A stretch of DNA of 64,000 nucleotides, taken from assembly GCF_003144245.1 (NCBI RefSeq), contig NW_020289978.1, positions 992,001 through 1,056,000 of the forward strand, given 5' to 3'. The position numbers were made by a program, and so were the translations under genes. The number at the start of each line of letters is the position of its first letter. Within the stretch, counting starts at the first letter, position 1. This DNA comes from Jaminaea rosea. Lineage: Eukaryota; Basidiomycota; Exobasidiomycetes; Microstromatales. This document shows positions 1-64,000 of this stretch, piece by piece. The notes under the pieces are model-generated. The model did not search any database. It saw nothing but the letters and a program-made list of their open reading frames with translations, and was not told the DNA's origin.

Positions 1-86
1 GATCTAGCAGCTAGTCGTCTTATTCCTCGCATCACCAACCGCACCTTCTCCTTGTCCTCTCACCTCTCGGTCATCTCGTGCCGGCG

Positions 87-2994
87 ATGCCCCTCACTCG
101 TGCTCGCCAGTCGTCTTCACAGGCGCACGAGCAGCACGATGATGGCAGCGATGCTATCAAGCAGCGCCTGACCCGCTCGTCTTCGTCATCATCGCCGCTA
201 CCCGTCGAAGTCCGCCTGCCTCCCACCCTCAACAAGGTCTTCGGTAGCGGGAGCAGGACTGGCAGCCTTCATCGAACCGTCTCCTCTCCTGCTCATCTAC
301 TGGCTCAGAGCAGCAGCAGCAGCGGCGGCGAAGGGAGCGCCTCTGACTCATGCAACACCACCACCACCACCACGCCGCCATCGACACGCCGCGGCACGAC
401 CTTTTCTCGCTCCACGTCCTTCACCTCGCGCAGCAGCCGTAGACGTCGCACCTCCTCACACGCGGCAGACTCCGGTTCAGAATCAGACGATGAATCGCGG
501 GCCTTCCACGGCAGACTCGGCGGTTGCAACTCGCAGATCGAGACGTCAGACAAGCCTGATGACAGCAATAAGGAGAATGTGGCGCCCATTCGCAACGTAG
601 GACACGCCGTACTCTCTGCCGAAGCGTTGCGTGCCCAAGAAGAAGCTACAGCCCGGGGCAACGGCAGGAGTGGCGCTGGAATGGCCCGTAGCGCAAGTAG
701 CAGCGGGCGTCTTTCCTTGACGATGAGGCGCAGGGGTTCCAGCTCGTCCAGCTCGGTCAGTAGCTTCGTGTCCGCGACTACGGCGTCTACGGCCACGACG
801 AGCAACGCCGCGCCCACTACGAGGATCATGACACGTAGGGCTGCGAGTCAACGCGCTGCTGCGAAATCGCAAGGTAAGTAACGCGTCTGATTGAGGGTGA
901 CGACGCGTCTTTTGCTGACCGTATCGCGTCCTCGCCCCTTTCTTTGCCGCAGCATCCTCTCCTTCTTCCCCTTCCTCGCGTAAACGCTCTCGTGATGGCG
1001 CCTCTTGCACCGACTCTCTTCCTGCCACTCCCATGTCGCGTCTTCGCCTGGACAACTCCAGCCAGGGTAGCAACGAGGACGAGTATTTTCCCTCTTCCAG
1101 CCAAGGGTCGTCCGCCGTCAGCTCTGTCTTCGACGATACGGGCAGCATGGCATCCTCTCGTGGGACCACGCCCGGACGCGATACAGAGGCGATCGATCCC
1201 GAGGATAAAGCGACTACGCCCCCGCAACCCGAGTACAGCAACGTCTACGCTCATGCTCGAACCTTGCTGCGGTACAATGCTGGCACAGGATTGGAGGAGC
1301 AAGACTCGTCCTCCTCATCCGAGGTGCAAGTAGTAGGCCGCGACCTCGAGCGCAAAGCCCTGCAAGCCTTCATGGCCCAGCACTTCAGCAGCTTCGCGCC
1401 TCCCTCTGAGTCGCTCGAGGACCTTCTAGACGGGAATGCCGACTCTGCCTCTCTGTACATTTGCGGACTCCCCGGCACAGGCAAGACGGCCCTTGTCCGC
1501 TCGGTCCTCTCTGAGGTCCTTGCCAACAATACGACTTCCGCACCACCACGCGTCGCCTTTGTCAATTGCATGGCCGTCCAGCACCCTCGCCAAATATTCG
1601 TCAAGGTGCTTCAAGCCCTCGGCGAGGAAGTCAAGGGAGCGAGCGAGAGCCACATCGAGGCGGAGGCAGAGCGTCGCATGGACAAGATGATGGCTAGCAC
1701 TGACGCCGTGGCGGAGCGCACTCTCATCGTCCTCGACGAGATTGACCATCTCCTCGCGTCGCGCGCACAGCAGAATGTTCTGTACCGCCTCTTCGCTTGG
1801 GCTTCTGGCTCCTCCAACGGTTGCGCCCTCATCGGGATCGCCAACTCCCTCGACCTTACCGAACGCTTCGTCCCCCTCCTCGCATCAAAGGGGGCCGCCC
1901 CGGCTCTTTTGCACTTCAGGCCCTTCGAGAGCAAGGAGATCACAGAGGTGCTCAAGGCTCGGCTGACTGGACTCAAGTCGCGATATGATGGTGAGGAGGA
2001 GGATGTCCACATGAACGAGGCCGCTCAGCAGCAGCAGGCCGCTCCGCTCCACCTCTTCACCCCTCCTGCCCTCGAGCTGCTCGCCAGGAAGATCGCAGCC
2101 GCCACCGGCGACCTCCGCAAAGCCCTCGATGCTGCCCGTCTCTCCATCGAGCTCGTAGAAGGCGAAGAGCGTACGCAAGCCCTCGCGAACTGTACGGCTT
2201 CTGGCACGGGGACGAACACCGAGGCTTCGAAACTCCTCAGCCACCTCACGCCCAGCTCGGCACCCAAGGTCGGGCCGAAGCATATCCTCAAGGTAGTGAC
2301 AAAGGTGCTCGGATCCCCGCACCTCGCCAAGGTCCGGGGCTTGGGATTGCAGGCCAAGCTGATGCTGGCGGCCTTGCTCATCGCTGCGGCTCGAGCACGC
2401 GAAGGGATGCCTGTTCTTGGGTCGAAGGGCCTGAAGAAGAGTGGCCCGTCTGGAGGTGCAGGGGAAGGAGAGGCGGTCAAGGTCTGCGATATCGAGAGCA
2501 CGTACGTGTCGATGCTTCGTGACGATGGCAATTACTCGGCTTTGGAGAGCTCGGAGGTGCTGGAGGTCTTTGAGGGATTGGAGGTGCAGGGGATACTGAG
2601 CCTCGTCACTGCAAGCGGGGAGGGGGGCACAGCGGAGGCGTCTACTGCTGCGGCTCACGCGTCGTCCTCCGGCTCATCGAGCGTCTCACCCGGCGCCAAG
2701 CGTGCAGCTCGCAAGCACCTCGCGCACGCCTCTAACCGGCTCGCCCGCTTGCTCTTGCCATCAGAGGACGTACGCAAGGGCATCACCACCGTTGCCTCTC
2801 TCCTCGAGTCTCAACAGCCCTCCTCTGCCTCTGGCGAGGGGCTACCCACCGCCGCCGTTGTGGAGAGCATCAAGCGCATGCTGGTCACGGAGGAGGAGCG
2901 AATCAGCAAGAGTCGCGGCTGGGAGGAAGGGGCGCGTCAGAGGGAGGAGGTGAGGAGGGCAGAGTTGGGTGGTGGAAGGGGTGCCGTGATGTGA
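87..2994 (+). CDS. CDC6: CDC6/CDC18-like replication licensing AAA+ ATPase
   Basis: Two exons, 87-873 and 953-2994, joined by a 79-nt GTAAGT...CAG intron in phase 1, give 942 aa. The first ATG is at 87. Residues 1-400 are low-complexity and Ser/Arg-rich. They hold a KEN box (162-164), the APC/C degron typical of Cdc6 proteins, and several S/T-P sites that could be CDK targets. The AAA+ core has Walker A GLPGTGKT (about 434-441) and Walker B LIVLDEID (about 520-527). The C-terminal third fits the winged-helix region of Cdc6/Orc1 proteins. In the family, Cdc6 binds ORC at origins and helps load MCM2-7 in G1. Orc1 is the main alternative, but no BAH domain is present and the KEN box favours Cdc6. 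Confidence 0.82.
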
Positions 2995-3413
2995 TCTGAT
3001 GTGACGACGAGGCTTCATCTACGTACACGAGGGCGAGGATCACCCGCTCTCTCTGGCTCCGTGCTGTGGAACAAGAGCAAAGACGCAGGTACTACTCATG
3101 CATAACGACTGGCTTGCTTTCTTTGACTCTTGGCAGTCCGTTCTTGTTTTGGCTCCGCGGTAGAATGCAATTCCTATCACACGATGAAAAGTAGTTCCTC
3201 GTCGTGATCGAATCGCGGCCAGAGCCGAGCCGTAGAGGAGTATGAGCACAGGGGAGAGGCGGAAGGCGGAAGGCGGAAGCGGCTCAGAAAAGCCGAGGCG
3301 ATGGAAGTCGAGATGGAGGTGCAATGATGCGTGTCCGTCGGTCACCTTCCTCCTTCCTTACCGCTATATCTCTCATCACCACCCTCACTTCCCTTCCTCG
3401 CCGTGTCACACCC
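2995..3413. other. Intergenic spacer CDC6-JIP5
   Basis: This holds the CDC6 3' region and the JIP5 promoter. An in-frame ATG at 3324 would add 30 residues to JIP5, but they do not resemble the family. No repeat or RNA gene is visible. Confidence 0.5.
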
Positions 3414-5051
3414 ATGGATATTCCCCTCTCATCCGACGCTCTCGACCTCGCTCTGAGCCCCGGCCCAGAAGGCGAAGCGCAGGACCCGCTCCTTCTCGCT
3501 GTGGGCTTGATCTCGGGCAAGGTCCAACTCCTTCAGCTCGACGGCTTCAGCGGGGATGTCGACAAGGGCGACGACGATGGTGAAACCCCAGCAAAGAAAG
3601 CCCGCAGCGATCCCATCGCGAGCTCCTCTGTATCATCATCATCATCATCGTCTAGCGCAACGCAATCCTACGCCAAACGCTGGACGCAACGCCCCAGCAA
3701 AAAATCGTTGCGCTGCCTAGACTTCTCCCCCTCGGGCCGCACGCTGTACGCCTTCAGCAAGGAAGGGTCTCTGCATCACATTGACGTAGCCACCTCCTCG
3801 ATCCTCTCTACCCGCTCCCCTTCCACGCCAAACGAGGGTGCCCCTTCACGCTGCTTGTCTCTACCTTCGGGGTCAGTCAGCAACTCGCAAGAGCTGCTCG
3901 TGAGCGGCGATGATGATGGCGTTGTGAAGCTTTGGGACGGAAGAGAGGGCAAGGGCGTGGTGAGACAGTGGGATCATCATTTTGATTGGATTACCGATCT
4001 GGTCTGGGAGCCTTACCTCGAGCCTCCGCGGGTGGGCAAGGAGCAACGCGAACGGGAGGAAGCGGAGCGGAGGAAACGGGAAGAGAAGGCCAAGAGGAGG
4101 AGAGAGATGAAGAAGCGTGCGCGAGGTCATGATGATGATGAGTGCGAGAGTGATGAGGAGGAAGAGGCAGCGCCGCAGCGGCAAGCGGGAAGGGAACGTC
4201 TCGTCGTCACGTCGGGCGATGGTACGCTCTCCGTCATTGACATTCGAGCTTCTTCCTCCAGCAAGCAAGCGCAGAATCTCAAGCCGGGCGACCCCCAACC
4301 GGGCGTGACCGTCTCGGAAGATCAGGAGGACGAGCTTCTCTCCCTCTGCTCGCTGCCCAGCACCTCGGGTGCGGGATCATCGCGGCTTGTCGTAGGCACG
4401 CAGTTGGGCCTGCTGAGCCTTTGGGCACCTTCACGTGGATTGCTGGATCACGTCGATCGTCTTCCTGGTCACCCGGCGAGCGTGGATGCCCTTGTAGCTC
4501 TCGATGATACCACGGTGCTCACGGGCTCGTCAGATGGGCTTGTCCGTGCGGTACAGGTCACGGGTGGGCGCGGCAAGAGGTTCTTGGGCGTTGTGGCAGA
4601 TCATGGTGATGGAGGTGGAGGCATGCCCGTCGAGCGCATCAAGCGACGTGGCGGCTGTCTGGTAAGCTGTGGGCATGGTAGTGAGGTGAAGGTCACGGAT
4701 GTTGGAGCTTTGCTGGAGAGCGATGATGAGGATAGCGACGAGGACGAGGGGGAAGAGGAGGAGGCGGACGCTGAAGAGCTGGCGAGACGCATTGCTGTGT
4801 CGCCCGAGGGGAGCGAGGATGAAGAGGAGGAGGAAGATGAAGAGGATGTCACGCTGGGGGCGATCAGTGGGAAGGGCGGGGAGAGTGGCGACGACGACGA
4901 TGACGGAGACGATTCTTCAGACGACGAAGCCCCGCCCGCACCCGTTACCCCGGCCTCACGCCGGCCAGTCAAAGCCAGACAACGTACCTTGGCCGCAGGC
5001 GGGCAGGAGCGTACCGCCTTGGATGGGCAGGACTTCTTTGCCGATCTCTAG
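3414..5051 (+). CDS. JIP5: WD40 protein JIP5 (WDR55 family)
   Basis: Intronless, 545 aa. I chose the ATG at 3414 because MDIPLSSDALDLALSP matches how JIP5/WDR55 proteins begin. Degenerate WD40 blades are visible, such as LLVSGDDDGVVKLWDGR, followed by repeats near residues 350-420. A Lys/Arg- and Glu-rich insertion lies between blades (about 205-250). The C-terminal 120 residues are very acidic, then basic, and end in FFADL, a family hallmark. JIP5/WDR55 is a nuclear or nucleolar protein linked to large-subunit rRNA processing. The gene sits in tandem 282 bp upstream of KTI12 on the same strand. Confidence 0.85.
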   Translation: MDIPLSSDALDLALSPGPEGEAQDPLLLAVGLISGKVQLLQLDGFSGDVDKGDDDGETPAKKARSDPIASSSVSSSSSSSSATQSYAKRWTQRPSKKSLRCLDFSPSGRTLYAFSKEGSLHHIDVATSSILSTRSPSTPNEGAPSRCLSLPSGSVSNSQELLVSGDDDGVVKLWDGREGKGVVRQWDHHFDWITDLVWEPYLEPPRVGKEQREREEAERRKREEKAKRRREMKKRARGHDDDECESDEEEEAAPQRQAGRERLVVTSGDGTLSVIDIRASSSSKQAQNLKPGDPQPGVTVSEDQEDELLSLCSLPSTSGAGSSRLVVGTQLGLLSLWAPSRGLLDHVDRLPGHPASVDALVALDDTTVLTGSSDGLVRAVQVTGGRGKRFLGVVADHGDGGGGMPVERIKRRGGCLVSCGHGSEVKVTDVGALLESDDEDSDEDEGEEEEADAEELARRIAVSPEGSEDEEEEEDEEDVTLGAISGKGGESGDDDDDGDDSSDDEAPPAPVTPASRRPVKARQRTLAAGGQERTALDGQDFFADL

Positions 5052-5333
5052 TTGTACTGCCTCTCTAAATGGTAAATTCACTCGCTTTTTGGGAGGCGTA
5101 CACGAGGCCATGGACCTTTGTCCCGGCCCTGTGCCTGGCTGCGGCACGAAACTGTGAGCCTAGTCCTTTGGAGGCATTGCTCCTTGACTTCGATCTCGCT
5201 TCTGGCTCCGTTCATCTCGATTTGGCTGGCCGGACTCGCTCGAGAGCGGAGAGCGGAGACGGCGGACTGGCGGAAAAGTAAACTTGGCTCAAGCCTTGCG
5301 ACTTTCCTTCTCCACCACCCTTTCTCTTCCAGC

Positions 5334-6434
5334 ATGGCCCTCGTAATCGTCTCCGGCCTACCCAGCTCAGGGCGCAGCACTCGCTGCAAAGAAATCATCG
5401 CCGATTGGCAGCGACGCCTCGACGAGGCTCCTTCTAGCTCTACCCGCCCTCCCTTCTCTCGCATCGTCCACCTAGAAGACTCGACGGCGCACCTCGCTCG
5501 CTCAGTCTATTCATCCCAATACACCGAGAAGCCAGCTCGCGCCTCATACCTCTCTCTCGTCTCGCGTTCCCTCGTCAAGGATGCCATTGTAGTCGCAGAT
5601 GGAGGGGCAGGCCTGAACATCAAGGGATTTCGCTACCAGCTCTGGTGCGCAGCAAGAGAAGTGGGCATGGCCTGCATCAGCGTCTTTGTGACGGCGAGCG
5701 GGGAGCAATGCGTGCGTTGGAACGAGAAACGACGTCGGATAGGCAGCGACTGTTACGATGCGGCGACCCTAGCTGAAATGCTGCAACGCTTCGAAGAGCC
5801 AAATGCGATGACTCGATGGGACTCTCCCCTCTTCATCATCCCAAGCGAGCCCCGCGCTTCTTCTTCGAGCGATGAGGCGAGCTTGGATGAGTGGGAAGAC
5901 CCACCGTACGATGCGCTGTGGGAGGCCTTGGCGAGCAAGAAGAGCTTCAGTAAAGCCCCTCCCGTCGTCACCCACAATCGTGCCACGTCGACCAATTACC
6001 TGAGCGTCCTCGAGTCGAGCTCGCAAGCACTCGTCGCCGCTATGCAGCAGGGCCTCCAGCACGGAGTCATGGGGGACAGTCTACCGCTGGCCATCACTCT
6101 GCCTAATGGCGCCTTAGCTTCATCCGGTGGCAGTAGCCTCAGTATCACTCTCGCCCTCCCAGCATCACGTCGCCCTCCCACTCCGGCTCATTTGCAGAGG
6201 CTACGAAGACAATTCGTCAAGATGCATTCTGCCGGCTTCGCCTCGGGAAATGTGCTGGGCAAGGTGGCTACGGATGAAAGTAGATTGAAAGAGGGTCAAA
6301 CTCGGTCGACCCGAGGCAAGACAGAGGGACAACAGCAGCAGCAGGCAGCATCGCCCTCGGCGAACATGTCGCTAGAGGAGACCATTGTGCGTCGCTTTGC
6401 CAGCTGGTTGGAGGAGATCCTACCCACCCTCTGA
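5334..6434 (+). CDS. KTI12: KTI12-like Elongator-associated P-loop protein
   Basis: Intronless, 366 aa, starting at the first in-frame ATG (MALVIVSGLPSSG). Kti12 is a PSTK-like P-loop protein that works with Elongator in tRNA wobble-uridine modification. Supporting features are the N-terminal P-loop at residues 8-16, a segment around FRYQLWCAAREVGMACISVFV typical of the family, and a conserved C-terminal region ending in a predicted helix (RRFASWLEEIL). The P-loop reads GLPSSGRST, so the invariant Walker A lysine (position 14) is arginine, encoded by CGC. A poly-Gln tract sits near residue 340. The conserved C-terminal region supports the family call despite the P-loop change. Confidence 0.8.
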   Translation: MALVIVSGLPSSGRSTRCKEIIADWQRRLDEAPSSSTRPPFSRIVHLEDSTAHLARSVYSSQYTEKPARASYLSLVSRSLVKDAIVVADGGAGLNIKGFRYQLWCAAREVGMACISVFVTASGEQCVRWNEKRRRIGSDCYDAATLAEMLQRFEEPNAMTRWDSPLFIIPSEPRASSSSDEASLDEWEDPPYDALWEALASKKSFSKAPPVVTHNRATSTNYLSVLESSSQALVAAMQQGLQHGVMGDSLPLAITLPNGALASSGGSSLSITLALPASRRPPTPAHLQRLRRQFVKMHSAGFASGNVLGKVATDESRLKEGQTRSTRGKTEGQQQQQAASPSANMSLEETIVRRFASWLEEILPTL

Positions 6435-6537
6435 GCGGTTGCGACGGCTTCTCACGAGGAGCATTCATGCTGTATATATATGCGCATTACGACCCGCTAC
6501 AGCATTACAACAGCATCCTCTCCCCGCCACTGCGGCT

Positions 6538-9194
6538 CTATACCCCAATAGCCTCTAGTCTTTCCCTCATCTGCGGCAGCTTGGCCAGCTTCTCCTCCAA
6601 AGCCTCCTTCTCCTCCTGCAACGCTTGCCTCCTCTCCGTCTCCTTCGAGTCCAGATCACGGAAGGAGAATCGACCGTCACCCGTGAATTGGAGAACCTTC
6701 TTGTGGTACTTGTGGATCGAGGGACGGTGTGAGACTGGCGCGCGAGGGGGACAGAATGGGGTTGGGAGGTTGAGAGGGGGGGAAGATCAGCTTCACGACA
6801 GGACAGCGTTGATCGCCAACATCGCTCGCCCACTCACCACTCATCAAAGTGATCCCCAACTCGGTGCAATGCTCATACATCCTCTCTTCGACCTCTCCTG
6901 TTACGCTACTCGTCGACTCGTCCAGAATCGCATAGCGCGGCTTATGGTAGAAGAGGCGAGCCATAGCGATTCGCTGCTTGTCTCCGCCAGAGAGGGCGTC
7001 ACGCCACTCGCGCTGTACGTCCCAGCCTCCTTCGCGCTCGACCAGCCCCTCGATGGAGACGATGGACATGTGTCGCAGCAGGTCCTCGTCTGTTACGCCG
7101 CGAGCGCGCATCTTCGAGACGGTGTGCGGGTAGATGATCTGGTCGCGGAGCGTTCCAAGGGAGCTGTGGCGGGTTTCGAGGGGGCACGGGAGGTCAGTTG
7201 GAGCCCAGGTGGGGTGCACGCCGCTCGCACTCACAGGTAGGGCCTCTGCGGGATATATGCGAACTCGTTCGCCTTGGGCTTCTTGACGACGCCACCATAG
7301 ACGGGCCAGAGCCCTCCCAAGATGCGGAAGAGCGAACTCTTGCCGCACCCGTTTGGCCCAATGATGAGGAGATGCTCGCCGGGTGTGACCTGGAAGCTCA
7401 TCTTGGGGACAAGCACATCCCCGTTTGGCGAGACGATCGGAACCTCCTCAAAGACGATGTTTGGTGACTCCTCGACACGACCGCGTCCACGGAGGACCGC
7501 AGCGTTCTCCTCTGTACCCGCCGAGGAGACGAGCTTCTTCTCGAACCGCGAGGCCTTGACTTCGTCCATTGTATCGAGTAGTGAGGATACGCGCGCAGTG
7601 TACCCGGCCATCTCGCTCAGCTCCTTGTACGAGGAGACGATACGACCGAAGGCGTCCGACGCTGAGAGGAGGAGACGCCTGTTGGTGACAAACGCCTCTG
7701 TGCGCGAACCCATATCGCTGCCGCGTCCGCCCATGCCGGGTAGCTTGACGAAGACGGGGATGGAGCAGATGACTAGGCCGAGGGAGCCCCACAACCACTT
7801 GATGATGCCCTCCTCGACCATGCCGTGTCCAATGCGAATCTTGGAAATCCGGTTGATATGCTTGATGAGGCTGAAGTAGGAGCGCTCAATGGCATTCTTT
7901 TCGCTCTGCTGGCCCCTGTAGAGTGCCACCTCCTCATTATTCTCAATCAATCTGCTGTGCGCCCACCTGAACTCTCCCTCGAGCTTTTGTGCCGTCGCGG
8001 CGTAGGAGCCAAAGGGCGGGGTGGCGGCTCGGAGGAGTGCTGCGGAGCCTTGGACGAGGATGTTGATTATGATGAGGCCTTCGGCGCCTACGTTGCGGGA
8101 GAGCTGGTAGTTGTAGAGGGAGACGTCGAGGATGGGCTTGGCGATGTTCGAGTAAAGGGCAGCGAGAGCCGTGCTGAACTTTTGGATGTCGACCGTGATC
8201 AATCTGTGTGCGAGAGAGGTGGGAAGGAGTGAGCAAGGAGTAGGACGGATGGTGGAGACGCTCGCATCTCACTGGTCTGCATTGCGGATTCGATCGTCGA
8301 GGTTGCCCAGCTGGTAGTAGGTGTCGTCACTGAGGTACGCTTCGTGGACTTGCTGGGTGAGGCGAGTGCGATATGAGAGGGCGAGCTTGCTTTGCAAGAA
8401 CCTGGTGCGGCGTCAAGGGCATGAAAGTCAGTACATGCTCTCCTTTCTCCTTGTCAACGCCGCTACTCACTCGATCATGGCGTTGCAGTACGTCGCAGGG
8501 AGAGCGACGGTCATCCACCAGAGGATCCCCTGTGCGAGCAGTGATCGTCATGTCAGCTTGTCCAACAATGCTTCGCCCCTCTCCTCTCGCCCTTTGCGCC
8601 ACTCACCAGCAAGAACTTCCTCGTCTGCGCCCTAACCAGCGCGCTCACGATCCTGCCATCCAGATCCGCCACATACAAGCTCAACATCGTCCTCAGTACC
8701 AAGAAGATACTATGCCCCGCAAGCAGCATGGCTTCTTTACTCGTCCATGACGGAATGATAATCCGCATGATCCGACGCAGCTGCTCAAAGAACTTTGCGT
8801 CAACCTCTACGCGTGGACCTCGTCCCTTTGCACCGCGCTTGCCCCTACCAGAACTGGGTGCGGACATGTCCGCCGACCCTGCATCCTCATTGACAGCCTG
8901 TTTCGTCCTCTCTACGCCTCGCTCCCCTTTTTCTCCACTTCCCGTACTCTTCTGCAGGCCATCCCCTGCTTTCGACGGGGTTGCCCTCTTCTTTGGCTTG
9001 GGGTTTAACCCACGATATGTCGATCCGATGATAAATGCAAAGTACGAGACTTGGAGAATGCGTTGGATGAGGGCATAGTTGCGACGATAGCCCATGTAGC
9101 CGTTGATACCCAAGGTCATGGCACGGGACTTGAGCTCGTCCATGATGGGCTCGAGGCGCTCAGAGGCGAGGGCGAGGCGCGATTGGGCAGCCAT
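6538..9194 (-). CDS. Peroxisomal ABC half-transporter, subfamily D (PXA1/PXA2-like)
   Basis: Six exons on the minus strand: 9194-8607, 8529-8471, 8401-8273, 8203-7235, 7163-6838 and 6734-6538. All junctions are GT-AG and phase-consistent, giving 755 aa. The N-terminal half has membrane segments and the ABCD EAA-like region ([20 protein letters not shown]), which in this family contacts the nucleotide-binding domain. The single NBD has Walker [10 protein letters not shown] (about 540), signature LSGGDKQ (about 638), Walker B YAILDEST and H-loop SVSHRP. The C-terminus is a short coiled coil. ABCD proteins work as dimers and import long-chain fatty acids or acyl-CoA into peroxisomes. I cannot decide between PXA1 and PXA2. 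It is the most intron-rich gene in the window. Confidence 0.85.
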
Positions 9195-9627
9195 CTTGGC
9201 CCGGTGAGCGGGGTGGGGGAGTGGGGAAGGAGGTGTGGGGGAAAAAGGGATCGCTCGATGATCGTTGTTGAGGCTGTGGGTAATAGGATGCGAGAGAGAG
9301 TAGGGGAAGTGAAGGAAGGCAGTTGCTAGATGATCGTGGGTATGGTATGAACGAGAGGCAACGCAAGCCTGTCTGGCTGCTGTTGCTCTCGTCCCTCTCC
9401 GCTTCCTCTCGTCTCGACGTCTCCCCGCGCAGGCAAGTCCAAGTCGAGACGTCGAGTGTCGTCGGCCATCGAGGGTCCAATTTCACGCCCCGGCAACCTC
9501 ACAGCCGGGCGGTGGGCCGGATCGCGCCCTGGCAGTCAACCAGGAATAGCCTATCGCCGCAAGGAAGCTCATGATCATCAGCAGACAGACAGGCAAGCTT
9601 CTCGACCGCAGTATCACTACATCGCAT
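9195..9627. other. Intergenic spacer, ABCD promoter / HDHD2-like 3' end
   Basis: The two flanking genes are in tandem on the minus strand, so this holds the ABC transporter promoter. CT/CG-rich runs (TCTCGTCTCGACG near 9405) are present. Nothing else is supported. Confidence 0.5.
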
Positions 9628-10683
9628 CTATTGGTTATCACAGGACTTCCACTCGCGAACAAAATCATCAACCCAATGTGCAAAGCTGTCCCATACTCCT
9701 ACGTCCCCTGAACCACCGCCCTCCACCTTCTCCTCATCCCCCTCGCGATACTTTCCCGTCTTGACCAGCCCCCTCCTCACCTTCAAGCCCTGTAAGGGGT
9801 CCTCTTCCCCATTCTTGAGCTGAGGAAGACTGAGATCCTGCCTAGCATCATCGCCCACGATCCACGCCTGATCTTCACTTCCCTCTCGACGCTTCCAGCC
9901 CATCCCCTCAAGGCATTGCGCAAAGAAGGCCCGCTCCGGCTTGCCTACACAGATCACCTTGTCCTCACCCAGATCAGCCGCATGCGCCAACGCCTGTACA
10001 AAGGGACCAGGACCGAGGGCTAAGGGGCCCCCATCCCCTGGGCGGAGGCAGCGACCAGAGTGGGTAGCCACCAGGAGCGGGTCTGGCCGTTCCTCCTGGT
10101 GGTGGTCCTTCGAAGCGTACTCGCCAGTCAAAACGCGGAAGGCTTCAGTGAGCCATTCGTACCGCATCAAGTCTGGCGCGAGGCCGATGAGCACCGAGTC
10201 GCACGATTGGAGGGCGGATTGCTGGCTTTCGTTCAAGTCTGCTGGCAGAGTAGATTGGGGAGGTTTGAAATAGCGCGATTGCCTCCCCTCAGCGTCCTCA
10301 TCTTGGAAGGACTGCATAGCATCCTCGTTCAGCAAGAGGAGTGTCCTTCTCTTCTTCTGCCCCGAAACAAGCAAACGTCTCGCCGCATCCAGACTCGTGA
10401 AGACACTGCCCTCGGGCATGGCTTCTTCGTCCGTAAATCCCATCCGCCTCAGCCTGCTCACGAGGGTCTGAGTGGACTCCTTCGACGAGTTGCTGCAGAA
10501 GGAGATGCGTAGCTGCCGGCCTGAGGAGAGGGTGGATTGGGCAAGACCAGAGAGGCGGGATAGGGCTTCGATGGCGTTTGGGGTGGGTTGGTCGCCTACG
10601 TGGAGGTTCCCGTTGAGGTCGAGGAGGAGGTAAGTCGTTGCGGTGGTGGCCGAGCAGTTACCCGTCGTAGCAGAAGAAGCCAT
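9628..10683 (-). CDS. HAD-superfamily hydrolase, HDHD2-like
   Basis: Intronless, 351 aa. It matches the HDHD2/LHPP branch of the HAD superfamily along its length. Motif I is DLNGNLH with the nucleophile Asp at residue 22. Motif II falls at FCSNSSKES. The cap region has the family signature LALGPGPFVQALAHA and the GKPERAFF segment. Motif IV is IVGDDARQD, and the VKTGKYREGDEEK segment follows. HDHD2 has no firmly known substrate, and LHPP acts on pyrophosphate and phosphohistidine. The second Asp of the canonical DxD motif is Asn here, as in the DLSG form common in HDHD2, so phosphatase activity may be weak. A Gly-rich insert lies just before the C-terminus. Confidence 0.8.
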   Translation of the reverse strand: MASSATTGNCSATTATTYLLLDLNGNLHVGDQPTPNAIEALSRLSGLAQSTLSSGRQLRISFCSNSSKESTQTLVSRLRRMGFTDEEAMPEGSVFTSLDAARRLLVSGQKKRRTLLLLNEDAMQSFQDEDAEGRQSRYFKPPQSTLPADLNESQQSALQSCDSVLIGLAPDLMRYEWLTEAFRVLTGEYASKDHHQEERPDPLLVATHSGRCLRPGDGGPLALGPGPFVQALAHAADLGEDKVICVGKPERAFFAQCLEGMGWKRREGSEDQAWIVGDDARQDLSLPQLKNGEEDPLQGLKVRRGLVKTGKYREGDEEKVEGGGSGDVGVWDSFAHWVDDFVREWKSCDNQ

Positions 10684-10979
10684 GTTGCTGAGCAGCGCTT
10701 GCTGTGTGACGCTGGTTCCCGAAGAGATGGCTGTATGCTACTACCTTGCGTTGCGAGTGGAGGAAGGAGAAGAAGAAGCGAGGAGAGCGGAAAGAGAAGA
10801 AGAGACAGGCTGAGTGGAAGCGCCTCGGCAGCAGATTCGCCGTCATGAACATCGAGCAGATGATATGTATGCTGTGAATGGTGGCGGTGGTGGTGATGCT
10901 ATTGCTTGCGGCGGCGCACGACGACGATCGATTACAGAGAAGCGTGGGAGTGAGAAGAAAAAGGGCAGGAGCGATGCAA

Positions 10980-11970
10980 TCACTCTGCGGAGGCGATGCC
11001 ATCAAGCGTGGCCTTACGCTCGATACCCAAGGCAGTCTCTGCCTCTCCAACGAGAGACTCCATCTCGTCCTACGAGAGCGAACGAAGCAGAAAGTCAGCT
11101 CGTCTTCCATTTTCGGACTCAATGCAGTCTCCCTTCGCGTGGCGTACACTCACCCTTTCTTCCTGCTCCAACTCCTCCCTGTAGACCTCCGGATGCTTCC
11201 TAAAACAGTCCTGCATTGCCTTGAACTTCTCTACACACTCGATACCCTTTGGCTCTTGCTCTGAGTAGACGAAGCACGAGAAGGCGTCCTTGAATTGGTC
11301 GCCGCAGGGTCCGTGGGCCATCCCACCTAGGCAAGGGCAGTCCCTGCGCAGAGAGGAGCGGAAAAAAGGGGCCGAATTGGACGGTCAGTGAGGATAGGTC
11401 GATAGGCAGAGGCGGAGGAGGTCTCGACGATCGTCGAGGCCCAATTATCAACAACTCGGCGCCTCGCACTCACCAATTGATCTCCCCAGTCGAAGGATCA
11501 TAAGCGCTCTGCTGTCCCTCCTCTTCCAGAGGCGCATCCTCCGCCACAACCTGGGCAATAGTATCGACACCTTCGTCTACCATCTCTTCCACCTCCTCTC
11601 CTGCCTCTTCTTCCTCCTCCTCTTCCGCCGCCGCCGGTCGAGGAATGGAGATGTTGCCACCCCGGTTCGCCCTCAGACGATCGCCGAAGGTTTGGCGCTT
11701 GGCGGGGCGAGAGGAGTCGGACTCTGCGTGGAGCTTGTGAGAGGAGAGAGCGGCTGCTACTGCGAGGGAGGCGCCTGCGAAGACGAGGGTGGCACGGCTG
11801 GCTCTCGATGAGGAGGAAGACGATGAGGAGGAGGAGGATGACGACGAGAAGGTGGATTGGCTGCGCGACACTACTTGACGAGGGGCGGAGGTGACAGACC
11901 TTGCGATGAGGCTTGACGAGCCCACACGGCTCGCTGAGAGGCGCGCGGCTCTAGCAGCTGCTGATACCAT
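10980..11970 (-). CDS. MIA40: Mitochondrial IMS import oxidoreductase MIA40
   Basis: Three exons, 11970-11474, 11343-11154 and 11069-10980, phase-consistent, encode 258 aa. Residues 1-50 are rich in Arg, Ser and Ala and look like a mitochondrial presequence. A hydrophobic anchor ([14 protein letters not shown], near 65-78) follows, as in fungal Mia40, then an acidic linker with a run of Glu. The redox-active CPC is at 168-170. The CHCH fold has twin CX9C motifs at C179/C189 and C202/C212, with the 13-residue spacing of yeast Mia40. Mia40 oxidises and traps small Cys proteins in the intermembrane space together with Erv1. It is divergently paired with the CX9C gene at 12259. Confidence 0.93.
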
Positions 11971-12258
11971 GGCGATGGCGAGAAAAATGTGGTGGAAGGT
12001 GAAGTTGAAAGGATTGCAAGGGTTCGATTGTCGCGGACCGAGGCGGAAGAGGCCGGCCGTTAGCTCTCTCTGACTTTCGTCGGACTGGAAGCTTTGAGCC
12101 ACGTGAGCGAGCAGGCGGCGATGCGTGCGGGCGTGCGCTCAGTCCAGCCCGGGTTGTTGCCGTCGAAGTCGATGAGGCATCGACTTAGCAATGCGAGGCG
12201 TGGCTCCTCCTTGTTCCCTTCCCCTTCAACACTTCATTCACCACACCAACTCATCAGC
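11971..12258. promoter_or_regulatory. Shared divergent promoter MIA40 / MIX17-like
   Basis: Only 288 bp separate the two start codons, which point away from each other, so both promoters must lie here. No TATA box is obvious. The functional link (the MIA40 machinery imports CX9C proteins) makes co-regulation plausible, but this is inference. Confidence 0.6.
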
Positions 12259-12889
12259 ATGCCTCGATCATCGTGAGCACCATAGCGCTGAATCTACACA
12301 TCATCACTCGACCGCTGACCTCCGCCTCCCCCCTTTTCCCCTCGCTCGCAGTCGCTCTGGCGGTGGCGGCCGTCCTTCATCCGGCGGCTCGCGCTTCGGT
12401 GGCTCCTCCTCGGGCCCCTCGTCTTCATTCGGCTCAGGCTCCCAGTCCCGCGGCGCCCACACTCAAGCTGGCACCTACCCTCAGTCCTACCATCCCCCTG
12501 GACAGGGCGCCGGCGCTCGTACTGCTCCTCCGCCGCAACAGCAGGCAGCACCCGCTGCGGCCCCGACCTCAGGTGGCGGAGGTCTCTTTGGCCAGATGGC
12601 CAGCACGGCAGCTGGCGTCGCTGTAGGCTCTACCGTAGGCCACGGACTCAGCAACATGCTCTTCGGCGGCGGTGCACCTCGCGCCGCAGAACAGGTCCCG
12701 CCTGAGCACGCTCCTGCGGCCGACTTTGCGCAGGCCCAGGCTGAGGGACAACGTGTGGGTGGAATTAACTGTGAGATGCAGAGCAAGGACTTCCTGCGAT
12801 GCTTGGAGGGCACGGGCAACGATGTCAACGCTTGTAGCTTCTACCTTGAGCAGCTCAAGCAGTGTCAAGCGGCCGCTAGGCCTTACTAA
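12259..12889 (+). CDS. MIX17: MIX17/CHCHD2-like twin-CX9C mitochondrial protein
   Basis: Two exons: a 14-nt coding exon (12259-12272), a 79-nt intron, then 12352-12889. The protein is 183 aa and begins MPRSSRSGGGG, as CHCHD2/Mix17 proteins do. The N-terminal half is Gly/Ser/Pro/Gln-rich. A conserved hydrophobic Gly/Ala segment (FGQMASTAAGVAVGSTVGH) follows. The C-terminal CHCH domain has two perfect CX9C motifs, CEMQSKDFLRC and CSFYLEQLKQC. Family members live in the mitochondrial intermembrane space and affect respiratory function. The very short first exon explains why the start is easily missed. Confidence 0.9.
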
Positions 12890-13011
12890 AGGCGCATCGA
12901 GGGGAAAAGCTAATCATCACCACTCTTCTCGAAGTAATACAAAGATTGAATTGAGCAGCGCATCAAGCGCTTGTATGCTATTCACATTGCGTGCTTGTGT
13001 ATCGCCATCTT

Positions 13012-15316
13012 CTACAGAACAGCTCCCATTGCCCCGCATTCTCCCTTCGTCCCCACCATCTCGCCCAGCATCCCAACGGCAGCACCCAAGCACCATCCCA
13101 GCTCGACGCCCGCCAGCTTCTTCTCAATCTGCAGCGAGACAGGCGGTGCCGGCGATGTTGTCGCAGCCGAGCCATCCTCTGGCATCTCGTCGAGGTCGTA
13201 GCCCAGCGACAGTAACTCGTGCATGTACACCACGTCGAGGCACGACTCTGGTCGACCCTTGAGCTCTGCGAGGGCGTCCGTGCTCCATCTGCCTCCAGTC
13301 GCGCCGGCCTCCTGCCCCACCCAATCATGTGAGCACACCTCCTTCGCCACCTTCTTCAGCTCAGCGAGCGTAAAGGGCTTGCCCTCCTTGCCTAGGCCAA
13401 GGGGCTCCAAGCGATCATAGAAGTAGGAGAGGGCGACGACGGGCGGTCCTTGGCTAGCAACAGAAGCGGCCGCCCCCACGCCCGCTACAGAGTTCGCCTC
13501 ACCGGCCGCAGAAGCGCGCACAGCGTCGAGTAGCTTGGGCTGATAGACACCGGCAAAGGAGCATGGAGCAGCTTGACAGTCTGCGTCCTTGTCTAGCATG
13601 ACGTCGACGAGGCGTCTGCATCCCTCGTAGGAGCCTGCGCGCGACGAAGTCGGGCTGGTGGAGGCGAAAGTGGCTCGCGAGGGGCCGAACAATTTGGCGT
13701 CCACATCCGTCCCCGCCCCACCCTGCGACACGCCAGCCACGGCTGCGATGGGCGTGAGCTTGGACATGCCCGGTGCGAAGCAAGGCGAAGGGATCTCTAG
13801 CGCCTTGCCCGCCTGATCCTTCGGGTGCGCATACCCATACGCGAAGGCAGCGAGGGTGTTCACGCGCCTGCGCGCCTGCATCAGCCCGTACCCTAGGTAC
13901 GAGTTCTGGTACAGCACATAGTCCTCGCCTGACCCACCGAAATTCCTCAATGCATATACGTGCTCCCCAGGCCGCATCCCATGCTCCTCATCGCTAGCCG
14001 ATTGACCGGAAGGCTCGAAGACGATCTGCGTGGACGCTCCTCCGAGGTCCATGACGGCTGCTGTTCGCCTGCGCGTCGTGACCGGCGATCCGTCGATGGA
14101 GGGACCAATGAGGCCAAGTAAGTAGTTGACCGTGATCCACGCAAAGACACCTTCGTCCCTCCCCTCCATGATCTCGACTGCTTTGCCCTCTACCTGCCCT
14201 CCGCCGGGCGTCAGCTCCACGACGCCCTTAGTTGCTGGCCCGTCCGCGAGCACGAAGGGGTACTCGTTGCGGATCATGCTGCGCACCGCAGAGAGGATGT
14301 TCTTGCTTTCCTGTGCGCCGAGGAGGCGTAGACCTGCTGTGGCTTTGACTGCGATAGGTGTGCAGGAGCGGAGTGACGGGGGGATGGAATCGAGGGACTT
14401 TTGGAGAAGAGGGCGAAGAGAGTCTGCAGCGCCTTTGGAATCAGTCTTGAATGAGGAGAGACCGGGGCGAAGCATGGAGAAGACTTCGTTCTCTAGCTCG
14501 GGCGAGGCAGAGCAGTAGTTGAACTGGCGGCAGGCGGGAGCGGCGAGGAGGAGAGGCGGGTGAGCGAGGAGCGTCAACATAGTTCGGACCGCACAGGCTC
14601 ACCTTGTAAATGTGTACTCTGCTGCCCGTGCTTCCCGCGTCGATCATGATAGCATACTGCACCACACTGCGACTGCCATCGAAGCTCTGCGTGCAGCGCG
14701 TCGTCTTTGTCGGATCAGAGTGTAGCGCTGGCAACACACGCACAGACTGCGATACTGGTGACGAGGTTGGCGGCGCAGGGTGAGGAGCCGCTGCCGTCTT
14801 GCCCGCTGATCCCGCACCCACGGGAGCAGCCTGCGTTTGTCTCCATCTATCCCAGCCACTGCCCGCAGCTCCGAGCGCACTTCCCGCGTATCCACCGATA
14901 CTGTCGACCGCCTTCTTACCTCTCTCGCGTGAGGCGGGAAAGAGGACAAAGACGAATGTGAATGCCAGGAAGCACATGGAGAGGAGCAAAGTGAAGCGCG
15001 ATGCCATTCGTACTGAGCGGGCAGAAGCGGCGCGTGATTTGCGGGATGAGGGGGAGTTGCGACCAGAGCCCCCGCCATTGAGGAGGGGAAGCTCGGTGGA
15101 TGATGAAGAGGAGCCGCTAGCTATCATTTTGCGCGTCCTTGCGTGGTGTTGATCGTCGTCGTCGCCCTCGCCGTCGTCGCTGCTACTGTTCCGTCGCTTG
15201 TTGTTGATTGCGCTGCTTGTGGCGCGTGTATGCCGATTTCTAGGTGGGGGATTCGCGCTGTTGTTGATGGGGATACGAACGTCCTTTGGTAGCAAGGACC
15301 TTCTCCTCTGGTGCAT
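13012..15316 (-). CDS. GDA1: Golgi guanosine/nucleoside diphosphatase (GDA1/CD39 family)
   Basis: Two exons, 15316-14603 and 14523-13012, separated by a 79-nt intron in phase 0, give 741 aa. It is a type II membrane protein: a cytosolic tail of about 100 residues, a membrane anchor near 106-126 (FTLLLSMCFLAFTFVFVLF), then the luminal domain. Apyrase-conserved region 1 is DAGSTGSRVHIYK at the exon junction. ACR3 is near ATAGLRLLG, and ACR4 is DLGGASTQIVFE (about residue 395). Yeast Gda1 hydrolyses GDP in the Golgi lumen to GMP, which is exchanged for GDP-mannose. The YND1-type apyrase is a less likely alternative because only one N-terminal membrane segment is seen. It is divergent from the MLRQ-like gene. 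Confidence 0.88.
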
Positions 15317-15658
15317 CGACGAGTCGCTAGGGCAGGTCGAGAGGCAAGGCAAGGTTGCGCCGGCGAGGTGAGAGAGGGGATGGAAGCCAAACTCAAATTG
15401 CGACCGGGACGAGACTCAATGCAGCATCTGGCTCGAGCGGGGTCGAGTCGAGAGGCGGCGGGAGATGCGAGGAGTCCAACTCGAGGCGCGCCACGTGGTA
15501 AGTTGGTGGTCGGATCGGATTTCGTGGCAACGAGGGCGAGAGCAGCGTGGGCGGCGACGTCCGGAAGACGAGGCGGGCAGCGTTGCTGCATTTCAACTCG
15601 CCTCGTCTCGTCTCGTCTCGTCCCTACCACCAACCACTACCACAGAGACTCGCCCAAC
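15317..15658. promoter_or_regulatory. Divergent promoter GDA1 / MLRQ-like, with CTCGT pentamer repeat
   Basis: 342 bp separate the two divergent ATGs. Close to the plus-strand start is a run of CTCGT pentamers (about 15600-15622), in the position expected for a pyrimidine-rich fungal core promoter. Confidence 0.5.
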
Positions 15659-16248
15659 ATGTCCAGGATCAGGTCATTTATGAAGACGTGGTACAGCCCG
15701 GAAGTGCTGCCCATTTACGTGCGTGCCGGCGCGCCAGGCGAGAGGCGGAAGCAATGGAGGAAACGGGCTGGACAGCTGATCGTGTGTACGCTCCTTGCGC
15801 TCTGCCAACAGGTCATTACCGCCGTCGCCATGGGTGGAGCTGGCTGGTACCTTACCCGTCTTGCCAGGGGGCCGGACGTCATCTGGGACAAGAAGGTGCG
15901 TGGGCATGGGATCGCAGAGGAGATGCGCTTGCCCTTTACTGACTCCTCGCTTTGTCGTGCGCAGAACAACCCCACTCCTTGGAACAACGTCGAGCCTGGA
16001 ACCAACACCAAGATGATGGCTGTCAACGTGCGTCCAGAGAGCGAGAGGAGAGCATAATCATCTATGCATGAAGCATGAAGCGCTGACCTCCTCCCTTCTC
16101 ACAACCGCTGGCCTCGCTGCCGCCTCGCAGCAAGAATTCGAGCGAAAGTACAAGCGTGACAGGCGTGAGTACAGGCGAGAGATCGTAGAGCAATCCTTCG
16201 AGCCAACAGCTGACCATCGCTTTGCGTCTTGCTTCGCTGACAGTCTAA
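15659..16248 (+). CDS. NDUFA4/MLRQ (B12D)-like mitochondrial inner-membrane protein
   Basis: Four coding exons: 15659-15895, 15965-16027, 16131-16164 and a 5-nt terminal exon 16244-16248, all GT-AG, total 112 aa. The diagnostic part is GAGWYLTRLARGPDVIWD followed by NNPTPWNNVEPGTN, the B12D/MLRQ signature, after one membrane segment (about residues 40-65). In animals NDUFA4 is now assigned to cytochrome c oxidase; the fungal homologues are poorly studied. The third intron and the tiny last exon are the least certain part. Without that splice the protein would gain an unconserved tail of about 60 residues. The N-terminal 40 residues are basic. Confidence 0.72.
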
Positions 16249-16639
16249 GCGGCGGAGGACACAGCACGGAAGGACGATCTCTCTCTTTCAACCTCGTCTC
16301 TCTACCTCACCTCGAATACATAGCAGCATCACCCTCAATTGCTCAAGAGAGTGACTGATTACCTTTGAAGGGGAAGAGGGCGCAGCGCAGTATGAAGGGC
16401 TGCAGCGGATCGGAGGCAGAGGCGATAGTCTAGATTGGATGAGAAGGAGTAGCAGGGGGAAGCATGAGAGAAGCAGAGACTATTGTGACAACAGGACGAG
16501 AGTGAGGCGGGAGAAGGGACAGCAGAGAGGGAACAGGTGCGAGACGTGCGGAGGCAGCTGAGAGTACGGGCGTCGGCCATGCTCAGCCGGCCTGAGCCTG
16601 CCCCGCGAAGATGCAGCTGGGCTTGAGCACTCGCCTCGC
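16249..16639. other. Convergent 3' spacer MLRQ-like / alpha-actinin
   Basis: 391 bp between converging genes. It should hold both polyadenylation regions. No coding or repeat signal was recognised. Confidence 0.5.
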
Positions 16640-18886
16640 TCAAGCAAAGGACGCATCAGCGTCGTGCCCAAAGACGGCCGATGTATCCGCCTCGTGACCC
16701 CCGCCTCCCAGCCCACCCGTAGCCGCGCTCCAGAACAGCCCGTGCAAGTAAGCCTCGTAGTCGTACACCTTGCCCTCCCCAGCTCCGGAGCCATTCGACC
16801 CCACAGGTAGACCCAACTGCTCCCTCCTCTCCTCATCCCCCTCCTCAACCTCGGGCATCTCCCGCTTGAAGTAGTCCACACTGCCCGCAGGTAGCTGTGC
16901 CTCGCGCAAGTCCAGCTCGGTAACGTATGGCTTCTCCCCCGCCAGGCCCTGGAATGCCTCCAGTAGTTGCTCAGGGCTCGTCGTGTCCTCTGTGATCTCG
17001 CGAAGGAACGTGAGGAACGCATCGTAGCAAACGCTCCCAAAGTCGTCCTCGAGCTGTACCGCAATCTGCTCCACGTCCGCCTCGCTGTACACCATCCCCA
17101 AGCTCGCCAGCGCCGCGCCCAGCTCAGAGACGGTCAGGCTGTTCGTCCCATCCTTGTCAAAGTAGCGGAACGTGCTCTCAAACTCCTCGAGCTGCGCGGG
17201 GGTGAGGTTGGTGTGCTGCCGCGAGGTGAGCTGGTTGTCGATGAATGCGCTCTTGGCGGCGACGGCTTTGGTGACGAGCTCGAGCTCGAAGCGTAGGTCC
17301 TCCAGATTGAAGACAGTGTGGTCGTTCTCTTCTACATTGGCCTCCACGCAGAGGGCATCCAGGGCGGCTAGGTGGGAGACGCGAGGGGCGACGGAGTGGA
17401 CGCGGGTGAGGAGGGTGGAGACTGTGGAGCGTTGCTTCTCGAGGTCGCCTAGCGTGAAGTGGGAACAGACCAGGTTATCAGCTTGAGTCGGGGTCAATGC
17501 ATCGCTCGCACTCACCCTTGAGCTTGGCAATACCAGCCGAGACGCCTCGCAGCTCCTCCTCGAACTCGTTGGCCGCTTCTGCAAACTGCACGCGCAGGGC
17601 CTCCTTTGCCTCTCGAATCGACTGATTGATCATGCGACTGCGCTTGACCTCCTCCGCAGCAAGGGCCGCCCATTCCGCATCGAGGTCACGCTGTCGCAGC
17701 CCTGCGCGTGGCCTCCAGTCGCGCAGATTGTACGTCTTGAGTTTGGTCTGGATGTTACCCAGCAAAGCCGTGAGGTCCGTCCGCTCTTGCACCCATGACC
17801 GCTTCTGACCGCTCTTGTACGTGTTGAAGCCGGAGAGGAGGGAGCGAGCAGAAGCGTACGATCCTTGTGGGATTGAGGTGGACCATTCGTCGAGGAGCTG
17901 GTGAATGGCGAGGACGAGCGCCTCCGCCCTCCTCTCGTACTCATTCTTCATCACCCAAGCACTCTGCATCACCTCTGCAAATGTGGCCACTCTTCTGCTT
18001 ACCACCTCTGCCTGCTCCATGCTACTGAATGCGTGGAAGTACTGCGCGACGTACGTCATGACGGAGCGCTCGTCGGGCTTCTTGGCATCGCAGAGGTCCT
18101 CTACGTCGAGGAGCTGCGGGATCCCCAGATGCTCTTGCGCGACGCGAAAGGCGAGGGATGTGCAGGCGTGGGCATCGTCTTTGGGGAGCGAATGGTAGTC
18201 GAGGAGGTCCGGACGATGTCGATGGATGAGGGCGCAGAATGCCAAGCCGGATTTCCAGGAGTAGCTGAAGTTGTCAATCTGTACGCGTGAGGGCAAGGGT
18301 GAGTATTTGCCGTCGTGTTGGCGGAGTGTGCGGCGCGCTCACCTCGACTTCGGGCTGGTAGGGCGTCGTCTTGCGTTGACACCAGAGGAGAAGACCCTCC
18401 TTGGCGTTGACGCCCTCCTCGCTGATGTCGGCGATGGTGAAGCGCAGAATGAGCGTCCAGATCATGCCCAGAATCAGCTTGAGGTTGCCGTCGATGATGT
18501 CTGGGAGCGGGGGCGAGGGGTCAGTGAGCGAGCTTCATGGGTCTCTCTCGCAGCTACGCACCCTCTGCTCCTACGTTCGTCAAGACCACCCCTCTGCCCC
18601 TAATGAAATCCAGCGCCTTGTTGACATTCTCGGCCATCTGTACGCGCATCTTTGGATTCTGGTAGTATCGCCCCAGACTCGTTTCGCCCATGCACTCCAT
18701 CAGCTGGATGAGCTTCACTCCATTCGAGAGATCCCTCGACAGGTCAGTGAGGGGCGGCGTGGTGCTCGCAGCAGAGGAGAGCTTCGTGTTGAGCCACTTG
18801 GTGAACGTCTTTGCCTGCACCGACTCCCATTCGCGGTCTTGGTCGGGCAGGCCGAAGAGGAGGGTGGATGAGCGTTTGAAGGCCAT
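16640..18886 (-). CDS. Alpha-actinin (AIN1-like) actin cross-linker
   Basis: Four exons, 18886-18562, 18500-18343, 18278-17516 and 17448-16640, phase-consistent, encode 684 aa. Two N-terminal calponin-homology domains (residues about 15-250) carry the actin-binding signatures [19 protein letters not shown] and [13 protein letters not shown], and [22 protein letters not shown] in CH2. A helical spectrin-like rod of about 240 residues follows. The C-terminus has one canonical EF-hand loop, [12 protein letters not shown] (from about 513), and a second degenerate one. The short rod is typical of fungal alpha-actinins such as S. pombe Ain1, which bundles actin at the cytokinetic ring. The Gly-rich tail near the end is not conserved. 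Confidence 0.9.
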
Positions 18887-19533
18887 TACGTGGCGTGGAT
18901 GTGTTGCCTCCCTCTGTCAAAGAGGGTCGGCGCAGGGACGATGATGAATGCCTAGATGGTAGCGTTGGTGACGATAGAAGTGGCAAGGTGTATGAGCGCT
19001 GCTCGCGTTTCTGGTCCGCTTCGACGTCAGTCAACTCCTTTCGAGTGGCCTGAGCGCGCTCTGCCGTCGCGCCGCGCCGCCCGCCCGCCTGCTCGCACAT
19101 CAACACCTCCGAGAGCAACACCTTGCTTTGCATCCTCACACACGTCTCACTCCGGTCTAGCGCTCATTTCGATAGTTCATTGCACTGGATGCGCCGTGAA
19201 TTACCCCATATACGTGCCTGTATCATCCATCTAGACATGACTATGAACAGGTTGAGAAGGCTGTGAGAGCCGGGTCAGACCCCGAGGGGAGCATTGGCAG
19301 CCGGCCGTATCTAGTATCCATCACTCCAACCCGCGACCCACGTCGCTCCGTAATGACGGACTAATTGGCCGGCCGTTTGGCCCTTGGCGAGATGTGAGGT
19401 GGCTCTTTGCTCATCCTTGCTACCTCACCAGCCTCTCTCCTCCCTACCCCTTTCCACCTCACCACGCCTCGCACCGCGCCGGCACCGCATCGCACCACCG
19501 CATCTTGCGTCGCTCCATCGTAGCTCGATCAGC
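18887..19533. other. Intergenic region, alpha-actinin / first secreted paralogue
   Basis: Divergent promoter region of 647 bp. It marks the left edge of the secreted-protein array. A GGCCGGCCGTTTGGCC-like palindrome-rich stretch lies at about 19367-19382. No gene was recognised. Confidence 0.5.
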
Positions 19534-19983
19534 ATGATGCACATCGGCGTCCTCGCCGCCCTCATCGTCGCCTTTCCCTCGGCCGTCGTGTCCAAACATC
19601 ACAGGTGTGACTTCCAAGGCCCCGGAGGGTACCCTCCTGGCGATTACGGCTACCTTCTGTTCTGCGCTGCGGCGTTTCACAAGGTCGACGACAACCACGC
19701 CCGATACATCTGTGACAATACGACGACTCAGGTAGCGGATTGGAACTATCTCGCTCCACAGGTGCTCGAGATAGGCACGCCCTGCGGCGATGGTGGCTTC
19801 GGCAACTCAGACCAGTGCTACGCCAAGCTCTGGGGGATCTGCTTTGGAGACTCAAAGGGGATCTTCGCTGCCAGCCAAGGCTGTCGATATCTTGGACGCA
19901 AGGACGACTGTGAATGGCTGCAGCGCTTTGAGATGGCACAGCTTCCTCCCTACATCTACGTCTTCCGGGGTCAATGGACGTGA
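19534..19983 (+). CDS. Small secreted Cys-rich protein, array copy 1
   Basis: Intronless, 149 aa. An N-terminal signal peptide (hydrophobic LAALIVAFPSAVV, likely cut near residue 20) precedes a mature domain with eight cysteines. Family landmarks are C1 followed by DFQGPG, LLFC, KVDDNHARYIC, VADWNYL, LEIGTPC, WGIC and DDCEW. It is the leftmost of five same-strand paralogues. It differs most in the C1 region (CDF rather than CSW) and lacks the Pro after the DDCEW block. No match to a named domain was recognised. Secretion is inferred from the signal peptide, and an effector role from the tandem Cys-rich arrangement known in smut fungi. Confidence 0.85.
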   Translation: MMHIGVLAALIVAFPSAVVSKHHRCDFQGPGGYPPGDYGYLLFCAAAFHKVDDNHARYICDNTTTQVADWNYLAPQVLEIGTPCGDGGFGNSDQCYAKLWGICFGDSKGIFAASQGCRYLGRKDDCEWLQRFEMAQLPPYIYVFRGQWT

Positions 19984-20238
19984 GAGCGGGTTGAAGAGGC
20001 GTGCCAGCCGGGGAACAGCGAGCGCGGAGGTGAGGATCAGGCGACAGGGTTACCTCAGGACGTTGTGATCGGTATATCTTTCTTGCCAGTGCGGCGGATC
20101 GGCGGGCTGTTAGAGGGTTCAGGTTATCAGGTCAGCTGTGCTGGGCTGGGCTCACCTAGCGTTCGGGCCGCTCCGTGTCGTGTTATCTCTCTTCTTCCCA
20201 CCACCACCTCCATTCAACTACAATCATCTCCTCTCGCC

Positions 20239-20688
20239 ATGCTCTACCTCGCCTTGATCTCGATTCTCGCGCTCGTTAGCCTCGACGCAGCGCTCGCTGA
20301 CCACCAGACGTGCTCGTGGCGAGGGCCTGGTCCTCGCAACCCCACCAAGTACGGCTTCGTGCTATTTTGCTCGGCGCCGAAGCACATCGTAGATGATCAG
20401 CATGCCCAGTACCTGTGCGAAGGCAACAACATCAAGGTGGCCGACTTCAACTTCCTCGGTCCAGGACTGCTTGAGTTCGGAACGCCGTGCAATAATCAGG
20501 GTTACGCTGAGAACTGCAAGGACTCGACGTGGGGCCTCTGCATCGCAGCTCACGGCACAGGTACCGCAGAGCCCCAGATTGCCCCGAGGTGTTTTTATAT
20601 GGCACGGTATGACGACTGCCAGTGGCCTCAGCAGTTCAACTTGAGCACCTTGCCCGACGCCGTCTTCATCTACCTGAATGGTAGGTGA
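20239..20688 (+). CDS. Small secreted Cys-rich protein, array copy 2
   Basis: Intronless, 149 aa, 255 bp after copy 1. The signal peptide is MLYLALISILALVSLDAALA, followed by mature DHQTCSWRGPG. All eight cysteines are present. Landmarks are VLFC, HIVDDQHAQYLC, KVADFNFL, LEFGTPC, TWGLC and YDDCQWPQQFN. An insertion of several residues lies between the sixth and seventh cysteines relative to copy 4. It has a potential N-glycosylation site (NLS near the C-terminus). The function is unknown; it is probably an extracellular effector-like protein. Confidence 0.87.
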   Translation: MLYLALISILALVSLDAALADHQTCSWRGPGPRNPTKYGFVLFCSAPKHIVDDQHAQYLCEGNNIKVADFNFLGPGLLEFGTPCNNQGYAENCKDSTWGLCIAAHGTGTAEPQIAPRCFYMARYDDCQWPQQFNLSTLPDAVFIYLNGR

Positions 20689-21375
20689 GCGGTGCAGCGA
20701 GGTCGGAGGTGCGCGCGAGGGGAGGAAGCCTAGGGGTGAGGTGGGGGAGTTGGGCCTAATGGCAGGAGCCAGCGAAGATGAGGTGTGCGAAGTGAGAGAG
20801 ACGTGGAGTGAGCAGCTCGATGTGCGACCTCTGTGCTATTGCGAATGATGGTGAGAGATTGAGAACGAGAGGCAAGGAGGGAGAGAGAGAGAAAGAGCGC
20901 ATCGACGACGCAGGACGACGGACAAGCGGGAGCACGCACGTGGCGTCTGCTGGACAGCGTCGGATGCAGCGGGGCGGGTAGAGCTGGCTCGACCGCGGCT
21001 CGCACAGATCAGTCTTCTTAGCCTTCGACTTCCACCATTCACCACCCACGTCACCATTCTAGCGCAGCTGTGACCATGATTCCAAACTGCATCGTGCATC
21101 TCACGCTCAGCAGAGCATGCGGAGAGACATGAGCAGGCCTTCGTGCCCGCACAGCCCCTGACTCAAGCGGCGGAAGCGAAGAGACGCCATCGGAGTACCG
21201 CTTGCAAAGTGTCATTCTCCTCACCATGAACAAGCCGGCCCGTTGCACCGCGGCAAGATGGAAGCGGCACGAGATGTCGGCAATGTCCCGCGACTGAAGA
21301 TTCGATGGCAGCCTCCGAGTCGCCGCTACCTCGCACTTGTCTCCCTTCCATCCTCACACACACCTGCCCACCAGC
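20689..21375. other. Spacer in secreted-protein array, copies 2-3
   Basis: 687 bp. Reading frames in this spacer show none of the VAD/GTPC/DDCEW landmarks, so it does not appear to hold another copy. The promoter of copy 3 must be here. Confidence 0.45.
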
Positions 21376-21816
21376 ATGAACCGCCTCACCACCGTCACTC
21401 TCCTCGCGCTCTTCGCCTTCGCGGCTCTCGCCCGCGCAGAGCACGCCGTCTGCTCTTGGCTTGCCTTTGGCTCAGGTTCGCCCAAGTCGCATGGCTTCAC
21501 CAAATTCTGCACCGCGCCCAAGAGTATTCCCCCTGCAGACCAGGTTCACGCCACCTATCACTGCGAGGGCACTTTGACTAAGGTGGCAGATTTCAGCTAC
21601 TTACGATCGGGTATACTTGAATTCTCGACTCCATGTGCTAAGCATGGGTATGGCGGCGAACACTGCTCCCAGCGTATCTGGGCTGTGTGCCTTCCGTCGG
21701 TCGAGCAGGGAGGAGAGCCACGCTGTTACAATCTGTCACGCGGCGATGACTGTGAATGGCCTACGGGCTTCTTCCAGAATACGCTCCCGGACTCGGTCGA
21801 CATCTACTACCTATGA
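21376..21816 (+). CDS. Small secreted Cys-rich protein, array copy 3
   Basis: Intronless, 146 aa. The signal peptide (TVTLLALFAFAALARA) is followed by EHAVCSWLAFG. Eight cysteines occur at family positions: CSW, TKFC, ATYHC, STPC, EHC, WAVC, PRC and DDCEW. The block KVADFSYLRSGILEFSTPC is nearly shared with copies 2 and 4. It ends with PDSVDIYYL, matching the P-x-x-V-x-I-Y C-terminal motif of copies 2, 4 and 5. The function is unknown, and the protein is predicted extracellular. Confidence 0.87.
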   Translation: MNRLTTVTLLALFAFAALARAEHAVCSWLAFGSGSPKSHGFTKFCTAPKSIPPADQVHATYHCEGTLTKVADFSYLRSGILEFSTPCAKHGYGGEHCSQRIWAVCLPSVEQGGEPRCYNLSRGDDCEWPTGFFQNTLPDSVDIYYL

Positions 21817-22048
21817 GGGCGAGTGGTGTGGGGCGAGGCGGAGGCATTGCGGCGAGAGGCTTTGGCGAGGAGGGCGTCGAGTGGGCGTAGCCGGACGCGA
21901 GGGTGTAGGGCAGAGAGAGTGATTGCGGGTCGATACGATCAACGAGTCAATTTTGCGAGCAACTGCCTGGCCCAATGCCCGGCGCAATGCATCATCGCCA
22001 CCGCTAGCTGTCCTGTACTCCTGACCACGTCCACACAATATCACAACG

Positions 22049-22486
22049 ATGACCTCGTCTGCCGCTACTACAGTTTTCGCCTGCTCCTTTGCGCTCTTTC
22101 TCGCCCTCATCGCTGGCATCTTCCCCGTTGCCGACGCAGACCATTACACCTGCAGCTGGATCTGGGCTCCAGGCAATCCTACGACGTACAACTTCTCCAA
22201 GTTCTGCGATGCGCCAATCACCGTATTCCGCGAGACCAAGGGCATCTACTGGTGCAACAACACCAAGCTACAGGTCGCCGATTTTGACTATCTGGGACCA
22301 GGTATTTTGGAGTTTGGAACTGCGTGTTCTCGTAAAGGATACTCTCCGGACTGCTCCAAGGCCTACTGGGCCGTGTGCATCAGCGATACTGACTGTCGCG
22401 TGATGAATAAAAAGGACGACTGTGAGTGGCCGGTCAAGTTCAACATTAGCACGGCCCCAAAATCGGTGTCCGTCTACTCCGTCTGA
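22049..22486 (+). CDS. Small secreted Cys-rich protein, array copy 4
   Basis: Intronless, 145 aa, 232 bp after copy 3. It has a long hydrophobic signal segment (FACSFALFLALIAGIFPVADA), then DHYTCSWIW. Eight mature cysteines are present, with the segment between cysteines 6 and 7 the shortest in the family (ISDTD). Landmarks are SKFC, GIYWC, QVADFDYLGPGILEFGTAC, YWAVC and KKDDCEWPVKFNIST. The GT-P-C motif is GTAC here. The VDDxHA motif of copies 1 and 2 is replaced. The function is unknown. Confidence 0.87.
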   Translation: MTSSAATTVFACSFALFLALIAGIFPVADADHYTCSWIWAPGNPTTYNFSKFCDAPITVFRETKGIYWCNNTKLQVADFDYLGPGILEFGTACSRKGYSPDCSKAYWAVCISDTDCRVMNKKDDCEWPVKFNISTAPKSVSVYSV

Positions 22487-23344
22487 GCCCGACGTACGGC
22501 AGGAAGGAAAAATCGGCGAGCGAGGGTGATGTGAATATTGCGTGAGGAGCGCGGCAGCGAGGTACGGAGTGAGGACGCGTGGAAGGCGCTGCTGCGGACG
22601 AGGTGGCGCGACGCAAGCGAGAAAGATACGCGACGCCTGGCCTAGCAAGCAATAGATTTGCCACTCACGGACGCTGTCTGATTCGAACACCAAATCGTAC
22701 GTGGCTTCGGGGACGGTAAAGCGCAGGCCATGGCGGGCTGAGTTGGCCGCATCGCACGCGTCTGCCGTAGCGGTTGAGACCTACCTCGGAAGCAGCCACG
22801 TGGGTTGGCCCAGTCCGCCCGCGCCGTCGAGATCAACACTGCTCTGTCCTTCGTCCTCCTTGCTTTCCTTTCTTCACCTGTTCAATCTCTATTCTACTCA
22901 CCATCACCTCGAGCTCTTCGTCTGCTGCTCACTGCTCTTCATCGATTCCCGCTCACACGGATGTAACTGCCCGCGCTTGTCCCGAGCCTCGACTCGATGG
23001 ACTGCATCGCCAAAATGCCTCGCACTTGCGCCCATCCATCTCACTCCGTTCGCCACTAGACCTGCTACCTGACTTGCACGATGGATCGAGCGTATAGGGC
23101 ACGGCAAGACGAGCGAGGCGCGATTGATGCGGAGCAAGAGCCGTGTAGAGGAAGGCACGCTGCTCCGAAGACCAAGGAGAGCGGCGGCCCTACAGTGGTG
23201 CTGCCCTTGGCCCTTCGTCTACGGCTGTGCTCTACCGCACAGGTTCGCGCAACAAGGCTGTTCTAGCGAGAGGACAAGAGGAGTATCCTTTTATGCCCTC
23301 CAATTCATCATCGAGACGCCTAGCACCGCTATCCACTATCCACC
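22487..23344. other. Spacer in secreted-protein array, copies 4-5
   Basis: 858 bp. Several short frames exist, but none shows the family landmarks or a convincing signal peptide. A TTCGAA-containing stretch near 22670 was considered as a tRNA T-arm and rejected. Confidence 0.45.
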
Positions 23345-23794
23345 ATGACCACGTCAAGCCTCAAAGCCCTCCTCGCCCGCATCCTCGTATCGGCCAGCTT
23401 CTTCATGGTGGTTGCAGCAGACCACTTCACGTGCAGCTGGACAGGGCCCAGCACGAAGGACCCCGATCAGCACGGCTATAGCAAATTCTGCGAAGCCGGC
23501 TACTCGGCCTCGAATGTAGGGCGCGGCAGGTATCTCTTCGGCGATAGCATCGACACCAAGGTAGCTGATTGGGGCTTCCTTCACCCTGAGACGATCGAAT
23601 TCGGCACACCGTGTAATGGGGGAGGCTATGGAGGTGACAGCTGTCTGCACGGCAAGTACTGGGGAGTCTGCATCGAGGAAAATGATTATACGCGCGACTG
23701 TCGCTATCTGTCAAAATGGGACGACTGTGAGTGGCCCACCAAGTTCAACAACGACACGCGACCTTCGTCTGTATCAATTTGGTACCAGAAATGA
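23345..23794 (+). CDS. Small secreted Cys-rich protein, array copy 5
   Basis: Intronless, 149 aa. The signal peptide (LARILVSASFFMVVAA) is followed by DHFTCSWTGP. Landmarks are SKFC, KVADWGFL, IEFGTPC, DSC, YWGVC and WDDCEWPTKFNNDT. It has only seven mature cysteines: the third, within the Y-x-C position of copies 1-4, is a non-Cys residue (RYLFGDS). It is the last copy of the array, followed by 0.9 kb without genes. The function is unknown. Confidence 0.85.
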   Translation: MTTSSLKALLARILVSASFFMVVAADHFTCSWTGPSTKDPDQHGYSKFCEAGYSASNVGRGRYLFGDSIDTKVADWGFLHPETIEFGTPCNGGGYGGDSCLHGKYWGVCIEENDYTRDCRYLSKWDDCEWPTKFNNDTRPSSVSIWYQK

Positions 23795-24741
23795 TACAGA
23801 GAGCGAGCGGCGAGTCGCGTATTGGCTGCAAGTAGACGGAGCATTGGCCGGTTGGCAGGCCACGACGGGCCGCAGCAACGGCGGCGGTGAGCAGCAACGT
23901 CGGGCTAGCTTGTCGAGCTTGCTTTGCTCAGCGAATGGCAGAGGCGTCCAGACATGTCAACCCGAGGCTGGTCCTCATCTGTCTCGACTCACTCCTTCCT
24001 TCATCGCGAACGATCACGTCATTCTCTCATCAATGCTGCGCGCGTGACCTTCCCTGCGCCTCTGCTCGCCGCACTCCTCGTGCCTGTGACTCTACCGCCC
24101 ACGTCAACTGCGCGTTCCCGACTGCTTACCCTGTCTGCCAACTCGGCCTTGTCATCGATGGCGAGCAAAATATCTGCGTCGGCCGTGCGATGCAGTTCCC
24201 TCGTTGCAAAGCAAGTGCATCTCAATCACTCTGGCATACGCACGTGGGTGCTTGCTGCCGTTGGTGCAAGGGTTGGCATGAAGGAGACCGAGAGGGGAGA
24301 TGAGGAGGGGACTGAGGAGTAGAGACGTGGGGCGAGAGGGACGTAGCGAGGCACGGGACGCGAGATGGAGAATGGTGAACAACGACATGACCCAGCCACA
24401 AATCGAGAGAATGATGGAACTGGTATTGATTGACTAGAAGATGGTATATTGCGCACGTCGAGGCCACAGCCTAGGTTCGTCAACGGTATTGACCAACATC
24501 CAATTTGAGGAAGTTGACGTCGATGGCCATCAGATGGGCGATTCTCTCGCGGTCGAGGTGGGTGGGTTCCGCGATACCGTTTAGACTGGGCGTCAGGGGA
24601 AGATGATCAGATGCCGTATGCGTGACGAGATGTTGGTGACGGCGAAGGGAGCAACGAGCGCTGCGATTGCGAGCCAAAGTGTCCGTGACGAGATGCTAGC
24701 GACGGGGAAAGAAGCGCAACGAGGCCACCTCAGACGGGCAG
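23795..24741. other. Intergenic region right of secreted-protein array
   Basis: 947 bp between copy 5 (+) and the converging GIY-YIG/OTU locus (-). Only short unconvincing frames were found. No transposon ends or long repeats were recognised. Confidence 0.45.
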
Positions 24742-27368
24742 CTAAGGCGGGAGGAGGCCGCCGTCGTCGTCTACGGGTGTGAAGCCGTAGAAGCGTGTCC
24801 CGCTCAAGAGGATGCCGATCGCGTCGTCCGTCGATCCAGGGTGCTCGATGCGGAACGAGTTGCCGAGGTTGTTGGCGTCGACGAAGACGGTCCTGCGGCG
24901 AATAATGCGAGCAGCCTGGATGAGCTCGCCCGTCTGCATCCAGTGGTCGGGTTTGCAGCGCTGGTAGAAGCGCTCTCGAAGGACACCTGTCGGAGGCTTG
25001 CCGCCCGGGAAGATCCGCCTCTGCCTGGCATTGAGGTCGGGGTCGGAGGGATCGAGGCTGAAGAACATGTCCTCTCTGAACCCCTCGACGTCCATCCCCT
25101 CGGCGTCTGCGAATACGTGGTATCCGCAATGCCCGTCCCCAGGAGGCGACCAGATGCTGCCGGGCACTATGCAAGCGTGCGGCACGTCATTGCTCTCTGC
25201 CCTGAAGCTCCAAACGCCGCCGACAACGTTGCCCGCTTCTGCCATCGCCACATCGTCATCCCCTGCCTCTTCGCTCCTCGCATCCTCTTCCTCATCCACC
25301 CCGCCGTCGTCCCCGTCGCACCCAGCGTTGTCCCCATTGCGCGCAGCATCGTTCGCGTCGCCACCGGCCTGGTAGACCTGCAGCTCCGACGAGATCTTGA
25401 CGACGTGCTGCATCTTGCCCTCGACGCGGTCGCGCTCCCATCTGCCCTTCAAGCGGGTCCAGACGTCCCCCACAGGGAGAGACTCGATCAAGCGACCAGG
25501 ACCGAAGCGAAGAGGCGCAGATGCATGCCGGTCGTGGTACTTGCGGAGGCCCATCTTGCGGCGGAATGCCTCTTGCTCGTTCTTGGTCACCACGTAGACC
25601 AGACGATTGTATAGGCGCATCTCCCCCTTGCCGCTTGCGAAGAGCAGGCCATCGGTTGCCAGCTTGCCAGGCATGGTTAGCGCCGAGTACCCTGGCTTGC
25701 GTGCCTTGATGATGGCGGCGACGGCGGCGGAGTGAGCGGCGAGACGATCGGCAGCATCGCGCGCCAGAGGGAAAATCAGTTCCACGCCAGGCGAACGTAG
25801 GGAGACGTCGGCGCTCGCGGCCAGCGGATGACGACGCGCTTGACGTCGCGGCATCGGATGGCGACGAGAGCAAGGCCACGGAAGAGCGCTCGATCCGGCG
25901 TGGTGAGGCTGGGCATAGAGCTGTTGCCCCCGCTCTCGACGACGAGCCACCACTCCTCCGACGTCCGGTCCTCCTCCTGCATTGCCACGGCGTCGATCTT
26001 GGGTATAGAGATGCCGAAGAAGAGGTATAATCTGCTGAACGAGGGTATCTTGATGGGCAAGCCGCTGCTCCCCGACATCAGCGGCTTGAGGGTATCGAGG
26101 AACGCATCACCGGCACTGTCGAGGCGAGCGCGATGGCGAGCGCGATTGAGGCCCTCTCCGAAGGCGGTGGCGGTGATGCACAGTCGGCGCATCTTATTCA
26201 GGCGGTCGAGGTGGAACAATACCTCGTCCCCTCGCACCATCCCGGAGTACTTGCGCGCATAGGTCTCCGGCTTCTCGAAGCACCTGGTGCGGTTGCAGCC
26301 CAGCACCTCGTCTCCGATGTCAGGCAGGCCAAAGGTACGACGAGCCTCGAGGAGCGCCTCCTTCTCCTGCACGAAGCCAAGCGGATGAGCCCACAGGCCT
26401 TCGATAATCGCTCGGTCCTCCCAAGCCTGAGGCTGGTAGCGTTGCGGCGACGAGTCCTCGAAGAGGGGAAAGAAGATGCCCGAGCCGCTCGCACGAATGG
26501 CGCCGTAGATCTTTGCGCCGCGGGAGGAGTTGAAAAATGCCTGTGCTAGATGGTCCACGAAGCGGTAGAAGATGGAGCCGGACCTGCCGACGTAGATGAA
26601 TGCAAGGCGGCCATTTTTGATCCCCATGCCGAGGTAGACGCCTGCGCCTGGGATGCGAGAAGGACGGCCGTCCTTGTCGAGGGTGCTGTTGATGGAGAGG
26701 TTGAAGTTGTCGAGCCAGAACTTGGCCGAGCGAACCGTATCCATGTCGCCGCTGTCCAGCAGGGCCCAGATCTTGCGCGCCATTGGTGAGGCACCGTCCA
26801 CGCCTCGCTGCCACGCCGCTGGGTTGATATCAGACGTCGTCGATGAGCGCGAGGCGACTGCCTGGGAAGAGCGTAGTGCGCTGCCAGCAGGACGATGAGG
26901 CCGGGACATTGTCCAAGAACGGCTGGCCACGAAGGAAGCGAGGGTAGATTGGTTGTCCGTTGGCGTCCTTGGGCAGTTGCTTGGCTGACACCACGTCCTC
27001 CGCCGTGTACTCGCTGGGTGTCGCCTTGCGCTCGGGCCCTTTGGCAACCTTCTTCCCCTTCCTGCCGGACTTGCTGCCCTTCTTGCCCTTCTCGGTGGAG
27101 CGCCTGTCTTTGCGCTTCTGCACCTTGTAAGCCTTCTTGACGTCGGCCGGAAGAGTCTCGACTGCTTCGTGCTGCGAGCGGTCGATGTTGGAAAAGTCGC
27201 CCGTGCTAGTGCGATGCCAGAAGGATGCGAGTGACGTAACTTGGAGCGTTGGACGCCATCGACGATCTTGGTCTCCGAGGCGTGCCTTGGCTGCTTGCTC
27301 ATGAGCTTGTCCTGCTGGGCCTTGAAGACGTACGACTCGTGGTATTTGCGAGCGGCATTGGACGACAT
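24742..27368 (-). CDS. Unrecognised protein with GIY-YIG-like and OTU-like segments
   Basis: Best single-gene model: exons 27368-27255, 27171-26908, 26861-25797 and 25704-24742, all phase 0, 801 aa. Introns of 83, 46 and 92 nt have non-consensus GTC/GTT donors, so the model is tentative. Segment 1 is short and very basic (Lys-rich around residues 55-85). Segment 2 looks like a GIY-YIG nuclease core: GVYLG (about 200), IYVGRSG (about 215), R226, H230, and a Glu in the AWEDR/IIEGLW region (274-280). Segment 3 has an OTU-protease-like nucleophile motif, GDGHCGY, with Cys near 674, after an acidic linker. The later OTU His position appears to be Arg in GTRFYGF. Alternatively these are two genes, with the OTU-like one starting at ATG 25674 (310 aa). 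No named family was recognised overall. Confidence 0.5.
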
Positions 27369-28510
27369 CTTGCGGGCTCAGGCATTGCGCAGAGCTGGAG
27401 ACACAGCCGTGTGACGAGCGGCCGCGCGACGGCTTAGCCTGGCCGCACCGTGTCAGCAAAGCTAATCACGGTGGTGCTCAGCGTGTAGCCTCAGCAGATC
27501 GTAGCAATAAGGCTACTGCCTAGCTGCCAGATGGTGTGCGACCATGCTGGCAGCATCGTAGGCAAGGTGCGACATCGTGGAGCGATGCGCTGATGATGAT
27601 GATGAGGAGGAGGAGGATGGAGTGATGGATCGAGAGGATGGATGGGGCGGAGCGCTCGGCGGACCAGAAAGTGGGACAAAGCGGAGAGTGGGACAAAGGA
27701 CGCGCAAGACCACGTGGAGTCTGCGGTTGCCGCCGGGACGGAAGCCCAGTCATGGCCCGTGCGTACGCACGAGAATGAAGAGGCGGGGTGCAGTCTGCTC
27801 ACGATTGGCAGAGGTCCACTGTGCGAGAGCGACTAAATGAGGACAAAGCTACGGAGGAAAGGAAAAAGTCGAAATCCGGCGCAGCAAGGGACCAAGTTGA
27901 GTCGAGGCCCGCGCACGGTCGCAGCAAGGTCGTTGTCGTTTCTGGATTTCACCTTTGGTCCTCCAATCCACTCAGCGTCGCTTCATCCCCCCCCCTAATG
28001 TTCAGCAAAAGGCAATGAGCAACCACGTTCAGCTCTATGAGCAGCCACCACCGGCATGTTAGGCTTTTGCGCTGAACGGAGAACTGTCGAGTATCGACTC
28101 ATCTTAATGCCCGACCGTACTCTGGACATGACCTAGCCTCATTGGCCATCCTGCTGCCATTGACGTCAGCCAGCTCCAGCTCCAAAGCTCAAGGCAGAGT
28201 TCCCTTGGAGCGCATTATCGAGGTCTATGTTGCACCGCCAGCGATTGACGGCAAGGACGGCCTGCGCCGAAGGGAAAGAGTGCGGCCAGCAATGGCGACG
28301 AGAAGGTTAAGACGGGCGGTCTCGACAATCGTGGATATGAGTGCTATTCGCATCGTCCCAATCGCATCGTCCCAATCGCATCGTCCCAATCGCATCGCCC
28401 CAATCGCATCGCCCCAATCGCATCGCCCCAATCGCATCGCCCTAATACTGTACATGTCTTCGTGCGTGAGCGTCTGGGTGCTGACCAAATTCCGCTGCGC
28501 CCTGAGCAGC
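27369..28510. other. Intergenic region with short tandem repeat
   Basis: 1.1 kb between the start of the GIY-YIG/OTU locus and the 3' end of the phosphate carrier. It includes the 14-bp tandem array described separately and a short C-run near 27988. No gene was recognised. Confidence 0.5.
28351..28447. repeat. 14-bp tandem repeat, about 6.5 copies
   Basis: The unit is CATCGTCCCAATCG. The first three units have T at position 6, and the next three have C (CATCGCCCCAATCG). A partial seventh unit follows. The block structure suggests stepwise local duplication. It lies about 60 bp beyond the phosphate-carrier stop codon, so it may be in its 3' UTR. Confidence 0.9.
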
Positions 28511-29759
28511 TCAACCGCTCTTCTCCGCATCCCCATCGGCCTTTGCAATGTCCACTCCATTGGGAGCTCCAAGAGCAGATTTGATCTGGCCGTAGATCGC
28601 AAACTGCGCAGAGATGAGGCCTGCAGTCATGATGACTCTGGCGCCCAAACCCTGCCAGACGCCAAAGATGCCCGCCTCGCCCGCGAGGGTGAGGAGCTTG
28701 CTCATAGCTGACCCGCCCTTTCCGCCGTTTCCCTGGTTGATCTTGGAGAGGAGAAAGTCGGCCGGATGGCTGACGACGGCCGCTGCTGCTCCTGCTCCCA
28801 TGCCGCAGCCGAGCTGGACGGAGACTTCGCCGGCTTTGCCGCCGTCCTTGCTGAGCTTGCGCAGCGTCTGGTTGGTGTTGACAAACTCGTGTAGGCTCTC
28901 GTTGACGGCGAATTGGGCGATGGAGAAGGGGATCTGCTTGCAGAGGATGGGCGCATATCCTGCGTAGAGCTGTCCAACGCCTCCTTCGCTGGTCATGCGT
29001 CCTAGGGCGCCTACGAGGCCGTTGGCGTAGTCCTTGGACGAGACGAGACGGATGCGAGCTGCCTCCAACGGCGTGAGGAGGGTCGTGGCGATGAACCTGC
29101 GGGAGAAGACGACGACGACGACGACACGGCGACAGAGGTCAGCAAAAAGACTGCGCCGCCATGGCTGACGGCACACAAGCACTTACTCGGCGGCCGCAGC
29201 TGCGGTGAAGTAGATGGCGAGGCGATGCTTTTGCGCCTCCTCCTTGCTGCCAGCAGCTAGAGCGAACTGTCGTTTGAAGGCCTCGAATCCTGCGTATTTT
29301 GCACCACCCTATCATCAGAGGCAAGAGGCGGCGTCAGCACAGCATGGCTGAGCCGTCTGTCTCCACCGCGCCGCCGACTCACCTGAATGAGATAGCCCAT
29401 CGCAGTTGGAGCAAACCCACGAAACAGGCCCGCGGTTCCATCCGTCGCTATGATCTTGCGCGTCATGCGCAGCATGCTTGCGTCGGGCGATCCCTTTGGC
29501 AGGAACTGCAAGTTCGTCTTGACGACGTCGAAGGGCTGCGAGAGCGAGCGCGAGCGCGAGCGCGTGTGCGAATGGGACGGACGAGGTGTGAGCAGGCAAG
29601 TTCCGGCCATTCCCCACGCCCTACGCCCTACGCCCCACTCACAGTCATCGCTCCATGCGTGATCGTCGCGCAAAGACCTCCAGCGGCCAAGAAGCGTCCA
29701 TAGTCGCCCATGGTGAATGTGGGGACGAAGCCCGCAGAGGAGGACGAGGGGGAGGACAT
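28511..29759 (-). CDS. Mitochondrial phosphate carrier (MIR1/PIC2-like)
   Basis: Four exons, 29759-29643, 29535-29383, 29308-29187 and 29096-28511, phase-consistent, give 325 aa. It belongs to the mitochondrial carrier family with three repeats. The signature PxDxxK-type motifs are PFDVVKTNLQF (repeat 1), PLEAARIRLVS (repeat 2) and PADFLLSK (repeat 3), each after a transmembrane helix. The N-terminus (FTMGDYGRFLAAGGLCATITHGAMT) and the GFAPTAMGYLIQGGAKYAGFE block are characteristic of phosphate carriers. These proteins import phosphate with H+ into the matrix for ATP synthesis. MIR1 and PIC2 cannot be told apart here. Intron 1 contains a GCGAGC-type hexamer repeat. Confidence 0.92.
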
Positions 29760-30248
29760 GATTGCGGCGGAAGGGGGACAGAGCGTGCGACGGCGAGGGC
29801 GAGGGCGAGAGGATTGAACTACCTGGCGATGAGGATGAGGATGATGAAGAGACGCCTCGATGCCCTTTCTTCTTCTTTCTCTTCTTATCGAATTGAGAGG
29901 ATGAGCGTCAAGATACACCCTCAGGTCCGGACCTTCCTCCCCGCCCATCTCACGCTGCGTTCCCGCCCGCCGCCCTACCCGCGAGTGACGTCGTTGGATT
30001 CTTGAACGCCGGGTGGAGAGTTGTGCCCGCACAGCTCAAATGCCCGCACGCCCGTACGCCCCTGCATGCCGGCTCTGTGCAGCCGCCCAGCGCAAGCTGC
30101 AAGCCTCACGATTGGCATCGCAGCTATTCGGACGTTCAAGGCCGTTGCGAGACGAGGGTGGAAGTGGTATCAAAGACTTCATTTGTCGTAGAGTCATAAA
30201 GGGTAGATGAAGCGGGCGGGGCCGCTCGCAATAATGTACAAAGAAAAA
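29760..30248. other. Intergenic region, phosphate carrier promoter / aspartic protease 3' end
   Basis: 489 bp. A GGGCGA hexamer repeat lies just upstream of the carrier start (about 29797-29812). No gene was recognised. Confidence 0.5.
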
Positions 30249-32318
30249 TCAAATGCGCCCGCTCGGCGTGCGCACCAGCCTCTGCTGCGAGCTCGTGCTC
30301 GTCCTGTCCGCTTCCTCGGCCATCGTCTGCTCACCGACCTCCTCTCCACGCTTGCGCTCCTGCAACTCGATCAAGCTGGGATGACGAGCGAGGTACTGTC
30401 TCCTTACGCGCCGCGCATCCACGTAACCACGCGAGCTCGTGTCCCACTCCGCCGTATTCGTGCCCGCGCCCGCAGCAAACGACTGCGTAGTCGAATCGGT
30501 GCCCCAACGTGGCTCCTGCTGTTGTTCGCTCCCCTCCGGCACGATGTCGTCTGCAAAGTAGCCATGCAAGAGAGCCGCCTCACGCAGTCGTGCTTGCTCT
30601 TTGGCAGACAGAGCAGCCACGGCAGCCTTGTGACTCGCCGAGTCGCTGTGCGTCTCGTCCGTAGCGCCAGCGTCTCCGCCCTCCTTCTCACGCGTGTAGC
30701 CGCCATCAGCCCCGCTCCTCCTCGCACGGCGTCGCGCGTACCATGCTAGCAGGCCGAACAGTAGCATCATCCCCAAAAAGGCCACCACGACCCCAATGGC
30801 GATCTTGCCCCCTGTGCTCAGCCCGCCGCTGTCGTTGGACGTATTGATGCCGTACTGCGCGTTGCTGCCCAAGCTCTTGCCCTCCACGCGCACCTGATGG
30901 AACTCATCGAAGGCCTCCGTGAGGTTTGTCGTCGTGGGGAACAAGCCGACCTGCGGATTCAAGCAGCCAGAGTCTCCCGCTGCTGCTGCTGGCGCGCCTT
31001 GCAGTACACCATCGCACGTGTAGACCGAGTAGGCGCTGCGTAGAAAGGGGGCACCGAGTACCACGTCCGCCCCGGCTGGCGAGCCGGCATCGAGCGACTG
31101 GAAGGAGCCGATGCAGCCGGATGTGGCGGCCCCTGATGTGTCGGGCGTGTCTTGCGCAAGGCTGGCGTCGAGCGGGTGGATAGGCACCGAAATCCCGCCC
31201 ACGCTCAGAGTGAGATTGAGCGGGAGGGTGCAGGGCGTGTAATAGATGCCCGAATCCGAGGGACCCAGCCTCTGTCCCGTCGATGGATCGACGTAGGTCC
31301 CGTAGATGGCGTTGAGCAGCGCCGCCGGGGCGTAGTTGAGCGGGGCAGCCGTATCCAGGACCACAGTTGGGTATAGCGTCGTCTGACCGGGGAAGGACGT
31401 AGGGATGCGAAACGTCGCTGAGCCATTGTTGGCGGAGATGTCGGTGAGGTAGAGCTTCCAATGGTGGGCTAGGCCGTTGGCGTCAGGGACTACTTGCGTG
31501 AGGGGGATGCGCGAGGATGAGGAAACGTATGCTGGATCCACGCCGAGCAGCGAGAGGGACGACGTAGCCGTTCGCCCACCGCCGTCTGATGGCAGGCGCT
31601 GCAATCCCACACCAAACATCCGCGTGCCAGTGTCTGCGTCCGCCCATAACCCTGCCAAGACGTCGCCCGTAATCGACGGTGTGGGCAGAGAGTTGTTCTC
31701 GCCCGCCCCTATCACCGAGTTACTCGTCAAGCTCAACCCCAGTATGCCCGACACATTCATGCTAGCCAGCTGCTCATTATCCACATCCGTCGCAGCTCCA
31801 AATGCTTGACCCTTGACCTGCGCCTTGCCCAGTTGCACGTCCTGCGTCCAAACGTCCCCCTCGGCGCCACCGTTTACGTAGCTGATATTCCAGCTCTTCC
31901 CCGTACTGACTGCCCCCGATGCACGCACATCGTAGCGCTGCACCTCGTTACCGTTCGAGGTCCCTTGACACGAGTCGGAGCGACAGCGAGTGTCTGCCAC
32001 CCAGAGGTCGGCGGACCCCGTGTCCACGAGAACGTTGAGCGTCGTGTTGGAGCCCAAGGTGAGGGGCGCAGAGTAGACTAGCTGCCCGTCGGAGAAGCCA
32101 TAATTGAGGGGGATGATGTTGGGTGAGCGGGGGAGTGTGGCGCCCGACGGGCTTGACGATGCGGCTGACGCAGCTGCTGATGAAGAGGATGCGGTTGCTG
32201 ATGATGATGACGACGACGAGGCAGAAGTAGCAGGTGGGGCTCGACCGGCTAGATCGCCCGACTTCCTGCGCCTTAGTAGCTTGCTCGGCCGCTCATATGG
32301 CTCAGCGTGAGCCGTCAT
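30249..32318 (-). CDS. Membrane-anchored aspartic-protease-like protein (pepsin A1 fold)
   Basis: Intronless, 689 aa. The first catalytic motif VDTGSADLWV has its Asp at residue 99. The second lobe has LDTAAPLNY with Asp at about 322, where active pepsins normally have DTG[TS]. A Ser-rich region (30-60) precedes the protease domain. One transmembrane helix (about 506-527) is followed by a basic stop (YARRRARR) and a cytosolic tail of about 160 residues. Several Asn-x-Ser/Thr sites occur in the domain. No signal peptide is visible at the N-terminus, which instead has KLLRRRK, so an upstream exon may be missing. By analogy to fungal yapsin or CtsD-like proteins it may act at the cell surface or vacuole. 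Activity is uncertain. Confidence 0.75.
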   Translation of the reverse strand: MTAHAEPYERPSKLLRRRKSGDLAGRAPPATSASSSSSSSATASSSSAAASAASSSPSGATLPRSPNIIPLNYGFSDGQLVYSAPLTLGSNTTLNVLVDTGSADLWVADTRCRSDSCQGTSNGNEVQRYDVRASGAVSTGKSWNISYVNGGAEGDVWTQDVQLGKAQVKGQAFGAATDVDNEQLASMNVSGILGLSLTSNSVIGAGENNSLPTPSITGDVLAGLWADADTGTRMFGVGLQRLPSDGGGRTATSSLSLLGVDPAYVSSSSRIPLTQVVPDANGLAHHWKLYLTDISANNGSATFRIPTSFPGQTTLYPTVVLDTAAPLNYAPAALLNAIYGTYVDPSTGQRLGPSDSGIYYTPCTLPLNLTLSVGGISVPIHPLDASLAQDTPDTSGAATSGCIGSFQSLDAGSPAGADVVLGAPFLRSAYSVYTCDGVLQGAPAAAAGDSGCLNPQVGLFPTTTNLTEAFDEFHQVRVEGKSLGSNAQYGINTSNDSGGLSTGGKIAIGVVVAFLGMMLLFGLLAWYARRRARRSGADGGYTREKEGGDAGATDETHSDSASHKAAVAALSAKEQARLREAALLHGYFADDIVPEGSEQQQEPRWGTDSTTQSFAAGAGTNTAEWDTSSRGYVDARRVRRQYLARHPSLIELQERKRGEEVGEQTMAEEADRTSTSSQQRLVRTPSGRI

Positions 32319-32826
32319 GATAGTGAGCGTGCGTGGGCGTGGGCGTGGTATGAGGTGAGATGAGGAGGATCAAAAGAAAGCTCGACGACTCTTGGTCCCT
32401 CCCTCCGTCCCTCGCCGCCGTCTTGCTCTCGCGCTTCGGGGCGCCGCCTCCTGCAGAGCCTTGCAGTCGTCAATCCCGGGGTCAATCGAATCGCCACCCG
32501 CCCACCCGGGGTTCCGCGCTGCGATTCCGCCGCCTGGCCTTCCACTCTCCCGCCCTCCCGCCCTTCCCGCGGCGGCGAGGGGTAAAACACTTGGCGCGAG
32601 TCGAGGAGAGCTTGGAGTCATGGTGGTGATGATTGAAAGAGGTGATGCTGGAAGGAATACAATGATGAAGACGAAGAGAAGACGAAGAGGCAACGCGAAT
32701 GAGGAAGGCGTGTTGGAGAGAAAAAAAAGACCGCAGCGCAGACTCGCGGCCCTAGAGAGGTGGGCGCGGCAAGAAGGGAGAGTCGCGATCACATCCTCCC
32801 AGCTACGGTATTAGCACGCCACTACC
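32319..32826. other. Intergenic region, aspartic protease promoter / TCP11 3' end
   Basis: 508 bp. A GTGGGC-type hexamer repeat sits at 32330-32346. On the minus strand a hydrophobic frame around 32650-32700 could supply a signal-peptide exon for the protease, but no clear splice pair was found. Confidence 0.4.
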
Positions 32827-35800
32827 CTATCCCTGCCTCGCCCCCACCATTCCGCCGTACAAGTGATAGAAGGTGCGATAGTTCAGTGCAGCGACGGCCG
32901 AGATCCGGGTCGTCAGCTGGATGAGCTCCGCACGGATAGCGCTCAGACCGAGCGAGTCGATGTAAGCTTCGAGTGTCGTGGTAGAGGGAGTGGCGGTCGC
33001 GGTGAGAGGCGCTGCAGCTTGACCAGACACAGCGACAGTGGCAGCCTGCGATGAAGTCGTGGCATCTTGAGTACGCTGCTCCCGCTCTTCCCTACGCGGT
33101 GACTTCCTCGCCCTGTCAGACTGGTCCTCGCCCGCAGCCTCGTCTCGACCCCTGCTACGGTTGACGTTTGACTGCGATAGAGCGCGCGAGACCGACTGGA
33201 GAATCGTACCGCCCCTGGCTGTGCCAGCCGCGCTATCCGCGCACGCCATTGCAGGCATCGCAGCGCCGAGCCAAGACGCCACGCCCTGCGCTCCCGCCTC
33301 TGCCAGCTTATCACGCAGCGCCTTTGCGATCACCAGCCCAACCCTCGTGTAGCAGAGCGTAGACATGGTCGAGCCAGGCTGGAGCGTAGTCTCGAGCCAA
33401 GACTCGAGCATCGCTTGCGTGCCCGTCGATGGCGGAGCAGCATCGCGTCCCGTAGCCTCAGCCCACACTCTTGCCGCTCGCGCCGCAACGTGTAAGAGCA
33501 AATCCTTGACCTTGGCCTTCCATGCCGGGTCGCGCAGCTTGAAAGAGCCAGCAGCGCGAGGCGTCTCGCGTGCTTCGTTGAGGAGAACCCACAGCTCGTC
33601 CTTGACGCTACTCGCCTGCTGTTGAGCCAGCGCACTCGCCCTGCCACGAGCTGCGAGCAAGTTGACATCGCTGGTGCCGGAGCAGGCCAGTTGGCTGAAG
33701 AGAAGGAGGAGCATTTGCACCACGACGAGGTCGACGAGGTCGTTGTTGATGACCCAGAGGCGGTAAGCGTCGAATTGGAACGTCTCGGGATAGGAGGGCG
33801 CGAGCGTGTGGTTGAGCCAGGAGCTGGAGACGGTAGACGAGACCAGGGGAAGCGGAAGAGCAGCTCGCGCCGCACTGCTGAGCAAGTCGGCTTGGGGCGT
33901 CTCCATGATGAGGTCCATCATTCCGAGGATAAAGGCCCTGTCCACCGTAGGGCTGGCCGTCTCAGCCGCACTCTTCCACGCCTTACCCCACCAGCTTGCC
34001 GTCTTCTCCACGCTCACGACCCCTTGCTCCACAGACTGCCGGAACCACTGGCTCTCAAAGTCTACAGCGCCGGCCACAATCAGCGGTCGAGCAGCGCGCA
34101 GCTGATGATTGGCGAGATCGAGCTTCATCAGCTCCAAGAGCTCGAAGCAGGAACGCAGAGCAAGGACGACTTGGCCTGCCTCGAGGTGAGAGACGAGGGT
34201 GCGCACGTTGGACTCGCGTGCTGGGGAGCAGTGTTGCTGGAGAATGTCCACCACCACCCGTAGCATGGCGGTCGCATCGAGGACGCCGTGCTCACGCTGT
34301 TGAGAGATGAGGGAAGGGTCGAGGGTGGCGTTGAGGACCGATTGGTGCGAGCTGACCGCGCTGCGCATCGAAGCCAGGTGAGCGATTCCTGCGCGAGCGG
34401 CACTGTACGACCCGCGACTCGTTGCGCCCGCCACGGTTGCGCGCGCGGCTGCTCCGTACGCCGATGCCGGAGGCAGAATGGAGAGGCAGATAGCCCGCAG
34501 CTCCGCGATCAGGTGCGGCAGGCGCGAGGGCATCACGTTCCTACCCATGCCCCTTGCTGGGTCTCCCCTACCTACGCAGCCGCAAGGCACCAGCCTCCCC
34601 TCTCCTTCTTGCACCTCTTCAAAGCTCGTACACGTACACCCAAGCTCGACCTCGCGCCCCACAGCAACCCAGTAGCGCTCGCACGCCTCTCGCTTCTTCC
34701 TGCCCCGCTCGCCATCCCAGTTGGGGCGAAAGGACACGTTCGAGTCGAAGACGACGTCGTGCCTCAGCTGCGGATTTTTGAGTATCTCGCCCATGTCTAG
34801 TTCCCGGAGCGTGGAGCGGGTGATGGGTGGGAGGGTCGGTGGAATACTGAGCGGCACCGGAGTCGCTTCTTGCGCGGCGTGAGTAGGCAGACGACCAGCG
34901 CGATGTAGCGAGTGACGCAACGCAGCGTAGAAGGCGGGCGTATTTCCCGCCGCATCCCGCGTGGGCAAGCCGCTAGCCCGATACGCTGACTGAAGAAAGG
35001 CGATCGCATTCGCTGGGAGGGCGAGGTGGTGAATCGAGGGTTGCGAGGGGTCTCCGTGCGTGCAGGCGCGCAGGTTGGGCAAGGAGTGGGAGCGGGTGAG
35101 ACGGGGCATGCGGAGCGCTACTTGCTGAACGGACACCGTGGCTTGAGGTCGGGTCGGCGTAGGTGCCGTCACAGGCGAAGGAGCGGGCAAACGCAGCGCG
35201 CTAAAGGCTTGCTGTACTGCTGCGGCCATGTGGAAGAGATTTTGCGCTGGGGTGCGTGGCCATGGTGGTGATATCGACGACGTAGAGGGTTGAGCTGCGG
35301 CGGGTGCGCCCGCGACTGACGCTGGAGGCAGGGTAGCGCGTGATAGTGAGGGCAGAGGTGGAACCCTTGGCTGCTGCTCATCGACGCCTGTCCCTCTCGA
35401 TGCCTGATCCTCCGAGCTGCCCTCCTGCGACACCCTTCGCCTCTTTGGCTGCGGTGCAGGCTGAAGCTGGAAGCCTTCCTGTCCCTTGGCCTCGCGCGTG
35501 GACAATGACAAGGAAGACTTCCTTCGCCTTTCCTCTTCATCATCGCAAGGTGCGCGCGGACTTCTACTCAACGGCCTGTCAATCTTGACATCCTCCCATC
35601 TCACTCTACGTGGTGATCCTCGACTACCGCGACTGCTGCTCCTCTTGCCGTACAGCTGACCGTGGCGCCTTAGCGGTGTTCCCCAAACCGGCGCATCAGG
35701 AGGCGTAGATGCTGCACTGCCAGGCATCGCCTTGATAGGTCTCGGGCACGAAGGTCCAGCGACGGTCATGACGTCTGAATTGTCCGGCCTGTCCTCCGTC

Positions 35801-36486
35801 TGGACCGTGCTGCGCTCTGAAGCGTCATGGCTTTGAGTACGGCAGAGCGGTCGTGATGGCCACGGTGGAGAAGAAGCGGTCGTAGCTGAGGCCGAAGCCG
35901 ATGGTCCCGCCTCCACAAGTGCCGCTGACCCTTGCTCGCCCGACGACGACGACGAGGTCGCAGCATAGTTGCTCTCGAGCCTCGATTGCTCTGCCCGAGC
36001 TCCACGTTCATCTCCAACTTCATTGGAACCGTAGCTTTGCGTGTGCGGCTGCGACGACGTCGTCGTCGATGATGCCCCGCTCCCACTCGCTCGTCGTTGC
36101 GGCAAAGGAGGGTCCACGACAGCTGCCGCGGGGGACGAGGTTGCTCCCTCGCATTGCTCAGCAGCAGAGACTCTAGCTCCGGAGCTCGAGCTGGAGCTGG
36201 AAGGGGAGCGTCGATGGTCTCTGATGTCGTCCGGTAGAGGGTCGGCCGTGAAGCAGGACTCTGCGTGGCGTGTATGCTCGTGATGATGATGGTGATGGCT
36301 GAGGTGGCTATGGGATGGTGGAGAGGGATGCTCGTGATGCTGTGGAGCGTTGCTGAGACGCCTGGCCGACGAGGAGGATGAGGAAGCCTCCGCCGCCGCA
36401 TTACCGCTCGTCGAAGCCATGCTAGAGGAGCGGTGGTGGTGCAAGGCAGTCGCAGCCGCCTCGTCTGCCGTCGATGTGCCATCCAT
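32827..36486 (-). CDS. TCP11-domain protein (SOK1-like)
   Basis: Intronless, 1219 aa. The first 560 residues are Ser/Pro/His-rich and disordered. The TCP11 domain starts near LRELDMGEILKNPQLRHDVVFD (about 560) and includes the strongly conserved block LDPSLISQQREHGVLDATAMLRVVVDIL, then CSPARESNVRTLVSHLE. It continues to about residue 1200 with an acidic/basic insertion (about 1100-1150). Yeast Sok1, with the same domain, is a high-copy suppressor of PKA loss, so a role in cAMP-dependent signalling is possible. The molecular activity is unknown. The length matches other basidiomycete members with long N-terminal extensions. Confidence 0.8.
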   Translation of the reverse strand: MDGTSTADEAAATALHHHRSSSMASTSGNAAAEASSSSSSARRLSNAPQHHEHPSPPSHSHLSHHHHHHEHTRHAESCFTADPLPDDIRDHRRSPSSSSSSSGARVSAAEQCEGATSSPAAAVVDPPLPQRRASGSGASSTTTSSQPHTQSYGSNEVGDERGARAEQSRLESNYAATSSSSSGEQGSAALVEAGPSASASATTASSPPWPSRPLCRTQSHDASERSTVQTEDRPDNSDVMTVAGPSCPRPIKAMPGSAASTPPDAPVWGTPLRRHGQLYGKRSSSRGSRGSPRRVRWEDVKIDRPLSRSPRAPCDDEEERRRKSSLSLSTREAKGQEGFQLQPAPQPKRRRVSQEGSSEDQASRGTGVDEQQPRVPPLPSLSRATLPPASVAGAPAAAQPSTSSISPPWPRTPAQNLFHMAAAVQQAFSALRLPAPSPVTAPTPTRPQATVSVQQVALRMPRLTRSHSLPNLRACTHGDPSQPSIHHLALPANAIAFLQSAYRASGLPTRDAAGNTPAFYAALRHSLHRAGRLPTHAAQEATPVPLSIPPTLPPITRSTLRELDMGEILKNPQLRHDVVFDSNVSFRPNWDGERGRKKREACERYWVAVGREVELGCTCTSFEEVQEGEGRLVPCGCVGRGDPARGMGRNVMPSRLPHLIAELRAICLSILPPASAYGAAARATVAGATSRGSYSAARAGIAHLASMRSAVSSHQSVLNATLDPSLISQQREHGVLDATAMLRVVVDILQQHCSPARESNVRTLVSHLEAGQVVLALRSCFELLELMKLDLANHQLRAARPLIVAGAVDFESQWFRQSVEQGVVSVEKTASWWGKAWKSAAETASPTVDRAFILGMMDLIMETPQADLLSSAARAALPLPLVSSTVSSSWLNHTLAPSYPETFQFDAYRLWVINNDLVDLVVVQMLLLLFSQLACSGTSDVNLLAARGRASALAQQQASSVKDELWVLLNEARETPRAAGSFKLRDPAWKAKVKDLLLHVAARAARVWAEATGRDAAPPSTGTQAMLESWLETTLQPGSTMSTLCYTRVGLVIAKALRDKLAEAGAQGVASWLGAAMPAMACADSAAGTARGGTILQSVSRALSQSNVNRSRGRDEAAGEDQSDRARKSPRREEREQRTQDATTSSQAATVAVSGQAAAPLTATATPSTTTLEAYIDSLGLSAIRAELIQLTTRISAVAALNYRTFYHLYGGMVGARQG

Positions 36487-38635
36487 GATGAAGAAGAGAG
36501 GCGAGGAGATACGGCTGACTACCAGCCTTCACTAAGTGTGCCCTTCACCCGGAGATCGTGGTGGTGAGTGGGAAGCAGACGTGCCGTTGATTGACGACGA
36601 GGTGGTCGGCGCTAACGACGAGTCGGCGACGGCGTGTCGGCGATGGCGCCGTCCGTGAGGGTAGCCCAGGAACGAGAGGGACGGCGTTGGTGGCGAGAGG
36701 ATTGCTCTGGCTAATGTGCGAGTGGCCGCAGGTAGAGGGCGGGAGCAGGAGCGGGAGAGGATGGACGAGGTGGGATCGAATTAGTGGTAGTGGCAGCAAA
36801 GCACTGGGGGGCACAGCGATGTTGTCGTAAAGGGGATAGGGGGGGCGGTGGCGATGATGGTGTCTAGGATGGCAAGGAGGCTCCTGGCTGGCCGCGAAAT
36901 GCTCGGCCCTCTCCCCTCCCCTCGTCTCGTCTGGACGCCATCTCAAATTGCCTTTCTCCCCTCGACCTCCGACGAGGGCTGCTGAGGCTGAAGTCATGGG
37001 CCTCTATTCTGAGCAAGGAGCAGGACCCAACGACGCCCGTCGTCGGCAGATCAAACACACACAGGGGGTTGGTCTGCGTTGGTCTGCGTTGCTTTGCGCA
37101 AGAAGCGGACCACGGACGAGAGAAATCAAACGGCTCGACGCCTGACGCCCGCGCTTGAGCTGCGTGTGATCTCGTCTCTCGTTTAGTCTCGTCTCGTCTC
37201 GCGTCCGTTTGAGCGGCTTCACTTGCCTCGAGTCTCGCTCGATTCACCCCTTTGCCGGGCGATCCAAAAAGGCGGGGGGGAGCAAGCGCAGACGGTGCGC
37301 AGGCAAGCCAAGCCAAGATGCGAGGAGCCAGGAGTCAGTCGAGACGAGCCCTGACCTGGACCTCGGCCTCCTCTCGACGCTTGTCATGTCTTGATGCGAT
37401 TCGACACACCGACCTGCCTACCAAGACATTGCTTCACGATGACTTGGGCTCGCCGAGCGTTCCTCACTCTCTCTCTTGACGGCTACGGCTGTGCAATCTG
37501 AGACGGCATTCACGGCCGGCAGCCAGGCCAGAATGGTGGGCTCCTTCACTCCGCCTCGAGCCCACCTCAATCTCCTCCTTTCCATTCGCTTGAACCCAGC
37601 CCAATTCATCCAATCACTTGACCCGTTTTCGCTCGGGCGCACACTTCCACGCTCAGCGCAGGCCAGGCCCCGTCGCCCGTCGCTCTTTTGTGCCTGCGTC
37701 CGCTTGCGAGCTTCACAATTTCCCTCGCACTTCAAAGGGCGGGCTTCACGCATAGATTCATTGCCACCGGCTCACTCGCAGAGTCGCGGCGACGACTTTT
37801 CGTTGCGCATTCTCCGACTTGTTGTTTGTCTCTCGGGTCTCAGTTTTGAGCGATGAGGGTTCACAGTCCAAGACCTCCGAGTGCGGCCCTGGGCCCCCTC
37901 CCTCCGTGGGAGGCAAAAGAGGCTCGGCGCGGATGAGCGAGCAGATGCGGCGGCCAAAAAGAGTGCCTGAAGTCGAGCTGAGTGGGAGAGAAGAGGGAGA
38001 CGGTGACAATGACGACGACGGAGTCGTACGCATAGACCCCGATGGGGGGAACGGCCTTGGCGATAATGGCGACGACCACGTGAGCAGGCCACCATCATCA
38101 GCATGAGTGAGCATCGAGCCGCGAAACACATGGCGACCGCATTGGCTCACAACCAGCCGCGAGTTCCCCTGCGGCTGATCAGAACATGCTGCTCGCAGCT
38201 GAGACCCATCGCTCGCGCGGCGCTGGCACCAAGTCGCCGCTTGCGTCGATAACAGCCGTTCGTGGGGATGCGGCGACTTGGCATCTTTGTCTGTCCCGCG
38301 ACTGCCAATGACGAATGGAACGAAACGAGTGGTGGCCACCATGAACGATGCCGAGATGCGTGGATCTCAGTCTCCTGCCGTCTTCAATGTCTGACGGAGC
38401 ATTGTCTGACGCTGCGGGTGGTGTCACTCGCATAGCCTGCTGAAGGCGACGGCGATGACCACAAGGATTGGTCTCGAGCAGATTGAAGCTCGACCGTGGT
38501 CGCTCCGCGTGGCATGGCCCATGCGCACGACGGCAGCGGCGGCGGCACGGCTTCAGATTGGACGGCGTCGACGACGGCCAGCTGTTCGATCAAGTCTCTC
38601 CTTGAAGAGCATACACTCACGCGACCACCATCACA
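36487..38635. other. Large divergent intergenic region TCP11 / OHCU-like
   Basis: 2.15 kb between divergent genes, the longest gene-free stretch in the window. It holds a direct 10-bp repeat TGGTCTGCGT (37071-37090) and a CTCGT-type run (37171-37202). Two reading frames over 120 codons (37476-37856 +, 37758-38342 -) show no recognisable domain and low-complexity composition, so they were not called. Confidence 0.5.
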
Positions 38636-40312
38636 ATGAGCGCTGCCGCATCATCGTCGTCGTCGTCAACAGCGCAGAAAATACCCCCACCATCTGAACT
38701 CAACACCCTCAAATCACCCTCATCATATGCGCCCATCCTCGTCCGCCTTCTGGAATGCCCAAGCTCGGTCCTTTCGCTCCTGACGACGCAGGTTGCTCAG
38801 TCGCTCGAGGAGCTGCCCGAGGAGGACAGGCCCGTCTCCTATGAAGGGTTGCTGGATGTAGTGCGATTCTGCGTAGAAGAAGAGCCAGGATGGAGTGCCG
38901 ACCAGCGAGCTATGCTGATTGGGGGCCATCCGAGGATAGGAAGGCCGAACAAGAATGTCAGCGCTGTTAGCGCTATGGAGCAGACTGCTGGGTCGGCCAG
39001 CGAGGGTGGGGATGATGAGGCGACATTTCAGCGTGAGCAGCGGGCGCACGACGAAGCATATCGATGGCATCTGTGCTGACATTGCTCTCCATCTCGCCGC
39101 CATCTCGCCCGCTCTGCGACAGGCCTCGCCCGCCTCAACTTCCTCTACGAGCAACGCTTCCCCGGGCTCCGCTTCGTCACCTACGTGGCCGGTCGATCAC
39201 GCAAAGTAGTAGCAGACGAACTCGAGAAGCTACTTGGTCCCAGTGTCGCCAAGCTCACACCGCCAGAAGATGCAGTGACAGCGGCATTGAGCGAGGGCAG
39301 CGGCGCATCCTCCTCCTCGACTTCCAGCGCGAGCGCGTGGCCCGACTTTCCCTCCTCCGAAATCCGTCCACCATCAACCGACGAATGGCAAGCAGAACTC
39401 ACAAGAGCAGAAGGAGCACTCTGGGAAATAGCAGGCGATCGAGCCAAGAAGCTCGAGAGCGAAGTGGCCTCCGGCAAAGTCATTACCGTCGACATGCCAG
39501 TGGAAGGGGCCGCCTCTACGACCACCTCGTCAAATCCGGGCCTCACCATCTCACCACCAGATGGCGCTACCAGCTCGTCATCAGAGACTGCGTCCTTCGA
39601 CACCCCCTTCCTCTCCGAAGCAACCTTCCGAGCCCTTGTCCTCGCCTCGCCCATCCTGCACGACTTCTTCGAGTCGGACCTGCCGGCCTCCTTCGCCCTT
39701 CGCCCGGCAAGTAAGGTGCCCGCGTCGACCAAAGACGCTCTCCTTTCTGCATTCAATGACGTCTCATCGCAGGGAACAAAGGGCGTGACGAGAGAGAGAG
39801 TGAAGGGCTTGCTCGGTGGACTGCTGGGAGATGTAGCTGACGCGGTAGGTGGGAGAGTCGGAGGCACGACCGTCAGCGGGCCCAAACCCAGTTTTGCCAA
39901 GTCGGCCGGACCAGGAGGGATGGGCGGTCTCTCCCTCGAAGAAGCGGCTCGAACGCAAGCAGGTGGTCGTCTTGCCCCGGTATCCCCTGCGGCCCTATCT
40001 GCAAAGCGCAGCATGCAGTCCATGCGCACTGCGTCGACCGAAGAGGAGGAGCGTCGCGCACACGATGCGGCGGATGAGGTTCGTCGGGCACACGAGGCGT
40101 TGGAGCGCAGTAGACGTGACGCGGAGAAGCAGCAATTCGTCATCGATGCTCCTGGCGAGGAAGGGGGTGGCGTGGACGAGACGATCGATGATGATGCGGC
40201 GGAGGAGGCTGATGCGGATTTGCTTGGCGAGGGGGAGAGGAAGGAGCAGGGCAAGTTGACCGGGAGGGAGGCACAACTGGCCAAGGATCTGAGGATGGCA
40301 GAGGCACAATGA
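38636..40312 (+). CDS. OHCU decarboxylase (URAD) domain protein with long C-terminal extension
   Basis: Two exons, 38636-39032 and 39123-40312, phase 1, 528 aa. Residues about 20-260 match 2-oxo-4-hydroxy-4-carboxy-5-ureidoimidazoline decarboxylase, the last step making S-allantoin from urate. Matching features are GHPRIG with the catalytic His at 98, a downstream S-x-x-EQ, then LARLNFLYEQRFPGLRFVTYVAGRSR, and EWQAELTRAEGALWEIA at the domain end. Stand-alone family members are about 170-250 aa. The remaining 270 residues are unusual: a segment LSEATFRALVLASPILHDFFESDLP, a Gly-rich stretch, and a charged coiled coil at the end (residues about 455-490). No PTS1-type C-terminus is seen. Confidence 0.78.
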
Positions 40313-40399
40313 TGCGGGACTACTCTAGACGATGCCATGCTATTTGCTATCTCGACAGAAGGGTCCTTAGACATTCATTGCTCTATGCCCGCTTTGACA

Positions 40400-41824
40400 C
40401 TAGCTCCCATGCTTCCAGAGCGAAATTCGCCCGTCCTTTCCCGCTACAGCGGCCAGAATGGCATCGTCTGCCGAGCGGGCTAGCGCGACGGCCTGTACAG
40501 ACTCCTTGTGGTAGCGCAGTACGGCGATGATTTCAGCGTCGTACGAGTCAGCGGCCGGCGAGGCGCGATAGAGCCGTGCCCGCCCGTCCCAGCCCCCTAC
40601 GATGAAGATGTGCGCCGACTCGTCTTCCTTCGCATTGCCGCTTCTTCTCCTCTGCGCAGCGGGTAGCATAGCGAGCGAAGAGCGGCCCTGCTTGTGTGTC
40701 TCGAGTACGTTCGCCTTGCTCCAATTCGGCGGATGCGCCGTGGGCTGGGCGAAGAGGGCTAGGCGATCATCTGCGCTCGTGGAGATGAGAAGGTCGGTGC
40801 TATAGGAGAGGCATGTGCTGAGGACTGAAGAGTGAGGGGAAGGAGGGTCAGCTGGGGGCCTAATGTGCCGCACATGCGAGCCATGGCACTCACCTGTCTC
40901 TCTGTGCACCTTCTCTTCCCAGACGAGTGACCAAGCTGCACTGCTATCAGCGGCTGCTGAGCCGCTTGATGCCCCACTCTCGTGGGCCGCCTTCTTTGTC
41001 TTCCACAATCGCACAGCTCCATCCTCGTACCCAGCCAGGATGGCCAGCCCTGCGCCCTCGGTCGCAACGAGATGAAGGGACATGGTGATCGGCGCTCTGC
41101 TCACTCCGCCTGACATCGCTCCCCCGCTTGCCGCAGAAGAGCCCGCAGCCAGCCCTCCAGGTGATAGCATCCCTTTGCCAATCGCCGTGTGTATACGTTG
41201 CGCCTTGGGAGTACCGCCAGAGGATAGGTCAACGGAGTAGACGTCTATCCACCCCGACTCGAGCGTGTGCGGGACAGCAATGAATGCGGTATCGCCGCTT
41301 TGACCGGGTGTTGGATGGAGTAGTGAGAATCTGCAGAAATTGAGCGCATTCACTTCGATGGTGACCGTTAGCTCGGGTTTGCCTGCCTTTTCCTGGTCTT
41401 CCGCAGCGTGGCTCGCAGCCTTGACGGAGGGCGGCGGCTGTGAGCTCGTCTTTCTTGCTCGCCAGAAGTGAATCTTGTGGTCTCGCCCGTGCGTCACGAG
41501 ACGATGGTATTGCCCACCCTGATCGTCGAGCGCCTCCACGCCCAGTATTGAGGATCCCTTCGCGTGGGCCTGCCAAAAGTGCTGAGGTCGGTAGGTGGCT
41601 ACAGAGCTGAGAGAGACTTGGCCATCTGCATCGCCCGCTACGAGTAGCAACGAGCCGTCTGCTGCGTCCTCGTCGTCGTCGCTATCCTCATCGTCCCTTT
41701 GAGCCGCAGCCTCATGGAAGGCAAGCGCAGTCACCGGAACAGGGGAGTGATGTCTCAGGATCCAGAGCGGGTGAGGTGCGCTTGAGGATGGGCCATCGTC
41801 GTAATGAGCGAGGCGAGCTGCCAT
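40400..41824 (-). CDS. ASA1: ASTRA-associated protein ASA1 (WD40)
   Basis: Two exons, 41824-40894 and 40824-40400, separated by a 69-nt intron, give 451 aa. It matches Asa1/GNB1L. The N-terminal blade is LWILRHHSPVPVTALAF. DADGQVSLSSVATYRPQHFWQAH follows, then the highly conserved LVTHGRDHKIHFWRA and EVNALNFCRFSLL. The last blade ends GKDGRISLWKHGS. In yeast Asa1 is part of the ASTRA/TTT complex that helps stabilise PIKK kinases. The gene converges on the OHCU-like gene, with 87 bp between stop codons. Confidence 0.88.
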   Translation of the reverse strand: MAARLAHYDDGPSSSAPHPLWILRHHSPVPVTALAFHEAAAQRDDEDSDDDEDAADGSLLLVAGDADGQVSLSSVATYRPQHFWQAHAKGSSILGVEALDDQGGQYHRLVTHGRDHKIHFWRARKTSSQPPPSVKAASHAAEDQEKAGKPELTVTIEVNALNFCRFSLLHPTPGQSGDTAFIAVPHTLESGWIDVYSVDLSSGGTPKAQRIHTAIGKGMLSPGGLAAGSSAASGGAMSGGVSRAPITMSLHLVATEGAGLAILAGYEDGAVRLWKTKKAAHESGASSGSAAADSSAAWSLVWEEKVHRETGECHGSHVRHIRPPADPPSPHSSVLSTCLSYSTDLLISTSADDRLALFAQPTAHPPNWSKANVLETHKQGRSSLAMLPAAQRRRSGNAKEDESAHIFIVGGWDGRARLYRASPAADSYDAEIIAVLRYHKESVQAVALARSADDAILAAVAGKDGRISLWKHGS

Positions 41825-42706
41825 CCAGGCTCACAGGAAAAGCGACCTTCACTTGCGGGCCTTGCTGAGTCTCTCGTGATGGTTGCGAAGGCAAGACACG
41901 AGTGCCAAGGGCGGAACACACCACAAGCCGTCATATGCGCGGCGGTCGCTATCCCTGGCGGAGAGCAAGCATTTGATGGCAATCTCTTTCAAACCATTGC
42001 TCACGACAGAGTCAGAAGCTGCAGCATGACATGAAAATTGATCGTCACACCGTGACAGTGTTGAGGATATCCTGATTCCTCATCCTGCTTCTCAAGTCCG
42101 GCCGGTTGACTGCGCGATGCTCCTCGTCCGTCCCAATCTCCTCATACCCCTCCCTCGAGCTCGCCCTCCATTCGTATGTACAACGAAGCATTGCGTCCCG
42201 CTGCACCTCCTCTTTTATCGAGGAAGCCCCATTCATGGGTAGCAACGCGACGCACCCGTGCTCCATTGCCTATCAGGTCCATCTCCTAGTAAAAACACTA
42301 TACGACCTCGCTCGACTTCATGGGTCGCCTGTGCCACAACATGGTAGTGGTGGACGGCAGCCTCTAATGGCAAGGTGCTTTTAAAGCGCTAGGGGTCTAG
42401 AGAACCCTCCGCTCTTGCGGTAGGGCCTCGTAAGCGTTAAGGAGAGGAGAGAAGGAGGAACTCGCGCCTGGACTGGCATTTTGTGTGGCAGCAGCCAGGC
42501 AGGCGTGGGTGGGACGGAAGGGGCGGCGAGAGGGTCACGTGCAGTTAGAGAGGAGGGGACGAGGAATACGGTGTCACGGTGGTGGGTTGCATTTACGATG
42601 AGAAGAGGAGTTTGCCTCGATATGACACCGTCTCTCTCTCTCGCCTCGACAAGACTGTCTCACGTCTCGACTCGATAATGTCGAGTCCATGTGCAGCTCG
42701 CTCCGC
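41825..42706. other. Intergenic region, ASA1 promoter / Sel1-protein 3' end
   Basis: 882 bp. Only short frames occur, with nothing recognisable. There is a CT-rich run near 42625-42660. The sequence appears less GC-rich than the flanks around 41970-42060. Confidence 0.45.
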
Positions 42707-45382
42707 TCAATCAAACTTGCTCTTCCAAACCCAACTCAACCCAATCAAATCATACCCCTGCTTCGCCGCCATCCTGTAATACCCTGCGGCCTTCTTCAGG
42801 TCCTTCTTACACCCTCCTTTTCCCGATGCGTACAGCGCGCCAGCCTCAGCCTGCGCATCCGCATCGCCCAGCTTAGCTGCGAGCTCGAAATACTCGAGGG
42901 CCATGGGCTTATCCTGCTTCACTCCCCAGCCGTAGCAGAAGCATTTGCCCAGCTCGTAGACGGACAGCTTGAGCTCAGAACGAACAGCTTTCAGCTCCGC
43001 TTCGGTACGTTGCGCCACTCCTGCCTCTTTCATCAGGTCCCCAGCCTTCGCCGCCGCACGCTGGATCCATTCGAAGCCCTTACGAGGGTCCTTGCGCGCC
43101 CCCCACCCTTCGCGCAACGTCATGCCCCACATGCACATCCCGACGACGCACCCGCCGTCCACCTTGGCGGAACGCTCAAAGTAGTAGGCGGAGCGAGAAA
43201 GATCGCCCTGCTCGTGGTAGGCGATCCCTTGCGTGAGGAAGTGCTCTGCTGTTGAGGGACCCGTCTTCGTGTCTTGGCCCACGGTACCGGTGCGGCGGGA
43301 GGGCTTGCTGGACGGAGTGGAGGCTGTGTGGGTATGGCCGCTGCTGGCTGTCTTGAAGGAGGACATCGTGGTCGTCGTGGCAGATGAAGCTGACCGCGCT
43401 GAAGCTTGTTGTTGCTGCGATGCCAGAGGCGGGCGTACAGGCGTGCCCGTACTGCTCTTTGCGTGCAGGGGAGGTGGTGGACGTGAACCGAGAGCGGGAT
43501 GACCTGGATAGGACGGTGGCGCCTGCTGACGCCGCTGCGGCGTATTGACAGCCGTGGGCGTATCGTTGGCATCGATGGTAGGGGAAGGCATGGTTGCTGA
43601 TCTTGTAGGAGGCGTAAAGTGAGGCCCACCTCGCTGCGGTGGGTGCGAGCCCATCCCTCTTCTCTGCTCTGGCCGGGCCATCGGCGTACTGTCTACGCTG
43701 ACCGGCCTCGTGGCGGATGATAGCGGGCGCTGCTGCTGCGCATACCAGTCTCGACCGCTCCCGTCATCATCGTACCGCACCGTCCCCACGCTCATCCTGC
43801 TGTCCGTCGCATTGCTGCCGATCGTACTGGAGCTGTCCCTCCTACTCGACCCGCCATCCAGCCTCAATGTCTCGACGTCGAGGTCAGATACGATGCTCTC
43901 CCGCCCGTCTGCCGCTGCGATGGCTGCTGCGCGTGTCCTGCCTATTTGCGAGCCCGGTGGCAGGGCAGAGTTGGGGTCCCCGTACCTGCTTGAGGGCGGC
44001 GGTGGCGGTGGTTGGCGACCTGCTGGATGGCCCGTCGAGGATGCTTGGTGCCCGCCGCGAAGAGCGTCTGAAACGCTGACGGGGCCAGAGATGGCTTGCG
44101 CCGCTTTCTCTGCCTCTTCGTCACTATCCTCGTCTTCCTCGTCCGATACCGCCTCCCACTCGTGGATGGACGCAGCATCCGCCTCCGCACGCTGGGCACC
44201 TCCTGTATTCCTTACGTTGAGCCCACCTCCCACGCTCTGTGCACCTGCGAACGGCGGCCCATGCGACGCCACAGACCCATCAGGCGTCGGAGGCCAGACG
44301 TAGACGTGTGCCCCGTCTGGACCAATCGTCGACACGGAGTGGTTTGAGTGATGCGTTGGGAACGATGAGTTTCGCGGCGTGCTGTCTCCTGGTGGTGCGC
44401 CGTGAATCGAGGGAGTGAGAGAGACGATGCGCTCCTTGCCTGACAACGGCTGAAGGTGATACGCCGAGCTAGATGCGGTCGTCTCCTGAGGTGTATGCGC
44501 CGCTTGCACATGCTGCCCATGCCCCTCGCCTCCTGGCACATCAACCAGATGCAGTCCCTCCAATCCCTTGCCGCTGGCCAGCTGTCTCAACGCATCAAGC
44601 CCACCAGTCCCGCCCGCTCTACCCGCCATGATCCCACCCCCCGCATCTTCGTCCTCATCCTCATCATACCCGTCCCCGATTCCCGAACCACTGCCCCACT
44701 CACTGCCCCCATACAGCGACTCCTCATCCTCCGCCCTGTCTGCCCAGGCCCGTCCCCACCTCCCTCCCTCATCGAACTCGGCAGTCTTGACGGTGTCCAC
44801 TGAGTCGCGGCGATGGAGCGCTGGGCTGCGACTGCTCATCGAGGGGCCGCCGAATGCGATGGACTCCCGATCACTGCGCCCTGTAATGGTGTTGAAGGAC
44901 GCATCGCTTGCCACCGAGTCGCGAAATGCGTTGCGTGAGAGCAGTTGTCCGCTTTCAGGGCGTTGCGAGGAGGACCTCGAGGCCATGGGGCCGTCGTCCT
45001 CGAGCTGGTAGCGCTTCATGCTGCCGTCTTGCCCTTCTTGGCCTCTGCGCACTGATGTTGAGCGCGAGAGGGCGAAAGCCTTTTGATATATGTGGTCGTC
45101 ACTACCGCTGCCACTGTAGTAATTGGCGTGCTGTTGGTGCTGCTGCGGAGGGGGTCGATTATGCTCGCTCGGGTGGAGGGGTAATGGCTTCGATGCCAGG
45201 GACGGAGAGCTGTAGGGCGAATGAGAGGGGCGATTCGTTGACCAGGCTGAACTTGGCAAATGGGAAGGGCCGCCGCCGCCGCCGTTGCTGCCACCTCCAG
45301 TGTACGGCGATCGTCGGCTCGACGACGAGGAGGAGGAGGAGGGAGAGGCGTAGGAGGATGGGTTCGAGGTCGCGGCCGTCAT
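42707..45382 (-). CDS. Sel1-repeat protein (NIF1/DSF2-like)
   Basis: Intronless, 891 aa. About 700 residues are disordered, rich in Ser, Pro, Gly and Gln, with an acidic patch (SDEEDEDSDEEAEK). The C-terminal 180 residues hold Sel1/TPR-type repeats starting AEHFLTQGIAYHEQGDLSRSAYYFERSA and including MCMWGMTLREGWG, ELGKCFCYGWGV and DAQAEAGALYASGKG. The end, AAGYYRMAAKQGYDLIGLSWVWKSKF, resembles fungal Nif1/Dsf2 proteins. S. pombe Nif1 interacts with the mitotic inducer kinase Nim1. A chitin-synthase activator (Skt5/Chs4) is a possible alternative, but only a short repeat block is present here. Confidence 0.7.
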   Translation of the reverse strand: MTAATSNPSSYASPSSSSSSSSRRSPYTGGGSNGGGGGPSHLPSSAWSTNRPSHSPYSSPSLASKPLPLHPSEHNRPPPQQHQQHANYYSGSGSDDHIYQKAFALSRSTSVRRGQEGQDGSMKRYQLEDDGPMASRSSSQRPESGQLLSRNAFRDSVASDASFNTITGRSDRESIAFGGPSMSSRSPALHRRDSVDTVKTAEFDEGGRWGRAWADRAEDEESLYGGSEWGSGSGIGDGYDEDEDEDAGGGIMAGRAGGTGGLDALRQLASGKGLEGLHLVDVPGGEGHGQHVQAAHTPQETTASSSAYHLQPLSGKERIVSLTPSIHGAPPGDSTPRNSSFPTHHSNHSVSTIGPDGAHVYVWPPTPDGSVASHGPPFAGAQSVGGGLNVRNTGGAQRAEADAASIHEWEAVSDEEDEDSDEEAEKAAQAISGPVSVSDALRGGHQASSTGHPAGRQPPPPPPSSRYGDPNSALPPGSQIGRTRAAAIAAADGRESIVSDLDVETLRLDGGSSRRDSSSTIGSNATDSRMSVGTVRYDDDGSGRDWYAQQQRPLSSATRPVSVDSTPMARPEQRRGMGSHPPQRGGPHFTPPTRSATMPSPTIDANDTPTAVNTPQRRQQAPPSYPGHPALGSRPPPPLHAKSSTGTPVRPPLASQQQQASARSASSATTTTMSSFKTASSGHTHTASTPSSKPSRRTGTVGQDTKTGPSTAEHFLTQGIAYHEQGDLSRSAYYFERSAKVDGGCVVGMCMWGMTLREGWGARKDPRKGFEWIQRAAAKAGDLMKEAGVAQRTEAELKAVRSELKLSVYELGKCFCYGWGVKQDKPMALEYFELAAKLGDADAQAEAGALYASGKGGCKKDLKKAAGYYRMAAKQGYDLIGLSWVWKSKFD

Positions 45383-46177
45383 AATGCCGCGACTGGATGG
45401 CCTCGATGCTGCCTCGTGGTGGTGTGATGTCCGTCAACGCCGACGCCGGCGATGATGATGATGACGCTGATGCTAAGGGACGGCGGAGATCGACGAACCA
45501 CTTACGTACCGCTCACTGAGGGCGGGCCGCCGGTCGAAGATGGTGATGATTGGCGAACTGCCTGGGCCGACGGGCAGTGCTGCTTGCTCTGGCTTGGCGG
45601 TCGTTGAGCAGCGTCAGAGGGTATCGATACGAGACAAGGGGCCGCTCGAGTGTGATGGTAATGTTGTTGATGATGTGGCAAGGACGGTAGTGCAGATGCC
45701 GGACGAGTGAGCTTTGCCTTGCTTTGCAGTTGCGTTGCTTGGCCAACCAAATTGAGCTCACCTCTCTCTCTCCCCCTCCCGCAAAGCACGGCGCATACCC
45801 GCCCCGCTCCGCTCGAGACGCCCACAGGTAACAGGCACAGGGGCTGAGAGCCAGACGAGGCGGCGATGCGGTCTCAAGACGGTCACGCCGGAGAAAAAGG
45901 GGACAACCAACACCTTCTGGCTCGAGAGCCCGCGCACGCCCTCTCACTCGCTGCCCTTGACGAAGGCACACCGCATTGCAACATGTTGAGATGTAATTCG
46001 AAATCGAGCGCGGGGCGCTAAAGCACAGGACAAGACAATAGGAGACGAGACGAGAAACGGTGACTGTGACTTGTGTGCGTGTTGTTGTTGAAATATACGT
46101 GCGACTGCGACTGCGACTGCGACTTCCATGCAGCTGCGAGGCGCACCGCTCCTCTTGTTCACCGCCTCAGCGCCCAC
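45383..46177. other. Intergenic region, Sel1-protein promoter / GIT1-like 3' end
   Basis: 795 bp. It contains a GACTGC hexamer repeat at about 46098-46121, close to the end of the permease gene. No gene was recognised. Confidence 0.5.
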
Positions 46178-47892
46178 TCAGTGCTCCTTGTGCGTGACAT
46201 GCGGCGCATTGTTGGCACTCTCGATCGTCTCTCCCGTGCTCGTCGAGTCCAAACCTACATTGTCCATGTCGTAGCCGCTCTCGCGAAGGAGCGTGAGGAA
46301 CTCCTCGTCCATCTTCCTGATTCCATCCGTCTGCACTGCCGGGACGAAGAACAAGACGAGGAAGAAGGCCACAACAGCGAGGGCCGAGCCGACGTAGTAG
46401 GGCGCAGCGTAGTAGTTGTCGCTGTCCTCGGGGAAGCGCTCCTGCAGCGGCGTAAAGGTGTACGTGCCAACGAAGGCGCCGACCTTGCCAATGGCAGCGG
46501 CAATGCCGTAGAATCGTCCTCGCACGGCAGTAGGGGCTACGGCCTTGGATGCGAGCAAGCCTAGGCAATTTCCGGGTCCAGCCTCACCAAAGGCAATGTA
46601 GAGACCAGTCATGGCGATCAAGCCGCCGACGTGGTTGCGCCAGTACCCGAATGCTCCTGCGAGGGCGAAGCCGAAGACGGCCTGCAGCGCGAGGAAGAGC
46701 ATGATCGTGTACTTGGGGCCCAGCCTGTCGATGACGGCCGCACCGACAAACGTGCCGAGGTAGAAGGCGGAGATGGCAATGGAGAAGGCGAGGTTCGTCT
46801 TGAGCCCGGCGTCGGGGAAGAGCTCGGTGGTGATGAAGGACGAGTAGATTCCGGCCGGGTAGGAGACAAAGTCGTATGCGAACCAGACGAGGGAGACGGC
46901 GGTGAGGCGGACCCAGTACTTCTTGATGATGATCCACCAGGGCAGCTTCTTGCGGATGGCGGCCTTCTTGTACGAGTCGGGCTCGCGCATGCGGGCACGG
47001 AAGAAGAGGAGCGAGAGGGGAGGGATGGCGCCCAGACCCAAGAGAACTCGCCATGCGGGGTTGAGGTCGCCTTCGCCCGTGATCCAGACGAGGATCAAGG
47101 CAATGAAGGGGGCGAGAATGAAGGCGACGTCGATGCACGAGTTGGTGGCAAGGACGAACCATGCTTGCTGGCGCGTTTTCTTGATGTTGTCCTGCTCCGT
47201 GTTCTCGGCGCAGGCGACTGAACCGCAGGGGTATTCACCGCCGATGAAGATGCCAATGAGGAAGCGATAGGCGATCAGAGCTGCGAAGAGGCCGCCGGTC
47301 GAGCCACCAGCTCCCCATGCTCCTGCGGCGAGGATAGAGAAGAGGATGAGGCCCGCGGAGCAGACGAGCATGCCCCACTTGCGGCCAATGGTATCGGCGA
47401 GAACTCCCTGCGAGCGAGTAGTGGTGAAGTAGGTCAGCTTGAGCGCGCGAGGTTGATTATGACTTCGCGCGCGCTTTAACTCACAAATGACAGCATACCG
47501 ACGACGGTCCCCACGAAAGCCATCGAAGGGAAAAGCGTCGTAAAGCGCTTGAGCTCATCGGCAGGCGCGTCTGCGTACGAGTACTTTGTGATCATCGTGT
47601 TGACCGGACCAGCGATAGCGTTGACGTAACCATCAGAGAAGAGCGATGCTCCACACGCGAAGATGAGGGCGACACCCGAGAGCTGGCCGTACTTGCGCTT
47701 GGCAGTCGCAGTCGACGTGGGGTTCTCGCCATCGATGCCGCCATTGCGGTCAGAGTCGCTGTCGTCTGATGAGGCGAGGGCGCCCTTCTTTTCATCGTCG
47801 TGGTGGGCGAGAGAATGTTGTTGTTGTTGCTGCTCTTGCGATGCAGCGAGGGGCTCACGGCCCAGCTCGAAGTTGGGAGTGGCAGCGGACAT
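46178..47892 (-). CDS. GIT1-like glycerophosphodiester / phosphate:H+ symporter (MFS)
   Basis: Two exons, 47892-47485 and 47407-46178, phase 0, 545 aa. It is an MFS transporter with about 12 membrane segments. The loop between TM2 and TM3 is GVLADTIGRKWGM. The segment GGEYPCGSVACAENTEQ is typical of the Git1/phosphate:H+ symporter branch, as is WWIIIKKYWVRLTAVSLVWFAYDFVSYPAGIY. Yeast Git1 imports glycerophosphoinositol and glycerophosphocholine under phosphate limitation. The substrate cannot be fixed from sequence, and a Pho84-type phosphate transporter is less likely. The N-terminal 60 residues are hydrophilic and Gln-rich. Confidence 0.8.
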
Positions 47893-49663
47893 GGCGCGGC
47901 GTGAGAGTGTTGGTGATTGAGGAGTTGAGGGAACGCAGGTGAAGAGCGGCGGCGGCGAGGGGGAGGTCACGCCCAAGTCTCTGCGAATGTCTGATCCGTG
48001 ATGAGGACGAGGGAGGAGAAATGTGAAGAGCGGCGGCGGCTCGTGTCTGCGGCTAAAGGGGCAACAGCTGAAGTGTAAAAGAGTGGTGGCAAGCAAAGGA
48101 AGATAGATTTGCCCAGGCTCCTGCCGGCGGGCCTCGCTCAACCTCGACTGCTCGCTGCAAGATAGGCTCCGTCGCCTAGCCGGCCGCCGCTTCTCCCCTC
48201 CTCTCGCTTCCTCAATACGACGAGAGTGGCAATCAGTCCCCTCTCCCTCCCTGCCATGCCGAGAACCGCGCCATTTCCTTTTACTGACTGCCGCGCTCTG
48301 CTGATGTCTTTGCTCCCACGACCATGCTCGACGACGATCACGCCTTCTAGATCTTACCATGCCCAGCATCGCAGCCAACAATTGCCTCTCGCGCCGTCGC
48401 CCAACTTTTTCATCCCTCACCCGACCGCTCTTTTGGGCATGCCCACGGGGCCTCGGACGCACGAGGTGCAGGATTTGCGCCCTGGCCAAGCAAGAGGCCA
48501 GCCACGCCCGGCCCAGCCACTGACTGCTGCAGAGACTCGCGGGCCTATCGCCGTTCTGTCTTTCGAATCGAAATGAGGCTAAAATTCCTCGTGCTCAGCG
48601 AGAGAGAGAGACACGACGCGGCCGTGCGAGTGCGAGGGGCAAGGACGACAAGTGATTGCATTGTGTTTGTCATGCTGTGCTGCCTGGCCTCCCTGCGATG
48701 CAAATGGACGGCAGCGGGTGGTAGCGAGAAGAAGGTGTGGCTGCGTCCGTCTGCTTTGCGGCCCTTGACCTGAAAATCGTCTCATCAAGGGATCAATAGT
48801 AGGCAGCTGGCGGCGATCTTCAACCTCGCAGCGTCGACGAAGTGATTTACAACCGTCCCACGATGCCGAGCAGCGAACGTGGACGTCTCCACCTCCAGGC
48901 ACAGGTCACAGGAGGGCGGGGCAAATCTCGATTGGGGCTAGTGCTCATCGCCCATGCTCCGGAGGTCTCTTTGTCTCGTCGCGTCGCTCGTGTCGTTTCG
49001 TTCGTGTCGTTGGTCTCGTCTCGTCTTGCCTCGCGATCATGGTCCATTCGCATCCGTCTCATCTTGGCCATCCCAAAATCGCAATGGCTATGACGTCGCC
49101 CGTCGCCGTCGCCCAGTGGCCGTCGTGAACCAGAGTGAGCTCCCCTCGACACCCAGCTCCTAGCGAGGGATGCTGCTTCGGCGCCCACCCGCGGCCCCGC
49201 CGGCTTCCACGCGATGCGGTAAGGACGGCGACGCGGGATCTCCGAGGACGAGCAGCGGTGAGCGGTGAGCAGTTAGCGGGGTCGACGACGCTTGGGCCTC
49301 CTCGTACGAGCGATTCCGATCACTTTGTGGCGAGTCAAGGGGATGAAATTGGCCGTGCAATGGTGTGGTCGATGACTGGTTCAATTGACTGACGGCTGGG
49401 GTATTGAAGGCGGAGACTTTTGCAAGCGAGTGGAGAGAGGTCTGATCATACCAGGTCGTCGCATCCCCGAGCAGTCGACGGTGCGACCCGCACGTACGAC
49501 GACGTCTTGAACCATGGTGTAGACGTGGACGAGAAGACAAAAGCTATAAGAGGGCAGCCTTGAGGTCATCCTCCTACCCTCTGCTCCATCAGCATCAGCA
49601 TCAATACTCTTCAGCGCAACACGCCAGCACAACACACCAAGCATCCTCCCACACTCGACCAGC
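47893..49663. other. Long divergent intergenic region with CTCGT/TCGTC-rich tract
   Basis: 1.77 kb between the permease (-) and a small secreted protein (+). A degenerate TCTCGTCGCGTCGCTCGTGTCGT tract runs about 48965-49035. Reading frames are short and unconvincing. The TATA box near the right end is listed separately. Confidence 0.5.
49545..49552 (+). promoter_or_regulatory. TATA box of the small secreted protein gene
   Basis: TATAAGAG lies 119 bp upstream of the ATG at 49664. It is one of the few clear TATA elements in this window and suggests regulated expression. Confidence 0.6.
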
Positions 49664-50232
49664 ATGAAGTTCTCCGCCGCCATCCTCACCGGCCTCCTCG
49701 CCACGGCCACCACCTTCATCTCGGCCGCACCCGCCTCTGCTATCGAGGAGCGTGCTACGTGCGTCGAGGCCAATCGCTTTGGCAAGTTCACCCTCGCCCA
49801 GACCCAGGTCAAGGAAGGCCGCGTGAGTGTAGCGCAAGCAAGCGCGATTGCTGTGACGCCTCTGAAAAGACACCAGCTAACCTCTCCCCCTGCCCCCCCT
49901 CGACCACCCGTGCCCCCTCCCCCCCGGTGCAGCAATTCCACGTCACCTACGACCAGCCCTGCGGCGACTATGCCAACGTGAAGCCGAATCGCTTCAACTT
50001 TGTCATCGGCGCCAAGAATGGCTATCGCAAGATCAAGCTCATCTCCTCTGTACCCAAGGACTACCGTCATGCCGAATTCGCTATGACCGCTCCTGACTTT
50101 TACGTCGACAAGAGCTTCGATGGTGCTACGACGCTCGTGGCAGAGATTGAGTTTGATCAGCCGGGACCAAAGGGGAGTGAGGCTACGCACCTCTATCATG
50201 AGGATCTGCCGCTTAATGTTACGCAGGCTTAG
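49664..50232 (+). CDS. Small secreted protein, unknown family
   Basis: Two exons, 49664-49822 and 49933-50232, separated by a 110-nt pyrimidine-rich intron in phase 0, give 152 aa. It has a clear signal peptide (MKFSAAILTGLLATATTFISAAPASA), then EERATCVEANRFGKF. The mature part has only two cysteines (TCVEA and QPCGDY), probably one disulfide, and is rich in beta-forming residues (FNFVIGAKN, KLISSVPKDY, LVAEIEFDQP). It ends in VTQA without a GPI signal. It is unrelated to the 19-24 kb array. No named family was recognised. Confidence 0.8.
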
Positions 50233-50487
50233 AGGTGTAGCAGAGGCGGCGGTAGATGGTAGCAGCGTCGCGTCTTGTCAATAGAATGGTCCGCTCGTTC
50301 TCATTGGGACTGCCTCAGTGTCTGACGTGACGTTGCGACTGCTCGTGGAGAAGTGATCAGATTCCTCATTACTATAGTACACTGCGGAAGCTCAATGAAC
50401 CGCCCCCTGCGTCGAGCCTACGTAGACGCAGCGATGCCCTCGCACCGCGGTATCAGCGACCGTACGTTGGCCGGCCCGTTTGCTTTG

Positions 50488-51756
50488 CTACGCCTCCCTC
50501 ATACACCCTCCCGGCAACAAGAAGCCGAATCTCCCCGCATCCTGCACCACAGCCTTTGGCAGATTGACGGCAGAGTAGCTCCTTGTGGCCCCCCTCCATA
50601 GCTGGATCAACTCGCCCCAGGTGTACGCCTCGGGCAACATGTCGAACAGATCCTCGCCTGAGCAGATCTTGCGCTGTATGCGCTCCGGGGAGAGGTAGGA
50701 CTGCCAGTCTAGGCGATGGTAGAGCCTGTCAGCGTGGGAGGCGCCCTTCATCTTGAAGGTGAATTCCCAGAGGTTGCGGAAGCAGAAGCTGGCGAGGGGA
50801 GCGAAGGGGTGGTGGCGATGAGAGGGGGGACATTCTATCTGTGCTCACGCCCAACGTACTCACCTGCAATGCCAACCGGCATCAGCGAGGGCGTTGTCGC
50901 TCGTCTTGCCATGCATGTAGGAGCTGCCATCGTTCAACTCATGCAGCTGGGCCCTCCAGCTACGATTGTCTGTCACCCACTCGAATGAGTACACGTAGTT
51001 GCGCATCTGCAAGTGCATGGGCAATGGGGCGGCGCACGCCTTGAGCAGGGAGAGAGAGGCGTGCGAGGGAATCTCGTCGACGTCTGCCATGAGGAGGAGG
51101 GAGGAGGCTGGCGGCTTGAGCACGTTGTGTATGAAGTGGTTGACTCCGACGCGCATCTCGTTGGCTAGGGTGAAGGCGCCGTCCTTTTGCGTCATGGGGC
51201 GGCCTTGGTACTTGTGGTAGGCAATCTTGGACTCCCACGGGGAGAAGCGCAGACGATTTGCGGCGAAGGTGAGGTTCTGTGGCGAGCGAGCGTGTGAGCA
51301 TTTCGGCAGGTCATCAGCATGACGTGAGTCGTCTTCTCTCTCGCCTCGCAGCATGGCAGCACAGACCTTCTCGTCTCCCATCAGCGTATGCGTGCTCTCT
51401 ACCACCACAAATTGATCCACAACATCCCACAGCTCCCTCAACCTAATCTCGAGTAGATCCAGCTCCGTACTAAACAGAACCGCATCAATGAGATACCTGC
51501 GATCCATTCCCGGCGTAGGCTCTCTCAACTTCTCCCATCCATGCCTCTGACACGCAGCCAAATCGTCTGACGGCAAGCCCTCGGCATGCAAGTGAGGCAG
51601 CAGTACAGCAGGGTCGGACGGTTTGTCCCATAGCGGTCGGGTCGAATAGCTCAGTGTGTCCTGCACCGTGTGGCGATCCCGGTAGACGAAGAAGAGGACG
51701 ACGAGGAAGAGCGTCAGGGGCGCTATGATGCGCAGATTGAGGTGGCGACCGGCCAT
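50488..51756 (-). CDS. Glycosyltransferase family 17 (beta-1,4-GlcNAc-transferase-like), type II membrane
   Basis: Three exons, 51756-51367, 51276-50864 and 50788-50488, phase-consistent, 367 aa. A short cytosolic tail is followed by one membrane anchor (IIAPLTLFLVVLFFVYR). The GT17 domain has RYLIDAVLFSTELDLLEIRLREL, VVDQFVVVESTHTLMG, LLMADVDEIPS with a DxD-type motif, and GWHCSFCFRNLWEFTFKMKGASHAD. In animals the family member is GnT-III, which adds bisecting GlcNAc; the acceptor in fungi is unknown. The protein is probably in the Golgi. Upstream of the chosen ATG an in-frame acidic stretch (DDDDNDDDD) is open, so another 5' exon is possible. Confidence 0.83.
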
Positions 51757-52112
51757 TGCGGGCGAGCACCAAGGATCGTCGTCGTCGTTGTCGTCGTCGT
51801 CGCTGTGCTCAACGTCTATGGAGGAGTCAGCAGGATGATCTGGTGATTCGATGTGACGGTGTAGTCGGGGAGTCAAGGCGCAGCAGTCCGCACTCGACGC
51901 TCAGGGCAAGTCGATTCTCTGGTCCAGTCGACTCGGGCTCGACTCCACTCGCCTTGCCTTGGGCGGGCGGCGCTCATGCAGCTGGGCGTCACGTCACCTC
52001 TCGGCCCGATCTCAGGGCGGCGAGCTACTACGGCAAGGCGAGAATCAATCGTTAGAGGAGAATAAAGAGTAAGTAGGAATCGTAAAGTCTACATCAACAT
52101 CTGCATCATCTC
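51757..52112. other. Intergenic region, GT17 promoter / VNX1-like 3' end
   Basis: 356 bp. The part next to the GT17 ATG is an acidic-coding GTCGTC repeat (51778-51805) that may be transcribed or coding. Nothing else was seen. Confidence 0.4.
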
Positions 52113-55100
52113 TCATCGCGTGTACAGAGCACCCCAAGCCGCTTGCATCATCTGGCCCCACCCAAGACCAGCAGCCTTGGCCGTCTCCCACGCCATAGAG
52201 ACTCCCACCGTCGTCGCCGCTACAAAGTCCTCAGGCGCACCATCTCCAGGCGCCTCGGTATCTCCCGTCCCCGGCGCAAAGTAGAAGCCCGCTACCAGCA
52301 CCAAGTAGCTCAGTATACAGATCGACCCGCGGTAGTAATTGCTCCTGGCCTCGATGTACGTGTAGGTGAGGAGGAAGACCGAAAAGATGATCGCAATGAC
52401 ATCCCAGCGCGGGAAGATGAGCGTAAAGCTGCGATGAATGAGCGGTACACCGCCGATTCCGCGCGAGTAGTTGTAGTACGCCGACCAAGCAACCATGGCC
52501 GGTATTTGGATCAGGCACACCTGCAGTGCGTACGCGCTCCCAATCTCCATGGAGAGCGCGATATTTCCATTGATGGCGAAGCTCATAGCGTTCATGAACT
52601 CCGTCGTGTTGGGCACCAAGGCGAAGAGGGTGACACCGAGGAACTTCTCGTCAATCCCTGACCCGTCGAGGACGACGTCGACTACGTCTACGAGGATTTC
52701 GGCGATGATGGCGTAGAGGACCGTGCAGGAGAGGAGGACAGTGAGGGAGACGCCGCGTGACCACGAGGGGGCATCATGCCCACCGTGCCCGCCGCCGTGA
52801 TCGCCTCCTACTGCCTGATTGACCGGCGGGTGGGCTGCGCCAGTCACTCCAGCTGGAGCGGGGACATTGATGCCATGCTGCTGGTGGTGGTGGTCGGGCT
52901 CCGTCTCCACCATCGAGTTGCCTCGCGCCGTGTGCGTCTGCTCGCTCGGCACGGCGGTGGCTGCCGTCGAAGAGCGTTGGTGTTGATGCGACCCTACTCG
53001 CGAGACAGGGCGGGAAGAGCCAACCCCTGATCCGCTGCTACCACTCGCTGCTGCTGCGGCCGCCGCCGCTTGCTCGCGCTGATGCTGCTGGATGGCCGTC
53101 TGGAAAGCACTCGCCGTGAAGGCCATCGCCTTGGCGTAGTCCTCCTGCGAGAAGGACTCGGGCAGGCGCAATGGTGGCGGTTCAGAGGAGGTAGGTAGAC
53201 CCTGCACTGCGCCATCGCCAGAAGTAGCCCCGCCGCCCGCTCGCAGAGTATTGCCCTTGCTGCCCGCAGCGTTCGTCGTTGGGAGGAGCTGCTGAATCAT
53301 GGACGCGGGGAGGAGCTTCTTGTAGATGGACGCTCGCTGCGCCGACGGGATCTGCAGGAAGGTAGGTGCAGTCGTGATCGTCTCGCCTGGCGCTCCAGTG
53401 GCGTGGTGTTGTTGCGTGGCATGCTGGCCCGGCCCAGCATGGAGAGGCGCCGCAGCTTGTTGGGTATTCTGCCAAATCTGGCTCGCGTGCGTGCGCAGAC
53501 TAAACCACAGCCCGATGGCGTAGCTCAACACGAGGATTACGGTACATGTGTACATCAGCCCCTTGACGCTGTGCTGATAGAAGGGATCCGTTGCAGGCGG
53601 CACGTGCTCGTAGAAACAGCGCTTGCACGTCCAGTCCTGTCCCACCACCCCGTCCGTCGGGCATCCCGTACAAGTGAGCTGGAATGTGCCGTAGATCTGG
53701 TAGAACAACGTGGGCGTCAGGATTCCGATGATGGCCATGATGAGCATGGTGGAGGTGACGCCTGCCGAGCGAGCGTTGAAGCGCTGCTCTTTTCGGCGGG
53801 TAGCGCCGCTGCACATGGAGAGGCCGGGCATGAGGAGCACGCCGGCTAGGATGGAGCCGATGATGGACCCCTCCACAAGGCGAGCCTTCTCTTGTGTCAA
53901 GGCGATGGCGTAGAGGATGATCTCGATGATGGAACCGAAGGTGGCGTTGATTACCGCGCCCATACCGATGGAAGACTGCGCCGAGATGGACGCCACTGCC
54001 ATACCGATGAAGTAGCTCAAGGGGATGACCGACCCCAGCGCACAGACGAAGATGACTGACTGGCTGGAAACCCAAGCCAGAAGGCCACCGTGCAGACTCG
54101 GGTGCTTGATGACGTACGGCTCGAGGAAGAAGAAGTCGAAGATCGTAAAGCCCACAAAGGGGAGCGTATTGACGAATAGGATGTTCACGCCGCCCACGGT
54201 GTACTTGTAGTACTGCAGCCCGATGGCGCGATACGTGCAGAGCAAAATCTTGCTTCGGCGGGCAGAGAGCGGTTGGAGGCCGTTGGTCGTATTGAGGGGT
54301 CCCACTTTCGCTTGGCCAGGCTTGAGGGGAAGGAAGATCTTCTTCGCCGCATCGTCGAGGGTAGCATCGGAGGATGAGCGCTCCTCGTGCTGCTCGAGAG
54401 CAGAGCCGAAGTGTAGAGCTAGGGGACGGTTGGCCAGGTTCTTGATCAAAACCCACGTCAGCTTCGCCATCGGAATGGTGACGACCATTCCCCAGCAGGC
54501 GAGGCAGATGAGCCCGAGCACAGGCGCAATCACCAGCCAGAAGACGAGGCCGTACGCCGCTGCGCCGAGCCATCTTCCACTCACGCCCACATCCCGCCCT
54601 TGGTCATCAGCGACGTACTCGTAGATCTCCAGCTCGCGCTCGATGCGGGATGCTTCATCGTCGTCCTCGAACGACTCCTCGTCATCACCATCAGCTGTGG
54701 CTCCGTACGAAGCACTGCTGCGATTCTTGCCCTTGCCCTTGAGTGGAGTCGTCTCCGAGGCGGCAGTGTTGCCCATGGATGCGGAGGACAGCCTTGCTCC
54801 TGAATCGCCGCTCGCCTTGGGCGTAATGACATTGGAGTGCTTGGCTCCCTCCGATGCCGACGAGCCAGAGCTGTTCCCCCCCGCCTCAGCTGCAGCTACA
54901 TCTCCCGGGCGAATGGTATCATATCTCTCCAAGCCTCCACCGGCCGAAGCGTCCGATTCGGCGTGACTGACGGGCCTCGGTCTGCGAGCGTTGAACGCGA
55001 TGCGGTGCTCATGGTCGTGTGGGAAGCGAGCAGCTACGGGCGTGAATGCTGTGGTGTACGTGCTGTTCTCCCCGTCGTGCATGCTGCGCGAGTCGTCCTT

Positions 55101-57330
55101 GGCCACGAAGGACCACTTGTTGTTCCCGTCAATGCGAGCGGGGGCCGACCTCTCGCCCGTGGTCGCGCTGATCTCTACCTCGACGAACTTGCCAAATGGC
55201 CAGAAGAGGTACCCGCCAAGCTCCCATGCCACTCGTGCATAGCGCGTGCCGCCGATGGGTACCAGTCGGAGGAGCAGGCTAGCCAGCACGCAGAGCGCGC
55301 CTAGCCAGCTGCCAAACAGGACGGTCCACAGAATATTCCCAGGGAGGAGGTGACGCTCCGCTGCTCTGCTAGGCACGGAGTGCAGGTCATTCTCAGCGTT
55401 GCGGGTGACGGTACGGCTCTTCTTGTAGAGCGCGGGCTTCCAGATAGGAAGACCGAAGGGATGCTCGATGTTGATGGCGTCTTGGCGGTCCTTGAGGGTA
55501 TACTCGACGTCTTCAGGGTCGGCGCCGTCGGACGCAGAGGCTGAGTCCTCAGGGGAGAGGGCGTCTTCGTCGCCTGCCTCCTCGTCGTCCTTGTCGCCTT
55601 CGTCGTCCCCACTGCCAGGTCCTGCTCCGTCTCCATCCGCTTCCTCGCCGTCGTCTCCTCGTCGCGATTGAGGTTGGGGAGGATGACGTGCCTCGCGCAG
55701 ATCAGCAACGGTATCTCTGCCCTCGTCTCCATGCTCCTCCTCGTCGCTCGTACTGCTAGCTCCAGCAACAGACTCTCCTCCTGCACCCGCTGCAGCTCCT
55801 CCTCCTGCCGCCGCACCCGCACCATCAAAGAAAACGTCGGGTGCCTGACTCTGTCTCTGCGCCGAAGCGTTCCTTGGCAGGCTCATAGCACCAGGGGCGA
55901 TACTGCTTGCCCTTCTCTCAGCGGCGGTCGGAGCGCTGGGACGACGAATATGTCCATGTGGGGAGGGATATGCAGCATGACTCGAGGGGGCGTTGCTGCC
56001 AGTTGCCCCGGCGGATGAGAGTGCCTGACGAAAGCTCATGGGTCCAGGGCTCGTTGCCGGACCTGCCAGGCCCGGAGAGAGTCTTCCCCCTTCTGCCGCA
56101 GATCGCGGAGGGATGGGGAGCGGGATGTAGGTGGGACGACCATCCCGCGTGAGAGTGCTGCTTGCTCCTCCGCCGGGATCGCTCGTGACTGAGCCGGCCG
56201 ACTCGGGAGGAAGGTATGGGGTCGGGCTGGCTGTACGAGCCAGGGCGGCTGAACTTGCTTGGCGAATGCGGGGTGAGGTGGGGCGTGAAGCTGGCTGTTG
56301 CTGCATTTGCTGCTGCTGCTCTGCTCGCTGTGCTTTACGTTGCGCCTCCTTTTCCTTCCTGCGCTTCTCCTTCTGTCTGGCCTTCATTCTGCGACGGACA
56401 AGTTCCTCGCCGCGATCCTGCGGGACTACCTCATCGTCCTCTTCATCGAGTGGACCGTACGCGCCGCGATTGTCGTCATCATCATCGTCGTCGTCGTCTC
56501 CCGAGCGGGCGAAGGCTGCGCTGGAGCGCCGTTGGCGTGACTGGGATCGAGAGCCAGGCGCAGCAGAGGAACGACGATGTTGCCTGCTGGTAGCTTGCGT
56601 AGAGACGGTCTGGCTACTGGCTGCAGCTCGAGTGTTGGAGGGGCGAGATGCGGATGGAGGAGGTAGCTCTTCTCCAGACTCATCAGCGCCTAGCTCTGAA
56701 GCCGAGAGCCCAGAGAGGGACTGCGCGTCTACGTCCGAGGGGGCGTACATCGAGTAGGGGGCGGCGGTGCCAAGGCGATTGGGGCCGCTGCCTGGCTGCA
56801 GTGGGTAGGTGGTGAATGTCAACTCTCTTGAGCTGGATGTGGATCCACCACGAAGGCGCGACGATGGACGTTGCTGCGTGCGTTGCGTGCGTGGGTAACG
56901 ACGAGTCGGGTCAGCTATCTCGCTCGCCCTCGCCGCCCTCGTGGATTGAAGCAATCAATCAACTCACGGTAATAGGCGGTATTCCCCTCCCGAGTGTGCC
57001 TCCCCCCGTCGTCCCCGCACCTTGACTGCTCCCCTCGTCAGAAAATGTTGAATCTCTCGCAGAGAAGGACGATGACGCAGCATTGCGTACCCCACCGCGT
57101 GGGCCAGGTCGAAATGACGAGGGGCTGTTCATGTTGACGCCAGGCGATTGCGCCCAGCTGGTTTCGTTGCTCGATGTGCCCGTGCCACCCGCCGACGCTG
57201 TAATGTAGCTCTGTTTCGGCGTTGTGCTGAGTGAGGCCGCAGAATCGTCGTGTGAGGAGAGGAGCGACTCCTCCGTGTGCTGCGTGTGCGTGTGCGGCGG
57301 CGGCTGCCCTTGTTGCCGCGACGATGACAT
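52113..57330 (-). CDS. VNX1-like vacuolar cation/H+ antiporter (CaCA family)
   Basis: Two exons, 57330-56968 and 56873-52113, phase 0, 1707 aa. The first 600 or so residues are disordered, with long acidic and Gln/Arg stretches. Membrane segments start near 630. The two CaCA alpha repeats are visible: GAVINATFGSIIEIILYA (about 1092) and FALVPNTTEFMNAMSFAING (about 1540). Between them lies a loop with four Cys (CTGCPTD, CKRC) and a long Gln/Ala/Gly-rich cytosolic loop. Yeast Vnx1 exchanges Na+ or K+ for H+ at the vacuole. The altered alpha motifs (INATFGS and PNTTE rather than GNAxE) fit the Vnx1 branch better than the Ca2+/H+ exchanger Vcx1. The size is larger than in yeast because of the N-terminus. 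Confidence 0.85.
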
Positions 57331-58119
57331 CGTGATGTGGGGCGGCCGAGACTCTCGACTCGACTGGCTGCTACGTCTTCGTGGCTGAGACGATGATGGC
57401 TCAGAAGATGAGAAGAAGGGAAGAAGCCTCGAGTCGAGTGTTGTTCGTACGCCGCCACCAACGAGCTAGCTGCGAGATGATAGAGAAAAGGGGGGCAGTC
57501 GCGAGCGGACAGGGGTTCCAAAGAAGCTCGCTCGCTCGTCCCGCCTCGTTCGTGTCGGTCGTCTCCCCTCATCTCGCGCCTCGTCTGGCTGCCCGCCAAG
57601 GAGGAAATGGGGAGAGCGAGATGCAGCCTTGCATCCCAACACGCAGAGACGGACAGAGGCAAGAGCTTCCCACGAGTCGGTCGCACACCGCATACAGAGT
57701 CACTAAACGCAGTGCGGTCGATGATACGAATCATACCATGCCGTTGACGTTGTTCACAGATGAGGCCATCATTGAGCATTGCGAAGAAGTCGATCGAGTC
57801 AAGCGCAGGGCAGCCAAACGCTGAGCCTGGCCTGCCTAAGCTATGCCGGCTGCGCTGCCGTTTGGCAACACCGCCCGCCACGCGCCCCTTCCGTCCCCAC
57901 TCTCCTCGGCGCGGCTCAGTCTCGATGCGCAGCAACAGGGCCGGAGACAGGCCATTACTCGGCGTGGCTGTGAAGGCATGGATGGTGGCAAGAGCTGCGG
58001 ACTCTTGAAGACGAAACGCATGCTGAGCACTCAGCGTGGATTGACGACAAAAGGTATAAAAGGGTGCCCATCGAGATGGAGGAGTGCTCTGTCTTGCCCC
58101 TCCTCTTCATCCACCCAAG
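57331..58119. other. Divergent intergenic region VNX1-like / His-rich protein
   Basis: 789 bp. Apart from the TATA element near the right end, only short frames are seen. Confidence 0.5.
58055..58062 (+). promoter_or_regulatory. Strong TATA box of the His-rich protein gene
   Basis: A perfect TATAAAAG lies 58 bp upstream of the ATG at 58120. This implies a 5' leader of only about 30 nt or less if the usual TATA-to-start spacing applies, and suggests an inducible, highly expressed gene. Confidence 0.65.
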
Positions 58120-59433
58120 ATGTTTCCCCCTCACGCACCAGCCTACCCTGCCCCTCGTCAAGCCTACGACTACTTCGAGTTGCCTACGAGCTTCGGACTT
58201 CGCCGATATGCTGAAGGTCCGTGGCACCACATGCCCCTCGAAACTAATTGTGGCTTTGACATGAGAGGGCCCCCACCTGGCCTCTTCGCTCCTGGGCGGG
58301 GCGGCTACGCTCGCCACCGTGGTGGCCATCATCCTGGCGGCTGTGGGCGCGAATGGCATCGCCTTGGACGCCAGTATGGCACACCAAGTGGGCCTCCGCC
58401 TCCACCTGATGCGCCTCACCCGCCTTCTCCTCCCTCTCCTTCTCGCCATCCTCATCATCCCCACGGCCCACCAGGCCCTCCTCACGGACATCCCCCTTCA
58501 CCACCCTCTCACCATGCAGGGACTCGCCGGTCTCCCTTCCATGGCCTCCGCGATGATTTTGCGCCTCCGCATTACCACCGCCCAAATGGCTGTCATTCTC
58601 GCCCTTCCCCGCCTCCGCCTCATCATGAACAAGGCGCAGGCTGGTATCACCTGCAGCCGCAACATGGCCGCCACCACACTCGTGGTCCGCACCACCACCA
58701 CCACCATCATCGTCATTATGACACGGACTCGCATGACAACGAGCTCGCCCACCTCGAAGATGACTTCGTCCGCCTCGATATGACGCCGTCTCTCGATGAG
58801 CACCATCATGATGATGCTCACCATCACGGCCCACCTCGTGGACATCGTCGTCATCATCACCACCCTCCTCCACCCCCACCTCGTGGACGTCAGTGTCAGA
58901 GAGGGCGGGGAGGCCACCAACACAGCTGCAGAGGCAGGCGATCGTACTGCCCAGGTCTACCACCCCCGTCCCCTCCGCCTCATCACGCTTGGCATTCAGG
59001 GGCGCCTACCCATCATCTCGGGCAGTTCAGACCCTTCGAGGTTCCCGTCCAGGCCCGAGGCGCGTCGTGGGGAGGATGGGTAGAACCTTGCCCGCCACGC
59101 CCGCCACGCCGTGCTTGCCACTGCAAGCACGCAGCGTGGTATCAATGCCAAGATGAGAGGGAGGAGACTGCATCTTTGACCGAGTCGTCTTCCTCCTCGT
59201 CTTCTTCTTCCTCCTCTGGGTCAGAGGACGAGCAAGATGCCCAGCGAGACGATCACAAGCCCGCTGGTGAGACTGATGCAGCGGATGAAAAGCTCGAGCC
59301 TGACGCCCATCGTCAGCGATCCTCCCACCGCGGCCATCGTCGTCATCGCAAGCGCCCCCATCATCATCCGCGTCATCGAGGCGCGCACCGCCACGACATG
59401 CGAGACGTCTACTTCGCACCGGGGTGCTGGTGA
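58120..59433 (+). CDS. Histidine/proline-rich low-complexity protein, unknown
   Basis: Intronless, 437 aa from ATG 58120. It is extremely rich in His, Pro, Gly and Arg. It includes a run of seven His, many HH or HHH clusters, PPPPP blocks and scattered Cys in the second half (CQCQ-like spacing CHCKHAAWYQCQ). An acidic/Ser-rich segment (about 355-385) and a final His/Arg-rich tail that ends with FAPGCW follow. No signal peptide or membrane segment is present. The N-terminal 30 residues (FPPHAPAYPAPRQAYDYFELP) look normal. Metal binding is plausible from composition only. The TATA box supports it being a real gene, and the composition makes family assignment unsafe. Confidence 0.6.
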   Translation: MFPPHAPAYPAPRQAYDYFELPTSFGLRRYAEGPWHHMPLETNCGFDMRGPPPGLFAPGRGGYARHRGGHHPGGCGREWHRLGRQYGTPSGPPPPPDAPHPPSPPSPSRHPHHPHGPPGPPHGHPPSPPSHHAGTRRSPFHGLRDDFAPPHYHRPNGCHSRPSPPPPHHEQGAGWYHLQPQHGRHHTRGPHHHHHHHRHYDTDSHDNELAHLEDDFVRLDMTPSLDEHHHDDAHHHGPPRGHRRHHHHPPPPPPRGRQCQRGRGGHQHSCRGRRSYCPGLPPPSPPPHHAWHSGAPTHHLGQFRPFEVPVQARGASWGGWVEPCPPRPPRRACHCKHAAWYQCQDEREETASLTESSSSSSSSSSSGSEDEQDAQRDDHKPAGETDAADEKLEPDAHRQRSSHRGHRRHRKRPHHHPRHRGAHRHDMRDVYFAPGCW

Positions 59434-60158
59434 AGTTACCTTGATCCTTGCTACCTGATTACTTCGTGACCGCTACTCTATTCATCGTGTTGTATCGCCC
59501 AACGTTTCTTTACTTCTCGCGTCGACTGCAGAGGCCCCATCGATCATCAATCAATCTGTTGTACCATACCACAGCCCTCGTTTCTTCTCAAGTGCTCGCC
59601 GTGACTGACGCTTCGTCGTGGTAGTGAGAATGGGTTGCGTCAGGTCAGACTTTGGCCCGCTGCGACTTTTGAGCTCTCAAGGGGTCCAACCAACCAACCA
59701 ACCAACCAATCGCGTGGCGCGCTGCTCTCTCAGTCCGCCTCGCAGCGTCGCAGCGTCTCATCGCATCGCATCGCCTCGACCGGCTCTTGGTGCGCCCGTC
59801 GTGGCCCTCGAGCTTGTCGCTCAGGCGGCTCAACCCCGCGAAATCTTCCCTTGCATCTGAGCGCCGCCGCTCGCACACCGTTACGACGTCGTGCAGCAAG
59901 CAAAGCAGCCACCGACGGGCAGGACGAACACAACTCTCGACTCTTCTCTTTCATCTTCATTGCCTCATCTCAGAGGTCGTAGAAGCAGACTAGACTCGGC
60001 ATCACCATCACCTTCGTCGTCTTCGTCGTCATCATCATCTTCATTTACTCTTCTGTCTCTCCCCGCTGGTCTACGAATAGCAACCACTTCTTCGCCGACG
60101 CCGACCCTCTTATCGCAGCTACGCCGCCGTCTGCCCATTTGCAGCAGCAGCAGACATC
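59434..60158. other. Intergenic region, His-rich protein 3' end / MATE promoter
   Basis: 725 bp. It contains a CCAA tetramer run (about 59689-59708), and a CATCGCATCG tract just after it. A TCGTCTTCGTCGTCATCATCATC tract (60016-60038) is probably in the MATE 5' leader. Confidence 0.5.
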
Positions 60159-62831
60159 ATGTCGTTCCCTAATCGAGGCATTTGTGAGTCACAGTCGCGC
60201 CTACTCCAAGACACCAGACTAACGCAGCGCTCCCCTATGACTGCTCTTTCTCTCGCTCTCTCGCGCCTCGCCCACAGCGCCTCTAATGCAACGAGACTAC
60301 GGTCTCATCCAGTCCTCGTCCTACTCGTCTTCCTTCGCGCAACGCATCGCAGAGTCGACCGACGAAGCAGCCGAGTCGGAGGCGGTCGAGCAGCGCAGCG
60401 AGGCCCTCGCATCGATGGACGAAGAGGCGTCAGAGGATGCAGACGCCTTCTCGTCTAGGCATGACGCCGAGGATAGCATGAGCCACTTGAGCATCGATGA
60501 AGATGCCGATCGTACGCCCAGGAGGCCATCGAGAGATCACAACAATGCTGCGGCTGCCGGTGGTGGGCAGGCGTCGAACGACACGGGCATGTCGCAGTCG
60601 TACTATGCGCGCACTGGAAGGGGAGTGCCACTCACCATGTCTGCCATCGAGGCGCAGGACGCTGCCATGTCTCCTCCAACGGCTGCTCATGCGCATCACC
60701 AGCATGCGCCGCCGCACAATGTTGGTGGCTTGCTCTCCAGCTCGCTACTCCTGGGCGGAGACGCCTACTTGCCACCACCTGGAGCAGACATGCGTACAGA
60801 GGAAGAGGCAATTGCAGATGGCGATGGCGCAGAATGGGAGGACAACGACCCTACACCGATGCCAGGCCGATTGCTGCAAGACTCATGGCTCACACGACCT
60901 TCCTTGACGAGGCAACAGCTCGACAATGACCAAGAACAGGGCCAATCAGGCCTAGCAGCGCACTCGGAGCGTTCTCCCCTCCTCGCGGGTGGGCCTCGCT
61001 CCCCCTCGGACACGAAGCATCACGCAGCCAATCGTCGATCCAGCTCAGCCGGCTACCAGTCGATCATATCCGCCGACCCGCATCTGCATCGCGGTGGAGG
61101 TCCGCACGCCCTCGGCCACCCTTCGAGCAGCGCCTGGTCCAACATCGGCCACTTGGCTTCCCCTCACCCGCCCCACGCAGAGGACATAGACGAGATCGCC
61201 CATGAGTCCACGGAGCATGTTCGCCGTCGCGAGCTGGGCGTCATGACCATGTACTCTCTTCCGGTCTGGGGCACCCACCTCCTCGAGCTCTCCCTCAATG
61301 TCGTGTCCGTCTTCTCCATTGGTCACCTGGGCACTATTCAGCTCGCCGCGGCATCCCTCTCCTCAATGACGGCAAACGTCACAGCCTTCTCCCTCCTCTC
61401 CGGCTACATCTCTGCATTGGACTCCCTCCTCCCGCCCGCCTTCACGCAACAGCCTAAGCGCGTAGGCGTCTACTCGCAGAGCATGGCGATCATTGTCGCA
61501 TTCCTCTGCCTGCCCATTGCCGTCATGTGGCTCTACGCCGAAAAGCTCCTGCTCGCTCTGGGTCAGGAGGCGGAGGTAGCGCGCCTCAGTGGCGTGTACC
61601 TGCGTGTTATGCTGCCTGGCGTGCCCGCCTACGCTGGCTTCGAGGTGTGCAGGCGCTATCTACAAGCGCAAGGGTTGATGAGCGCATCCACCGTCGTGCT
61701 GCTCTTCGTTTCGCCGCTTAACGCCTTGATGAACTACCTGCTTGTGTGGGGCCCGGAGAGTATCAGACTCGGCTTCGTGGGAGCACCGCTGGCGAGTGCC
61801 ATTTCCAACTGTGAGTGGGCGCGCGTCCTGACTCCTCGTCTTGTCCTCTGCTGACCATTCCTGCCTCCCCACCCTTATTCATGCTCCTCGCGCGCGCAGG
61901 GCTCATGTTCTTCCTCGCACTCGGACAATGCTACATCGCCCCTCGCACAGCCTGGGGCGGCTGGTCCCTCTCCTCCGCGGCCAAACCAGCAAATATCCTT
62001 CCCTGCCTCTCCCTCGGCTTCTACGGCTTCCTGGCCATCTCTTCCGAATGGTGGGCATGGGAGATTTCCTCCCTCATCACCTCCCTCCTCGGCACCACCC
62101 CGCTCGCAGCACAGAGTGTCCTCCTGGTGTGCTCGAGCATCTTCTACCAACAGCCGTTCGCCATCTCCGTCGCCGCGGCCGTGCGAGTAGGAAACTTGCT
62201 CGGGGCACGCAAGCCGCGAGACGCACAAATTAGCAGCTATGCGGGCGTGGGGCTCAGCCTTGCCTGTGGTGTGGTCAACAGCTCGCTCATCATGATCTTC
62301 CGCGATCCGATTGCCCGACTCTTCTCTACCGACCAGGTGGTCATCGATCTGCTCCTCAAGACACTCCCGCTCCTCGCCCTCTTCCAGGTGACCGACGGCG
62401 TAGCCGGCGTGACGGGCGGCATCCTCCGCGGTACGGGTCGCCAGCATCTCGGCGCCTACCTGAACGTGGTAGCTTACTACGTCATTGCTCTCCCGCTGGG
62501 TACGTGGCTCACCTTCCAGGGCAAGTACGGTCTGCCGGGCATGTGGATGGGCCTCACCGTGGCCCTGACCATCTCCTCTGCGGGAGGCATGTGGCTTGTC
62601 TACCGCACCGACTGGGATGCCGAGGTGGCAAAGGTGCAGGCCAGGATGACCGAAGATTTCCCCGGTGGTGGTGCAGGGCACGCTCCTTCTGCTGCTGCGG
62701 CGACTACCACGGCCGTCTCGGAGCAGGACGGTCCACCCCTCGTGGCCAATGGAGCACGACAGCGCAAGCAGCAGACCGCGGGGCCGGGGAGATCGGAGCG
62801 ACCCTCCTTCTCTTCTGCGAATAATGTCTAG
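60159..62831 (+). CDS. MATE-family multidrug/toxin efflux transporter
   Basis: Three exons: a 25-nt coding exon 60159-60183, then 60278-61810 and 61900-62831, all GT-AG and phase-consistent, 829 aa. A hydrophilic N-terminus of about 330 residues precedes the MATE core of about 12 membrane segments. It begins near YSLPVWGTHLLELSLNVVSVFSIGHLG, with QLAAASLSSMTANVTAFSLLSGYISALDSLLPPAF in the first repeat and QSVLLVCSSIFYQQPFAISVAAAVRVGNLLGARK in the second. GILRGTGRQHLGAYLNVVAYYVIALPLG follows. These are eukaryotic MATE signatures. Such transporters export organic cations or metabolites using H+ or Na+. Yeast Erc1, linked to ethionine resistance, is a family member. The substrate is unknown. Confidence 0.9.
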
Positions 62832-63145
62832 ACGCGCGTGGTCATGCGCGCTCTCACTCAGTCATCCAAAGCAATGCTCTAAACGCTCATGCGCAACTTG
62901 TAATGCTCTTCGCCAATCACTCACTCCTTATCTCGCAGGCACTAGAGGGCAGGCTCATCGCCATCGAAAAGTATTATTCATCATCCTCGCTCCTCAATCA
63001 GTCAATTGCCGCGAACCCGTACCCGGAACCGTGCCCGTACCCACGTCGCCGATGCTCCGGCTTTCTCACGCTGCTGTGAAGCCTTCTCGTCTAGCTTATC
63101 TCCATCTTCAAATCATCATGCCTTCCTCGCTCCTCTGACGACAGT
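62832..63145. other. Intergenic region, MATE 3' end / hydroxyacid dehydrogenase promoter
   Basis: 314 bp. A short repeat CCCGTACCCGGAACCGTGCC is at 63016-63035. No gene was recognised. Confidence 0.45.
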
Positions 63146-63926
63146 ATGAATAGATCTCCAAGCTACGACGGCCTCGTCTTCACCATCTCGGACCTGGCGA
63201 GAGAGGGCAGCGCCAAGATGTCGCTTATGGCGAGGGACTACCTCAACGGCGGGTCGATGGATGAACAGACGTCAGTCACGCTCAATCGACACACATCTGT
63301 AGCTTGTCGTCTCCAGCACTGAACTGCACACCACCTCCCTCCTCCACAGCTCCGGCGACAACTGCTCCGCGTACGCTCGATATCGTCTTCGCCCTCGCGT
63401 CATGGTGGACGTGACTTGCATCGACCTCAGCACTCTCTGCCTGAGTAGTCGCGTCTCCTTTCCCTGCGGAATCGCCCCAGCTGCAGGGCATGGCTTGGCC
63501 CACCCTGACGCCGAAGAGGGAACGGGCCGCGCTGCTGCGGGCAAAGAGGTGGCGATGTGCCTCTCGACGTGGAGTAATTCTAGCCTCGAGGCAGTAGCTG
63601 CCTCTACGGCGGGGAGAGTACCACTGGCACAGCAGCTAAGCTTGGTCAAGGATGAGGACACCAATCTTCAGCTCATTCGCCGGGCCGAGGCGGCGGGGTA
63701 TCGCGCCCTTTTCGTTACGGTGGACTGTGTGTATCTGGGCAAGCGGGTCAATGAGCAACGCAATGGGTTCAGCTATCCTGGTCATCTCAAGTGGGGGAAC
63801 CTGCCTCATTTCAATCCGGCCGGGTCCCTCGAGACGGCTGTGGGGTGGATGGAGTATGAGACCAAGGGAGGATGGGAGACGGTCAGGTGGTTGAAGGGGG
63901 TGACGAGTATGGAGGTCTGGCTCAAG
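63146..63926 (+). CDS. FMN-dependent 2-hydroxyacid dehydrogenase/oxidase, 5' part
   Basis: Exons 63146-63270 and 63350-63926 (234 residues so far), followed by a donor site at 63927; the window ends inside that intron. It matches the glycolate oxidase/cytochrome b2-type flavoprotein domain. Supporting features are ARDYLNGGSMDEQT (FMN-site Tyr), ARYRLRPRVMVDV, PCGIAPAAGHGLAHPDAEEGTGRAA, MCLSTWSNSSLEAVA, then RRAEAAGYRALFVTVDC, LGKRVNEQRNGF and SMEVWLK, which is followed in the family by G-[IV]-x-x-x-E-D. There is no heme-binding cytochrome b5 domain before it. The position usually occupied by a Tyr in QLY is Ser (QQLSLVKD). The substrate could be lactate, glycolate or another 2-hydroxyacid. 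Confidence 0.82.
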
Positions 63927-64000
63927 GTGGGGCCAGGCGAGAGGCTCGTACTGTGCTGAAGATTACCAGAGTCGCTCACGACTTGCTCACCCACGCGCAC

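Follow-up and report, generated by a model that had tools for sequence, protein, structure and literature searches.

Jaminaea rosea (Microstromatales, Exobasidiomycetes, Ustilaginomycotina; genome of 16.6 Mb in 21 contigs, designated C plus a number) harbors a family of about 90 related genes for Cys-rich proteins of secreted type, which may form a repertoire of binding proteins built on an eight-cysteine, predicted all-beta scaffold. Five of these genes stand in tandem in the window, the 64,000-nucleotide stretch of DNA that was analyzed (C4:992001-1056000). The sequence-only reading had taken them for a family of five; the genes are indeed duplicated, but the scale was missed.

Five tandem genes in the window

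All five genes lie on the + strand where they had been placed, each a single intronless open frame of 145–149 aa: copy 1 at 19534–19983 (149 aa, 8 Cys), copy 2 at 20239–20688 (149 aa, 8 Cys), copy 3 at 21376–21816 (146 aa, 8 Cys), copy 4 at 22049–22486 (145 aa, 9 Cys, one of them in the signal peptide and the other eight in the mature protein) and copy 5 at 23345–23794 (149 aa, 7 Cys, with Phe at the third family cysteine). An N-terminal hydrophobic stretch, read as a signal peptide, precedes the mature domain in every copy and is followed by a [DKE/H]-H-x-x-C start. A count of eight cysteines per copy is exact for copies 1–3, but not for copy 5 or, with its ninth residue included, copy 4; similarly, the C-S-W motif is found in copies 2–5 but is C-D-F in copy 1. 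The description of these products as secreted Cys-rich proteins is supported, secretion being judged from composition, as is the absence of a named domain, with no Pfam match at E ≤ 10 in any of the five. Their alignment spans 166 columns, of which 26 are invariant, and the shared pattern is not a matter of chance because the eight Cys columns recur in the 83 full-length models from the genome.

The upstream flank of the array holds alpha-actinin-like reading frames on the – strand (16643–18886; CH domain, EF hand and Ca2+-insensitive EF hand). On its downstream side, two long overlapping – strand frames occupy 24742–27368; as tested (24742–25950 and 25776–27365), they gave no Pfam match at E ≤ 0.01. 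Also near the array is a 706-aa aspartyl protease frame (30252–32369, – strand).

A family of about 90 genes

A first genome search with copy 4 as the query gave 82 exon-level matches at E ≤ 10. An iterated profile over fetched stretches of the genome, combined with splice-aware modelling, then yielded 91 loci and 83 full-length models; two C10 loci are apparent halves of one gene, giving about 90 genes, and the count is a lower bound for the genome, the profile having covered the fetched stretches. The loci are spread over seven contigs (40 on C10, 36 on C20, 5 on C4, 4 on C14, 3 on C2, 2 on C1 and 1 on C7). Queries with four distant members brought in two more C10 loci and made a third one complete, and gave weak matches, each with one stop, at C9:654241 (E 0.066) and C11:127569 (E 0.46); two later genome queries added none. 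On C20, at least three loci resemble relics (171758, 177499 and 211090), and nineteen loci, including two relics, form a one-strand run at C20:168.4-182.8 kb. No telomere repeats were found in the terminal 800 bases at either end of C20 or at one end of C10, so C20 cannot be taken as a complete chromosome. With tens of members of secreted type, as judged from composition, that are so far known from one lineage, this is a lineage-specific expanded secreted family.

A candidate promoter element, TACAAGTGA, seemed enriched upstream of the intronless genes and was rejected because its letters spell a Tyr-Lys-stop gene end that is common among members. Judged by eye, it most likely marks the end of the preceding gene in an array.

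Database relatives

Three profile searches against 5.8 billion proteins, with a prefilter that needs shared 5-residue words and that distant relatives could escape, listed 20 proteins: four from J. rosea (P0002, P0007, P0010 and P0019) and 16 from short metagenome contigs. No relative from outside these two sources was found among the proteins searched. P0002 is copy 5 of the window, and P0007 and P0010 are NCBI J. rosea entries that are 100% identical to members modelled on C20. Two window copies have close metagenomic relatives: copy 1 is 95% identical to P0003 and copy 3 is 97% identical to P0001. Sequence searches of the PDB gave no meaningful relative. Among the titles and opening abstract lines of literature naming J. 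rosea or Jaminaea, no report on this family was found, and the name Microstromatales appeared in none of the matches listed when it was combined with effector or secretome.

The fourth J. rosea entry, P0019 (NCBI protein BDZ90DRAFT_261278, 255 aa, C10:219318-220812), fuses parts of two adjacent family genes. It was the sole protein among those scanned to pass the cut-off of the Pfam domain IL6Ra-bind (score 26.4, cut-off 24.3), over about 50 residues. At E ≤ 1, the domain matched two of 12 A2 members and one of 12 A4 members, with a best E of 0.003, and at E ≤ 10 it matched none of the five window copies; a match above the cut-off is thus not a property of the family as a whole. The likeness to cytokine receptor fn3 domains resides in the motif C-x-W-x-P-G...P..Y, which we take to resemble the type I cytokine receptor motif, and fn3 stands high in the fold list described below. 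The motif is most likely a coincidence on a sandwich of similar type, and both this and an IL-3 receptor match were judged to be chance. Matches to DUF1039, PIR, Tailspike_C, Phage_zn_bind and fn3 were weak.

Conserved scaffold and predicted fold

Across the 83 full models, the eight family columns contain cysteine in 83, 80, 77, 72, 78, 82, 81 and 79 sequences, respectively, and all eight are kept in 63; splice-model errors may explain the lower count in some of the remaining 20. Other strong columns are the W two residues after Cys1 (75), the A of VAD (80), both D residues preceding Cys8 (76 each), the W that follows it (80) and a later P (80). The constant scaffold comprises the eight cysteines together with H-x-x-C-x-W, VADW, L-E-F-x-T-P-C, W-x-x-C, DDC-x-W-P and V-x-I-W, and the loops between these motifs vary in both length and sequence. 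A simple script, which mis-set the start of the mature protein in at least two of the 83 models (copy 4 and C10_575875p), detected a strongly hydrophobic N-terminal stretch in 78, an A-x-A-like site close to the junction in 74 and a possible N-glycosylation site in 72, and gave mostly acidic mature proteins (median net charge –4).

Joint losses of cysteines are suggestive of disulfide pairing. All three losses of Cys2 are accompanied by loss of Cys3 (hypergeometric p 0.0002, relatedness ignored); two of these cases are sound (C20_212467p and C10_420408p) and one a doubtful splice model (C10_570525p); C10_353953m, outside the 83, also lacks both by eye. Against this pairing, copy 5 lacks Cys3 but keeps Cys2, and the same is scored for C10_571550p. 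Cys4 and Cys5 are lost together in three of five Cys5 losses (p 0.015), in a table that scores copy 5 as lacking Cys5 through an alignment shift and counts one unsound model (C20_177499m).

AlphaFold2 predicts a seven-stranded, all-beta fold for the one member modelled, copy 2 (pLDDT 84.5, pTM 0.76), and the domain is probably sandwich-like. Its fold list contains fn3, which ranks high, TRAF/MATH and Avr2.

Introns and family history

Among the 44 full models on C10, C14, C2 and C1, introns fall repeatedly at three positions, used by 11 models (phase 0), 33 (phase 1) and 37 (phase 1); no model on C4, C20 or C7 has an intron at any of these. Intronless models comprise all five on C4, the one on C7 and 29 of the 33 full models on C20. 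Outside C20, other intron positions occur once each. The splice models are imperfect, with GC donors in 10 of 100 modelled introns. One C20 pair (181344 and 182241, within C20:181344-182771) shares an intron at a site that no other family member uses, which may reflect intron gain; one of the two has an odd acceptor.

In the tree, the C7 copy groups (support 100/97) with one metagenomic relative and with four genes from C10 whose models each contain two introns. Holding the C20, C4 and C7 genes as one clade was rejected (p 0.026) and holding C20 and C4 together was not (p 0.141), in tests whose groups were named after the first tree and which kept in the intron-bearing C20 pair. Neither the best tree nor any of 200 bootstrap trees unites the five window copies in a clade; well supported branches do not by themselves rule out one origin for them. 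We infer both the direction of intron change and a retrocopy step: the family would have grown by tandem duplication from intron-bearing genes and undergone at least two wholesale intron losses, as from cDNA, which is what retrocopying would give.

Tempo and selection

The array had been read as the product of duplication and subsequent fast divergence of the kind seen in smut effector clusters. The family does not bear this out. Nearest paralogs are 31–71% identical (median 50%, 90 protein models), and in the 23 nearest-paralog pairs with at least 50% identity, dS is saturated or undefined in seven and 1.1–3.1 in 16, so that all 23 are at or above 1.1 or saturated. In the 16 pairs with finite dS, omega is 0.10–0.39, a gene-wide average that is rough at such high dS. 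The 16 metagenomic relatives comprise eight that are 93–99% identical to J. rosea copies, two at 79% and 85%, and six with no counterpart above 43%. One of these proteins, P0012, resembles by eye the relic at C20:171758, and an intact relative of that relic therefore exists elsewhere. The failure of the five copies to group in any bootstrap tree also counts against the proposal. The tempo looks like old birth-and-death under constraint, not recent fast divergence.

Proposed role and comparison with known systems

With varied loops on a constant scaffold, the family is most likely a repertoire of non-enzymatic binding proteins. After secretion by way of the signal peptide, each protein would fold outside the cytoplasm into an all-beta domain with up to four disulfides, where the scaffold would hold the loops that bind targets on plant or microbial partners at the leaf surface. 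As a whole, we consider this reading about as probable as all others combined; the plant- and microbe-directed alternatives considered below are narrower forms of it, so their probabilities overlap with its own.

In its plant-directed form, the proteins would be effectors that modulate or suppress plant defence in an undescribed plant-associated phase, like those of smuts and rusts. There are likenesses to such systems. Mig1 proteins of smut fungi (Ustilago maydis, U. hordei and Sporisorium reilianum) are likewise secreted, clustered and Cys-conserved, with diverged sequence over a kept fold, according to the available parts of two reports (PMC12503489, PMC4081819), which describe a Mig1 cluster of 13 members with four strongly conserved cysteines and two disulfides (PMC12503489) and, for mig1-related genes, totals of 3, 8 and 19, each from a different species. 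By contrast, the J. rosea family has about 90 genes and eight cysteines (each present in 72–83 of 83 models) and does not share the arrangement of four cysteines and two disulfides. ToxA-like effectors (ToxA, Fusarium Avr2 and AvrL567) are small secreted beta-sandwiches, comparable with the probably sandwich-like domain here, and Avr2, which the accessible part of PMC5659127 likens to TRAF domains, appears beside TRAF in the copy 2 fold list. Members of SUSS (sequence-unrelated, structurally similar) effector families are unrelated by sequence; here, a sequence profile found the members, and nearest paralogs remain 31–71% identical in the 90 models. An effector role is possible for this fungus, whose reported habitat is the leaf surface. 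However, the low gene-wide paralog omega and the eight metagenomic relatives at 93–99% identity do not indicate an obvious arms race, no Ustilago protein was among the matches listed in the three profile searches, with their prefilter on 5-residue words, and J. rosea was isolated from Plumeria phylloplane in Florida, in a report whose available part names no disease (PMC8880017). A specifically plant-directed role is thus somewhat unlikely.

We regard as unlikely a role in own-surface or nutrient binding, in which the target would be the cell wall, a lipid, a glycan or a metal and each copy would suit particular conditions, not particular partners. The UniRef label of P0007, Cyanovirin-N, would have suited such a role, but this protein has no CVNH match at E ≤ 10 in Pfam, where filters drop most matches above about 0.1, and about 90 diverged copies are many for it. 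Slightly less likely still is a microbe-directed function, in antagonism or self/non-self recognition among leaf microbes: a large, old and diversified secreted repertoire in a leaf-surface fungus would fit it, as would gene content that may vary by genotype or species (six of 16 metagenomic relatives lacking a counterpart above 43%), but the median net charge of –4 is unlike that of cationic antimicrobial peptides, and no member scanned matched a killer-toxin family.

Read as a broader repertoire of secreted binders, the family invites comparison with the large lineage-specific secreted-protein expansions of pathogens. According to the available part of a 21-species study, lineage-specific effector families that reach 100 or more members and are nearly confined to one species occur only in Blumeria, Puccinia and Phytophthora infestans; Ustilago maydis and Magnaporthe have families of about 30, and in the remaining fungal pathogens no family exceeds 15 members, the clusters resting on both sequence and structure and the counts being not strictly comparable with ours (PMC9816061); in Venturia, the largest effector family is given as 75, again from partial text (PMC9632046). 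Whereas those four are pathogens, J. rosea lives on leaf surfaces, has a genome of 16.6 Mb and is described in the accessible text of PMC7766764 as a phylloplane fungus with filamentous growth on Tween40, and its family members, unlike those pathogen families, are still related by sequence and show low omega. About 90 related genes in such a cultured fungus would be an exception to the surveyed pattern.

Tentatively, and with less than even confidence, we suggest that a fungus not known as a pathogen from the available text possesses an old, constrained repertoire of effector scale, about 90 disulfide-locked beta-sandwiches spread by retrocopy and tandem duplication. If so, such expansions do not need obligate parasitism; the repertoire would serve leaf-surface life, through plant tolerance or microbe recognition, and effector families could later be recruited from it. 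The family also makes it possible to test whether large repertoires of secreted proteins are for parasitism or for ordinary life on the leaf surface. The shared introns and their intronless derivatives preserve a genomic record of how the family spread, and annotation of its members calls for care, at least one NCBI entry being a fusion of parts of two.
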